From positions 1 to 43,543 of the forward strand of contig CAIYIS010000082.1 of the NCBI GenBank assembly GCA_903926385.1: a DNA stretch of 43,543 nt, given 5' to 3'. Positions 1-43,543 of the stretch are shown piece by piece. How positions within the stretch are numbered: position 1 is the stretch's first letter; every line of letters starts with the position of its first letter. Origin of the DNA: an uncultured Bacteroidota bacterium. Its GTDB lineage: Bacteria; Bacteroidota; Bacteroidia; 2-12-FULL-35-15. Position numbers and translations under genes: made by a program. Below the pieces are notes generated by a model. That model was not told where the DNA came from and searched no databases. It saw nothing but the letters and a program-made list of their open reading frames with translations.

Positions 1-68
1 CCTACCTCAACTCATCATTTCCTCCTCATTCGTACATTCGTAAAATTCGTATTTCGTAAAGACACTCT

Positions 69-191
69 TTCGTAAATTCCTACTGTCACCCTGAGCATGG
101 TCGAAGGGCGCATTTCGTAAAGCCCCTCATTCGTAAATTCCTACTGTCACCCTGAGCATGGTCGAAGGGCGTATTTCGTAAAGCCTTTCAT
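69..191. repeat. Tandem 61-bp repeat carrying a REP-like palindrome
   Basis: Two nearly identical copies lie head to tail, starting at 69 and 130. Each has a flank rich in TTCGTAAA and a core with CACCCTGAGCATGGTCGAAG. The core is an imperfect palindrome (CCCT at one end, AGGG at the other, CATG in the middle). It resembles REP elements common in Bacteroidota and other phyla (family knowledge). A degenerate third copy of the flank, without the core, precedes it at about 25-60. No gene is seen in 1-240. Confidence 0.75.
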
Positions 192-240
192 TCTAAAAAT
201 CTCACCTCTAAAATTCTAAAATTCCCATCTCCACACCCAT

Positions 241-591
241 CCAAGACCTCTCGACACCCATCCAAGACTTCTCGACACCCATCCAAGACTTCTCGACACG
301 TATCCAAGACCTCTCGACACGCATCCAAGACCTCTCGACACGCATCCGAGACTTCTCGACACGCATCCGAGACCTCTCGACATCCATCCGAGACCTCTCG
401 ACACTCATCGGAGACTTCTCGACACGCATCCGAGACTTCTCGACACGCATCGGAGACCTCTCGACACTCATCCGAGACCTCTCGACACTCATCGGAGACT
501 TCTCGACACGCATCCGAGACTTCTCGACACGCATCGGAGACCTCTCGACACTCATCCGAGACCTCTCGACACCCATCGGAGACTTTTCCAC
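241..591. repeat. 21-bp tandem repeat array 1 (16 units)
   Basis: Sixteen contiguous 21-bp units run from 241 to 576, followed by a decayed seventeenth. The conserved core is GAGAC(C/T)TCTCGACA, which holds a short dyad GAGA-CY-TCTC. Variation is confined to about five positions. Units 9-12 (409-492) and 13-16 (493-576) match almost exactly, so an 84-bp block was duplicated. Imperfect ~35-bp direct repeats flank the array (191-226 and 607-642). Because the unit is a multiple of three and lacks stops, long ORFs run through it on the minus strand with the heptapeptide pattern M-x-V-E-K/R-S-x; I do not call these genes. Confidence 0.95.
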
Positions 592-660
592 CTCAAAATT
601 CTAGAATTCTAAAAATCTCCAACTCTAAAATTCAAAACTCCCTTCCCTTCCTTTGCGGTC

Positions 661-699
661 AAAAAAAATCCCCGACCGCTTTTCAGCAATCGAGGAATT
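661..699 (-). terminator. Probable intrinsic terminator of the WG-repeat gene
   Basis: On the minus strand a hairpin of about 11-13 pairs (some G-U, loop TGAAAA) formed by 668-699 is followed by eight T residues (661-668). It lies about 235 bp past the stop of the WG-repeat gene at 934. No gene is seen between 700 and 933, so that stretch is probably 3' untranslated sequence. Confidence 0.6.
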
Positions 700-933
700 A
701 AATTTTAAAAAAGAACGTACACTATATTATATAATCCTAAACCTGTTTTATTAAATATCGAGTATTTCGTTGTATACCCAGTATTATAAAGTAAGGCTAT
801 TAAAGCAACCAGCATTAGAATTAATTCAACAATCATTCAAATCAAGTATTAGTAATCCGCGACAAATGTAAAATGTGCTTCTCTTCTAAACAATGACTTG
901 GCTCATGTTTCTAAAAATAATTTGATTTTTGAC

Positions 934-3033
934 TTAAAATCCTTCTTCTTTCCAAATAAAGATTTCTTTCTCTTTAGAGAAATAAGCAAATTTTTTGTTC
1001 TTCTCCACTTTAATAATAAAAGAATCTATCATAGTAATTTCGTCAAACTCGCAAGGCAATTCTTCTTCACCGCTGTTTTCAATCAATCCTAACTTTTCGT
1101 CCAAACTCACCAGGCTTCCTTGACCTTTAAGTTCCGTTATTTCATCATACATAAACTCTGCCACGGGCTTGCCGTTTTTATTGATGTAACCCACTTTATC
1201 ATTCTTTTTCACCTTAGCCATTCCGTTTATAAAATAACCTGCCGACTGAAAACTATAGGGTATCTGCAATTTCATTTTAGTGTCCACATATCCCCATTTG
1301 TTCTTGTGTTCCACAGCTGCCAGGTTTTCAGAAAATGGCAACATTTTATCAACGTCTTTTGCCGCAATAAACTTGTTCGATTTATCAATCAGCCCATGTT
1401 TTTTATTTTTTTCTACCGGCACAAAACCGTTTTTGAATTCCAGCGGTGTGCCCGAATAATCATAGTCCAAAGGAATAATCAGGGAATCGGTATTGTCAAC
1501 AAATCCAAATTTTCCGTTCTTCACCACCATCATCATATTTTCAGAATACTCGCCTAGTAAGTCGTATTCGCAGGGCAAAAGCACCTGCCCTTTGTTATTA
1601 ATAATGCCAAGCTTTTTCTCCGATTTTACTTTTGCAATGCCGTTTTTAAAATTGTCGGCCCAATCGTATTTGCAGGTAATAACCAGTGCTCCCGATTTAT
1701 TAATGAATCCGCTTTGTCCGCCCAGTTCCACACAAGCCAGTCCTTCCGAAAAATCTCCCGTTTTAGAATATGTAGCCGGAACCACAAGATTCAACGTTTC
1801 GTCAATGTAACCATATTTATCGCCTTTAACCACCGATGCCATACCTTCCGAAAAGTCGGAAATCTCATCGTACTCATAAGGCAAAACCAGTTTGCCGGCT
1901 TTATTAATGATGCCGTATTTTTTATTTTGTTTCACCACAGCTAAGCCGTTTTTAAAAGCATTCACTTCTTCGAAAATAAACGGAATAACCAATTTCCCCG
2001 ATTTGTCAATAAATCCGGCTTTGCCATTTAGTCCGCATTGAGCAAGCCCTTCCGAAAAATTTTCTACCCATTCGTATATAAAAGGAGTGGCTGTTTTGCC
2101 TGTTGTATCAATAAATCCCCACTTACCTCCTTCGCGTGCCATGAGTAGTTTCTTTTGCGAAAGTTCAATTTCCTCATTCACATTATCTGTAAATGGATAA
2201 TCAGGGAATTGCTTTTTAAACTGCACCAATGATGAAGTATTGTAATCGGCTGTGTAAATACCATAGATATTATGCCAGGCCGTTTCGGAGTTTTTATTGT
2301 CCGGATATTTTTTAATAAAGGTATAGTATTCGTCAATGGTGCCATGGGAGGTAGAGAGCAAATAAATCTTGTTCTGTGCTTCATTTTTATACGGACTCTC
2401 CGGATATTTTTTTAGAAATTGTTCAAATTCTTCAGTGGTATTATTGGTAGTCAATGTCTGAAAAAGCGTGAGTTCATAAAGGCTTCTGGCATCTTTCGCT
2501 TCACGCGAATAGGGGTAAGTGTCCATAAAAGTTTTATAAGCTTTGTAGGTATCTTCCTGTTTGGCCTGCTCAAATGCCATTTTGCTGCGCAATTCTATGG
2601 CATCAAAACATTGAGATGCGGTAACATATTTTTCAATAAACACCGTGAGTACATCAATATCATTTTTCGATTTATATACATCCCATCCCCGAGCATTAAT
2701 CAGTGTTTCCATCGAATCAATACCAGTTTCAGAGACATGAAAGGTGAGATAATTGAGCTTTGTTTTTTCATTCAATTTGCCAAACCCCCAATTCGATTTT
2801 CGGATATAATGATAAGCACTATCGATATTCGAAAAAGGATTATCAGTTCGATAGTAAATAATGCTCAACCCGTATGCCGCAGCCACAGGTTCGCTTTTCA
2901 GAGATTTCTCAAACAGGTTTTTCGCCTCAAAATAATTGTAAATTTTGAGTGCATCGAATGCTTTCGATAGCTTACCTGCCTGTATTTCGTTGCATAAAAA
3001 AGTAAGAGTAATTAAAAACCAAACTTTTTTCAT
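934..3033 (-). CDS. WG-repeat protein, exported
   Basis: About 700 residues. An N-terminal signal peptide (MKKVWFLITLTF..., likely cut after IQA) is followed by a helical, TPR-like region to about residue 300. From about 305 to the end there are roughly eleven WG (WG_beta_rep) repeats of the form G-K-x-G-[FY]-I-[DN]-x-x-G-K-x-x-x-P-x-x-Y-[DE]. The repeats probably form a beta-propeller or solenoid-like binding surface in the periplasm or outside the cell; no enzyme motif is visible and the ligand is unknown. The start at 3033 puts the signal peptide at the N terminus; an in-frame ATG at 3042 is also possible. A TAAATTTG box at 3060-3067 precedes it. A much smaller WG protein lies at 28545-28979. 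Confidence 0.88.
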   Translation of the reverse strand: MKKVWFLITLTFLCNEIQAGKLSKAFDALKIYNYFEAKNLFEKSLKSEPVAAAYGLSIIYYRTDNPFSNIDSAYHYIRKSNWGFGKLNEKTKLNYLTFHVSETGIDSMETLINARGWDVYKSKNDIDVLTVFIEKYVTASQCFDAIELRSKMAFEQAKQEDTYKAYKTFMDTYPYSREAKDARSLYELTLFQTLTTNNTTEEFEQFLKKYPESPYKNEAQNKIYLLSTSHGTIDEYYTFIKKYPDNKNSETAWHNIYGIYTADYNTSSLVQFKKQFPDYPFTDNVNEEIELSQKKLLMAREGGKWGFIDTTGKTATPFIYEWVENFSEGLAQCGLNGKAGFIDKSGKLVIPFIFEEVNAFKNGLAVVKQNKKYGIINKAGKLVLPYEYDEISDFSEGMASVVKGDKYGYIDETLNLVVPATYSKTGDFSEGLACVELGGQSGFINKSGALVITCKYDWADNFKNGIAKVKSEKKLGIINNKGQVLLPCEYDLLGEYSENMMMVVKNGKFGFVDNTDSLIIPLDYDYSGTPLEFKNGFVPVEKNKKHGLIDKSNKFIAAKDVDKMLPFSENLAAVEHKNKWGYVDTKMKLQIPYSFQSAGYFINGMAKVKKNDKVGYINKNGKPVAEFMYDEITELKGQGSLVSLDEKLGLIENSGEEELPCEFDEITMIDSFIIKVEKNKKFAYFSKEKEIFIWKEEGF

Positions 3034-3059
3034 TCGTACCATTCACACTTAATTTTCGG

Positions 3060-3067
3060 CAAATTTA
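3060..3067 (-). promoter_or_regulatory. -7 promoter box of the WG-repeat gene
   Basis: Minus-strand TAAATTTG matches the Bacteroidota -7 consensus TAnnTTTG and lies about 20 nt before the gene's ATG cluster. No convincing -33 TTTG at the usual distance was seen. Confidence 0.5.
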
Positions 3068-3120
3068 ACATTATCAGTTTATTTTGTTTGTTTCTTTTTA
3101 ATTAACGGGATAATTAATTG

Positions 3121-3128
3121 TAATTTTG
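3121..3128 (+). promoter_or_regulatory. -7 promoter box of the small membrane protein gene
   Basis: TAATTTTG matches TAnnTTTG and lies 30 nt before the ATG at 3159. It is divergent from the WG-repeat gene promoter. Confidence 0.5.
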
Positions 3129-3158
3129 CCATCCGATTAAAATTATTACCAAACAGAT

Positions 3159-3356
3159 ATGTTTTCAAAAGGTCAGATTGTATTTGCTTTAGTGTTTTTT
3201 GTATCATTTGTTATTGCCATTGCATGGGCGTATGGAAAAGATAAAAAATACAATAAACCATTTTTTAAAGGAAGTTATAAGATACTTCTGTTTTCGCTTT
3301 TTGTGTTTTTCGCTTTGTTTTCTATCGTAAAAGTGAAGCATATCTTTTTTCCTTAA
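3159..3356 (+). CDS. Small two-helix membrane protein
   Basis: 65 residues. Two hydrophobic segments (about residues 7-25 and 43-60) are separated by a basic loop (KDKKYNKPFFKGSYK), so both ends probably face the same side of the inner membrane. Short proteins of this design are frequent in Bacteroidota, but I know no function. It has its own -7 box upstream and no close co-directional neighbour; the next gene begins 220 bp later. Between them (3357-3575) I see only a promoter-like box. Confidence 0.7.
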   Translation: MFSKGQIVFALVFFVSFVIAIAWAYGKDKKYNKPFFKGSYKILLFSLFVFFALFSIVKVKHIFFP

Positions 3357-3526
3357 AATCCTTTCACCGGACATTATAAGTAAAAATCTAATGAATGTTC
3401 CCTTTCATGCTATTGACAAGCTCCTCGAGGGGAAAGTACAAAGAAATACCTGAAAAAAGTTGGTTTTTAGAGAAAATATAGATGAGTTTTTACAAAAAAA
3501 CGATAAGTAATTGTACTTATTACTAC

Positions 3527-3552
3527 TTGCATTATAAAATGTCGTAATTTTG
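3527..3552 (+). promoter_or_regulatory. Promoter, TTG-N15-TAATTTTG
   Basis: TTG at 3527-3529 and TAATTTTG at 3545-3552 are separated by 15 nt, the spacing seen at several other promoters here. It lies 24 nt before the ATG at 3576. Confidence 0.55.
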
Positions 3553-3575
3553 TGCCGTATTTAATATACCATAAA

Positions 3576-4382
3576 ATGAAAAACATACTCCTTCTTATTC
3601 TAATCCTAACTTGTTCTTTCGAACTTGCATCGGCCGGAACACTTGTGCTGGAAGGGAAATACCAAAATCAGAATTTGTATGTGATTAATGGAACCATGGA
3701 CAATGGTGTTGGATTTTGTACCTATCAGGTTTCCATTAATGGCGAGATTTCTACCGATGAGGTCAATTCATCTTCCTTCGAAATCGATTTTACTCAATTC
3801 AATATTAAGCCGGGAACGCCTGTAGTTGTTAGGATAGAACACAAAGATGATTGTAGCCCGAAAGTAATTAATCCGGAAGTGTTGCAACCGCGTGCAACGT
3901 TTGAAGTAGTCAGCATTAACCTCGACAGAAATGGAATATTAAACTGGTCTACCAAAAATGAGATGGGTTCTTTGCCTTTTATCATTGAACAATATCGCTG
4001 GCACAAATGGGTGGAAGTGGGCGAGGTTACCGGAAAAGGGAATATGGATAAAAATAGTTATTCCTTTAAAGTGTTGATGCATGCGGGAGAAAACAAATTC
4101 AGAGTAAAACAGGTTGGTTATGGAGATATTTCGAAAAAATCGAGCAGTATCACTATTACCTCCAGTGTTTCCGAACCTTCGTATATGTTGTCGAAGGACA
4201 CGAAGAGTATTATGTTTTCGAGCGAAACGCTTTATGAAGTGTATGATGCTTATGGAAAAGTTTTGAAGCGAGGCTATGGTAAGAATCTCAATGTTTCCAA
4301 CCTCGAAAAAGGGAATTACTATTTGTGTTACGACAATATTATTACTGAATTTAAAAAGAAAGGTAATCCGTTTTTTCAATAG
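3576..4382 (+). CDS. Secreted protein with T9SS-like C-terminal segment
   Basis: 268 residues from the ATG at 3576, which opens a clear signal peptide (MKNILLLILILTCSFELASA). A GTG 24 nt upstream would overlap the -7 box and is rejected. The body is beta-rich without a motif I can name. The last ~60 residues (YEVYDAYGKVLKRGYGKNL, then NVSNLEKGNYYLCYDN) resemble the type A T9SS sorting domain pattern of 'x-VYD-x-x-GK ... V/I-S-L-x-x-G-x-Y', but the usual YPNP entry motif is absent, so sorting by T9SS is uncertain. It converges with the peptidase gene at 4429. Confidence 0.72.
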   Translation: MKNILLLILILTCSFELASAGTLVLEGKYQNQNLYVINGTMDNGVGFCTYQVSINGEISTDEVNSSSFEIDFTQFNIKPGTPVVVRIEHKDDCSPKVINPEVLQPRATFEVVSINLDRNGILNWSTKNEMGSLPFIIEQYRWHKWVEVGEVTGKGNMDKNSYSFKVLMHAGENKFRVKQVGYGDISKKSSSITITSSVSEPSYMLSKDTKSIMFSSETLYEVYDAYGKVLKRGYGKNLNVSNLEKGNYYLCYDNIITEFKKKGNPFFQ

Positions 4383-4428
4383 CAATTTTTCTTCAACCGC
4401 TATTATTATCAAATCTTACAGCCGATAT

Positions 4429-5421
4429 CTATTTCATTACTGTAATTCGCTGGCCGGCATTTAGTCGGTATCGTCCGCTCACAAAACCATTTAATTCTTT
4501 TATGGATTGATAAGTTGTTCCAAAGTGTTTAGAGATTTCGAAAAGAGTATCACCTCTTTCTACCACATACGTTTTTTCATTTTTAGGATATGCTGCAACA
4601 CCCCATCTGGTTTGTTTCAGCACCATTTCATTGCTTATTAATTTCTGCTCTGTAAACGAAATTAAATATTTCGGATTAACTGGTACACCTTTAAATCGAA
4701 CTTCGAAATGCAAATGAGGTCCTGTTGAAACACCCGTGCTTCCTCCCAAACCAATCATTTGTCCGGAAATAACCACTTGTCCGGGTTTTACTTTTATTTT
4801 TGATAAATGAGCATACACTGTCTCCAAACCATTGTAATGACGAATGATTACTACATTGCCAAAACTTCCGTGATTGCCTGCTACTCGTACCATTCCATCA
4901 AACACAGCTACCACTTTGTCTCCTTTCTTTAATCGAATATCAGTTCCGTTATGTTGTGCACTGTCTCTCCATCCAAAATCGGATGTAACCATACCATTAA
5001 CCGGATGGCTATATCCCGATTGCTCTTTAGAATCAAGTACGAGAGATAGAGATGTGTCGCCTTTCATCTTTAACATATCTTTTTCGGGAAACAATTTATT
5101 TATTTCCCAACAGAAATAGTAGTTAGAAGAAGGTAATGATGGTGTTATCTCGCTAACCGAATTCTCCACTTTATTAATTTCCGAAACTCGTTGATTTACG
5201 GAGGCTATTAAATCTCCAGGTAATATTTCGAGTTGAAGCAACGAATCAATAAGCAACGAAAGTTGTTCTTTATCCATTTTTTCTAACATCAATTCCGGAT
5301 TCTTTTGAAGACTTGCAGGTGGAAAATACACACTGTCGGGAACAATGCAGATTCTCGACATAGCGCTTGCCGCAAGAGTATAAAAGGTGAATACTATCAT
5401 AAGATAGAATTTGTTTTTCAT
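4429..5421 (-). CDS. M23 family metallopeptidase with C-terminal LysM
   Basis: 330 residues from the ATG at 5421, which opens a signal peptide (MKNKFYLMIVFTFYTLAASA). A peptidase M23/LytM domain spans about residues 140-260: SDFGWR, HNGTDIRL (Zn ligands H and D) and HLHFEV (catalytic and metal histidines) are all present, so an active zinc endopeptidase acting on peptidoglycan peptide bridges is expected. A LysM domain (YVVERGDTLFEISKHFG...) lies at the C terminus, the reverse of the commoner LysM-M23 order. It is probably periplasmic, in cell-wall remodelling or division. An upstream in-frame ATG (5475) would add 18 residues before the signal peptide. Confidence 0.9.
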   Translation of the reverse strand: MKNKFYLMIVFTFYTLAASAMSRICIVPDSVYFPPASLQKNPELMLEKMDKEQLSLLIDSLLQLEILPGDLIASVNQRVSEINKVENSVSEITPSLPSSNYYFCWEINKLFPEKDMLKMKGDTSLSLVLDSKEQSGYSHPVNGMVTSDFGWRDSAQHNGTDIRLKKGDKVVAVFDGMVRVAGNHGSFGNVVIIRHYNGLETVYAHLSKIKVKPGQVVISGQMIGLGGSTGVSTGPHLHFEVRFKGVPVNPKYLISFTEQKLISNEMVLKQTRWGVAAYPKNEKTYVVERGDTLFEISKHFGTTYQSIKELNGFVSGRYRLNAGQRITVMK

Positions 5422-5516
5422 AGAGATTTCGGATTTTAAAAGTATGTAGGAGTACCAATTTTTCTGATACTTCAAATACTTCCATTTAGGAAAAATTCAA
5501 TAAATAATGAGTTGTG

Positions 5517-6716
5517 TTAATTCATTTTTCCGGGATAAACTTTCAATGCTTCTTCAAGACAAATCATTGCTCGTTTCAACGCTTCCTTGTTTAATACATA
5601 AGCCAATCGAACTTCATTTGTTCCCGAACCGGGGGTGGAATAAAATCCGGTAGCGGGCGCCAGCATTACTGTTTCGCCATTAAACTCGAAAGATTCGAGA
5701 AGCCATTGACAAAATTTATCTGAATTATCAATGGGTAAACGAGCAATGCAATAAAATGCACCACTTGGTTTGGGACAAAATACACCATTAATTTTATTCA
5801 GTGCTTCTATCACAAAATCTCTGCGTTCTACATACTCTTGTTGTACTTTGTCAAAATATTCTTTGGGTGTATCCAGTGCTGCTTCAGCTCCTATTTGTCC
5901 GAAAGTAGGAGGACTTAATCGCGCTTGTGCAAATTTCATTGCAGTCGCCATTACTTCTTTATTTTTTGAAATAAGGGCTCCTATTCTGGCACCGCAAGCA
6001 CTGTATCGCTTCGATATAGAATCAAGAAGTATAACGTTATTATCCACTCCTTCCAAGTGCATTACCGAAACGTATTCTTTTCCATCATAACAAAACTCAC
6101 GATATACTTCATCGCTCAATAAAAACAAATCGTATTTTAAAACAAGTTGTTTCAGCAATTCCAGTTCATCTCTTGAATACAAATATCCGGTAGGGTTTCC
6201 AGGATTACAAATCATTATCCCTTTTGTTTTAGGTGTAATTAATTTTTCGAATTCAGAAATTGCCGGAAGAGCAAATCCATTTTCAATAGTTGATTTAACA
6301 GGTTTCACCACCACGTCCGCTGCACAAGAAAATCCGTTATAATTTGCATAAAATGGTTCGGGAATAATGATTTCATCACCCGGATTGAAACAACTCATGA
6401 TGGCAAACGAAATAGCCTCCGACCCTCCTGTGGTAATAATAATATCGTTTAAGCCAACATTAATATTAAATCCGTTATAATATCCGGCTAATTTCTTTCT
6501 GTACGATTCTATTCCTGCCGAGTGAGAATATTCTAATATTTTAATATCTGCATTCTTAACAGCATTCAGCAATGAAGATGGAGTTTCGATATCAGGCTGT
6601 CCGATGTTGAGATGGTAAATTTTTTTTCCTGCTTTTTTAGCGGCTTCTGCATAAGGCACCAGTTTACGAATTGGTGATGCAGGCATTGAATTCCCTTTGA
6701 TTGATACTTTAGGCAT
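5517..6716 (-). CDS. PLP-dependent aminotransferase, class I/II
   Basis: 399 residues, full length for fold-type I aminotransferases of the aspartate/aromatic group. Visible motifs: LNIGQPDIETP near the N terminus, TTGGSEAI (cofactor phosphate cup), CNPGNPTGYL (conserved Asn), LLSDEVYREF (Asp binding the pyridine N), and SISKRYSACGARIG with the Schiff-base lysine at about residue 235; a C-terminal Arg in NEVRLAY binds substrate carboxylate. It is cytosolic and moves an amino group between an amino acid and 2-oxoglutarate; the exact substrate (Asp, Tyr/Phe or another) cannot be read from sequence. It stands alone, with a TACCTTTG box at 6739-6746. Confidence 0.92.
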   Translation of the reverse strand: MPKVSIKGNSMPASPIRKLVPYAEAAKKAGKKIYHLNIGQPDIETPSSLLNAVKNADIKILEYSHSAGIESYRKKLAGYYNGFNINVGLNDIIITTGGSEAISFAIMSCFNPGDEIIIPEPFYANYNGFSCAADVVVKPVKSTIENGFALPAISEFEKLITPKTKGIMICNPGNPTGYLYSRDELELLKQLVLKYDLFLLSDEVYREFCYDGKEYVSVMHLEGVDNNVILLDSISKRYSACGARIGALISKNKEVMATAMKFAQARLSPPTFGQIGAEAALDTPKEYFDKVQQEYVERRDFVIEALNKINGVFCPKPSGAFYCIARLPIDNSDKFCQWLLESFEFNGETVMLAPATGFYSTPGSGTNEVRLAYVLNKEALKRAMICLEEALKVYPGKMN

Positions 6717-6738
6717 TATTCTTATTTTTTAAAGTGTG

Positions 6739-6746
6739 CAAAGGTA
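6739..6746 (-). promoter_or_regulatory. -7 promoter box of the aminotransferase gene
   Basis: Minus-strand TACCTTTG matches TAnnTTTG, 23 nt before the ATG at 6716. Confidence 0.5.
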
Positions 6747-6808
6747 GTATTTAGAGGCAAATGAAAGGATGTTTTGCTATTTTTTTTACAAGAAATCCAA
6801 TAAACAAC

Positions 6809-6843
6809 AAATCCCTCTTCGACATGAAGTCAAAGAAGGATTT
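6809..6843 (-). terminator. 15-bp hairpin after the DUF1573 pair
   Basis: A 35-nt inverted repeat with a 15-bp stem in minus-strand RNA (three G-U pairs) and a 5-nt loop lies 24 bp past the stop of the second DUF1573 gene. Minus-strand sequence beyond it is T-rich but lacks a continuous T run, so it may be a terminator or an RNA-stabilising hairpin. Confidence 0.6.
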
Positions 6844-6866
6844 GAAGAGATACTAATTTAAAGTAC

Positions 6867-7349
6867 TTATTTTTTAGGCTCTACCGGGGTTGGAGTAGTT
6901 GGTGCTGCTGCCGGAGTTCCTGCTGGATCAGGGTTAACTGTTCCTGTAATTTTTAACACTTTAGAAGGGGTGTCAGCATTAGAAGTTAACGTAACTGTTT
7001 TATCGAAGTGACCTACTCTGTCTGTTGCGTAGTGAACTTTAATAACTGCTGTTTCGCCTGGTTTAATTGGTTCTTTTGGAGCTGTTGGCACAGTACATCC
7101 GCATGATCCAACTGCATTGCTTATAATTAATGGTTCTTTACCAACATTGGTAAATTTGAATTCACGGTTTCCGTCTGCATTGTGTTCAATGGTTCCGTAA
7201 TCGATTGTAGGAAATCCATCTTTTTCTGGTGACTCAAATTTAAATTTTGGTGCGTTAGGATTCACTGGATTCGGTGTTGTTGTAGTTTGCGCATTTGCTC
7301 CTATAGCAACGCACATCATTAATCCGATTGTAAAAATTGTTTTTTTCAT
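6867..7349 (-). CDS. DUF1573 protein, exported
   Basis: 160 residues: signal peptide (MKKTIFTIGLMMCVAIGANA), an immunoglobulin-like DUF1573 domain (about residues 35-140) with the hallmark G-S-C-G-C-T-V-P motif, and a Pro/Thr/Ala-rich tail. The domain is related to ASPM-SPD2-Hydin folds; its role in Bacteroidota is not established. It is the second of a tandem pair with 7404-7892, 54 bp downstream, almost certainly from gene duplication: both keep F-x-x-x-I-x-D-[FY]-G-T-I-E and KEPLIISNA. Confidence 0.9.
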   Translation of the reverse strand: MKKTIFTIGLMMCVAIGANAQTTTTPNPVNPNAPKFKFESPEKDGFPTIDYGTIEHNADGNREFKFTNVGKEPLIISNAVGSCGCTVPTAPKEPIKPGETAVIKVHYATDRVGHFDKTVTLTSNADTPSKVLKITGTVNPDPAGTPAAAPTTPTPVEPKK

Positions 7350-7403
7350 CTTTTTGATTGTTTTGTTAATTGTTTATTTATTGTTAATTGTTTGTTTTAG
7401 TTT

Positions 7404-7892
7404 TTAATGTTTTTCGATAGGTGTAAATCCATCATCTTTTCTTCCGTTGGTAGGAAATGTTTCCTCTATTGGTGCCGGTTGAACCACACCTTTTATAGTA
7501 ATTACTTTTTCAGGAGTTTTAGCATTCGAATTAATCGTTACTGTTTTGGTAAAATTACCTGCTCTCTTGGTATCATAAGTAACCTTGATTACATTTGATT
7601 CGCCCGGTTTAATCGGAATATCTTTTGGATAAGTAGGTACCGTACATCCACACGAACCTTTTGCATTGCTAATAATCAAAGGTTCTTTACCTGTATTTTT
7701 AAATTTGAATTCATAAGTTCCATTCCCGGCATATTCAATTGTTCCAAAATCATGTATATCTGTTTCGAAAGTCATTTCAGCCAGACTTGTTGATGCCGGA
7801 GTAGCTGTTGCTCCGCCTTTATCTGTCTGCTGTGCGTTAACACAAGCCGAAGAAATTACTATTAAACTTATTGCTATTAATACTTTTTTCAT
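7404..7892 (-). CDS. DUF1573 protein, exported
   Basis: 162 residues: signal peptide (MKKVLIAISLIVISSACVNA), then a DUF1573 domain with HDFGTIEYAGNGTYEFKFKN, KEPLIISNAKGSCGCTVP and a terminal basic/acidic tail. The Cys in the signal region (SSAC) could be read as a lipobox, but the following VNA/Q site looks like signal peptidase I cleavage. It is the first gene of the pair with 6867-7349 and is divergent from valS. Confidence 0.9.
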   Translation of the reverse strand: MKKVLIAISLIVISSACVNAQQTDKGGATATPASTSLAEMTFETDIHDFGTIEYAGNGTYEFKFKNTGKEPLIISNAKGSCGCTVPTYPKDIPIKPGESNVIKVTYDTKRAGNFTKTVTINSNAKTPEKVITIKGVVQPAPIEETFPTNGRKDDGFTPIEKH

Positions 7893-7973
7893 AATGTATA
7901 ATCTAATCGGTTCTATAGGTTAAATTTTACTGTTTTGGTTATTTACTAAAACCGTGCCAAAATCAAAAACTCA

Positions 7974-7999
7974 TTGAAAATTTATTTTTAGTAGTTTTG
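7974..7999 (+). promoter_or_regulatory. valS promoter, TTG-N15-TAGTTTTG
   Basis: TTG at 7974-7976 and TAGTTTTG at 7992-7999, 15 nt apart, 37 nt before the valS ATG. Confidence 0.6.
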
Positions 8000-8035
8000 C
8001 GCCCAATTTTAAAAGCACGAATTACGGAATAAATT

Positions 8036-10672
8036 ATGGAAATACCAAAAACATACGACCCAAAACATACAGAAGACAAATGGTATGCTTATTGGCTGGA
8101 ACAAAAGTTCTTTAAATCAACCCCTGACGAGCGTGAGCCATACACCATTGTGATTCCTCCTCCAAACGTAACAGGAGTGCTTCATATGGGGCACATGCTC
8201 AATAACACCATTCAGGATGTTTTAATCAGAAGAGCCCGAATGCAGGGGAAAAATGCGTGCTGGGTTCCGGGTACTGACCATGCTTCAATAGCAACTGAGG
8301 CCAAAGTAGTGGCTTTGCTAAAAGAAAAGGGCATAAACAAAACCGATCTTACACGTGAAGAATTTCTGAGCCATGCATGGGAATGGAAAAACAAATACGG
8401 TGGAATTATTCTTAAACAATTGGAGAAACTTGGAGCTTCCTGCGACTGGGATCGCACGCGGTTTACAATGGAAAATGATTTAAGCGAAGCGGTAATCGAT
8501 GTTTTTATTAATTTGTATAACAAAGGGCAAATATACAGAGGAGTTCGTATGGTGAACTGGGATCCTCAGGGACTAACCGCTGTTTCGGATGAAGAAGTAA
8601 TTCATAAAGAGGTAAACTCAAAATTATTTTATGTTCGTTATAAAATAGAAGGAAGCTTAGATGAGTGGGTAACCATTGCCACCACTCGTCCCGAAACTAT
8701 CTTAGGTGATACGGCTGTTTGTGTTCATCCGGATGATGAGAGATATAAACATTTAAAAGGTAAACGGGTTATAATACCAATGGTAAATCGTTCGGTGCCT
8801 GTTATTTTTGATACCTATATCGACCTTGCATTCGGTACAGGAGCGCTGAAAGTTACACCTGCACACGATATTAATGACTACAATCTGGGGGTAAAACATC
8901 ACCTCGAAGTAATTGATACCATTTCCGCGAACGGAAAGATGAGCGAAGCTGCTCAATTTTATATCGGGGAAGACCGTTTTGCTGTTCGTAAAAAGATTGT
9001 GAAAGATCTGGATGAAATGGGGCAGCTGGTTAAAACCGAAGACATAAAAAATAAGGTTGGATATAGTGAACGGACAGATGCCGTTATAGAACCAAAACTT
9101 TCCATGCAATGGTTTTTAAAAATGGATACCATTTCTAAGCCTGCTTTAGAAAATGTGTTGAATGGGGAAATAAAACTAATTCCAGAAAAGTTTGTTAACA
9201 CCTACAAACATTGGATGGAAAATGTTCACGACTGGTGTATTTCTCGTCAATTGTGGTGGGGACAGCAAATTCCGGCCTGGTATGACGACAAAGGAAATAC
9301 GGTGGTTTGCAAAACCAAAGAGGAAGCACTAGAAAAATTAAAAGAAAAAAACACTGCCTGCAAGATTGAAAACATAAAGCAGGATGAGGATGTTCTAGAT
9401 ACATGGTTTTCTTCATGGCTTTGGCCTATCTCGGTTTTTGACGGATTTAAAAATCCAAAAGGAAAGGATATCAATTACTATTACCCAACAAATGATTTGG
9501 TAACTGCTCCAGAAATATTATTTTTCTGGGTAGCGCGAATGATTATTGCAGGGTATGAATACAGGGGAGCGAAACCTTTTAACAATGTTTATTTAACAGG
9601 TATTGTAAGAGACAAGTTGGGACGCAAAATGAGTAAATCGCTTGGTAATTCGCCCGACCCGATTGAACTAATAGAAAAATATGGAGCGGATGGAGTTCGT
9701 GTGGGTATGTTACTTTGTTCACCAGCTGGAAATGATTTACCATTTGACGAAGGTTTATGCGAACAAGGAAGAAACTTTTCGAATAAAATTTGGAATGCCT
9801 TTCGTCTTATCAAAGGATGGGAAGTGGATAAGAGCGCAAAGCAAGCTGAAGCAAGCAAAATAGCTGTGCAATGGTTTGAAGCAAAATTTAATTCTCAATT
9901 AGAAATCATTAATGACTTATACGGTAAGTACAGAATGAGCGAAGTTCTGATGACCACTTACAAGCTTGTCTGGGATGATTTCTGTGCTTGGTATCTGGAA
10001 ATAATTAAACCGGAATTTGTGGATGGAAAATCGATGCCTATTGACAAAACAACGTATGATGCTACCATTAATTTTTTCGAAAATATTTTAAAAGTACTTC
10101 ATCCGTTTATGCCATTTATCACTGAGGAGATTTGGCATCTGATAGGTGAAAGAGGAGAAAAAGAATGCATCATAGTTGCACAGTGGTGCAATACTAAGTC
10201 TGGAAATTCTGATATCTTAAATCATTTTGAAATCGTTACTGAAGTTATTACTAATGTTCGGAATATTCGTAAACAAAAAAATATTTCACCGAAAGAGAAA
10301 CTACAACTTTTCGAAAAAGTAAATCAGGGAGAAATAATAAATACCTATGATTCTGTTATAATTAAACTTTGCAATCTGAGCAGTTTTGAATATGTAACAG
10401 ATAGAGTTGACGGTGCCTTTTCTTTTGTTTTGAAACATGCAGAATACTTTATTCCTCTGTCACAAAACATGGATATAGATGCTGAGAAAACTCGATTGGC
10501 TAAAGAGCTTGAATACAATCAGGGCTTTTTAAAATCTGTTCAGATTAAGTTGGCGAACGAAAAGTTTATGGCTAATGCCAAACCGGAAATGATAGCCAAT
10601 GAACAGAAAAAGCAGGCAGATGCCGAAGCGAAAATCAAAGCAATAGAAGAACAATTAGCAGGATTGAAATAG
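8036..10672 (+). CDS. valS: Valyl-tRNA synthetase
   Basis: 878 residues, the usual bacterial ValRS length. It charges tRNA-Val with valine in the cytosol. The class I signature HMGH is at residues 50-53 and KMSKS at about 531-535. Between them lies the CP1 editing domain (TTRPETILGDTAVCVHPDD), which hydrolyses mischarged Thr-tRNA. GVRMVNWDPQ, WCISRQLWWGQQIPAW and DTWFSSWLWP are ValRS hallmarks. The anticodon-binding domain follows, and the C-terminal ~65 residues form the ValRS coiled-coil arm (DIDAEKTRLAKELEYNQGFL). It is followed by a strong terminator. Confidence 0.98.
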   Translation: MEIPKTYDPKHTEDKWYAYWLEQKFFKSTPDEREPYTIVIPPPNVTGVLHMGHMLNNTIQDVLIRRARMQGKNACWVPGTDHASIATEAKVVALLKEKGINKTDLTREEFLSHAWEWKNKYGGIILKQLEKLGASCDWDRTRFTMENDLSEAVIDVFINLYNKGQIYRGVRMVNWDPQGLTAVSDEEVIHKEVNSKLFYVRYKIEGSLDEWVTIATTRPETILGDTAVCVHPDDERYKHLKGKRVIIPMVNRSVPVIFDTYIDLAFGTGALKVTPAHDINDYNLGVKHHLEVIDTISANGKMSEAAQFYIGEDRFAVRKKIVKDLDEMGQLVKTEDIKNKVGYSERTDAVIEPKLSMQWFLKMDTISKPALENVLNGEIKLIPEKFVNTYKHWMENVHDWCISRQLWWGQQIPAWYDDKGNTVVCKTKEEALEKLKEKNTACKIENIKQDEDVLDTWFSSWLWPISVFDGFKNPKGKDINYYYPTNDLVTAPEILFFWVARMIIAGYEYRGAKPFNNVYLTGIVRDKLGRKMSKSLGNSPDPIELIEKYGADGVRVGMLLCSPAGNDLPFDEGLCEQGRNFSNKIWNAFRLIKGWEVDKSAKQAEASKIAVQWFEAKFNSQLEIINDLYGKYRMSEVLMTTYKLVWDDFCAWYLEIIKPEFVDGKSMPIDKTTYDATINFFENILKVLHPFMPFITEEIWHLIGERGEKECIIVAQWCNTKSGNSDILNHFEIVTEVITNVRNIRKQKNISPKEKLQLFEKVNQGEIINTYDSVIIKLCNLSSFEYVTDRVDGAFSFVLKHAEYFIPLSQNMDIDAEKTRLAKELEYNQGFLKSVQIKLANEKFMANAKPEMIANEQKKQADAEAKIKAIEEQLAGLK

Positions 10673-10692
10673 TTTTTTATTAGTGCAAGAAA

Positions 10693-10722
10693 CTCCGCAT
10701 TTAACCGATGCGGAGTTTTTTA
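10693..10722 (+). terminator. Intrinsic terminator of valS
   Basis: Perfect 8-bp stem CTCCGCAT/ATGCGGAG with a 7-nt loop, followed by TTTTTTAT, 20 bp past the valS stop. Confidence 0.88.
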
Positions 10723-10758
10723 TGCTCAAAAATATCCATTTGTTTATGAACATCTGTT

Positions 10759-10786
10759 TTTGATTTCATAAGAATTTCTACTTTCG
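10759..10786 (+). promoter_or_regulatory. Putative radA promoter
   Basis: TTTG at 10759-10762 and TACTTTCG (7 of 8 to TAnnTTTG) at 10779-10786, 16 nt apart, 46 nt before the radA ATG and after the valS terminator. Confidence 0.5.
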
Positions 10787-10832
10787 CTTTTCTAAATCAT
10801 GACTCGATATAATGAGTTTTAATTAATAACTA

Positions 10833-12206
10833 ATGGCAAAAACAAGAACAACATTTTTCTGTCAGAACTGCGGAGCTCAATCGGGAAAATGGATAGGCAA
10901 ATGCCCTTCGTGCAACGAATGGAATACATATGTGGAAGAAGTGGTATCGAAGGGAGATGACGCAAAAACACCAGGCATTGCTAGCACGAGTACACAAAGG
11001 GCGGCAAAACCTCAACTGATAGGAGAAATAAGTTTATCCGAACACAACCGAATAGCCGTCTACGACAAAGAACTTTCGAGGGTGCTGGGAGGCGGTTTGG
11101 TGCCGGGCTCCTTAATTTTATTTGGCGGTGAGCCTGGAATTGGTAAATCTACATTAATGTTGCAGGTGGCTGTAAACATGAAAAACCTGAAGGTGCTTTA
11201 CGTTTCGGGAGAAGAAAGCGAACAGCAAATAAGAATGCGTGCAGAACGCATAGGGATGAATAATTCCAACTGCTATATTTTAACAGAAACATCCACCCAA
11301 AACATTTTCAAACAAATTGAAATACTGGAACCCGGTTTATTAATTGTAGATTCGATTCAAACATTACATTCGGCACACATCGAATCTTCTCCGGGCAGTG
11401 TTTCTCAAATACGAGAATGCACTTCAGAACTCATGCGGTATGCCAAAGAAAGTGGGACTGCGGTGTTTCTAATAGGTCACATAACGAAAGACGGAAGTCT
11501 TGCAGGGCCAAAAGTACTCGAACATATGGTAGACACCGTTCTTCAATTTGAAGGAGATCGAAACCATGTTTACAGACTACTAAGAACCACAAAAAACAGA
11601 TTTGGTTCAACCAACGAACTAGGGATATATGAAATGCAGGGAAGCGGATTACGAGAGGTAAGTAACCCTTCTGAAATATTAATTACTGCCCGAGAAGAAC
11701 TGGTAAGCGGAGTAGCCATTGCCGCTACTATGGAAGGATTGAGACCAATGCTTATAGAAACACAGGCGCTCGTTAGCACGGCAGCATACGGAACACCACA
11801 ACGCTCCTCCACAGGATTCGATTTAAGAAGACTTGCCATGTTGTTAGCAGTATTAGAAAAACGTTGCGGTTTCAGACTTGGAATAAAAGATGTGTTCCTG
11901 AATATTGCAGGAGGCATAAAAGTAGAAGATCCCGGAATTGACCTTGCTTTGGTGTGTGCCGTATTATCGAGCAATGAAGATATGCCTATTTCGCCTAAAG
12001 TATGTTTTGCAGGCGAAGTGGGACTTAGCGGAGAGATAAGACCGGTAAACCGCATCGACCAACGAATATCAGAAGCCGAAAAACTGGGATTTGAGCATAT
12101 ATTTATTTCGAAATATAATAAGAAAGGACTGGATTTGAAAAGCTATGGTATTAAAATAACCATGGTTGGAAAGATAGAAGAAGTATTTAGCTTATTATTC
12201 GGTTAA
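10833..12206 (+). CDS. radA: DNA repair protein RadA (Sms)
   Basis: 457 residues, normal length. RadA is a RecA-like ATPase and branch-migration helicase in recombinational repair. The N-terminal zinc finger has Cys10, Cys13, Cys24 and Cys27 (CQNCGAQSGKWIGKCPSC). Walker A GGEPGIGKST is at about 98-107; the RadA-specific KNRFGSTNE motif is at about 250; the C-terminal Lon-like domain holds GGIKVEDPGIDLALVCAVLSS. It is transcribed alone, between the valS terminator and a T9SS cargo gene. Confidence 0.97.
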   Translation: MAKTRTTFFCQNCGAQSGKWIGKCPSCNEWNTYVEEVVSKGDDAKTPGIASTSTQRAAKPQLIGEISLSEHNRIAVYDKELSRVLGGGLVPGSLILFGGEPGIGKSTLMLQVAVNMKNLKVLYVSGEESEQQIRMRAERIGMNNSNCYILTETSTQNIFKQIEILEPGLLIVDSIQTLHSAHIESSPGSVSQIRECTSELMRYAKESGTAVFLIGHITKDGSLAGPKVLEHMVDTVLQFEGDRNHVYRLLRTTKNRFGSTNELGIYEMQGSGLREVSNPSEILITAREELVSGVAIAATMEGLRPMLIETQALVSTAAYGTPQRSSTGFDLRRLAMLLAVLEKRCGFRLGIKDVFLNIAGGIKVEDPGIDLALVCAVLSSNEDMPISPKVCFAGEVGLSGEIRPVNRIDQRISEAEKLGFEHIFISKYNKKGLDLKSYGIKITMVGKIEEVFSLLFG

Positions 12207-12232
12207 ATCTTCGAAGAATAACAAATTATATA

Positions 12233-12240
12233 TACATTTG
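12233..12240 (+). promoter_or_regulatory. -7 promoter box of the PKD-protein gene
   Basis: TACATTTG matches TAnnTTTG and lies 60 nt before the ATG at 12301. It overlaps the upstream in-frame TTG that would otherwise extend the ORF, which supports the later start. Confidence 0.5.
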
Positions 12241-12300
12241 TCGTGCTCAATTAATAAGAGCCAAAAATATTTAAAAGAAAAAACTAATACCATTATTAAA

Positions 12301-13707
12301 ATGAAATCAAAAATTACTCTTTTATTTTTTGCATTACTGAGTTACTCGGCTGTGCAAGCTCAATGCATTGGTAGTTTTACCTATCTTGCAAGTCCTGCTA
12401 ACAATGGAGATGTGGCGTTTACAGATACCATTATGAACTCCAATTCGTACTCACTGTTCTGGAGTTTTGGTGATGGAACATCTGCCACAGGCAATAATCC
12501 AAACCACACCTTCAATACCGGAACATGGAATGTTTGTTTAACGGTAGTGGATTCGATGAACAATTTTACATGTACTTACTGCGACACCGTGGTTGTAACT
12601 AATAATAATTTACCTGGTTGCAACGCATCATTTATGGCGTTCGACTCGTTGGGTTATGGTTATTTCTATGATATGTCGACAGGTAGCGGACTAACCTACT
12701 ACTGGAATTTTGGTGATGGAACCACTTCGACTGCTGTAGGTTCTACTACTCACCTTTACAGCGCAAACGGTACATATTATGTTTGTTTAACCATTGCCAA
12801 TTCTTTCTTAGGTTGCACCAATACATTCTGCGATTCAGTTACTATTGGAAATAATTCAGGAACCGGAGGAACATGCTCTGCAACTTTTTCGACTGTTAAT
12901 GACATGACAGGAAACGGAGTTTCTTTTAACTCTTCTGTTTCGGGTACTGCCGACACATACACTTGGACATTCGGAGACGGAACTTCATCCACTCTTGCCA
13001 ATCCTCATCATATCTATTCTTCTTCCGGAACGTACACTGCTTGCCTATTTGTGACATCGAGTACAGACACAGCTTGTCATTACAGCACCTGTCAAAGTGT
13101 TGCTGCTGGTGTTCCTTCAGGAGGATGTACTGCTAACTTTGTAATCATTCAAGATTCGACTAACTTGTATAACTACTGGGTGTTTAGCTATGCAACCAAC
13201 AACAGCACTACAGGCTATTTCTGGGATTTCGGAGATGGAACTAATTCTTCATTACAGTTTCCAAATCATACCTACACAGGTACTGGTCCATATTATTTAT
13301 GTTTAACAATTACTGATTCGGCTAATGCCGGTATGCTTTGCACAGCTAGTTACTGCGACTCTATTTCTCCTGGTCACGGAGTATCGCAAGCTACAACATT
13401 AAATGTATATAACGGATTAACCATGGGTATTGCGCAACAAAACACAGCTGTGGAATCGTTAGAAAACTATCCAAATCCATTCTCTGATGCTACTACTATT
13501 TCGTATTCGTTGTCAAAAAACTCGACTGTTGAATTAAGCATTGTAGATTTATTAGGAAATAAAATTGCAATGGTAGAAAGCGGAAGCAGAACAAGCGGAA
13601 GCCACAAAGTAAACTTTGATGCATCCGGAATTTCGGCTGGTATTTATTTGTTACAATTAAAATCGGACAATAAAATGACCACAAAAAAACTGGTGATTGC
13701 CAAATAA
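12301..13707 (+). CDS. PKD-domain protein with T9SS type A sorting domain
   Basis: 468 residues from the ATG at 12301, which opens a signal peptide (MKSKITLLFFALLSYSAVQA). Four PKD-like beta-sandwich repeats (about residues 25-360) each carry W/F-x-F-G-D-G-T-[SN]-S ... P-x-H-x-Y/F ... G-x-[WY]-x-[VA]-C-L. Each also has Cys pairs (CLTV...CTYCD) that could form disulphides. The C terminus (about 385-468) is a T9SS type A sorting domain: ENYPNPFSDATTISYSL, LLGNKIA, GISAGIYLLQL, KKLVIAK. It is probably secreted through the outer membrane and attached to the surface, with an adhesive or structural role. A bidirectional terminator separates it from tsaB. Confidence 0.92.
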   Translation: MKSKITLLFFALLSYSAVQAQCIGSFTYLASPANNGDVAFTDTIMNSNSYSLFWSFGDGTSATGNNPNHTFNTGTWNVCLTVVDSMNNFTCTYCDTVVVTNNNLPGCNASFMAFDSLGYGYFYDMSTGSGLTYYWNFGDGTTSTAVGSTTHLYSANGTYYVCLTIANSFLGCTNTFCDSVTIGNNSGTGGTCSATFSTVNDMTGNGVSFNSSVSGTADTYTWTFGDGTSSTLANPHHIYSSSGTYTACLFVTSSTDTACHYSTCQSVAAGVPSGGCTANFVIIQDSTNLYNYWVFSYATNNSTTGYFWDFGDGTNSSLQFPNHTYTGTGPYYLCLTITDSANAGMLCTASYCDSISPGHGVSQATTLNVYNGLTMGIAQQNTAVESLENYPNPFSDATTISYSLSKNSTVELSIVDLLGNKIAMVESGSRTSGSHKVNFDASGISAGIYLLQLKSDNKMTTKKLVIAK

Positions 13708-13730
13708 AAAAGAATTAAAGAGAAAAGAAA

Positions 13731-13766
13731 AGCGCCATACAGCAATGTGTGGCGCTTTTTTTATTT
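13731..13766. terminator. Bidirectional terminator between the PKD gene and tsaB
   Basis: Stem AGCGCCATAC/GTGTGGCGCT (one G-U) with a 6-nt loop is flanked by an A-rich stretch upstream and TTTTTTTATTT downstream, so it can serve both converging genes. Confidence 0.85.
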
Positions 13767-14483
13767 AGGAGTTTTCTTTTTGCCCGCCATAAAATCTTTC
13801 AGATAAAAAGGTTCGAAATAGGCGGTATCTTCAAACTGCTTGTTGTTAAAAGCTTTTTCGGAAAGAGTAATCATATTTTTTGCTGAAGGAAAAACATCAT
13901 TTACAAAAAAAGCATTTTTGTTTTGAGATAAAATCTCTTTGCATTTTTCGGCTCCATCGCCAAAAAAATAAACAGCCTGCTCCGCATTGTCCCGGCCGGC
14001 AAGTGCAAGCAACTTGGAGAAAAAATGTTCGTAAATAATTTCGGCTGATGTAGGCACCACCCAATTATTGCCAGCATCAAGCACACCGCAATACACTTCC
14101 ATTCTGCGAGCATCTAACATCGGACAGAAGAGAGAAGATGGATTGGCAGCAAACGTTTGCTCATTCGAAGAAACAGAAAGAGCAATATGTTCGAGCGTAT
14201 TAACAGCTATTAATGGAATATTGAGAGAATAACACAAACCCTTAGCTGTGCTCACTCCTATACGTAAACCGGTATAAGAACCAGGCCCTTTGCTCACCGC
14301 CACAGCCTCCACATCGCTTAGCTTGAAAGCCGATTGAGCCATTACATCTTCAACAAAAAGTGTGAGATTTTCGGAATGAGAATAATCACCGTTAATTTCT
14401 TTCAGGCCGATTAACGCTCCATCTTTGGCCAGCGATACACTGCAAACAGTGGTAGACGTTTCGAGGTTTAGAATGAGTGCCAT
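13761..14483 (-). CDS. tsaB: tRNA threonylcarbamoyladenosine biosynthesis protein TsaB
   Basis: 240 residues. TsaB is the non-catalytic partner of TsaD in making the t6A modification at position 37 of ANN-decoding tRNAs. ASKHA-fold signatures are visible: LILNLETSTTVCSVSLA at the N terminus, VSKGPGSYTGLRIGVSTAKGL at about residues 63-83, and IAVNTLEHIA. The C-terminal part (CPMLDARRMEVYCG) fits. It is the last gene downstream of tolC and hlyD, separated from hlyD by palindromic repeats, so co-transcription is uncertain. Confidence 0.95.
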   Translation of the reverse strand: MALILNLETSTTVCSVSLAKDGALIGLKEINGDYSHSENLTLFVEDVMAQSAFKLSDVEAVAVSKGPGSYTGLRIGVSTAKGLCYSLNIPLIAVNTLEHIALSVSSNEQTFAANPSSLFCPMLDARRMEVYCGVLDAGNNWVVPTSAEIIYEHFFSKLLALAGRDNAEQAVYFFGDGAEKCKEILSQNKNAFFVNDVFPSAKNMITLSEKAFNNKQFEDTAYFEPFYLKDFMAGKKKTPK

Positions 14484-14490
14484 GAGCCCA

Positions 14491-14591
14491 TCCCGGCCTT
14501 CGCGAATGGAAGGTGTCGGGAGTTTGAATAGTTATTAAACATATATGAGTACCGTTTGAATCGAGCCCTCCTCCCCTATTGGTGAGGTGGA
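14491..14591. repeat. Two palindromic REP-like elements between hlyD and tsaB
   Basis: The first (14492-14520) has nested arms CCCG...CGGG and CCTTC...GAAGG. The second (about 14567-14590) pairs CCTCCTCCCC with GGTGAGGTGG (8 of 10) around TATT. Both are GC-rich against an AT-rich background. Confidence 0.6.
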
Positions 14592-14600
14592 GAGATGCTT

Positions 14601-15971
14601 TTACTTTTTAGGAGCTGTGAACAATTCTGATTTGTCAACCTTTTTCACTTCGCTTCCTTCTTTCAGCAATTTCGATACCGCACCGTAAGGGCCCGATATT
14701 ACTTCGTCTCCCGGCTTAACACCTTGAACAATTTCGATGTAGTTATTATCCTGAATTCCGGTTTTTACTTTTACCAGTTTTGCTTTTCCATCTGCCATCA
14801 GGAACACACATTCATCTATTTTAATCAAATCTTTGTAGTCGTCATTGCTTTTGTTCTTGGCGTCATTCACCACTATTCCGTCCTGACCTTCTTCTGGTTT
14901 TTGGTTAACAGCTTTCTTTTTATACTCTGTACTATCGGAGCGAGTGGTAACCGACTGGATAGGCACAGAAATTACGTTAAACGCTTTCTTGGTTTGAACG
15001 TCAACAGTGGCGCTCATTCCGGGACGGAAAGGAGCATTGCTCTTTTCGGCATTAAACAAATCGGCATACGATTCCTGAAGAATTCTGATTTTAACGGTAA
15101 AGTTGGTAACCTGCTCAGCTGTCACTCCTGTGGTGTTTGCAGAGTTTGCTATTTCGGTAACAATGCCTTTAAACTTGCGGTCGAGGTAAGCATCCACTTC
15201 TATAAGCGAAGTGTCGCCATTGTGAACTCTCACAATATCGTTTTCGTTTACATCCACATTCACTTCCATTTCGTTTAGATTAGCCAGACGCATAATTTCG
15301 GTACCTTCCATTTGAGCAGTACCCACCACACGTTCGCCTTTTTCTTTGTTTAGTTTGGAAACTGTACCGTTTACAGGAGAATAAATATTTGTTTTGGCCA
15401 AATTATCGTTTGCTTCTTTTAAAGAAGCCGCAGTACTTTTTACATTAAATTCTGCTGCATCCACATTATCGTCTGCACCTTTCACATCAGCCAGCGCGCC
15501 ATCATAAGCAGCTTTAGCTGCATCGTAGTCCGACTGAGAAATGGCTTTTTGTTCGAACAATTTTTTATTTCTCAGATAAATTGCTTCGGTATTGGCAAAT
15601 GCCGCTTTCACTTGTTGTGCGCGGGCTTTCGAATTAGCCAATCCTGCTTTGGTTCCATCTAGAGTGGCCTGCATTCTGTTGAGTGACGATTCGTAAATAA
15701 GAGGATTTATTTTGCAAAGCAGGTCGCCTTTTTTTACACGGTCGCCTTCTTTCACCAGCAATTCTACTATCTCGCCCGAAACATCCGAACTTATTTTAAC
15801 CTCCACCTCGGGCTGAATTTTCCCATTGGCCGACACCGATTCGGTAATGTTTCTCTTTTCACATTTTTCTGTTGTTACCGAAGTAGCCTTGGACGAAGAG
15901 CAATTTTTCAGCATTAACACAACAAGGAGAGCAACTACTCCTATAATGATTATCCAGATTATTTTTTTCAT
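14601..15971 (-). CDS. HlyD/RND-type periplasmic adaptor
   Basis: 456 residues from the ATG at 15971. An N-terminal transmembrane anchor (KIIWIIIIGVVALLVVLML) is followed by NCSSSK. The lipoyl/barrel-sandwich halves (VSANGKIQPEVEVKISSDVSG; NIYSPVNGTVSKLNKEKGERV) flank a long alpha-helical hairpin (about residues 95-190). A beta-barrel and membrane-proximal domain follow, with an unusual Lys/Glu/Asp-rich insertion near residue 360 (NQKPEEGQDGIVVNDAKNK). It would bridge an inner-membrane pump to the TolC-like protein encoded immediately upstream; no pump gene is adjacent here, though the MacAB-like cluster at 24-28 kb is a candidate partner. Six codons of an earlier ATG (15989) lie in a palindromic repeat and are rejected. 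Confidence 0.9.
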   Translation of the reverse strand: MKKIIWIIIIGVVALLVVLMLKNCSSSKATSVTTEKCEKRNITESVSANGKIQPEVEVKISSDVSGEIVELLVKEGDRVKKGDLLCKINPLIYESSLNRMQATLDGTKAGLANSKARAQQVKAAFANTEAIYLRNKKLFEQKAISQSDYDAAKAAYDGALADVKGADDNVDAAEFNVKSTAASLKEANDNLAKTNIYSPVNGTVSKLNKEKGERVVGTAQMEGTEIMRLANLNEMEVNVDVNENDIVRVHNGDTSLIEVDAYLDRKFKGIVTEIANSANTTGVTAEQVTNFTVKIRILQESYADLFNAEKSNAPFRPGMSATVDVQTKKAFNVISVPIQSVTTRSDSTEYKKKAVNQKPEEGQDGIVVNDAKNKSNDDYKDLIKIDECVFLMADGKAKLVKVKTGIQDNNYIEIVQGVKPGDEVISGPYGAVSKLLKEGSEVKKVDKSELFTAPKK

Positions 15972-15981
15972 ATTTCTAAGG

Positions 15982-16018
15982 CCCTCCATCTTGCCCTGAT
16001 GGCAAGCTGTACGGAGTG
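15982..16018. repeat. Palindromic element between tolC and hlyD
   Basis: Nested inverted repeat: CTTGCC/GGCAAG around a 5-nt loop (15990-16006), and CTCC/GGAG outside it. It lies 11 bp upstream of the hlyD ATG, in the intergenic part of the operon. Confidence 0.6.
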
Positions 16019-16088
16019 TGAATTTATTTGGTTATTATTTTATTTCTTTATTCATGGTTGTTACCGTTCTCTTTCGAGTGCGGCTATG

Positions 16089-17534
16089 CTAAAACTTCAA
16101 GGGTTTACCCTGATAAAAATCGAGCACTTTTGTTTTGAATACAAACTCATATTTGGCTTGCAACAACTGGCTTTGTGTTGTTATCAATTTATTTTTTGCT
16201 GTATTGTAATCGGTAGTGTTTACCATTCCTACATTGTATTTTTGCTCGGTATATTTAAACGATTCCTGCATGGCAGTAAGCGCTTTTTGGGTGGAGCTGT
16301 ATTTTTTCAAAGCACCGTTGGCATCGGCATAGGCCTGCTGTATGTTTTTCTGAATGTTCAGTTTGGTCGATTCGGCATTGAGCTGTGCGCTTTGAATCTG
16401 AATCTTGGCGCGGTCTATAGCCCCTTTGGTTTGAAAGCGATTAAAAATAGGAACCGTTAAGAAAAACCCGAACGACTTATTCACGTTGTTTTTATACTGG
16501 TCGGCATAAGGAATTTTTTCGTACTCAGGAGTGGAGAAAGTTGGGGATAACACGTAATCTCCGGCAGAGGTAACGCTTCCGTCAGGCGAATAGCCCTGAA
16601 ATGTGGGAGCAGACGACAATCGCTGACTGGCACCCGAATATCCCGAACCATACGAAGCACTAAACGACAAACGAGGACTCAATGCGCCACGAGCCACACT
16701 CAGCGCTTTGTCGGATGCCTTCACTTTGGTGTCGGCACTTTTCATTTCGGGCAAATTGTTTACAGCTGTATTGTAAATTTGAGCAGGAGTAGCGGTAAGC
16801 AAGGCATCATTGGCCATTGCTATTTCGGGCTTAACGATGGTAAACCCTTCGGCTGTTTTCATGTTGAGCAATTGCGCCAGCGACAAATACGAAATATCTA
16901 AATTATTTTGTGCATTGGTAACATTGAGTTCTTCGGTGGCCAGCTGAGCTTGTATGTCGAGCAAAGCGCCCATGGCTGCAGAGCCGGCATCAACGAGTTT
17001 CTGAGTGCGGTCTACCTGAGCCGAGGTAATACCCATCTGATTGGTGGCATTATCGAGGGCTTCGATATTGTACAATATTTGCAAATACGCTCCGGCAATG
17101 CTAAGCGAAATATCGTTTTTCATTTTATCAATATCGTATTTGCTGGCAAGGAAATTATATTGATTTTCTTTGATGGTATTATAGCTTTGTAACCCGCCAA
17201 ACAAAGTAACATCGCTGCTCAACGAAACATTTTGAGACAACACCTGCTGAGTGGCAAACTCGTTGGTAAAACGGTCGATGGTGCGACCAAAGTTATAACT
17301 ATGCGATGCATTGCCATTCAGATTGGGCAATAAATTGGCCTCGCTTTGCGTAAGATTAATCTTGGCTATTTGTGTGGTAAGTTCCGATTGTTTAACCGAA
17401 ATATTATTTTTCAACGCATAGTCTATGCATTGCTCCAGTGTCCAGGCTTTTCCGGCTGCAGGCTCCTGAGCATAACTATTGAACAGAAAAACGAAAACGA
17501 AAATGGTTAGCAGTATGGTTTTTGGTTTTTGCAT
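16089..17534 (-). CDS. TolC family outer-membrane efflux protein
   Basis: 481 residues with a signal peptide ending NSYAQ. The typical opening AWTLEQCIDYALKNNISVKQSEL and a two-fold internal repeat of long coiled-coil helices (about residues 30-250 and 265-475) identify the outer-membrane factor family. A trimer would form the outer-membrane channel and periplasmic tunnel. It is the first gene of the tolC-hlyD pair; the gap to hlyD (117 bp) holds a palindromic repeat. Its promoter ends only six nt before the ATG, so the mRNA may be nearly leaderless. Confidence 0.93.
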   Translation of the reverse strand: MQKPKTILLTIFVFVFLFNSYAQEPAAGKAWTLEQCIDYALKNNISVKQSELTTQIAKINLTQSEANLLPNLNGNASHSYNFGRTIDRFTNEFATQQVLSQNVSLSSDVTLFGGLQSYNTIKENQYNFLASKYDIDKMKNDISLSIAGAYLQILYNIEALDNATNQMGITSAQVDRTQKLVDAGSAAMGALLDIQAQLATEELNVTNAQNNLDISYLSLAQLLNMKTAEGFTIVKPEIAMANDALLTATPAQIYNTAVNNLPEMKSADTKVKASDKALSVARGALSPRLSFSASYGSGYSGASQRLSSAPTFQGYSPDGSVTSAGDYVLSPTFSTPEYEKIPYADQYKNNVNKSFGFFLTVPIFNRFQTKGAIDRAKIQIQSAQLNAESTKLNIQKNIQQAYADANGALKKYSSTQKALTAMQESFKYTEQKYNVGMVNTTDYNTAKNKLITTQSQLLQAKYEFVFKTKVLDFYQGKPLKF

Positions 17535-17539
17535 GGGTG

Positions 17540-17566
17540 CAAATGTAGAAATAAAATCGATTCAAA
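17540..17566 (-). promoter_or_regulatory. tolC promoter, TTTG-N15-TACATTTG
   Basis: On the minus strand TTTG (17563-17566) and TACATTTG (17540-17547) are 15 nt apart. Both match the Bacteroidota -33/-7 consensus exactly. The -7 box ends 5 nt before the tolC ATG at 17534. Confidence 0.7.
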
Positions 17567-17698
17567 TGTTCAATTGAACAATTGGGTTGCAGGGGTGTAC
17601 TTTGTCTGGAAATTGCTTGTTAAGAAATGAAGTGGGGAGAGTAAGAAAATTATTACTATTCAAACCAAACTCCTGCCTCAAGAAAAATAAAGGCACTA

Positions 17699-17902
17699 AT
17701 CCCTAAGATTATTTATTAATTGCGAAACGCCTCACCCCCGGCCCCTCTCCAAAGGAGAGGGGAGAATAAGTATGCAAAGATCGGGTTTCATTAAGCTTCG
17801 CCCCCTCTCCTTTGGAGAGGAGGGCAAACAGCCAGTGGCTGTTTGAGCCAGCTCATGCGCCTGCGAGGGGTGAGGCGTTCAGACGAATATAATCTTAGGG
17901 AT
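17699..17902. mobile_element. MITE-like composite palindromic element (204 bp)
   Basis: Perfect 14-bp terminal inverted repeats (ATCCCTAAGATTAT at 17699-17712; its complement at 17889-17902) enclose a second inverted pair (AACGCCTCACCCC at 17726-17738; complement at 17867-17879). Inside are two REP-like hairpins (CCCCTCTCC/GGAGAGGGG at about 17742-17762 and a variant at about 17802-17821) and a small hairpin AAACAGCC/GGCTGTTT (17826-17844). There is no ORF of note, so it would need a transposase in trans. I saw no clear target-site duplication. Confidence 0.7.
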
Positions 17903-17920
17903 AGATGCAATAATAAATGA

Positions 17921-18208
17921 CTAAGGGAAGTTTTTATAAAATCTCTTTTTATCATTTTCCAGACAAGCAAACCAAACCGTTTTCCTCAGCACTTTTATAC
18001 CAATTCTATACTTTGTCTTGTCGGGCAATTTTATTTTTATTCGATAGTGTGAAGTTGTTTTTCGGATAGCAATTAATTCGGTTATGTCATCCAAACTATC
18101 CGCTTTGGCAACATGTTGAATTTTTTTTGCTACAATGTTCAAAAGAACTTTGTTTGTAGCAAAACGTTTTAAATCCTTTACGAATTGGTTAGTGAATTCG
18201 TATTCCAT
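17921..18208 (-). CDS. RelE/ParE family toxin
   Basis: 95 residues from the ATG at 18208; an ATG nine nt earlier (18217) is possible. MEYEFTNQFVKDLKRF, the central HYRIKIKLPDKTKYRIGIKV and the late VWFACLENDKKRFYKNFP match the small RelE/ParE fold. RelE-type members are ribosome-dependent mRNA interferases and ParE-type members poison gyrase; I cannot tell which applies. It overlaps the 3' end of the antitoxin gene, a normal type II arrangement. The MITE-like element lies just beyond its stop. Confidence 0.82.
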   Translation of the reverse strand: MEYEFTNQFVKDLKRFATNKVLLNIVAKKIQHVAKADSLDDITELIAIRKTTSHYRIKIKLPDKTKYRIGIKVLRKTVWFACLENDKKRFYKNFP

Positions 18209-18404
18209 TTTTCGCAAACACTTTGTTCACTTCTTCTTTTGACGCCTTACCTGTTTTTGCACCTTTATCAATGCTTTGTATTAACAGCAAGTCCTGTTCA
18301 TCATCCTCGGAAAGTATTCGAATAGGCATTTTCATTGCTTTGGCCAGTTGCAGCAATAGCGAATCGTTTTCTTTATTGTTGGTTTTAATTAAAATTGAGC
18401 TCAT
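18189..18404 (-). CDS. Antitoxin of the RelE-type module
   Basis: 71 residues immediately upstream of, and overlapping (20-29 bp), the toxin gene. It has a short N-terminal strand (SSILIKTNN), a helical middle (NDSLLLQLAKAMKMPIRIL) and a charged C terminus (KASKEEVNKVFAKNG) likely to wrap the toxin. No clear ribbon-helix-helix or HTH DNA-binding motif is visible, so autoregulation is uncertain. The call rests mainly on position, size and composition. A TATCTTTG box sits at 18421-18428. Confidence 0.75.
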   Translation of the reverse strand: MSSILIKTNNKENDSLLLQLAKAMKMPIRILSEDDEQDLLLIQSIDKGAKTGKASKEEVNKVFAKNGIRIH

Positions 18405-18420
18405 CGTAAAGATTTTTTTA

Positions 18421-18428
18421 CAAAGATA
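18421..18428 (-). promoter_or_regulatory. -7 promoter box of the toxin-antitoxin pair
   Basis: Minus-strand TATCTTTG matches TAnnTTTG, 17 nt before the antitoxin ATG. Confidence 0.5.
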
Positions 18429-18452
18429 ATTATTTTATAGAAATATATTCTG

Positions 18453-18496
18453 AGTTTAAAGTTGGTTAGTTTAAAGTTAGTTAGTTTAAAGTTCCG
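18453..18496. repeat. 15-bp direct repeat, three copies
   Basis: AGTTTAAAGTT(G/A)GTT occurs at 18453 and 18468, with a third truncated copy at 18483. Related inverted motifs (ACTTTGAAC, four times) lie at about 18563-18608. This is low-complexity intergenic sequence on both sides of a terminator. Confidence 0.75.
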
Positions 18497-18518
18497 TTGT
18501 TCCTTACGGTAAGCAAAT

Positions 18519-18553
18519 AAAAAAAGCCCCGCCTACTGATGCGAGACTTTTTT
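18519..18553 (-). terminator. Intrinsic terminator of the fibronectin-like gene
   Basis: On the minus strand AAAAAAGTCTCGC pairs with GCGGGGCTTTTTT (two G-U pairs), followed by more T. The pairing is complete only in minus-strand RNA. It lies about 60 bp past the stop at 18612. Confidence 0.75.
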
Positions 18554-18611
18554 CGAAACCTGAAACTTTGAACTTTGAACTCGAAACTTTGAACTAATGT
18601 ACTTTGAACCC

Positions 18612-19262
18612 TTAAAGCGCTTCCACCGTTACCACTTCGCTATAGGTTAAATCGGTGTCGGTGCCCATGGCAAACGACACAAATTTATAGGATTTGCCTT
18701 TAGTAAAACCTTCAATTTCGCCATGGCGGTGGCCTGCATAGTAAAATTTCCAGTTTGCAGGATTCAAATCAGGATTGGTAGCATCGGTATACATTACCGC
18801 ATATCTCAAATCGTTTCCTTTAACTTTGGTAATAAAAAACTCCATTTTATTAACGATGGTTAAACTAAAAACGGTTAATGTAGATTGTTCTAATTTACCC
18901 TGTGCTTCACTTTCTTTTTGCAACGGGTAACCTGTTTTTTTTAGTAATCCTAAATCTCCGTTACAAAAAGTATTGAGCCAGTTACCGTTTTTGGTTATCA
19001 CTCGTTGGATGTTGTTATGAGCCGTATTGGTATCGGCCACTTGCCCTGCATAAGGGGCTCCCAAACGAATAACATTGTAACGGTTTATTAAATCGCCCAA
19101 CGTGTTGGGAGGAAGAGGCCCCATTACTCCCATGGCCACCGGAATACCAGGAAAGGAACCCGAATTAGCTGTTAAAAGATTAAAAATGATAGTTACTGCA
19201 TCCGAAAACAAAGGTTCGGAAAGCCCACTCAAATCGGTGTTTAGTTTAGGTAGTTTTGCCAT
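18612..19262 (-). CDS. Fibronectin III-like protein of unknown function
   Basis: 216 residues, no signal peptide. The N-terminal ~120 residues are mostly helical and match a pattern I know from uncharacterised Bacteroidota proteins (PLPPNTLGDLINRYN ... NIQRVITKNGNWLNTFCNGD ... LLKKTGYPLQKE). The C-terminal ~90 residues look like one fibronectin III-type beta sandwich (YAVMYTDATNPDLNPANW, GFTKGKSYKFVSFAMG). No catalytic motif is visible. The gene lies directly downstream of 21-bp array 2, and a similar-sized protein (42305-42976) lies downstream of array 3. A promoter at 19691-19716 would make the array part of its leader. Confidence 0.72.
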   Translation of the reverse strand: MAKLPKLNTDLSGLSEPLFSDAVTIIFNLLTANSGSFPGIPVAMGVMGPLPPNTLGDLINRYNVIRLGAPYAGQVADTNTAHNNIQRVITKNGNWLNTFCNGDLGLLKKTGYPLQKESEAQGKLEQSTLTVFSLTIVNKMEFFITKVKGNDLRYAVMYTDATNPDLNPANWKFYYAGHRHGEIEGFTKGKSYKFVSFAMGTDTDLTYSEVVTVEAL

Positions 19263-19360
19263 TGTTGTTTTGTTTTTTAGTTAGCTTTATTATTAATTAT
19301 GTGTTTCTATTTCCGTAAAATCGATTCCCAAAATCACTCTTCTGCCATCCCATTTTTTGC

Positions 19361-19627
19361 ATTTCCTCCAATCAGTCATCAATTGCCTCCCATCAGCATG
19401 TAATTGCCTCCAATCCATCTCCAATTGCCTCCAATCAATCACCGATTGCCTCCAATCAGTCTCCGATTGCCTCCAATCAGTCTTCAGTTGCCTCCAATCA
19501 ACCTCCGATTGCCTCCCATCCATCTCTAATTGCCTCCAATCAGTCTCCGATTGCCTCCAATCAGTCATCGATTGCCTCCAATCAATCTCTAATTGCCTCC
19601 CATCAGCTTCCGATTGCCTTCCTTCCG
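19361..19627. repeat. 21-bp tandem repeat array 2 (about 12.7 units)
   Basis: Units start at 19361 and repeat every 21 bp. The first 14 nt, ATTGCCTCC(A/C)ATC(A/C), are nearly invariant and hold a dyad ATTG-CCTC-CAAT; the last seven nt vary from unit to unit. The array lies about 100 bp upstream of the fibronectin-like gene. On the minus strand an open frame (19293-19649) reads D-W-R-Q-x-x-x heptads and ends 30 nt before that gene, but the array is open in other frames too, so coding is not demonstrated. Confidence 0.95.
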
Positions 19628-19690
19628 TAAAAAACGGCCTCCTGCTCATTTTCTCCTGATGACCTTCTGCGTCTGTTTCAAAAAACTACG

Positions 19691-19716
19691 CAAAGGTATG
19701 CCTCAAAATACATCAA
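19691..19716 (-). promoter_or_regulatory. Promoter, TTG-N15-TACCTTTG, upstream of array 2
   Basis: On the minus strand TTG (19714-19716) and TACCTTTG (19691-19698) are 15 nt apart. Transcription would pass through array 2 into the fibronectin-like gene. The box overlaps an 18-nt motif (19695-19712) that recurs upstream of array 3 at 43331-43348. Confidence 0.6.
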
Positions 19717-19863
19717 TTCCTATTGCTCATTGAGCAAGACGAGAAACAGCATAAATTGGCCTGAAAAACACCGTAAATAAACGAAAGGAATAAAATAGCC
19801 GCAAAAAGCAACTTTTTTAAAATGTTAAAAAATTGGAGGCCGACTCGTAAGAAATGGTTCTTC

Positions 19864-20304
19864 TTATGGTTTTCTGATTAAAATTCGTACTACCGTTTCT
19901 TCGCTATTTACCTTCTGAGATTTTTCGCGGAGCCGTTTGATGGCAGATTGAAACTGATTGGAAACACAGGAAGTCTCAACCCCTCTGGCCTTTGCAATTT
20001 CTGCATGGTCTTGATATCGAAATTTAAGTATTATATTCTCTTTTTCGCAAGGCGTTATTCCAAATTTGGCACAATTAAGCTCGATGTATTTCATCATAAT
20101 TTCATCATATTTTTTAATGATAAAGTCTTCATCCACCACTTCAACCTGTTGCACATAATCTGCTTTTGCTTTATATTTTAAAAACTCTTTACTTTTAACC
20201 AAAAGCTTTATTTGTTTTGATTTTTTACGCGGGGTTATTCCTACAATACTCATAGTATGAATAACCTTCAAGTTTCGAACGAAACGAAAAATAAAAGATT
20301 CCAT
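19864..20304 (-). CDS. Small helix-turn-helix regulator
   Basis: 146 residues. The C-terminal half has a sigma-70 region 4 or LuxR-like HTH: CEKENIILKFRYQDHAEIAKARGVETSCVSNQFQSAIKRLREK, with a recognition helix around VSNQFQSAIKRL. The N-terminal part is basic with no recognised sensory or receiver domain. A later ATG (20253, MSIVGITPRKK) is a plausible alternative start. It lies upstream of array 2 on the same strand, and a LuxR-type HTH gene lies in the same relation to array 3. Family assignment (sigma-like or LuxR-like) is uncertain; a DNA-binding role is likely. Confidence 0.68.
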   Translation of the reverse strand: MESFIFRFVRNLKVIHTMSIVGITPRKKSKQIKLLVKSKEFLKYKAKADYVQQVEVVDEDFIIKKYDEIMMKYIELNCAKFGITPCEKENIILKFRYQDHAEIAKARGVETSCVSNQFQSAIKRLREKSQKVNSEETVVRILIRKP

Positions 20305-20333
20305 AATTAAAAATACATTAGTGAACGGTGATT

Positions 20334-20341
20334 CAAAAATA
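20334..20341 (-). promoter_or_regulatory. -7 promoter box of the HTH gene
   Basis: Minus-strand TATTTTTG matches TAnnTTTG, 30 nt before the ATG at 20304. Confidence 0.45.
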
Positions 20342-20409
20342 AATAAAAAATTAATTCGCTTTTTATTTTTAGTAACTTTATGTCGTTAACTGTTTTTAAT
20401 TTCTGGAAG

Positions 20410-22050
20410 ATGAAAAAACTTATACCTATTATTATAGTATTATTGTTTGCGGGGGAATGTTTTTCGCAAGCACCCAATTGGGCTTGGGCGAAGAGCGCAG
20501 GAGGAGGAGGGGCAATTAATGGCAGAGACGTTGCTATTGATAATAGTGGTAATGTAATTGTAACTGGTAGTTTTTGGGGTGATTCAATGCATTTCGGAGC
20601 AATAACACTGGTGAATTATTTCTACCCTGAGGACGACATTGTGATTGCAAAATACAATGGGGCAGGAACTATTCTTTGGGCAAAAAGAATAGGGGCAGGT
20701 AGTAGTGATTTTGGCAAAAGTGTTATTACTGATAATTCCGGCAATATATATCTTACAGGCGAATCCGATGGTAGTTTTCCTACCTTCGGTTCTGTAACCG
20801 CTACAGGAACGGGAGATATGTTTATTGTTAAGTATGACTCGTTAGGAAATGAAATTTGGGCAAAATGGTATCCGGCTGTTGCAAATGGAATAGCTTGTGA
20901 TTTAGCCGGGAATATTATTGTAACAGGTTATTTTTTAAATTCAACTACTTTCGGAAGTACTACACTAACCTGTGCCGGGGGGGCAGATATTTTTGTAGCC
21001 AAGTTTGATTCTTCTGGCAATGTATTATGGGCAAAAAGTGCAGGTGGTAATGATAACGATGAAGGAACTTCAATTTGTACTGATAATTCGGGGAACATTA
21101 TGGTAACAGGTTATTTTAGCAGTCCTTCCATTACTTTCGATACTACAACACTTATTAATACTGGTATTTCTCCGACTTCAGATGTTTTTGTTACCAAATT
21201 TGATTCACTCGGCAATGTTCTTTGGGCAAAGAGTGCAGCAGGAAATAACTCTGATTCTGGTTCCGGTATTGCAAATGACAATAACGGGAATGTATTTATA
21301 ACAGGCACTTTTAAGAGTCCAACTATCGACTTTGATTCAACCATTTTGACAAATGACAGTTCCGGTTATTCAGATATTTTTACTGTAAAATATGATATGG
21401 GTGGCAATTTAATGTGGGCGAAAAGTGCAGGGGGGATTCAGAATGATGGGCCTGGTAGCATTGCAACTGACCCTAATGGAAATGCTATAATAGCAGGTTA
21501 TTTTATTAGTACGGTTCTTACTTTTCCTCCAATTACAATAACGAATGCCTCCTTTCCCAATGGCGATGTATTTATTATGAAATACGATTCTTTAGGTAAT
21601 GTTGTATGGGCAGAAGATTATGGTGAAGCTGGAGATGAAAGGATATACATTACAACAGATGCAATTGGAAATATTGCAGTAACAGGGGGGTTTAGCTATC
21701 CGTCAATCAATTTCGGAGCGAATACATTGACAAGTTCAGGAGGAACAGCCGATTTGTTTGTAGCCAAAACAGATATAACAACAGGCATTCCCACTTTCCC
21801 TCGTTCTGAAGAAAAAATCACCATTTCCCCCAACCCCTTCACCAACTCCACCACCATCACACTTCCAACAACCAATAACCAACAACTAACAACCATCACC
21901 ATCACTGACGTTCTCGGCAAGGAAATAAAAACACTACACTTTACCGGTAATGAATGTGTGATAGAAAAAGGAGATATGGAACGAGGGATTTATTTTGTAA
22001 GAGTTAATAGCAAGCAGGGAATAGTGAATAGGAAAATTGTGATACAATAG
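20410..22050 (+). CDS. SBBP-type beta-propeller protein with T9SS sorting domain
   Basis: 546 residues from the ATG at 20410 (signal peptide MKKLIPIIIVLLFAGECFSQ). About seven repeats of roughly 55-60 residues carry TDNSGNI-x-V-T-G-Y-F ... D-[IV]-F-V-x-K-[FY]-D-S-x-G-N-x-x-WAKSAGG, the SBBP (beta-propeller) repeat common in Bacteroidota. The C terminus (about residues 460-546) is a type A sorting domain: ISPNPFTNSTTITLPTTNNQ, VLGKEIKTL, GIYFVRVNS, RKIVIQ. It is expected to be secreted by T9SS and be surface attached or released. The T9SS-domain start is encoded by strikingly C/A-rich DNA (see findings). It converges with the helicase gene. Confidence 0.9.
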   Translation: MKKLIPIIIVLLFAGECFSQAPNWAWAKSAGGGGAINGRDVAIDNSGNVIVTGSFWGDSMHFGAITLVNYFYPEDDIVIAKYNGAGTILWAKRIGAGSSDFGKSVITDNSGNIYLTGESDGSFPTFGSVTATGTGDMFIVKYDSLGNEIWAKWYPAVANGIACDLAGNIIVTGYFLNSTTFGSTTLTCAGGADIFVAKFDSSGNVLWAKSAGGNDNDEGTSICTDNSGNIMVTGYFSSPSITFDTTTLINTGISPTSDVFVTKFDSLGNVLWAKSAAGNNSDSGSGIANDNNGNVFITGTFKSPTIDFDSTILTNDSSGYSDIFTVKYDMGGNLMWAKSAGGIQNDGPGSIATDPNGNAIIAGYFISTVLTFPPITITNASFPNGDVFIMKYDSLGNVVWAEDYGEAGDERIYITTDAIGNIAVTGGFSYPSINFGANTLTSSGGTADLFVAKTDITTGIPTFPRSEEKITISPNPFTNSTTITLPTTNNQQLTTITITDVLGKEIKTLHFTGNECVIEKGDMERGIYFVRVNSKQGIVNRKIVIQ

Positions 22051-22106
22051 TTGTTCGCCACCAAGACAGAAAGATTCTTAAAGGTTTTTATTTTTCAGAT
22101 AACACT

Positions 22107-24107
22107 TTACAAAAACTCCCAAGCACTCTTGTATGCCTTCACACTGTCGGCATAATCCAGAAAGTTTTTATAAAAAGGATGGTTGCCAAAGGTAGCACTG
22201 TCGCCTATTACCACGAGTTTTTTTCGGGCACGGGTTAGGGCAACGTTCATTCTTCGGGTGTCGCTCAAAAAACCAATTTCCAGTGCATCATTACATCTTA
22301 CCAAACTGATGTAAATAATATCTCTCTCCTGTCCCTGAAATCCGTCAATGGTTTTAACAGCAATCTGAGAAAGATAATTTTTCAAAAACTCATCTTCATT
22401 AATTCGGTTGGTTAGGTGCTGTACCTGCTCTTTGTAAGGAGAAATAATACCTATGGTAACACCTCTCCCCTTAATCCCCTCTCCCCAGGAGAGGGGTGGA
22501 GCCTGCTGCAAAACAGATTTCAAATGTTCAATCAGCAATGTAGCTTCTTCAGGATTGGCTGTGCTCAGGCTTTCGGGATTTATTATCTCGGCAAAACCGC
22601 AACCGGCAGTATCTATAAAATCGAAAGGAGTATGCAGCAGATAATCGTTTTCGTCATAACTCAGCACCGCATCCTTAACCGAAACATCGGCAATCAAATT
22701 ATTTTGATAAAATTGTTTGTTCGAAAAATTCATGATTACTTCATTCATGCGATACTGTGTGTTCAGCATCACCGAAGCGTTTTCGATATGCATCGTTCGT
22801 TCAAACAATGTTTCTTTTAAACCGGCATCCTCTGCCTTTTTAGATTTAACAGTAGGGGGCAACTGAAAATGGTCGCCCGCAAATACCACACGGTTGCTCC
22901 GCGAAATAGGAATCCAGCAGAGTGGTTCAAGAGCCTGAGCTGCTTCGTCAATAAACACAGTCGAAAATTGTTTGTCGCGCATCATTCTGCTTGCCGATAC
23001 CACCGGAGTGCAGGCTATCACTTGCGCTTTATCAAACTGTTCGTACAAAATATAATCTTCCAGCACCCTTGCTTCACCCAGTATTTTCCGGGCTTCCATA
23101 TAATATAATTGCCGTTGCTCCCGCTCTTCCTTACCAAACGTACGCTTGTATTTTCCCGCCATGCGGAAATATTCGTCAGCCAGCTTACGGCAATTTTTTA
23201 AATCCTTAAACGATTCGTGAGCGGCTATCTTTGCATCCAGCGTATTCACCAGCACATCTTCCGAAATGCGCGCAGGATTACCCAATCGCAACACATTTAT
23301 TCCTTCCCGATATAATTTTTCGGTAAGCAAATCCACAGCCGTATTACTTGGCGAACAAACCAGAATTTGTTTTTCCGACAAAAGCGTTTGACGAATGGCC
23401 TGCACAAGTGTTGTTGTTTTTCCGGTACCCGGAGGACCATGAATAATGGCAATGTCTTTGGCCGCAAGTATTTTTTTCACCGCATTATTTTGCGATTGAT
23501 TTAATCCTGTAATATGAATAGTTTCGTCAGTCTTTTCGAATGCAGGTGGCAGCAAACCATACATCACATCGCGCAAATGAGCCAGTCGGGTATTCTTAGC
23601 ATTGATAACCTTTTCCAAAGCAATGTCCATTTCCTTGTAACTGGTTTCGTCAAACAATAAATTAATACCAAGCTTGCCGTCATCGCACCAGTCGGGCAAC
23701 TCATCAATGCTTAACGACAATCGTATTTTATTCGGATTAATTATTTTGATGGTACCATTGAGTTGCTTGGCATCGGGATGCTGATTAGAAAAGAGTGCCA
23801 CATTTTTTCCTCCCGAAAACTGATGCGGCTCGTTATGATTGGTGGTACGTTCTATATCTACCGAAATGTATTCGCCCAGCCCAATCTCTGTATTGGTAAT
23901 AATGATGGGATACCAGGTAACTCCTTTCTCTTTTCGGTAGTTTATATTGTTGCGGGCAAAATGAGATTTGTATTGTTCGAAATCTTCATCGCGCTCTATC
24001 TTTAGCAACCTGTGTAGTTCGAACAAACGGCCCAAGGCATTCCCCTTCTCTACTCCATCTGCAGCAGTGTAATCACTTGTTTCCTGAAACGATTTATTTT
24101 TTTTCAT
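22107..24107 (-). CDS. SF1 helicase of the DNA2/IGHMBP2 type
   Basis: 666 residues. After an N-terminal OB/stalk-like region (about 1-200) the helicase motifs run in order: Walker A IHGPPGTGKTTT (about 227), motif Ia CSPSNTAVD, Walker B FIDEAAQALEP (about 388), motif III FAGDHFQLPP, motif IV LNTQYRMNEVI, motif V VKTIDGFQGQERD, and motif VI VALTRARKKLVVIGD. This is the Upf1-like 5'-3' nucleic-acid helicase group; the substrate is unknown. It starts 6 nt after the adaptor gene of the ABC exporter, so it is the last gene of that operon. An insertion at about residues 536-550 (APPLSWGEGIKGRG) is encoded by a REP-like palindrome at 22476-22496. Confidence 0.92.
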   Translation of the reverse strand: MKKNKSFQETSDYTAADGVEKGNALGRLFELHRLLKIERDEDFEQYKSHFARNNINYRKEKGVTWYPIIITNTEIGLGEYISVDIERTTNHNEPHQFSGGKNVALFSNQHPDAKQLNGTIKIINPNKIRLSLSIDELPDWCDDGKLGINLLFDETSYKEMDIALEKVINAKNTRLAHLRDVMYGLLPPAFEKTDETIHITGLNQSQNNAVKKILAAKDIAIIHGPPGTGKTTTLVQAIRQTLLSEKQILVCSPSNTAVDLLTEKLYREGINVLRLGNPARISEDVLVNTLDAKIAAHESFKDLKNCRKLADEYFRMAGKYKRTFGKEEREQRQLYYMEARKILGEARVLEDYILYEQFDKAQVIACTPVVSASRMMRDKQFSTVFIDEAAQALEPLCWIPISRSNRVVFAGDHFQLPPTVKSKKAEDAGLKETLFERTMHIENASVMLNTQYRMNEVIMNFSNKQFYQNNLIADVSVKDAVLSYDENDYLLHTPFDFIDTAGCGFAEIINPESLSTANPEEATLLIEHLKSVLQQAPPLSWGEGIKGRGVTIGIISPYKEQVQHLTNRINEDEFLKNYLSQIAVKTIDGFQGQERDIIYISLVRCNDALEIGFLSDTRRMNVALTRARKKLVVIGDSATFGNHPFYKNFLDYADSVKAYKSAWEFL
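22476..22496. repeat. REP-like palindrome inside the helicase gene
   Basis: Perfect 9-bp arms CCCCTCTCC and GGAGAGGGG around CCA. The same arms occur in intergenic elements at 17.7 kb and 42.1-42.3 kb. It keeps the helicase frame open. Confidence 0.8.
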
Positions 24108-24113
24108 CTTGTG

Positions 24114-25220
24114 CTACTCCCCACCGGCAGGCTTATCCATCGGGGGCACTTTCAATTTGTCCGTCTTTTTCAATCCTTCGGTAACTTCTATATTAATACC
24201 ATCCGACAAACCTGTTTTGATAAAACGTTTCTCATACACATTCGCGGAAGTCTCCACTTCCACATAGGTTTTCTCTTTTTCAAACTTCAGTACGGTTTCA
24301 GGAATGGCCATTACATGTTCTTTCTTGGCAAGGATAACATCTGCATTGGCGCTGTATCCGGCACGCAATAAAGTTCCTTTGGTTTTGGATAAAGCTGCAC
24401 GAATCAAAAACTGAATCGCTCCATTTTCGGTTACTCCTTTCGGAGCAATGTATTCCAGAGTAGCCCCGAAACTTTCTTTATCTATGGCTCCGATGGTGAG
24501 CACTAAATCCATTCCTTCTTTAATTTTCCCCACTTCGCTTTCGTCCACCTTTCCTTCAAAAATCATTTCACCCATATTAGCCACCGATGCAATGGTAGTT
24601 CCTTCGTTAAAGGTGTTGCTTTCTATCACACTGCTTCCTTCTTTAATAGGCACATCCAGCACCATCCCCGAAATTGTGGAACGGATTAGCGTATTGGTGG
24701 CGCTTCCTGCAGATTTGGTAACGCCTTCTTTGATGAGTTGCAAATTATCTTCAGCCGCCACCGATTCTTCTTTAGATGATTTTAGTTTTAATTCGTAAGG
24801 CAAAAAGTCTGCTTTCGAAATTACATTTTGTTTGAACAACGTTTCATTTCTGTCGAATTCCTGCTTGGCATTATCATAACTTATCTGAGCTTGATTCAGC
24901 CTGTTTTCGGCATTTGCCAGATTAATCATGTTGGGAATGATTTTAATTTTAGCCAGCACTTCTCCTTCTTTTATTTGTTGTCCGGCTATCACATAAAGTT
25001 TTTCTATAATCCCCGACACCTGCGATTTCATGTTAACTTCCTTGCGCGGAATAACACTTCCGGTGGCCACAGTTTTCTTAACAATGGTGGTATCAAACGG
25101 AGAAACGGTTTGATACACCACAGGCGCTTGCTTCGATTTGGAATACAAAAAATAAATAGTCCATGCGAACACACCTAACAAAATAATAAGCAAACTAATT
25201 TTTACGATTCTTTTTATCAT
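24114..25220 (-). CDS. MacA-like periplasmic adaptor (HlyD family)
   Basis: 368 residues. A single N-terminal transmembrane segment (ISLLIILLGVFAWTIYFLY) is followed by lipoyl halves (TGSVIPRKEVNMKSQVSG; STISGMVLDVPIKEGSSV), an alpha-hairpin (about residues 95-165), and a beta-barrel region with LTIGAIDKESFGATLEYIAPKG. It would connect the two permeases encoded just upstream to an outer-membrane TolC. Fourth gene of the operon; the helicase gene starts six nt after its stop. Confidence 0.92.
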   Translation of the reverse strand: MIKRIVKISLLIILLGVFAWTIYFLYSKSKQAPVVYQTVSPFDTTIVKKTVATGSVIPRKEVNMKSQVSGIIEKLYVIAGQQIKEGEVLAKIKIIPNMINLANAENRLNQAQISYDNAKQEFDRNETLFKQNVISKADFLPYELKLKSSKEESVAAEDNLQLIKEGVTKSAGSATNTLIRSTISGMVLDVPIKEGSSVIESNTFNEGTTIASVANMGEMIFEGKVDESEVGKIKEGMDLVLTIGAIDKESFGATLEYIAPKGVTENGAIQFLIRAALSKTKGTLLRAGYSANADVILAKKEHVMAIPETVLKFEKEKTYVEVETSANVYEKRFIKTGLSDGINIEVTEGLKKTDKLKVPPMDKPAGGE

Positions 25221-25268
25221 ACTATTTATATCAATTTAAAATTCATAATTTATATTTTACAATTCTCT

Positions 25269-26519
25269 TTACTCTGCTCTCAAAGCTTCTACCGGATTCA
25301 CCGCTACTGCCCTTCTGGCCGGAATTAAACCGGCCAATGCACCCGCCACAATCAAAATGGATAAAGAAATCAAAGCAGCATTAAGGTCTACAGTTGGATT
25401 TTTAAACATAGGAACTTCCGTGCCTACCATCTTGTTCACCCCTTCGAGCAATGCAATGCCAAATACCAATCCGAAATATCCCGCCATCAGTGTTAAGAAA
25501 ACCGACTCCAACATAATTTGTCCAATCACAGAAATGGGAGTTGCTCCCAGTGCTCGTTTCACACCAATCTCTTTGGTTCTTTCTTTGACAATAATAAGCA
25601 TAATATTACTTATCCCGATAACACCGGCTATGAGTGTGCCTATGCCCACAAACCAAATGAGAAAATTTATACCAATGAACAAACCATTAATTTTATTGAA
25701 CTGAAGTTCCATATTCCAGTGCCCCACCGCCTGGTCATCGTCCGAAGCTATCTTATGTCTCTCTTTTACCAAGGCCATAACTTTTGTTTCTGCCTCCGAT
25801 GCAGGAATGTTTTTTTGCGAAGCAATAGCAAACCAACCCACCACATCACCATAATTAAATGCATTTTGAAAAGTTGGAAACGGCACCTGAATACGCTGCG
25901 ATTGCTGACGAGCATCGCCTCCATTACCCATAGGTTTTGTTAGTCCTATTACTTTAAAATAAACTCCCTTAATTAAAATATATTCACCGATAGGATTTTC
26001 GTCTGCTCCAAAAAGCATCTCATACACCCGCGACCCGATAACACATACTTTCCTTTTTTCTTTAATATCATTCTCATTTAAAAATCGTCCCTTCACTATT
26101 CTTATTTCCTGAATTTCTGAAATATTTGGATACACACCTGCCACTTCAAAATTGCCTGTTTTCAATCCTCTCATAACATTGTTTCCTCCTCTATAGCCTC
26201 CCAATTGTATTTGAGGAGAAACCACAGCAAGTTCTTTAAGTTGAGAAAGTGCAATAACATCAGCATTATTGAAGTTATAGTTACGACCTGGCTTCATTCC
26301 TTTGTATGCTTTCGAAGTGGTTTGTGCCCACATAAAAAAACTATTGGTAGCACTGCCTTTAAAATCTGACATCACCCCATGCTTGAGTCCGTTACCGGCA
26401 CCCAGCATAATCACAAGCATAAAAATTCCCCAGCCAACACCCAATGATGTCAGTATGGTGCGCAACTTATTTTTTTTAATCGTTGCGAATATTTCCTGCC
26501 AGTTGTCTAAATCAAACAT
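25269..26519 (-). CDS. MacB-type ABC permease
   Basis: 416 residues. N-terminal helix (KNKLRTILTSLGVGWGIFMLVIML), a large periplasmic MacB_PCD domain (about 45-270), then three C-terminal FtsX-type helices with KERTKEIGVKRALGATPISV and ending PVEALRAE. It lacks its own ATPase domain and must pair with the ATP-binding protein at 27782-28450. It is paralogous to the next permease upstream, and the two probably form a heterodimer. Third gene of the operon. Confidence 0.94.
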   Translation of the reverse strand: MFDLDNWQEIFATIKKNKLRTILTSLGVGWGIFMLVIMLGAGNGLKHGVMSDFKGSATNSFFMWAQTTSKAYKGMKPGRNYNFNNADVIALSQLKELAVVSPQIQLGGYRGGNNVMRGLKTGNFEVAGVYPNISEIQEIRIVKGRFLNENDIKEKRKVCVIGSRVYEMLFGADENPIGEYILIKGVYFKVIGLTKPMGNGGDARQQSQRIQVPFPTFQNAFNYGDVVGWFAIASQKNIPASEAETKVMALVKERHKIASDDDQAVGHWNMELQFNKINGLFIGINFLIWFVGIGTLIAGVIGISNIMLIIVKERTKEIGVKRALGATPISVIGQIMLESVFLTLMAGYFGLVFGIALLEGVNKMVGTEVPMFKNPTVDLNAALISLSILIVAGALAGLIPARRAVAVNPVEALRAE

Positions 26520-26549
26520 TCATTTTAATTTACAAAATATAATCCTACC

Positions 26550-27773
26550 CTACTCATCTCTCAATGCTTCTATCGGCTGAACTTTGGAAGCTTTGAGTGC
26601 CGGAAACAATCCGGCAAGAGCTCCCGAAACTACAATCAAACATGTAGACGCGATGGCTACATTAAAATCAACAGAAGGATGCTGAAAAAAATCGACCTCA
26701 GTGTCGCTGAACAACTGCAAGAGTCCCACCCCAAGCACAAGACCTGTGTAGCCTGCAATGGCAGTAATAAATATCGATTCCTGAACAATAAGCATTACAA
26801 TAGAAACAGGTGTAGCACCGATGGATTTTCTTATTCCTATTTCTTTCGTTCGTTCCTTAACGATTATCATCATGATATTACTTACCCCTACTACCCCTGC
26901 TATGAGTGTAAATACGCCAATAATCCAAATAAATAAATTAATGCCCTCCATCATATCCATAATGCGTTTGTAATCTTCCGACCAATTCTCTATCCGCACT
27001 GCACTAATATCTGAAGGACTAAAATTATGTTGCTGAGCGAGCAATTCGCGAACTTGTTTAACAATTGCCTCGCTGTTATTCAATGCCACGTTATCCAAAC
27101 TCGACCAGATATTATCAATATGGTTTTGGGCATTACGGGCACGTTGCACAGTGGTTACCGGAACATAAATGCGGTCGTTATCACCATTACCGGGATCGGT
27201 AAACACACCAATCACCTTATAAGGCGTTCCACTCACATCAATATATTTCCCAATGGCTTCTTCATTTTTAAAAAGAGATTTTTTAACCGGAACACCGATG
27301 GCACATACTTTTCTAAATTCGTCAATATCTATTTGATTGATAAAACGACCTTCTATTATGGATGCATTCTCCAGATAATGATGATCGGGCATACAAGCAC
27401 GAACCATAAATGTGGCATGTTGATTCTCGTAAGTCAACACATTTGAATTGCGTTCAAAATATACCGCAGACGAATGTTCGATATGACCTATTCGAGAACT
27501 TACAAGTTCAAAATCTTCGTTGGTTAGCTGAATGTTTCTGCCAGGTTTGATGCCTTTGTAGGGAACCACAGTTTGTCCATTCTCAATATTTAAACTGTTC
27601 ACAGCATCATGCATAAATTCTTTATGAGCCCCGTTGCTCAATCCTTTTCCTGCACCCAGCAATACAATCAAAATAAAAATACCCCACGCCACACTAAATG
27701 CCGTTAGAAAAGTCCGCAACTTATTTTTGTTTATAGTTGCAAATATTTCCTGCCATTTATCGATATCGAACAT
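26550..27773 (-). CDS. MacB-type ABC permease
   Basis: 407 residues with the same design as 25269-26519: KNKLRTFLTAFSVAWGIFILIVLL, a periplasmic MacB_PCD domain, then FtsX helices with KERTKEIGIRKSIGATPVSI and ending PIEALRDE. The ends of the two proteins are close in sequence and the periplasmic parts have diverged, as expected for the two halves of a heterodimer. Second gene of the operon, 8 nt after the ATPase gene. Confidence 0.94.
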   Translation of the reverse strand: MFDIDKWQEIFATINKNKLRTFLTAFSVAWGIFILIVLLGAGKGLSNGAHKEFMHDAVNSLNIENGQTVVPYKGIKPGRNIQLTNEDFELVSSRIGHIEHSSAVYFERNSNVLTYENQHATFMVRACMPDHHYLENASIIEGRFINQIDIDEFRKVCAIGVPVKKSLFKNEEAIGKYIDVSGTPYKVIGVFTDPGNGDNDRIYVPVTTVQRARNAQNHIDNIWSSLDNVALNNSEAIVKQVRELLAQQHNFSPSDISAVRIENWSEDYKRIMDMMEGINLFIWIIGVFTLIAGVVGVSNIMMIIVKERTKEIGIRKSIGATPVSIVMLIVQESIFITAIAGYTGLVLGVGLLQLFSDTEVDFFQHPSVDFNVAIASTCLIVVSGALAGLFPALKASKVQPIEALRDE

Positions 27774-27781
27774 TGCGGAAT

Positions 27782-28450
27782 TTAAATTTGATTAATGATT
27801 AAGCCGTCTTTCAGACGAATGATACGGTCAGTCATTTTACTGATGTCGTCTTCGTGTGTAACAATCACCACAGTGATGCCTTGCTTGTTTACTTCTTTAA
27901 AAATATCCATCACTTCCTTCGAAGTTTGCGAGTCAAGAGCCCCTGTTGGCTCATCGGCAAATATTACTTTAGGCTGAGCAATTAGTGCCCTTGCGATAGC
28001 CACTCGTTGTTTTTGACCACCACTCATTTCACTGGGTAAGTGGTTCGCCCAGTCTTTTAATCCCACTCTGTCGAGATATTCGAGTGCTATTTTGTTTCGT
28101 TCTTTTCTGCTTACTTTTTGATAATACAACGGCAAAGCCACATTCTCTGTTGCGTTTTTAAACGATAGCAAATTGAAGGATTGAAACACGAAACCAAGAA
28201 ATTTGTTTCGCAATTGCGCTGCCTTTGTTTGCGACAGGTCGCGCATCAGCATATCATTTAAGTAATACTCTCCCGAATCATAATTATCCAGAAGCCCAAG
28301 AATATTAAGCAGTGTAGATTTCCCCGAGCCTGATGAACCCATTATGGATACCAGTTCGCCTTTGGAAATGTGCATATCAATACCTTTCAGAACATGCATT
28401 TTATTCTGTCCAATGGTATATGATTTATTAATTTGATTTAATCGAATCAC
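27782..28450 (-). CDS. MacB/LolD-type ABC ATPase
   Basis: 222 residues, a complete nucleotide-binding subunit. Walker A GSSGSGKSTLLN at about residues 38-49, Q-loop region FVFQSFNLL, signature MSGGQKQRVAIARAL, Walker B VIFADEPTGALD and the H-loop VIVTHEDD. It energises the two MacB-type permeases; the substrate (peptide, lipoprotein, antibiotic or siderophore) is unknown. It is the first gene of the operon. A possible promoter, TTG-N19-TATTTTTA on the minus strand, lies in 28451-28510. Confidence 0.95.
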   Translation of the reverse strand: MIRLNQINKSYTIGQNKMHVLKGIDMHISKGELVSIMGSSGSGKSTLLNILGLLDNYDSGEYYLNDMLMRDLSQTKAAQLRNKFLGFVFQSFNLLSFKNATENVALPLYYQKVSRKERNKIALEYLDRVGLKDWANHLPSEMSGGQKQRVAIARALIAQPKVIFADEPTGALDSQTSKEVMDIFKEVNKQGITVVIVTHEDDISKMTDRIIRLKDGLIINQI

Positions 28451-28544
28451 GAGAGTTAATTTTGATTCGGTAAAAATAGCCGAAAATTTGTTTGTTACAA
28501 CTACCGTTTATGGAGCAATATTACCTCTTGTAATAAAAGTGGTC

Positions 28545-28979
28545 TTATCTTCCTATATTTTCTCCCTTTTTGTTTATGTAGGTGAACTGCCCTCCTATCA
28601 TCACTACTTTGGCTTTGCCTTCAACAAATTCGGAAATATAAATGAATGCTGGTATCAGAATCTCTTTGCCTGTGGTATCAATCAATCCCCAACCTTTGAT
28701 GTTTCTAACCCTTGCAACACCATCTTCGAAACTTTCCGCTTCAGTGTATTTTGGTTTAACAAGTGTGCTTCCGTCTTTCTTAATATAACCCCACTTTTTG
28801 TTCATTCGCACTTTGGAAATTCCATTACAAAAAGGCCCTTGCAACTCGTATATGGACGACTTTGGCACCTTTACTCCCGACTCCTTTGTTTTTGTTTTTT
28901 TTTCTTTCTGTGCAAACAAAGGACCCGATACAAGGAATGAAAGGGCAAAAAGAGAAATAAACAGAATTCTATTTTTCAT
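28545..28979 (-). CDS. Small WG-repeat protein, exported
   Basis: 144 residues from the ATG at 28979, which opens a signal peptide (MKNRILFISLFALSFLVSG). Two to three WG repeats follow (KKWGYIKKDGSTLVKPKY; KGWGLIDTTGKEILIPAF; GGQFTYINKKGENIGR). It is a minimal relative of the 934-3033 protein, with unknown function. It lies 32 bp past the metH stop but has its own TAAATTTG box at 29001-29008. Confidence 0.82.
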   Translation of the reverse strand: MKNRILFISLFALSFLVSGPLFAQKEKKTKTKESGVKVPKSSIYELQGPFCNGISKVRMNKKWGYIKKDGSTLVKPKYTEAESFEDGVARVRNIKGWGLIDTTGKEILIPAFIYISEFVEGKAKVVMIGGQFTYINKKGENIGR

Positions 28980-29000
28980 ATTTGATTTTAAAAGATTATG

Positions 29001-29008
29001 CAAATTTA
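29001..29008 (-). promoter_or_regulatory. -7 promoter box of the small WG-repeat gene
   Basis: Minus-strand TAAATTTG matches TAnnTTTG, 22 nt before the ATG at 28979, in the metH-WG gap. Confidence 0.5.
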
Positions 29009-29011
29009 CAA

Positions 29012-32000
29012 TTAATAAGCCAAATTAGGGCCTAGCCATTTTTCAGCTTCCTGCACACTCATTCCTTTTCGGGTTGCATAATCTTCCACTTGGTCCTGTT
29101 TTATTTTTCCTATTCCGAAATAATGAGAGTCCGGATGTGCAAAATACAAACCACTCACCGATGCTGTTGGGAACATGGCCATGCTTTCGGTAAGCACAAT
29201 CCCTGTTTCTTTTTCTGCATTCAGTAAGTTAAACAAAGCAGGTTTCTCGGTATGGTCGGGCTGAGCCGGATAACCCGGAGCCGGACGAATACCTGCATAT
29301 TGTTCTTTGATTAATTCTTCATTCGAAATCTTCTCATCCTTTGCATATCCCCATAATTCGGTACGCACTTTTTTATGCATCAATTCAGCAAATGCTTCAG
29401 CAAGCCTATCGGCTAAAGCTTTCAACATAATTGCAGAATAGTCATCATGATTTTTTTCGAAGCGAGCTACATGCTCATCAATACCGATACCTGTGGTTAA
29501 AGCGAAGGCGCCAATAGCCCCTCCAACCTTCCCCAAGGGAAGGCTTTCTGTTCTTTGCGGAAGAAAATCTGATAAGGCGGTATTGTATTGTCCTGCCGGC
29601 TTTTTTGTTTGTTGACGCAACGTGTGAAATACACATAATGGTTTATTCTCCCCTAAAGATGAAAGAGAAGGGCCATACACTTCAATATCGTCACCATTAC
29701 TATTAGCGGGATAAATACCTATAACAGCATTTGCCGTAAGCCATTTCTCATCTATAATCTGTTTCAACATTTTTTGTGCATCAGCAAACAACTTAGTAGC
29801 TTCTTCGCCTCTGTTAGGGTCTTTTAATATTTTAGGATAAGAGCCTTTCATTTCCCATGAAATAAAGAAAGGAGTCCAATCGATGTACGCTGCAATTTCT
29901 GATAGCGGATAGTTTGTAAATGTTTTGTTACCTATAAAAGCAGGCTTCGCGATTTCAGTTTTGTTCCAAACTATCGGAAACTTATTCGCACGCGCCTCTT
30001 CAATGGAGATGAACTTATTTTGTGATTGAGCATTTTTGTTTTGCTCTCGCAGACGTTCATATTCTTTTGCAATATCCGCCATAAAAGCATCTCTCAATTC
30101 ATCCGATATTAAACTGCTCGCCACCGGCACGGACTTACTGGCATCATTAACATGCACCACAGGTCCCGAATAATTTTGAGCAATCTTAACAGCAGTGTGC
30201 ACTTTAGAAGTAGTTGCTCCACCTATCAGCAACGGAATAGTTAACCCTTGACGTTGCATTTCTTTTGCCACATGCACCATCTCATCCAAAGAAGGTGTAA
30301 TCAATCCGCTTAAACCAATGATATCTACATTCTGTTTTTTTGCTTCTTCCAGAATTTTGTCGGCAGAAACCATAACGCCTAAATCAATAATCTCATAATT
30401 ATTGCAGGCCAATACTACCCCCACAATATTTTTCCCAATATCATGTACGTCTCCTTTTACAGTTGCTAAAAGTATTTTACCAGCATTCGTCCTTCCATTA
30501 CCGACAATTCCTGCCAGTTTGTTAGCATCCTTTTCAGCCTGAAGAAAAGGTTCCAAATACGCCACCGCTTTTTTCATTACCCTAGCACTCTTTACTACTT
30601 GTGGCAAAAACATTTTACCACTTCCGAACAAATCGCCTACTACATTCATTCCGGCCATCAGCGGCCCTTCAATAACATGCAATGGTCGTCCAAGTTTGAG
30701 ACGGGCTTCTTCGGTATCCACATCAATGTATTCCACAATTCCTTTTACCAAAGCATGGCTCAATCGTTCTTCAACAGTCCCTTTCCGCCAGGCTTCATCT
30801 TTTTCTGTTTTCTCTTTTGTAATTCCCTTTAATGATTCCGCATGTTCCACCAGGCGTTCCGTTGCATCATCTCTTCGGTTAAGTAATACATCTTCTACCA
30901 ATTCAAGTAATGTTTTGTCAATGTCATCATACATTTGCAATTGCGAAGGATTCACAATTCCCATGTCCATTCCCGCTTTTACAGCATGAAACAAAAACGC
31001 TCCGTGTATGGCTTCTCTCACCATATCGTTGCCTCGAAAAGAAAAAGAAACATTACTCACACCTCCGCTTACTTTTGCAAAAGGCAAATTCTCCTTTATC
31101 CATTTAGTGGCATTAAAAAAGTCGAGCGCATTCAAACGGTGTTCTTCCATGCCGGTTGCGACAGGGAAAATATTCGGATCGAAAATAATATCCTGAGCAG
31201 GAAATTGAACTTTGTTTACCAAAATATCATACGCCCGTTTGCAAATATCTTTTCTTCGCTGCAGTGTATCTGCCTGTCCTGTTTCATCAAAAGCCATTAC
31301 GATAACAGCAGCACCATACTGTTTTACTTTGTGCGCGTACTCAATAAATTTCTCTTCGCCTTCTTTTAATGAAATAGAATTAACAATCGATTTGCCCTGC
31401 ACACATTTCAAACCGGCTTCAATCACCGACCATTTGGATGAATCAATCATAATAGGCACACGAGATATATCCGGTTCGGCTGCTATCAGATTCAGAAACT
31501 TAGTCATCGATGCTTCACTGTCCAGCATCCCTTCATCCATATTTACATCTATCACCTGTGCTCCTCCTTCCACCTGTTCGCGGGCAATAGAGAGCGCTTC
31601 ATCAAAATTATTTTCTTTAATCAGTCGGAGAAACTTCTTCGACCCTGTAACATTTGTTCGTTCGCCCACATTCATAAAATTACTTTCGGGCCTTAGGGTA
31701 ACCGGTTCCAGACCGCTCAGATGCATCAATGTATCCGGCTGCGGTCTTTTTCGAGGCGAAGCCACTCGTGCAAGTTCGGCTATGCGTTTGATGTGAGCAG
31801 GCGTGGTACCGCAACATCCTCCCACAATATTTATAAAGCCCGACTGAAGAAAATCTTCTATCTGATGGCCCATTGCATGAGCATCTTCATCATACTCTCC
31901 AAACTGATTTGGCAATCCGGCATTGGGATAAGCCGAAATATAAAAAGGTGCTTTTTCGGATAGCTCCTGCAAATAGGGCCTCATATCTTTTGCGCCCAAA

Positions 32001-32743
32001 GCGCAATTGAGTCCCACACTTAACAAGTCGACATGAGAAACAGAATTCAAAAATGCTTCGGCAGTTTGTCCGGAAAGCGTACGGCCACTGGCATCGGTAA
32101 TGGTTCCCGAAATCATCACCGGCATTTTACGATTAATCTTTTCACAATAATTTTGGATGGCAAACAATGCGGCCTTAGCATTGAGTGTATCAAATATGGT
32201 TTCAATCAGCAACAAATCTGCACCACCATCTATCAAGCCTTTCACCTGTTCGGTGTATGCAATAACCATTCCATCAAAGTTAACTGCACGATAACCCGGT
32301 TCGTTTACATCAGGCGAAAGAGAAAGCGTTCTGTTGGTTGGACCGATAGCACCGGCCACATATTTAGGATTTCGAAGTTCGGCATTTTGATTTTCATTAT
32401 TAAATTCATCAATGGCTTCCTTCGCTATTTTTGCCGACTCGTAATTTAATTCGTACACCAGCTCCTGCATGTCGTAATCGGCCATAGCAATGGTAGTACC
32501 GCTGAATGTATTGGTTTCAATAATATCTGCACCGGCTTTCAAATATTCTTTATGAATGGCTTTGATAACTTGAGGCTGTGTAATCGACAGCAAATCATTA
32601 TTGCCTTTCACATCTTTGTGCCAGTCGGCAAATCGTTTGCCGCGATAATCTTTTTCTTCCAGCTTATATTGCTGAATCATGGTGCCCATTGCACCATCAA
32701 TTACCAGAACTCTTTTTTCTAAATCTTTTCTAATGTCTTTCAT
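29012..32743 (-). CDS. metH: Cobalamin-dependent methionine synthase
   Basis: 1243 residues from the ATG at 32743, normal length. It methylates homocysteine with 5-methyl-tetrahydrofolate through cobalamin. Domains in order: homocysteine-binding ([13 protein letters not shown]; zinc Cys in VGLNCALG and [11 protein letters not shown]), pterin-binding ([23 protein letters not shown]), B12-cap, cobalamin-binding ([16 protein letters not shown], with the His ligand), and the C-terminal AdoMet reactivation domain ([16 protein letters not shown]). It sits behind a promoter, a SAM-I riboswitch and a terminator, so methionine/AdoMet level controls it. Near residue 1069 the segment [11 protein letters not shown] is encoded by a palindrome (29527-29543). 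Annotation from 32794 would translate the terminator and is rejected. Confidence 0.97.
29527..29543. repeat. REP-like palindrome inside metH
   Basis: Perfect 7-bp arms CCTTCCC and GGGAAGG around CAA. It encodes part of [11 protein letters not shown], at the start of the reactivation domain, before IGAFALTTG. Confidence 0.72.
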
Positions 32744-32772
32744 TTTGTTTTTATTTTCGCTCACATCACTCC

Positions 32773-32809
32773 AAAAAAAAAATCTCCTCAGCATAAGCCG
32801 AAGAGATTC
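32773..32809 (-). terminator. Riboswitch-controlled terminator upstream of metH
   Basis: On the minus strand AATCTCTTCGGC pairs with GCTGAGGAGATT (two G-U) around a TTAT loop, followed by ten T residues. It lies between the SAM-I aptamer and the metH ATG, as expected for transcriptional attenuation. Confidence 0.9.
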
Positions 32810-32853
32810 AATATTTATTTTTATATCTATATTATTTTCAAAATCTGTTTCGT

Positions 32854-33021
32854 CTTATCTGTTTCTGCACACATGCAGAATTGGAATTAGCACCTTCAGG
32901 AGAAATTATATATGCTGAATTATACATTATGAATTCATTTATAATTCACGATTTATAATTTACAATTTCTCTGCGGTTGCTAAGGTTTCACAGGGCCAAT
33001 CCCTCCACCTTTCTTGATAAG
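32854..33021 (-). ncRNA. SAM-I (S-box) riboswitch upstream of metH
   Basis: Minus-strand sequence carries the S-box core: CTTATCAAGA at the 5' end, AAGGTGGAGGGATTGGCCCT, GAAACCTTAGCAACC, then GGTGCTAATTCC and a closing GATAAG pairing with CTTATC (P1). Expected action: AdoMet binding favours the downstream terminator at 32773-32809 and shuts off metH. The arm between the CAACC and GGTGC segments is extended to about 75 nt by an AT-rich inverted repeat centred on GAATTC (about 32895-32970). Confidence 0.93.
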
Positions 33022-33039
33022 TATATAAAGAACGCGGGA

Positions 33040-33066
33040 CAAAGATAACGAACAAATGAATACAAA
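33040..33066 (-). promoter_or_regulatory. metH promoter, TTTG-N15-TATCTTTG
   Basis: On the minus strand TTTG (33063-33066) and TATCTTTG (33040-33047), 15 nt apart. The expected start lies about 10 nt before the riboswitch P1 stem. Between this and the gene at 33257 I see nothing further. Confidence 0.65.
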
Positions 33067-33256
33067 TACAAAAACTGTTGCGTTAAGAAAATATAATTTC
33101 GCAATAGATAAAGGTCATTATTCTTATTGAATCACTTATCTAATAGCACCAGCAATCAAGGTCGTAACAGAGGATTATATTTTATTCGAATTCTGAATGA
33201 AGGTAAAATCATCTCATCGAAAAGGATAATAGTAAACTAGATAATAATAGGATTTT

Positions 33257-34600
33257 CTAGCGATCTTTAATCGAATTCAAACGTTTCACCCCAATAAGCT
33301 GGTCGTAAAACGTGCCGGTTTGATGATGGTAAACATAAATAGTGTAGTCATTGTCCGTTTCCTGGTGCATGCCTTCAATATAAGTTTGGTCGTATTCCGT
33401 TTCTCCATTCGGAAGAAAAACATACTCATAATTGTAATACCCTTGTTTGAGATAAAGGGTACATTCGTAACCAAGTCTTTTGGGATTATTCTTCATTAAA
33501 TTTTCTGAATCAAATCGCCAATCATTGAAAGCTCCTGCCACATATAAGTTGCCACTTGTATAGGCATTATCGTAGGGAATATAGAAATGAACTAAACAAT
33601 AATCAGCCTCAATGCTGCTATTCGTTCCGTCCTGAGTTTTTACAATATAATTTCCATTCATATCTATTCCTGAAGCATATCTTTTAAACGAACGTTTTTC
33701 GTCCGGCTGCAGTATAACATGGTTCCCGAGTGAATCTTTGTAAATATTCTGCACCCGCTCCGAGTGATATCGAATACTTTTGATGTCAAAGATCCGAAAT
33801 TCGCTGCCTCCGTCAAACACATTTACATCGTCATAATCATAAACCAGTTCGTTGTCTTTAACGAACAATGGTTTTATATTTCTTTTGGCATTATCCCAAC
33901 GATTGTTTTGAGTGATGACTACTTTTAAGTCCTGATAAGGGTCGGTAATGGAATATTCCTGATGATTTATTGTAAAATCTATTTCCTGTTTAAAGGTGCG
34001 AAACTCAGTAATAGTCGCTGGTTTAACTTTGGCATCAACGGAAACAAAATTTTGAAAAACCATAAAGCGTTTGGTAAGTACAAGGTTGTCGGGTTTATTG
34101 TCCTGATATACTTTCAAAATATAATTTCCGGATTTGGTGATGTGCAGATTTTCGTTAGGGAAAACTGCACTGTAATGCGTGAACGGCTGGATGGTATTTA
34201 ATGAAAACTTATGGTCGATGATAACATGGTCTGTGAAACCTTCAATATAATCTGAAGGACTCAAATCATCAACCTGCCATTCGGCATTACAATGAATCAA
34301 GGTGAACATATAGTTTTTCGAATCTCCATCCAAATCATCAAAACAAAGAACTAATTTCTCATCTGATTCGAGATTTAAAATAGGCTGAGACAATTCAAAA
34401 CTCTGGTCGTACAGTTGGACTGTTCTTATGTTTGGCTTGTAAACAAAATTTTCGCAACGTAAGCCATTCGCCACTTTCGAAGTGGTATCTATCAAGTCGG
34501 CCCAACGTCTTTTTCTTTTTGATTGAGAAAAAGAATCGATGGAATGAATCAAAAGAAGTATGGCTAATATGAAATGAAATACTCTAACTCTATTCATCAT
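33257..34600 (-). CDS. Type IX secretion system plug protein (DUF5103)
   Basis: 447 residues with a signal peptide (RVFHFILAILLLIHSIDSFS). The DUF5103 pattern is clear: ENFVYKPNIRTVQLYDQSFELSQPILNL, CFDDLDGDSKNYMFTLIHCNAEW, SDYIEGFTDHVIIDHKFS, RFMVFQNFV. In Flavobacterium johnsoniae the Plug protein of this family closes the periplasmic side of the SprA translocon (family knowledge). The C terminus (YVAGAFNDWRFDSENLMKNN...) resembles an early-set/CBM48-like beta domain. It supports a working T9SS, in line with the sorting-domain cargo at 12.3 and 20.4 kb. It is the last gene of the envelope group, 110 bp after the truncated LTA-synthase-like gene. Confidence 0.87.
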   Translation of the reverse strand: MMNRVRVFHFILAILLLIHSIDSFSQSKRKRRWADLIDTTSKVANGLRCENFVYKPNIRTVQLYDQSFELSQPILNLESDEKLVLCFDDLDGDSKNYMFTLIHCNAEWQVDDLSPSDYIEGFTDHVIIDHKFSLNTIQPFTHYSAVFPNENLHITKSGNYILKVYQDNKPDNLVLTKRFMVFQNFVSVDAKVKPATITEFRTFKQEIDFTINHQEYSITDPYQDLKVVITQNNRWDNAKRNIKPLFVKDNELVYDYDDVNVFDGGSEFRIFDIKSIRYHSERVQNIYKDSLGNHVILQPDEKRSFKRYASGIDMNGNYIVKTQDGTNSSIEADYCLVHFYIPYDNAYTSGNLYVAGAFNDWRFDSENLMKNNPKRLGYECTLYLKQGYYNYEYVFLPNGETEYDQTYIEGMHQETDNDYTIYVYHHQTGTFYDQLIGVKRLNSIKDR

Positions 34601-34710
34601 CTTTGTATATAGTACTGTCTTTGCTAAATCTATATTTCTGTTAACCTAAAGTAAAAAACACAAGTCACATATGTTCTCAAAACACTTTTCTTCTTGCTGC
34701 ACTCCCGGAC

Positions 34711-35451
34711 TCACTTTCGTTGCGAAACTGCTTCACTCTTTATTTTGTAAAAGTCAGCATCAGCACTAGGGTCGAGACATGTATGAACAAAGTAATAAAG
34801 GTTATTTGTTGCCAGAATGTTGTTTACCGGATACTGAGAGTAATTAACATTACTTTCGTCAATGGGCACTTCCTGCAATCCTCCGCGAAAAGCAATGATA
34901 ATGCACACTGGTACAATAACAATCTGAATCCATCGCATTATTTTATTTTCAATCGGGTAAGAAAAATTAGTAATAAACCTTCTATAAAACTTAACACCAA
35001 AGTAAGCAAACAAACCTGATGCGAAAACCATAAGCAATACCGAACCGAGAGAAATAAAATCAGGAGTTTCGGCAGGCGATAAAAAACTATGAAGGGCTCT
35101 TGCCCCTAATAAAGTTCCCCATTCGCCATACACTTTAAGATTGATTACACTCAGGCAGGAAACAAACACGATGAGCACAATGTTATATCCTAAATTCAGG
35201 AGATGTATTATTCTGTTTTTAAAAAACTGCTGAAATGTCCACAGAATATAAGGGATAATGATAGCGCCTGTTAAAACAGACAAATCAAGTCGGATGCCGT
35301 ACAAGAAACTTTTCCCTGTATCGGAGTGCATACCATCCATAATTTTGGTGTGATGGTAAACAATAAACATCATTCTGAACCAGGCAAAATACAACAGCCA
35401 GAATATTACCAGACGTATAATATATTGAATGTTGAATTTGACTGTTCTCAT
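34711..35451 (-). CDS. LTA-synthase-like membrane domain, sulfatase part missing
   Basis: 246 residues with five predicted transmembrane segments (FWLLYFAWFRMMFIVY; YGIRLDLSVLTGAIIIPYI; GYNIVLIVFVSCLSVINL; LGSVLLMVFASGLFAYFGV; IQIVIVPVCIIIAFRGG). The order and the YGIRLDLS and GEWGTLLGARAL motifs match the N-terminal membrane half of LTA synthase/phosphoglycerol transferase proteins (alkaline phosphatase superfamily). Those usually continue into a ~400-residue sulfatase domain; here the frame stops shortly after the fifth helix and only 110 bp precede the next gene. It is therefore a truncated relict or a membrane-only variant. It starts 5 nt after the head-GIN gene. Confidence 0.75.
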   Translation of the reverse strand: MRTVKFNIQYIIRLVIFWLLYFAWFRMMFIVYHHTKIMDGMHSDTGKSFLYGIRLDLSVLTGAIIIPYILWTFQQFFKNRIIHLLNLGYNIVLIVFVSCLSVINLKVYGEWGTLLGARALHSFLSPAETPDFISLGSVLLMVFASGLFAYFGVKFYRRFITNFSYPIENKIMRWIQIVIVPVCIIIAFRGGLQEVPIDESNVNYSQYPVNNILATNNLYYFVHTCLDPSADADFYKIKSEAVSQRK

Positions 35452-35455
35452 TTTC

Positions 35456-36196
35456 TTATTCTAAATATAATTGTCCGTCTCCCGTTCTTGTTAACTGAAC
35501 AGTGGCGGGGTGGCCATAACAATGAACATCACCGTTAAGACCAATGTTGCATAAAAGTTTATCAGATGCGGTTACATAACAAAGTCCGGTGGTGAAAGCA
35601 TGTACATAAGTAACATTGGTGTGCAAACTCTGACAATTAAGAAACGAACTACCGCCAATATCAGCATCGTGTTCGTAAGTAACTCCGCTCAAAGTAACAT
35701 CACCATAACCGAAAATGCGGGAAGTAACAGTGTGGTTATTTACCATCAGTTCTATGTTCCCGGAACTTTTAATTTGCACATCGAAGTCAGGTGTGGTGAT
35801 GGTGTTCAAACTTTTTATAGTACCAGAGCCATTGGAGGTGATGTATTTTACAACCGGCATGTGAACATACACATTCAAAGGTTTGTTATAACTTCGAGCC
35901 CAGTTGCAACGGTTTTTATTTTTGATACTCAATGTGCCCTCCGACACTTCTGTTTCTATGAGCCACCCTACATTTCGTCCGGCTTCTACTTCAACATCAA
36001 ATGCCGAATCTTGTGTGATAAAAACATTGAGATTATCTTCAACATAAATTTTATCGAAATTACTTACCCAACGTTTGGTAGTTTCGATAGTGCCTGTTCG
36101 TTTAATGCAGTCGCAGGCATTTTCTTTTTTACAGGAAGAAAATACAACCAGAAAAGAAAGAAATAAAATGGTGTAAATTTGTTTTGTTTTGTTCAT
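35456..36196 (-). CDS. Head-GIN domain lipoprotein (DUF2807)
   Basis: 246 residues from the ATG at 36196. A lipoprotein signal peptide ends in LVVFSSCKKENAC, with the Cys as lipid anchor. A DUF2807/head-GIN beta-helix follows, with VSNFDKIYVEDNLNVFIT and repeated short strands (NGSGTIKSL, SSGNIELMV, GYGDVTLSG, GDVHCYG). The fold is seen in putative auto-transporter adhesin heads; the role here is unknown and probably at the envelope. An earlier start (36241) would overlap the upstream gene by 25 bp and displace the signal peptide. Second gene of the operon starting at 37311. Confidence 0.87.
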   Translation of the reverse strand: MNKTKQIYTILFLSFLVVFSSCKKENACDCIKRTGTIETTKRWVSNFDKIYVEDNLNVFITQDSAFDVEVEAGRNVGWLIETEVSEGTLSIKNKNRCNWARSYNKPLNVYVHMPVVKYITSNGSGTIKSLNTITTPDFDVQIKSSGNIELMVNNHTVTSRIFGYGDVTLSGVTYEHDADIGGSSFLNCQSLHTNVTYVHAFTTGLCYVTASDKLLCNIGLNGDVHCYGHPATVQLTRTGDGQLYLE

Positions 36197-36216
36197 TGTA
36201 AACTGACTCATTATAA

Positions 36217-37311
36217 TTAAAACTGGTAACCTAATCCCCACTCAAAATAATCGGCCACGGCCCAGTGAGTGATTAAAGTAACATTGGCAATAATATTTTT
36301 TGTAACCATATATCGTATTCCTATTCTATGGAAAAACCTTCCATCGTAATGTCTGTTGTCGTAAACATACACTCCGAAATCGATAGGTAAAGAAAGGCGG
36401 TGCATGGTGAACGCATACGAGTACTTAACACCGACTCTTAATATATTGGATGTTGAAGTAGCCAACGAATCATCAATTAGCAATTTGCGGAGGGAATTGT
36501 TATACGACATTTCCAGTCCTCCTCCCATTTTGTTTTTTTGATTCATGGTTCGGTACATATTAACCATAAAGCCATACGCGGTGTAACGCTGAGTTCCGGG
36601 AGGCATCATTTCCTTAACACCCATCACAGCAATAACAGATGGATGCCATTCCTTTTTAACCTTCGCTATCGAATCTTTTTTATACTGCAAATCTTTGTTT
36701 CCGAAAACATACCCTAAACCTAGATTAATAGAAGCCATGTTCAATCCAAGATTAGGTGTTTGAATAGCTCCGTTCGAAGCATGACTAAGCCCAACTCCGG
36801 CATCTAATCTCCAGGCTTTGGAGAGAGCAAAAGAAGAATTAAGACGGAGATTAACAAATGCATTAACATGCGAACCAATGGCATTGTTCTGGTGATTGGT
36901 AATTCGGTCGAAAGGCTTGGTGATATAACACAGGCCCAAACCCAAGCGTAATCCCAAACTCATTTTACTATTAATGTTGTTCAGGCGAATGTTGGTGTAA
37001 GGATACAAAGCTTCAAGTGTACCCATCTGTTTAGGATTTCCAAGGTCGAGATGCAAGGCACACATTCCTATCTCAGGGTATTTGTGAATCTGGTGCCAGG
37101 GTCGGCTACCATTGGTTCTGAAAATATAATTCAACTCTGTGCCGAAGAGATGCCCTTTTATAAGCTGGGTCATGTTGCTGTGATGAGCTATGGCATACCC
37201 CGCATGACCCTGAACCGACAAAGTAAAATCATGCTTTGGCGAATCTTGAGCCGACAATAAAGAAGGGACAAGAAGAAGGAGTATTTTAAAAAGTTGTATT
37301 AGTTTCTGCAT
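36217..37311 (-). CDS. Acyloxyacyl hydrolase / lipid A 3-O-deacylase (PagL-like)
   Basis: 364 residues with a signal peptide (LLLLVPSLLSAQ). A beta-barrel outer-membrane pattern of alternating strands runs to the C terminus, ending LGYQF with a terminal aromatic. The family motif H-x-S-N-G is present as HASNG (His177, Ser179), followed by PNLGLN, the PagL active-site region. It probably removes an ester-linked acyl chain from lipid A in the outer membrane. Length exceeds the usual PagL (about 180), as in the Bacteroidota acyloxyacyl hydrolase group. First gene of the envelope operon, with a TAATTTTG box at 37348-37355. Confidence 0.87.
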   Translation of the reverse strand: MQKLIQLFKILLLLVPSLLSAQDSPKHDFTLSVQGHAGYAIAHHSNMTQLIKGHLFGTELNYIFRTNGSRPWHQIHKYPEIGMCALHLDLGNPKQMGTLEALYPYTNIRLNNINSKMSLGLRLGLGLCYITKPFDRITNHQNNAIGSHVNAFVNLRLNSSFALSKAWRLDAGVGLSHASNGAIQTPNLGLNMASINLGLGYVFGNKDLQYKKDSIAKVKKEWHPSVIAVMGVKEMMPPGTQRYTAYGFMVNMYRTMNQKNKMGGGLEMSYNNSLRKLLIDDSLATSTSNILRVGVKYSYAFTMHRLSLPIDFGVYVYDNRHYDGRFFHRIGIRYMVTKNIIANVTLITHWAVADYFEWGLGYQF

Positions 37312-37347
37312 TTAAAACAAATTGATGAATTGCTTTTTTAAAGCCCA

Positions 37348-37355
37348 CAAAATTA
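37348..37355 (-). promoter_or_regulatory. -7 promoter box of the deacylase operon
   Basis: Minus-strand TAATTTTG matches TAnnTTTG, 37 nt before the ATG at 37311. It is divergent from mazG. Confidence 0.5.
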
Positions 37356-37380
37356 TTAAAATAATTGGCTTATGCCATAG

Positions 37381-37409
37381 TTGATATAAACACAATACTA
37401 TTACATTTG
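37381..37409 (+). promoter_or_regulatory. mazG promoter, TTG-N18-TACATTTG
   Basis: TTG at 37381-37383 and TACATTTG at 37402-37409; the -7 box ends 17 nt before the mazG ATG. Confidence 0.6.
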
Positions 37410-37426
37410 CAATCTAAATAACTGCA

Positions 37427-38194
37427 ATGGAAGAAAAACTGAAAGCATTTGAGCGATTACTGATAATAATGGACGAATTGCGCGAGCAATGCCCTTGGGA
37501 TAAAAAGCAAACTCTGGAAAGTTTGAGGCACCTAACCATAGAAGAAACCTACGAACTGACCGATGCCATAATGGATAAGGATATGCTGAATATCAAAAAG
37601 GAATTGGGCGACATCATGCTTCACATTGTGTTTTATGCACGCATCGCTTCCGAAACCAACGACTTTAACATAGCCGATGTGATGAATTCGCTTTGCGACA
37701 AGCTGGTTCATCGCCACCCACACATATATGGAGATACGAAGGTAAACAACGAAGAAGATGTAAAACAAAACTGGGAAAAGCTAAAACTGAAAGAGGGTAA
37801 CAAATCTGTTTTGGGAGGAGTGCCTGTGTCGTTGCCAGCACTTATCAAGGCATCGCGCATACAGGACAAAGCCCGTGCAGTAGGCTTTGACTGGGAAAAA
37901 CCGGAGCAAGTGTGGGAAAAAGTGCAGGAAGAAATAGCCGAACTGAAACACGAAGTGGATACCAATGCTCCGATAGAAAAGATGGAAGACGAGTTTGGAG
38001 ATGTGTTGTTCTCATTGATTAATTACGCCCGATTCTTAAACATTAACCCCGAAGATGCATTGGAAAAAACAAACCGAAAGTTTATCAAACGGTTTCAGTA
38101 TCTCGAAGAAGGTGCCAAAAAAGCAGGAAAGAATTTAAGCGAGATGACCCTGGCGGAAATGGACGAATACTGGAACGAAGCCAAAAAGCTTTAA
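37427..38194 (+). CDS. mazG: Nucleoside triphosphate pyrophosphohydrolase MazG
   Basis: 255 residues, two tandem MazG all-alpha domains as in E. coli MazG. It hydrolyses (d)NTPs to (d)NMP and PPi for nucleotide housekeeping. The N-terminal domain has CPWDKKQTLESLRHLTIEETYEL and the metal-binding EExxE/EL-D pattern (KKELGDIMLHIVFYARI). The C-terminal domain has KVQEEIAELKHEV and MEDEFGDVLFSLINYARFL. Its stop overlaps the acpH start (TAATG), so the two are translationally coupled. Confidence 0.95.
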   Translation: MEEKLKAFERLLIIMDELREQCPWDKKQTLESLRHLTIEETYELTDAIMDKDMLNIKKELGDIMLHIVFYARIASETNDFNIADVMNSLCDKLVHRHPHIYGDTKVNNEEDVKQNWEKLKLKEGNKSVLGGVPVSLPALIKASRIQDKARAVGFDWEKPEQVWEKVQEEIAELKHEVDTNAPIEKMEDEFGDVLFSLINYARFLNINPEDALEKTNRKFIKRFQYLEEGAKKAGKNLSEMTLAEMDEYWNEAKKL

Positions 38195-38784
38195 TGAATT
38201 TCCTTTCTCACCTTTATCTGGCCGGCAATTCTGATGGGCTTATTATTGGCAACTTTATTGCCGACTCGGTAAAGGGAAGCGATTTCAATTCCTTTTCTAA
38301 AGAGATTCAACAGGGCATTTTGTTGCATCGCAAAATAGATACCTTTACAGATGCTCATCCGGTGGTGGAACAAAGCAAACAACGACTAAGAGAAAAATAC
38401 CGAAAGTATGCCGGAGTGATAGTGGATATTTATTACGACCATTATCTGGCCATTGACTGGAATACCTACTCCCCTGTTTCGCTCGAAGTTTTTACTGAAT
38501 CTATTTACACATTGGTACAAAACAATCAGGCTATACTGCCCGTAAAGTCGGTACAATTTACCAGATACATGCTGGAGCATAATATTCTTTATGGGTATTC
38601 AAAACTGGAGGGAATAGAAAGAGTGCTGAAAGGAATGGCCAGAAGAACCACCTTCGAATCGAATATGGAACATGCCATACACGACCTCCGCGAACATTTC
38701 TCTTTGTTCGAAAACGAATTTAAACAATTCTTTCCGGAGCTTCAGCAATTCGTTGCCGAGGAGATAAAGGGTATAAACCAATAA
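38194..38784 (+). CDS. ACP phosphodiesterase (AcpH family)
   Basis: 196 residues. MNFLSHLYLAG, NFIADSVKG, GILLHRKIDTFTDAHPVV and VDIYYDHYLA match the acyl-carrier-protein phosphodiesterase family (DUF479), which removes 4'-phosphopantetheine from holo-ACP. His and Asp residues in HRKIDTFTDAHP are typical metal ligands of this HD-like fold. It is cytosolic and coupled to mazG by a one-base overlap. It converges with the response-regulator gene, whose stop is only 6 nt away, with no terminator seen. Confidence 0.88.
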   Translation: MNFLSHLYLAGNSDGLIIGNFIADSVKGSDFNSFSKEIQQGILLHRKIDTFTDAHPVVEQSKQRLREKYRKYAGVIVDIYYDHYLAIDWNTYSPVSLEVFTESIYTLVQNNQAILPVKSVQFTRYMLEHNILYGYSKLEGIERVLKGMARRTTFESNMEHAIHDLREHFSLFENEFKQFFPELQQFVAEEIKGINQ

Positions 38785-38790
38785 CCATTG

Positions 38791-39513
38791 CTACAAGCTC
38801 ATCAGCTCCCTGAGGCGAGAAGCCTGCCTGCGCGAAAGTTCTATTTTCTCTCCGTCTTTAAGGGTTACCATTAGTCCTCCGCTAAACCAGTTTTCTACTC
38901 CTTCCACCCATTTCAGATTGATAATATATTTGCGACTTGCTCTGAAAAAAGTGCGTTCGTCAAGGCGAGCTTCCAAACTATTGAGCGAACGCAGAATGAG
39001 GGGATGGTTTTTATCAAAATGAACCCGAACATAATTTCCTTCCGACTCCAGCAAGCGCACATCGCTTAGTTTTACAAACCAACATTTGTCTCCGTCTTTA
39101 ACAAACACCTGATCTTTGTCCGACAGCAGATAAGTAGGTGCTGAGATTTCGAGTTTGTCCATGTTGTCTTTGTTCAGAATTTTCTTAACTGTTTCGGCCA
39201 GGCGAGCGGGCTGCACCGGCTTGAGCAAATAATCGAGGGCATTTACTTCGAATGCGCGAATGGCATACTCATCGAAAGCAGTAACAAAAACCACTTCGGG
39301 CACACCGCTTATTTCTTCGAGCAGTTCGAAACCATTTTTGCCCGGCATCTGAATGTCGAGAAAAATAACATCCGGATTGAGACGCTCTATACATTCTATA
39401 GCTTGCTCGGCATTGGCGGCCTCGCCCACTATGTTTATTTCGGGATACACGGAGAGCATACTTTTTAATTCCTGACGTGCCAGTCGTTCGTCATCTATGA
39501 TTAGTGCTTTCAT
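38791..39513 (-). CDS. LytTR-family response regulator
   Basis: 240 residues. Receiver domain (1-115) with phosphoacceptor Asp53 in VIFLDIQMPG, acidic pair DDE at the N terminus, Thr in FVTAFDEYA and Lys in LLKPVQ. A LytTR DNA-binding domain follows (about 140-240; VRLLESEGNYVRVHF, TFFRASRKYIINLKWV). It is paired with the LytS-like kinase 48 nt upstream. Together they form the simple Bacteroidota-type LytTR two-component system; the target genes are not seen. Confidence 0.95.
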   Translation of the reverse strand: MKALIIDDERLARQELKSMLSVYPEINIVGEAANAEQAIECIERLNPDVIFLDIQMPGKNGFELLEEISGVPEVVFVTAFDEYAIRAFEVNALDYLLKPVQPARLAETVKKILNKDNMDKLEISAPTYLLSDKDQVFVKDGDKCWFVKLSDVRLLESEGNYVRVHFDKNHPLILRSLNSLEARLDERTFFRASRKYIINLKWVEGVENWFSGGLMVTLKDGEKIELSRRQASRLRELMSL

Positions 39514-39561
39514 ATTCTATTTTATTTTGTTGTTCATCTTTTTCATTTATCACGAAGTGTG

Positions 39562-40614
39562 CTAACTCCCGCTTTGGTGTGTTATCACCTGCCGGGGCAG
39601 GGTAAGTTGGGTAACCACAAACTCCGGTGTTTCGTTAGCTATAGTCAAAGTAGCCTGGTCGGCATACAGTAGCTTTAGGCGCTGACGGGTGTTGATGATG
39701 CCAAAACCGCTGTCGCTTTGCTGGGTTTCTTTCAGTTGGCCGCTGTTGCGAATGGTAATCATCAGCTTGTGGTTATGCACTCGGGTTATCAGTTCGAGTT
39801 GGCCACCGGCTGTAAGTTTGGATATGCCATGTTTTATTCCGTTTTCGACAAGGGTTTGGAGCATAAGAGGAGGCACCGAAAACTCCGAACTCTGTTTGTC
39901 TATCTCCATTTTTACTTGCAGGCGCTCTTCGTAACGCACCGCTTCCAGAGCCAGATAATCGTTTACTATTTTCAATTCTTCGTCAAAGGTTATTACTTTG
40001 TTCTTTCCCATTTGCAGGGTATTGCGCAGCAAATTACTGAGCTGGGTAATGGCTTCTTTCGATTTCTGTGGATTTTCGTCAACCAGTGCGCGAATGCTGT
40101 TCATGGCATTGAACATAAAGTGAGGATTGAGCTGAGACTTGAGTTTGTTGAGTTCTATCTCGTTTATATTGGCCTGCCATTTCAGGTTTTCTATTTCGGC
40201 TTTTTTATAATTCTGAATAAAATGAAACAGGAAATAAATTAAAGACCAGAAGAAATAAACAAAGGCCAGATTGAGCACAGCCGACAGAATAACCACGGTG
40301 TTCTGATGTTTGTTGGCCGCAATGCCAAGCAGGGTTTCTACTCCGTATTGCCCATACTCGTGCAATGTGGCAATAAACAGAGAGGCCAGTATAACCAGAG
40401 GAATAACAAAAAGCGTTTTCAGGCGAAGCCAGCCTAGCTGAATAATTAAATTGCGGTAAAGGTGAGAGATGATAACCCCAAACGAGAACAGGATAAACTG
40501 ACTGAGGGCAAAACTAAGGGTGAATGTTCCGTTGAGTTTTTCGAAAACACACTGAAACAGTACAAACACCAGCCAGCCTCCGAGCTGACATATCCAATAG
40601 AGTTTTTTTTTCAT
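39562..40614 (-). CDS. LytS/YehU-like sensor histidine kinase
   Basis: 350 residues from the ATG at 40614. Four transmembrane helices (about residues 5-150, no large periplasmic sensor) are followed by a His_kinase (PF06580) domain: LKSQLNPHFMFNAMNSIRAL with the phosphorylated His near residue 165, N-box TLVENGIKHGI, and GFGIINTRQRLKLL. It phosphorylates the LytTR regulator encoded downstream. The frame extends to a GTG at 40680, but that extension crosses a perfect hairpin (40628-40658) and lacks a signal, so the ATG at 40614 is preferred. A TACATTTG box (40709-40716) precedes it. Confidence 0.93.
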   Translation of the reverse strand: MKKKLYWICQLGGWLVFVLFQCVFEKLNGTFTLSFALSQFILFSFGVIISHLYRNLIIQLGWLRLKTLFVIPLVILASLFIATLHEYGQYGVETLLGIAANKHQNTVVILSAVLNLAFVYFFWSLIYFLFHFIQNYKKAEIENLKWQANINEIELNKLKSQLNPHFMFNAMNSIRALVDENPQKSKEAITQLSNLLRNTLQMGKNKVITFDEELKIVNDYLALEAVRYEERLQVKMEIDKQSSEFSVPPLMLQTLVENGIKHGISKLTAGGQLELITRVHNHKLMITIRNSGQLKETQQSDSGFGIINTRQRLKLLYADQATLTIANETPEFVVTQLTLPRQVITHQSGS

Positions 40615-40627
40615 GTGGTATGTAAAT

Positions 40628-40658
40628 AAGGGAATGGCTGCTACGGTACCATTCCCTT
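40628..40658 (-). promoter_or_regulatory. Perfect hairpin just upstream of the kinase start
   Basis: Arms AAGGGAATGG and CCATTCCCTT (10 bp, no mismatch) enclose an 11-nt loop. It ends 13 nt before the ATG at 40614 and could control translation of the kinase, or be a repeat. Confidence 0.55.
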
Positions 40659-40708
40659 TGTTGAAATAAATCGAACACACTTACTGTGTATCAAAACCAA
40701 TTTCGATA

Positions 40709-40716
40709 CAAATGTA
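40709..40716 (-). promoter_or_regulatory. -7 promoter box of the kinase-regulator operon
   Basis: Minus-strand TACATTTG matches TAnnTTTG, 95 nt before the preferred kinase start. It would leave the hairpin in the leader. Confidence 0.5.
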
Positions 40717-40810
40717 CTGCTGCTGCTGTTGGCCACAGCAATTATTACACCAATGGCAAAATAGCTCCACCAGCGGATGCAGGGCAATGATAATGAGGGT
40801 TACCCTTCTG

Positions 40811-40835
40811 CCTCCCCCGCAAGGGAGGAGAGGGG
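40811..40835. repeat. REP-like hairpin after the cyclophilin gene
   Basis: CCTCCC/GGGAGG around CCGCAA, followed by AGAGGGG. It is related to the GC-rich REP family of this window. It lies 11-35 bp past the cyclophilin stop, where it may also help stop transcription. Confidence 0.55.
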
Positions 40836-40845
40836 ATGAAGCCTG

Positions 40846-41286
40846 TTAGGCGGTTTCGGTAATGGTTATTTTTTCGATAACATCGCCCTGACGGATATCT
40901 TCAATCACATCAATGCCTTCGGTAACTCGTCCGAAACAAGTATGGTTGCGGTCCAGGTGAGCAGTTTGAGCTCTGCTGAGCACAATAAAAAACTGAGAAC
41001 CTCCGGTATCTCTTCCGGCATGAGCCATAGAAAGCACACCGCGGTCGTGATACTGATTTTCTCCGTTCAGTTCGCATTTAATTTTGTAGCCCGGCCCACC
41101 GCTTCCCGTTCCGTTAGGGCATCCGCCCTGAATTACAAACTGAGGGATAACACGGTGAAATGTTAATCCGTCATAAAATCCTTTGCTGGCTAAATCGCAA
41201 AAGTTTTTTACTGTTCCGGGAGCATCTTTTTCGAAAAACTCCACTTTCATTTTGCCTTTGGCTGTTACTATTTCTGCTGTCTTCAT
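40846..41286 (-). CDS. Cyclophilin-type peptidyl-prolyl isomerase
   Basis: 146 residues, a compact bacterial cyclophilin without signal peptide, hence cytosolic. It catalyses cis-trans isomerisation of Xaa-Pro bonds. Motifs: [13 protein letters not shown] (catalytic Arg, Phe, Gln), [35 protein letters not shown]. The order is typical of the PpiB/cyclophilin A group. It has its own TACATTTG box (41313-41320). Confidence 0.95.
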
Positions 41287-41312
41287 ACGTTATACGCTGT
41301 TTTTAATTTTTG

Positions 41313-41320
41313 CAAATGTA
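41313..41320 (-). promoter_or_regulatory. -7 promoter box of the cyclophilin gene
   Basis: Minus-strand TACATTTG matches TAnnTTTG, 27 nt before the ATG at 41286. Confidence 0.5.
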
Positions 41321-41340
41321 TGTTTTTTTTGGGAGAAGGG

Positions 41341-41438
41341 ATTTCAAATTTCAGATTTCAAATTTCAGATTGGGGAGTAGGCAATGGCGAATGGCCAATA
41401 ATCAGTAATCAATCGGCAATCAACAATCGACAATCAAA
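41341..41438. repeat. Low-complexity intergenic repeats
   Basis: Two tandem copies of ATTTCAAATTTCAG (14 bp, 41341-41368), then a degenerate AATC-rich stretch (41402-41436). No gene. Confidence 0.75.
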
Positions 41439-41459
41439 GAGAGGGGAGCTGTTACGTGA

Positions 41460-41891
41460 CTAATGAGCCGGCTGAATTATGGTTTTGCTAACGTTTACGA
41501 ACAACTTTTTGGCTAAAGTAGGACTCTGGATGGTGCTTAAAAACTTTTCAAATTCTTTTAATCCCATTAAATTGTACTTTTGGCTGACATCACTAACGGG
41601 CATATCATGAAAAGCCATGTTCCAGCCGGGAAACAAACTTTCAGTTATTTCGCCCTGATGCAATACAATGGGTCCTATGTGTCGTTTGTCGACACTGATT
41701 TTTGAATACAGAGCCAACACCTCTTCTTTTTCGCCTTCCAGTATTTGTAAAAACTCATTTTTATAGGCAAATAAACAACCAGTTATGTTTCGGGCAGGGT
41801 TAGACTCCATCGACTTTTTTACTATATCAATAATATCCTGTTGAGTATTATTTTCGTTGGCAATGCTTTGGTAAATCAATTCATATTTCAT
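41460..41891 (-). CDS. BLUF-domain blue-light sensor
   Basis: 143 residues: a BLUF domain (about 1-95) and a short helical C-terminal cap, with no attached enzyme domain. Flavin-pocket residues are all present and spaced as in AppA: Tyr7 (LIYQSIA), Asn31 (SNPARNITG), Gln49 (FLQILEG) and Trp90 (FPGWNM), corresponding to AppA Y21, N45, Q63 and W104. It should bind FAD and respond to blue light. Such short BLUF proteins signal by protein-protein contact; the partner is unknown, though the LytTR kinase gene is nearby. A TAACTTTG box is at 41919-41926. Confidence 0.9.
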   Translation of the reverse strand: MKYELIYQSIANENNTQQDIIDIVKKSMESNPARNITGCLFAYKNEFLQILEGEKEEVLALYSKISVDKRHIGPIVLHQGEITESLFPGWNMAFHDMPVSDVSQKYNLMGLKEFEKFLSTIQSPTLAKKLFVNVSKTIIQPAH

Positions 41892-41918
41892 GAGTAGGAA
41901 AGGTTATCTAATTTCAGG

Positions 41919-41926
41919 CAAAGTTA
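41919..41926 (-). promoter_or_regulatory. -7 promoter box of the BLUF gene
   Basis: Minus-strand TAACTTTG matches TAnnTTTG, 28 nt before the ATG at 41891. Confidence 0.5.
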
Positions 41927-42057
41927 TTCTCATTTATTAAGACAGACAATTACCCTCGCTAAAAGAAATGAACAAGATGTCAACTGTTTAGCATGATAAA
42001 TATCATATTTTTTCGACTTATTAACTTACACATCTCCCCCGCCCCCCTCTCCACAAT

Positions 42058-42302
42058 CACCTCACCCCCTGCCCCTCTCCACAAGAGAGGGGAGCCAGTG
42101 CGTGAAGTAATTTATACAATTAAGTTTTTTGAGTCCTACCCCCTCTCCTTCGGAGAGGGGATAAAGGGGTGAGGTCATTGTAAGCACCTCACCCCCTACC
42201 CCTCTCCGAAGGAGAGGGGGCCAGTGCGTGAAGTAATTTGTACAATTAGTTTTTTTTGAGTCCTACCCCCTCTCCTTCGGAGAGGGGGTAAAGGGGTGAG
42301 GC
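42058..42302. repeat. Tandem pair of BIME-like elements
   Basis: Two copies (42058-42174 and 42186-42302, about 128-bp period). Each begins CCTCACCCC, has a REP hairpin (CCCCTCTC... arms), a conserved spacer (AGTGCGTGAAGTAATTT and beyond), a second hairpin in opposite orientation, and ends GGGGTGAGG. Each copy is thus itself an inverted repeat. A decayed fragment precedes it (42034-42056). The stretch 41892-42304 holds no gene. Confidence 0.85.
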
Positions 42303-42304
42303 CC

Positions 42305-42976
42305 CTATATTATCTTAACACTACAAGGCAAACTTTCAGGGCCGGCTTCTCCGCGGGGGTTGAGGTAATAGCATATTACATACACCATTTTCCCGGCTTG
42401 TCCGGCTGTAAACAATAGCTCAAACTCTGTTTGTTTTACAGGGTCGAGTTTTATATAATCTGTTTCTATGGGAGGTGGTGCGCCCACACCCACTATAGCC
42501 ATTTTAACTCCTACACTTCCCACATCAGTTGGTTTGCCTTTTTTAAAAGGATTGGTGGTATCGAAGGCAATAAACTTCATGGTGAGAGGAGAAATTTTTA
42601 CACACAGCACAGCCGGAGTAATGGTTGGAACTGGTACACGACTTCTATGAGGTTTGTCTTCGGGCATGCCCAAATTTATGCGGTCGGCTCCGGTAAGTAC
42701 TACAGATGTGTTGGCTTTAATTTGTTTCTTAAAAGCTTCCACCAATGCATAACAGTCTGCATAACTCACATTCATGTCGTTTACACTACCCGAATTATGC
42801 GTGTCGGGCGCTGCATAAAGCAATAAATTGTCGTTAAAAGTTACTGACTTGTCGTTCATGTCGGTTTTCTGAGCAGCCGAAATACCTAGCCGTGCAGCCA
42901 CACCTGTGCGGTTTATATAAGCCGCAAAAGCGATAAAGTAAAAATTGAATTGCAAAATTAAGTTTGATAAATTCAT
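42305..42976 (-). CDS. Fibronectin III-like protein of unknown function
   Basis: 223 residues. A hydrophobic N terminus (LSNLILQFNFYFIAFAAYI) precedes a helical region with YADCYALVEAFKKQIKANTSVVLTGADRINLGM, then VPVPTITPAVLCVKISPLTM. The C-terminal ~100 residues look like a fibronectin-type beta sandwich ending KMVYVICYYLNPRGEAGPES. Only general design (size, helical N half, fibronectin-like C half) is shared with 18612-19262; clear sequence homology is not visible by eye. No enzyme motif. It lies downstream of 21-bp array 3, with the BIME pair just past its stop. Confidence 0.7.
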   Translation of the reverse strand: MNLSNLILQFNFYFIAFAAYINRTGVAARLGISAAQKTDMNDKSVTFNDNLLLYAAPDTHNSGSVNDMNVSYADCYALVEAFKKQIKANTSVVLTGADRINLGMPEDKPHRSRVPVPTITPAVLCVKISPLTMKFIAFDTTNPFKKGKPTDVGSVGVKMAIVGVGAPPPIETDYIKLDPVKQTEFELLFTAGQAGKMVYVICYYLNPRGEAGPESLPCSVKII

Positions 42977-43123
42977 AATCTTTAAAGTTATTTATTATTA
43001 ATACTACTATTTATTTACCCCGTACCCTATGTTAACCGACTGCCCAAACGGGTATTGAACAATCGTAAAACGTTGATAATCTATTCCTATTGCTTTGCCT
43101 CAGCTTCTCGACAGAAGAAAAAT

Positions 43124-43228
43124 CCTTCCCATTTAAACAAGAAGCTCTCCCGTTTAAACAAGAAGCTCTCCCGTTTGAACAGGAAGCTCTCCCGTTCAAA
43201 CACGAAGCTCTCTCGTTCAAACGGGAAG
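43124..43228. repeat. 21-bp tandem repeat array 3 (5 units)
   Basis: Units at 43124, 43145, 43166, 43187 and 43208 follow CTCTCCCGTTTAAACA plus five nt ending GAAG. The core GTT(T/C)(A/G)AAC is an 8-bp palindrome. The array lies about 150 bp upstream of the fibronectin-like gene. Open frames cross it on both strands, but I do not call them genes. Between the array and the gene (42977-43123) I see no other feature. Confidence 0.93.
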
Positions 43229-43266
43229 CTTTTGGCAAAATTTCAGAGAACTTTCTGTCGACACCA

Positions 43267-43274
43267 CAAAAGTA
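43267..43274 (-). promoter_or_regulatory. -7 promoter box upstream of array 3
   Basis: Minus-strand TACTTTTG matches TAnnTTTG, 39 bp upstream of the array. No -33 element at 15-20 nt. Transcription would cross the array into 42305-42976. Confidence 0.45.
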
Positions 43275-43346
43275 GATGCAATATTTTATTTCGGATAGGT
43301 TAGCTTGCCTGATTTTAAAAACAATTTTGAGGTATGCCCTGAAATA

Positions 43347-43371
43347 CAAAAAGCCCTGTTTTAAAGGGCTT
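43347..43371 (-). terminator. Intrinsic terminator of the LuxR-type gene
   Basis: On the minus strand AAGCCCT/AGGGCTT (7 bp) with a 7-nt loop is followed by TTTTTG. It lies 37 bp past the stop at 43408, upstream of the array 3 promoter box. Confidence 0.8.
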
Positions 43372-43407
43372 GGGGGCTATATGGGCAATTAAAGGGCAGT
43401 TCACTTT

Positions 43408-43543
43408 CTAAGGCAAAAACCGCGAACGCACGTCTCTATCATCCTTTACGCGTAATTTTTTCAGAACATTTAGGCAATGCGTATCCACTGTTTTCTTATC
43501 TACAATCACATGTATCCTTTTAAACAACTGAGCGCCCATCTTA
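43408..43543 (-). CDS. C-terminal end of a LuxR-type HTH regulator (partial)
   Basis: 44 residues run in from the window edge to a TAG at 43408-43410. QLFKRIHVIVDKKTVDTHCL then NVLKKLRVKDDRDV matches the end of a LuxR/GerE HTH, whose recognition helix starts at K-T-V-x-x-H. The N-terminal part (receiver or other sensor) is outside the window. It is upstream of array 3, as the HTH gene at 19864-20304 is upstream of array 2. Confidence 0.65.
   Translation of the reverse strand, partial: KMGAQLFKRIHVIVDKKTVDTHCLNVLKKLRVKDDRDVRSRFLP

Follow-up and report, generated by a model that had tools for sequence, protein, structure and literature searches.

Tandem arrays of 21- to 22-bp period and changing sequence precede a family of helical-bundle and fibronectin-like genes in Bacteroidia

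At the right end of a 43,543-nucleotide stretch of DNA from an uncultured Bacteroidota bacterium (GenBank assembly GCA_903926385.1, contig CAIYIS010000082.1), which was analyzed whole and is called the window here, a tandem array of 21-bp units lies between the end of a regulator gene and a gene for a fibronectin-like protein. This locus raises the question of what such an array might do and whether it would act as DNA, as RNA, or as a translated peptide. An earlier note on this DNA had suggested that the locus is one copy of a recurring module whose fibronectin-like gene carries a variable array in its transcribed leader, and had offered operator sites for the neighboring helix-turn-helix (HTH) protein, an RNA element, and a translated heptad peptide as possible functions of the array.

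All elements described for the module at 42.3 to 43.5 kb were found on the minus strand in the order and at the positions given. The window is the whole of contig C82 in a 4.27-Mb genome of 85 contigs, so that the LuxR/GerE-type regulator gene at the head of the module (43408 to 43543) is truncated by the contig end. The remnant (43542 to 43408) holds the last 44 residues, 22 of which match the C-terminal half of the Pfam GerE domain with an E value of 0.0014, short of the curated cut-off. Downstream are a hairpin resembling an intrinsic terminator (AAGCCCT/AGGGCTT with a T run after it; 43348 to 43371), an 18-nt motif, TGTATTTCAGGGCATACC (43331 to 43348), and TACTTTTG (43267 to 43274), a Bacteroidetes -7-like box of the form TAnnTTTG about 36 bp 5' of the array. 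The array, detected by TRF at 43127 to 43230, contains 5.0 units with an 89% match and is two-fold symmetric (dyad P = 0.037; folding z of -4.06 relative to column-permuted repeats). An inverted repeat encloses it, with the left arm TCGACAGAA at 43253 to 43261 and the right arm TTCTGTCGA at 43108 to 43116. A leader motif, TATTAATAATAAATAA (42988 to 43003), stands shortly 5' of the ATG of a 223-codon gene (42305 to 42976), which we refer to as class A.

The second copy reported at 18.6 to 20.3 kb is likewise present and laid out as the 42.3-kb module, again on the minus strand. It begins with a gene for a 146-residue HTH-like protein (19864 to 20304) that has no Pfam match of its own and is 40% identical to the upstream neighbor of another array module (L079). 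The 18-nt motif (19712 to 19695) here overlaps the box TACCTTTG (19698 to 19691), together occupying 19691 to 19712, and is followed by a TRF-detected array of 12.3 21-bp units (19361 to 19619) and a 216-codon gene, class B (18612 to 19262). The two 18-nt motifs agree at 15 of 18 positions, as had been noted, but the exact motif is not general and occurs at few loci. A third TRF-detected array, of 17 21-bp units (228 to 583, minus strand), has an 88% copy at positions 41523 to 41785 of contig C33. Because the first 923 nucleotides of the window are about 93% identical to C33 around 41.2 to 43.1 kb (L190), where the array precedes a gene of 304 codons, a whole module has been copied, with the window copy cut before its gene. 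Judged from this alignment, the third array probably belongs to the leader of a gene of class C, a kind described below, that the contig end cuts off.

The proteins encoded behind the arrays share an architecture. AlphaFold2 predicted the class A protein with confidence (pLDDT of 93.9) as an N-terminal helical bundle (residues ~5 to 102) joined to a C-terminal beta sandwich (114 to 223), and the fair model of the class B protein (pLDDT of 87.3, pTM of 0.54) likewise contains a bundle and a sandwich. As modeled, the C-terminal domains of both classes are fibronectin type III (FN3) folds, matching solved FN3 domains with Z of 12.0, rmsd of 2.1, and 93 aligned positions for class A and Z of 13.3, rmsd of 1.8, and 90 aligned positions for class B. 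At the sequence level, 11 of 33 class B members match Pfam fn3, and neither window protein does. The shared FN3 fold places these proteins beside other FN3-domain proteins, from which they differ in that the fold is joined to a helical bundle for which no family was found in Pfam, NCBIfam, or PHROGs, the last two returning only weak, chance-level matches. A search for phage, plasmid, or viral origin gave no matches. The helical domain has a mean net charge of -1.5 in class A and +1.9 in class B, which is not telling for nucleic-acid binding. The products of further array genes in the same genome, grouped as class C by eye and from one weak Pfam match, seem to combine an extended helical part and a different beta domain. 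Three minus- or plus-strand genes for proteins of about 300 residues behind arrays are likely members of a sister class (L143, 15866 to 16771, minus; L148, 12432 to 13325, minus; L190, 2016 to 2927, plus), and one of these proteins has a weak CarboxypepD_reg-like match in its C-terminal beta domain.

In its own genome, the 42.3-kb protein has nine close paralogs and the 19-kb protein two to three, and nearly all of these paralogs are preceded by a 21-bp array. Relatives of the 42.3-kb gene are many and occur across the class Bacteroidia; those found with names belong to uncultured "Bacteroidetes bacterium" genomes, whose isolate names can be read as indicating a freshwater origin of the lineage. 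We gathered family members with profiles of both groups, from relatives and from the class, and compared the 98 full-length members having at least 400 bp of upstream sequence with 114 other open reading frames (ORFs). A strong array repeating at 21 bp or a multiple of it preceded 77 of the 98 family genes and 9 of the 114 controls (Fisher P = 1e-27), and the nine positive controls were mostly divergent neighbors of the same array. Among the other 21 family genes, 5 had another strong period (41, 44, 62, 66, or 83), 7 had a weak array, with a multiple of 21 as the period in 5 of the 7, and 9 had none. These results carry the claim of a repeated module with a variable array far beyond the window.

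The period is fixed within lineages: 21, 42, 63, or 84 bp in family f1 and others and 22, 44, 66, or 88 bp in genus g9. The g9 loci with a period of 22 (also 43, 44, 66, or 88) and not 21 are L164, L170 to L172, L174, L177, and L180, and several g9 loci have XRE regulators 41 to 77 bp upstream of the array. Over all loci, the median array is 234 bp long and ends a median of 152 bp before the ATG, and a typical array has about 12 units of 21 bp, with up to 12 to 19 units observed. The arrays have a defined place between box and gene. TAnnTTTG boxes 50 to 150 bp 5' of arrays were found 24 times in the sense and 8 times in the antisense orientation and were rare between array and ATG. Since these promoter-like boxes lie 5' of the arrays, the arrays probably fall in transcribed leaders. 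Two further motifs were noted: A[AT]TAATAA lay no farther than 80 bp from the ATG in 30 of the 123 family genes and in 14 of 287 other genes, and GGCATAC, in the sense orientation only, preceded 7 of the 98 arrays.

Whether arrays also occur away from these genes was addressed in 400 kb of the same genome chosen without regard to the finding. This survey contained about 17 distinct arrays with a period of 21 or near a multiple of it and few arrays of other periods. Eight preceded a gene (three of FN3 type, three of about 300 residues resembling class C, and two for secreted proteins), two followed an FN3-like gene, six were orphans, and one was unassigned. A check for preferred neighbors, which the earlier note had proposed, therefore gave a divided answer: an array accompanies almost every family gene, yet a family gene follows only some of the arrays, which are not exclusive to the family. 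One surveyed orphan lies directly 3' of a LytTR-type response regulator gene. Orphan arrays of 21 or 42 bp, several of them between convergent genes, include L136 (2584 to 2911), L142 (6785 to 7060), L143 (1744 to 1854), L149 (722 to 793), and L151 (7693 to 7821). By eye, some of their units resemble those of gene-linked arrays (L136 and L137 at 17048, L149 and L147 at 9258, and L142 and L006). The arrays 3' of an FN3-like gene are at L133 (1768 to 2061), 151 bp past the stop codon, and at L147 (9258 to 9424), 38 bp past it.

The period bears directly on the proposal of a translated heptad peptide. Divisibility of 21 by 3 fits such a peptide, as do some arrays, among them the 19-kb and 43-kb ones, that are open in one frame. 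As a general function, however, the peptide is ruled out because one genus uses a 22-bp period, and stop codons interrupt every sense frame in 53% of arrays, open frames (0.64 compared with 0.55 expected) showing no clear excess. We give this reading practically no chance. A guide-type array of the CRISPR or TIGR kind, yielding small RNAs that would work together with the FN3 protein, is scarcely more probable: the array adjoins a protein gene and a transcribed leader is likely, but the units are near-identical head-to-tail copies without spacers, and the two window arrays tested (43127 to 43230 and 19361 to 19619) have no other significant match anywhere in their own genome. Nor was a nuclease or Nop domain found in the protein, and none of 53 class A members matched a PADLOC defense model. 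CRISPR arrays, by comparison, have unique spacers, and TIGR-Tas systems pair a spacer-containing dual-repeat array with a Tas protein that has a Nop domain (PMC12045711); the arrays here have no spacers, and the proteins are helical and FN3 without a Nop match.

We next turn to the upstream neighbors, which a sequence-specific operator would implicate. The upstream gene could be read at 91 array loci; at 48 of them a co-directional gene lay within 400 bp of the array, and at 43 none did. DNA-binding regulators made up at least 21 of the 47 scanned co-directional upstream neighbors and 1 of 47 downstream neighbors (Fisher P = 8e-7), and the upstream matches were LytTR (11), LuxR/GerE (5), and XRE-like HTH_3 (5), with others matching HTH_23/28 or sigma-70 region 4. 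Due to this upstream enrichment with several unrelated families, the regulator is a real but family-interchangeable part of the module. The view of the arrays as operators for the linked HTH regulator only draws on the same neighborhood, on LytTR sites of matching spacing, and on the loci L004 and L005, whose downstream genes are 82% identical but whose arrays and upstream genes differ. Array similarity nevertheless tracks the downstream gene and not the regulator, similar arrays occur with different regulator classes (L007 and L039 have a GerE-like and a LytTR-type upstream neighbor, respectively), and many modules have no regulator. For the suggestion that the array is an operator for its HTH neighbor, the neighborhood is suggestive but covariation gives no support, and we regard an operator for that regulator only as quite unlikely.

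Determination of the array by regulator class was not supported: with class labels assigned partly by eye besides Pfam matches, and at gene identities below 50%, arrays with the same regulator class (mean z of 0.59) were not clearly more alike than those with different classes (0.39). Among homologous upstream pairs, array similarity did not correlate with regulator similarity. As these regulators are 30 to 58% identical at best, the binding sequence may have changed between homologous regulators.

Unit sequences are unrelated between most loci, and what is kept across arrays is their period, place, and two-fold symmetry. Symmetry was assessed against controls in which repeat columns were permuted identically in all units, which preserves the repeat. 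Folding energies were lower than in these controls (mean z of -2.5), and Watson-Crick dyad scores were higher (mean z of 2.2), with P < 0.05 in 57% of 76 arrays. Inverted repeats enclosing the array with a score of at least 9 occurred at 22% of loci, compared with 4.8% for mismatched flanks, and at several loci had the form CCTCCATTTT-array-AAAATGGAGG. Such self-complementarity could also serve an RNA leader element, in which the transcribed array would fold into hairpins or a long stem to control translation, termination, or mRNA stability; the promoter boxes upstream of the arrays, the enclosing repeats, and the conserved A[AT]TAATAA near the ATG accord with it. Three tests of strand asymmetry gave this part of the earlier proposal no support. 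Folding showed no strand bias, with the sense strand better than the antisense strand in only 54%, symmetric positions had no wobble excess (134 G.T and 124 A.C), and polymorphism within arrays had no wobble bias (56 and 52). Rfam has no family at the arrays. We therefore consider an RNA leader unlikely, and two-fold symmetry without strand bias points to DNA rather than RNA folding.

The arrays turn over fast. Array similarity declines smoothly as downstream genes diverge, from a mean z of 3.4 above 75% gene identity to 2.6 at 65 to 75%, 1.6 at 55 to 65%, and about 0.2 below 35%. A fixed correspondence between array and encoded protein was rejected, as genes for pairs of proteins 74 to 82% identical can carry unrelated arrays; in the clearest such pair, L004 and L005, the arrays differ between conserved flanks. 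This smooth decay is also expected under neutral descent and leads to the main rival, a serious one, in which the arrays are a neutral or selfish minisatellite accumulating in the long, weakly constrained leaders of genes that duplicate fast, slippage and unequal exchange fixing the period and keeping units alike and quasi-palindrome correction producing the symmetry. The arrays between convergent genes and before unrelated genes, the symmetry without strand bias, and the copying of a module as a unit are in keeping with such an origin, as is the result that predicted intrinsic bending of the arrays, calculated with wedge parameters, did not exceed that of column-permuted repeats and thus gives no sign of selection for bending. 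A minisatellite accounts less readily for arrays before nearly every family gene and few other genes, for a period that stays at 21 bp even when the sequence is wholly replaced yet is 22 bp in another lineage, g9, and for arrays that sit in a set position, 3' of the promoter box and 5' of the gene, with inverted repeats around them. On this evidence, we hold a neutral minisatellite to be possible but rather doubtful.

The reading that we favor, which accounts for most of the observations and to which we give a probability somewhat short of even, is that the array is a helically phased, multisite DNA element that controls the downstream gene and is read by its spacing and symmetry more than by its sequence. 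Its sites would lie about two helical turns apart (21 bp, or 22 bp in one genus) in leader DNA, within a cassette comprising a small exchangeable DNA-binding regulator, a promoter, the tandem site array, and the helical-bundle and FN3 gene. The array would act as DNA, bound cooperatively by a protein, be it the regulator of its cassette, the product of the downstream gene, or a host factor, and this protein would set expression of the downstream gene and recognize the array mainly by spacing and symmetry. Several results count against such a geometry-read element: array similarity does not track regulator class, 43 of the 91 loci lack a co-directional gene within 400 bp, paralogs up to 82% identical can have unrelated arrays, arrays occur off family genes, and symmetric positions within arrays show no compensatory covariation, with observed values slightly below expectation. 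In a broader form, possible if somewhat doubtful, regulator-array-effector cassettes would be widespread in Bacteroidia and their cis element defined by spacing and symmetry; the array could turn over completely, and a regulator of another family could take over, without loss of control of the helical-FN3 gene.

Among known systems, LytTR regulation and TAACTGA heptamer repeats come closest. LytTR sites are direct repeats with 11 to 13 bp between them, and in Bacteroides 11-bp repeats lie 11 bp apart (PMC6193735), a spacing that yields a period of 21 to 22 bp. The resemblance lies in a LytTR-type regulator beside repeats of about 21 to 22 bp, and LytTR was the commonest upstream match here (11 of 47). 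Known LytTR sites, however, are one repeat pair near -35 in the regulator's own operon, whereas the arrays have many units, up to 12 to 19, 3' of promoter-like boxes in the leader of another gene; other regulator families are found at many loci, and the window itself has a GerE end and an HTH-like protein. In one genome, TAACTGA heptamers stand as tandem direct repeats in many intergenic leaders, and they are also found in some Bacteroidetes (MacGregor 2015, PMC4679880). They are a fixed 7-bp sequence before unrelated genes, in contrast to the units here, which are 21 to 22 bp long, share no sequence, and precede members of one gene superfamily; these units are not TAACTGA, and multiples of 7 bp other than multiples of 21 are not among the top periods. 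A RemA-type regulator binds poorly conserved repetitive DNA (PMC8481266) and is a precedent in principle only. REP/REPIN and MITE-like repeats are also symmetric, dispersed, and copied within a genome, but the arrays here have no common sequence family and lie in gene leaders.

The literature searched for 21-bp tandem repeats in Bacteroidetes, which covered few subscription papers and preprints, contained no description of such arrays or of the cassette. Within that limited literature, what appears new is the arrangement and an array that retains its geometry but not its sequence. If functional, the arrays would represent a bacterial control element whose period, symmetry, and place are conserved while its sequence is not, so that standard motif searches would not find it. 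The roughly 100 different arrays would then form a natural series for asking how spacing and symmetry are recognized by DNA-binding proteins and how a period outlasts replacement of its sequence. If the arrays are neutral, the data set describes a 21-bp minisatellite tied to one gene family. The linked genes form a large unnamed superfamily without assigned function, with at least 10 copies per genome in several species.

Other features of the window were observed near the modules or apart from them. The recent duplication at 1 to 923 starts close to the stop codon of a WG-repeat gene and includes, upstream of the array, a 43-codon ORF (MIVELILMLVALIALLYNTGYTTKYSIF...) and a hairpin resembling a terminator. 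Right 3' of the class A gene, at 42058 to 42301, a GC-rich inverted-repeat element (CCCCTCTCC...GGAGAGGGG) is present in two copies of 127 bp. An Rfam scan also identified a SAM riboswitch (RF00162, 78.1 bits) on the minus strand at 32852 to 33023.
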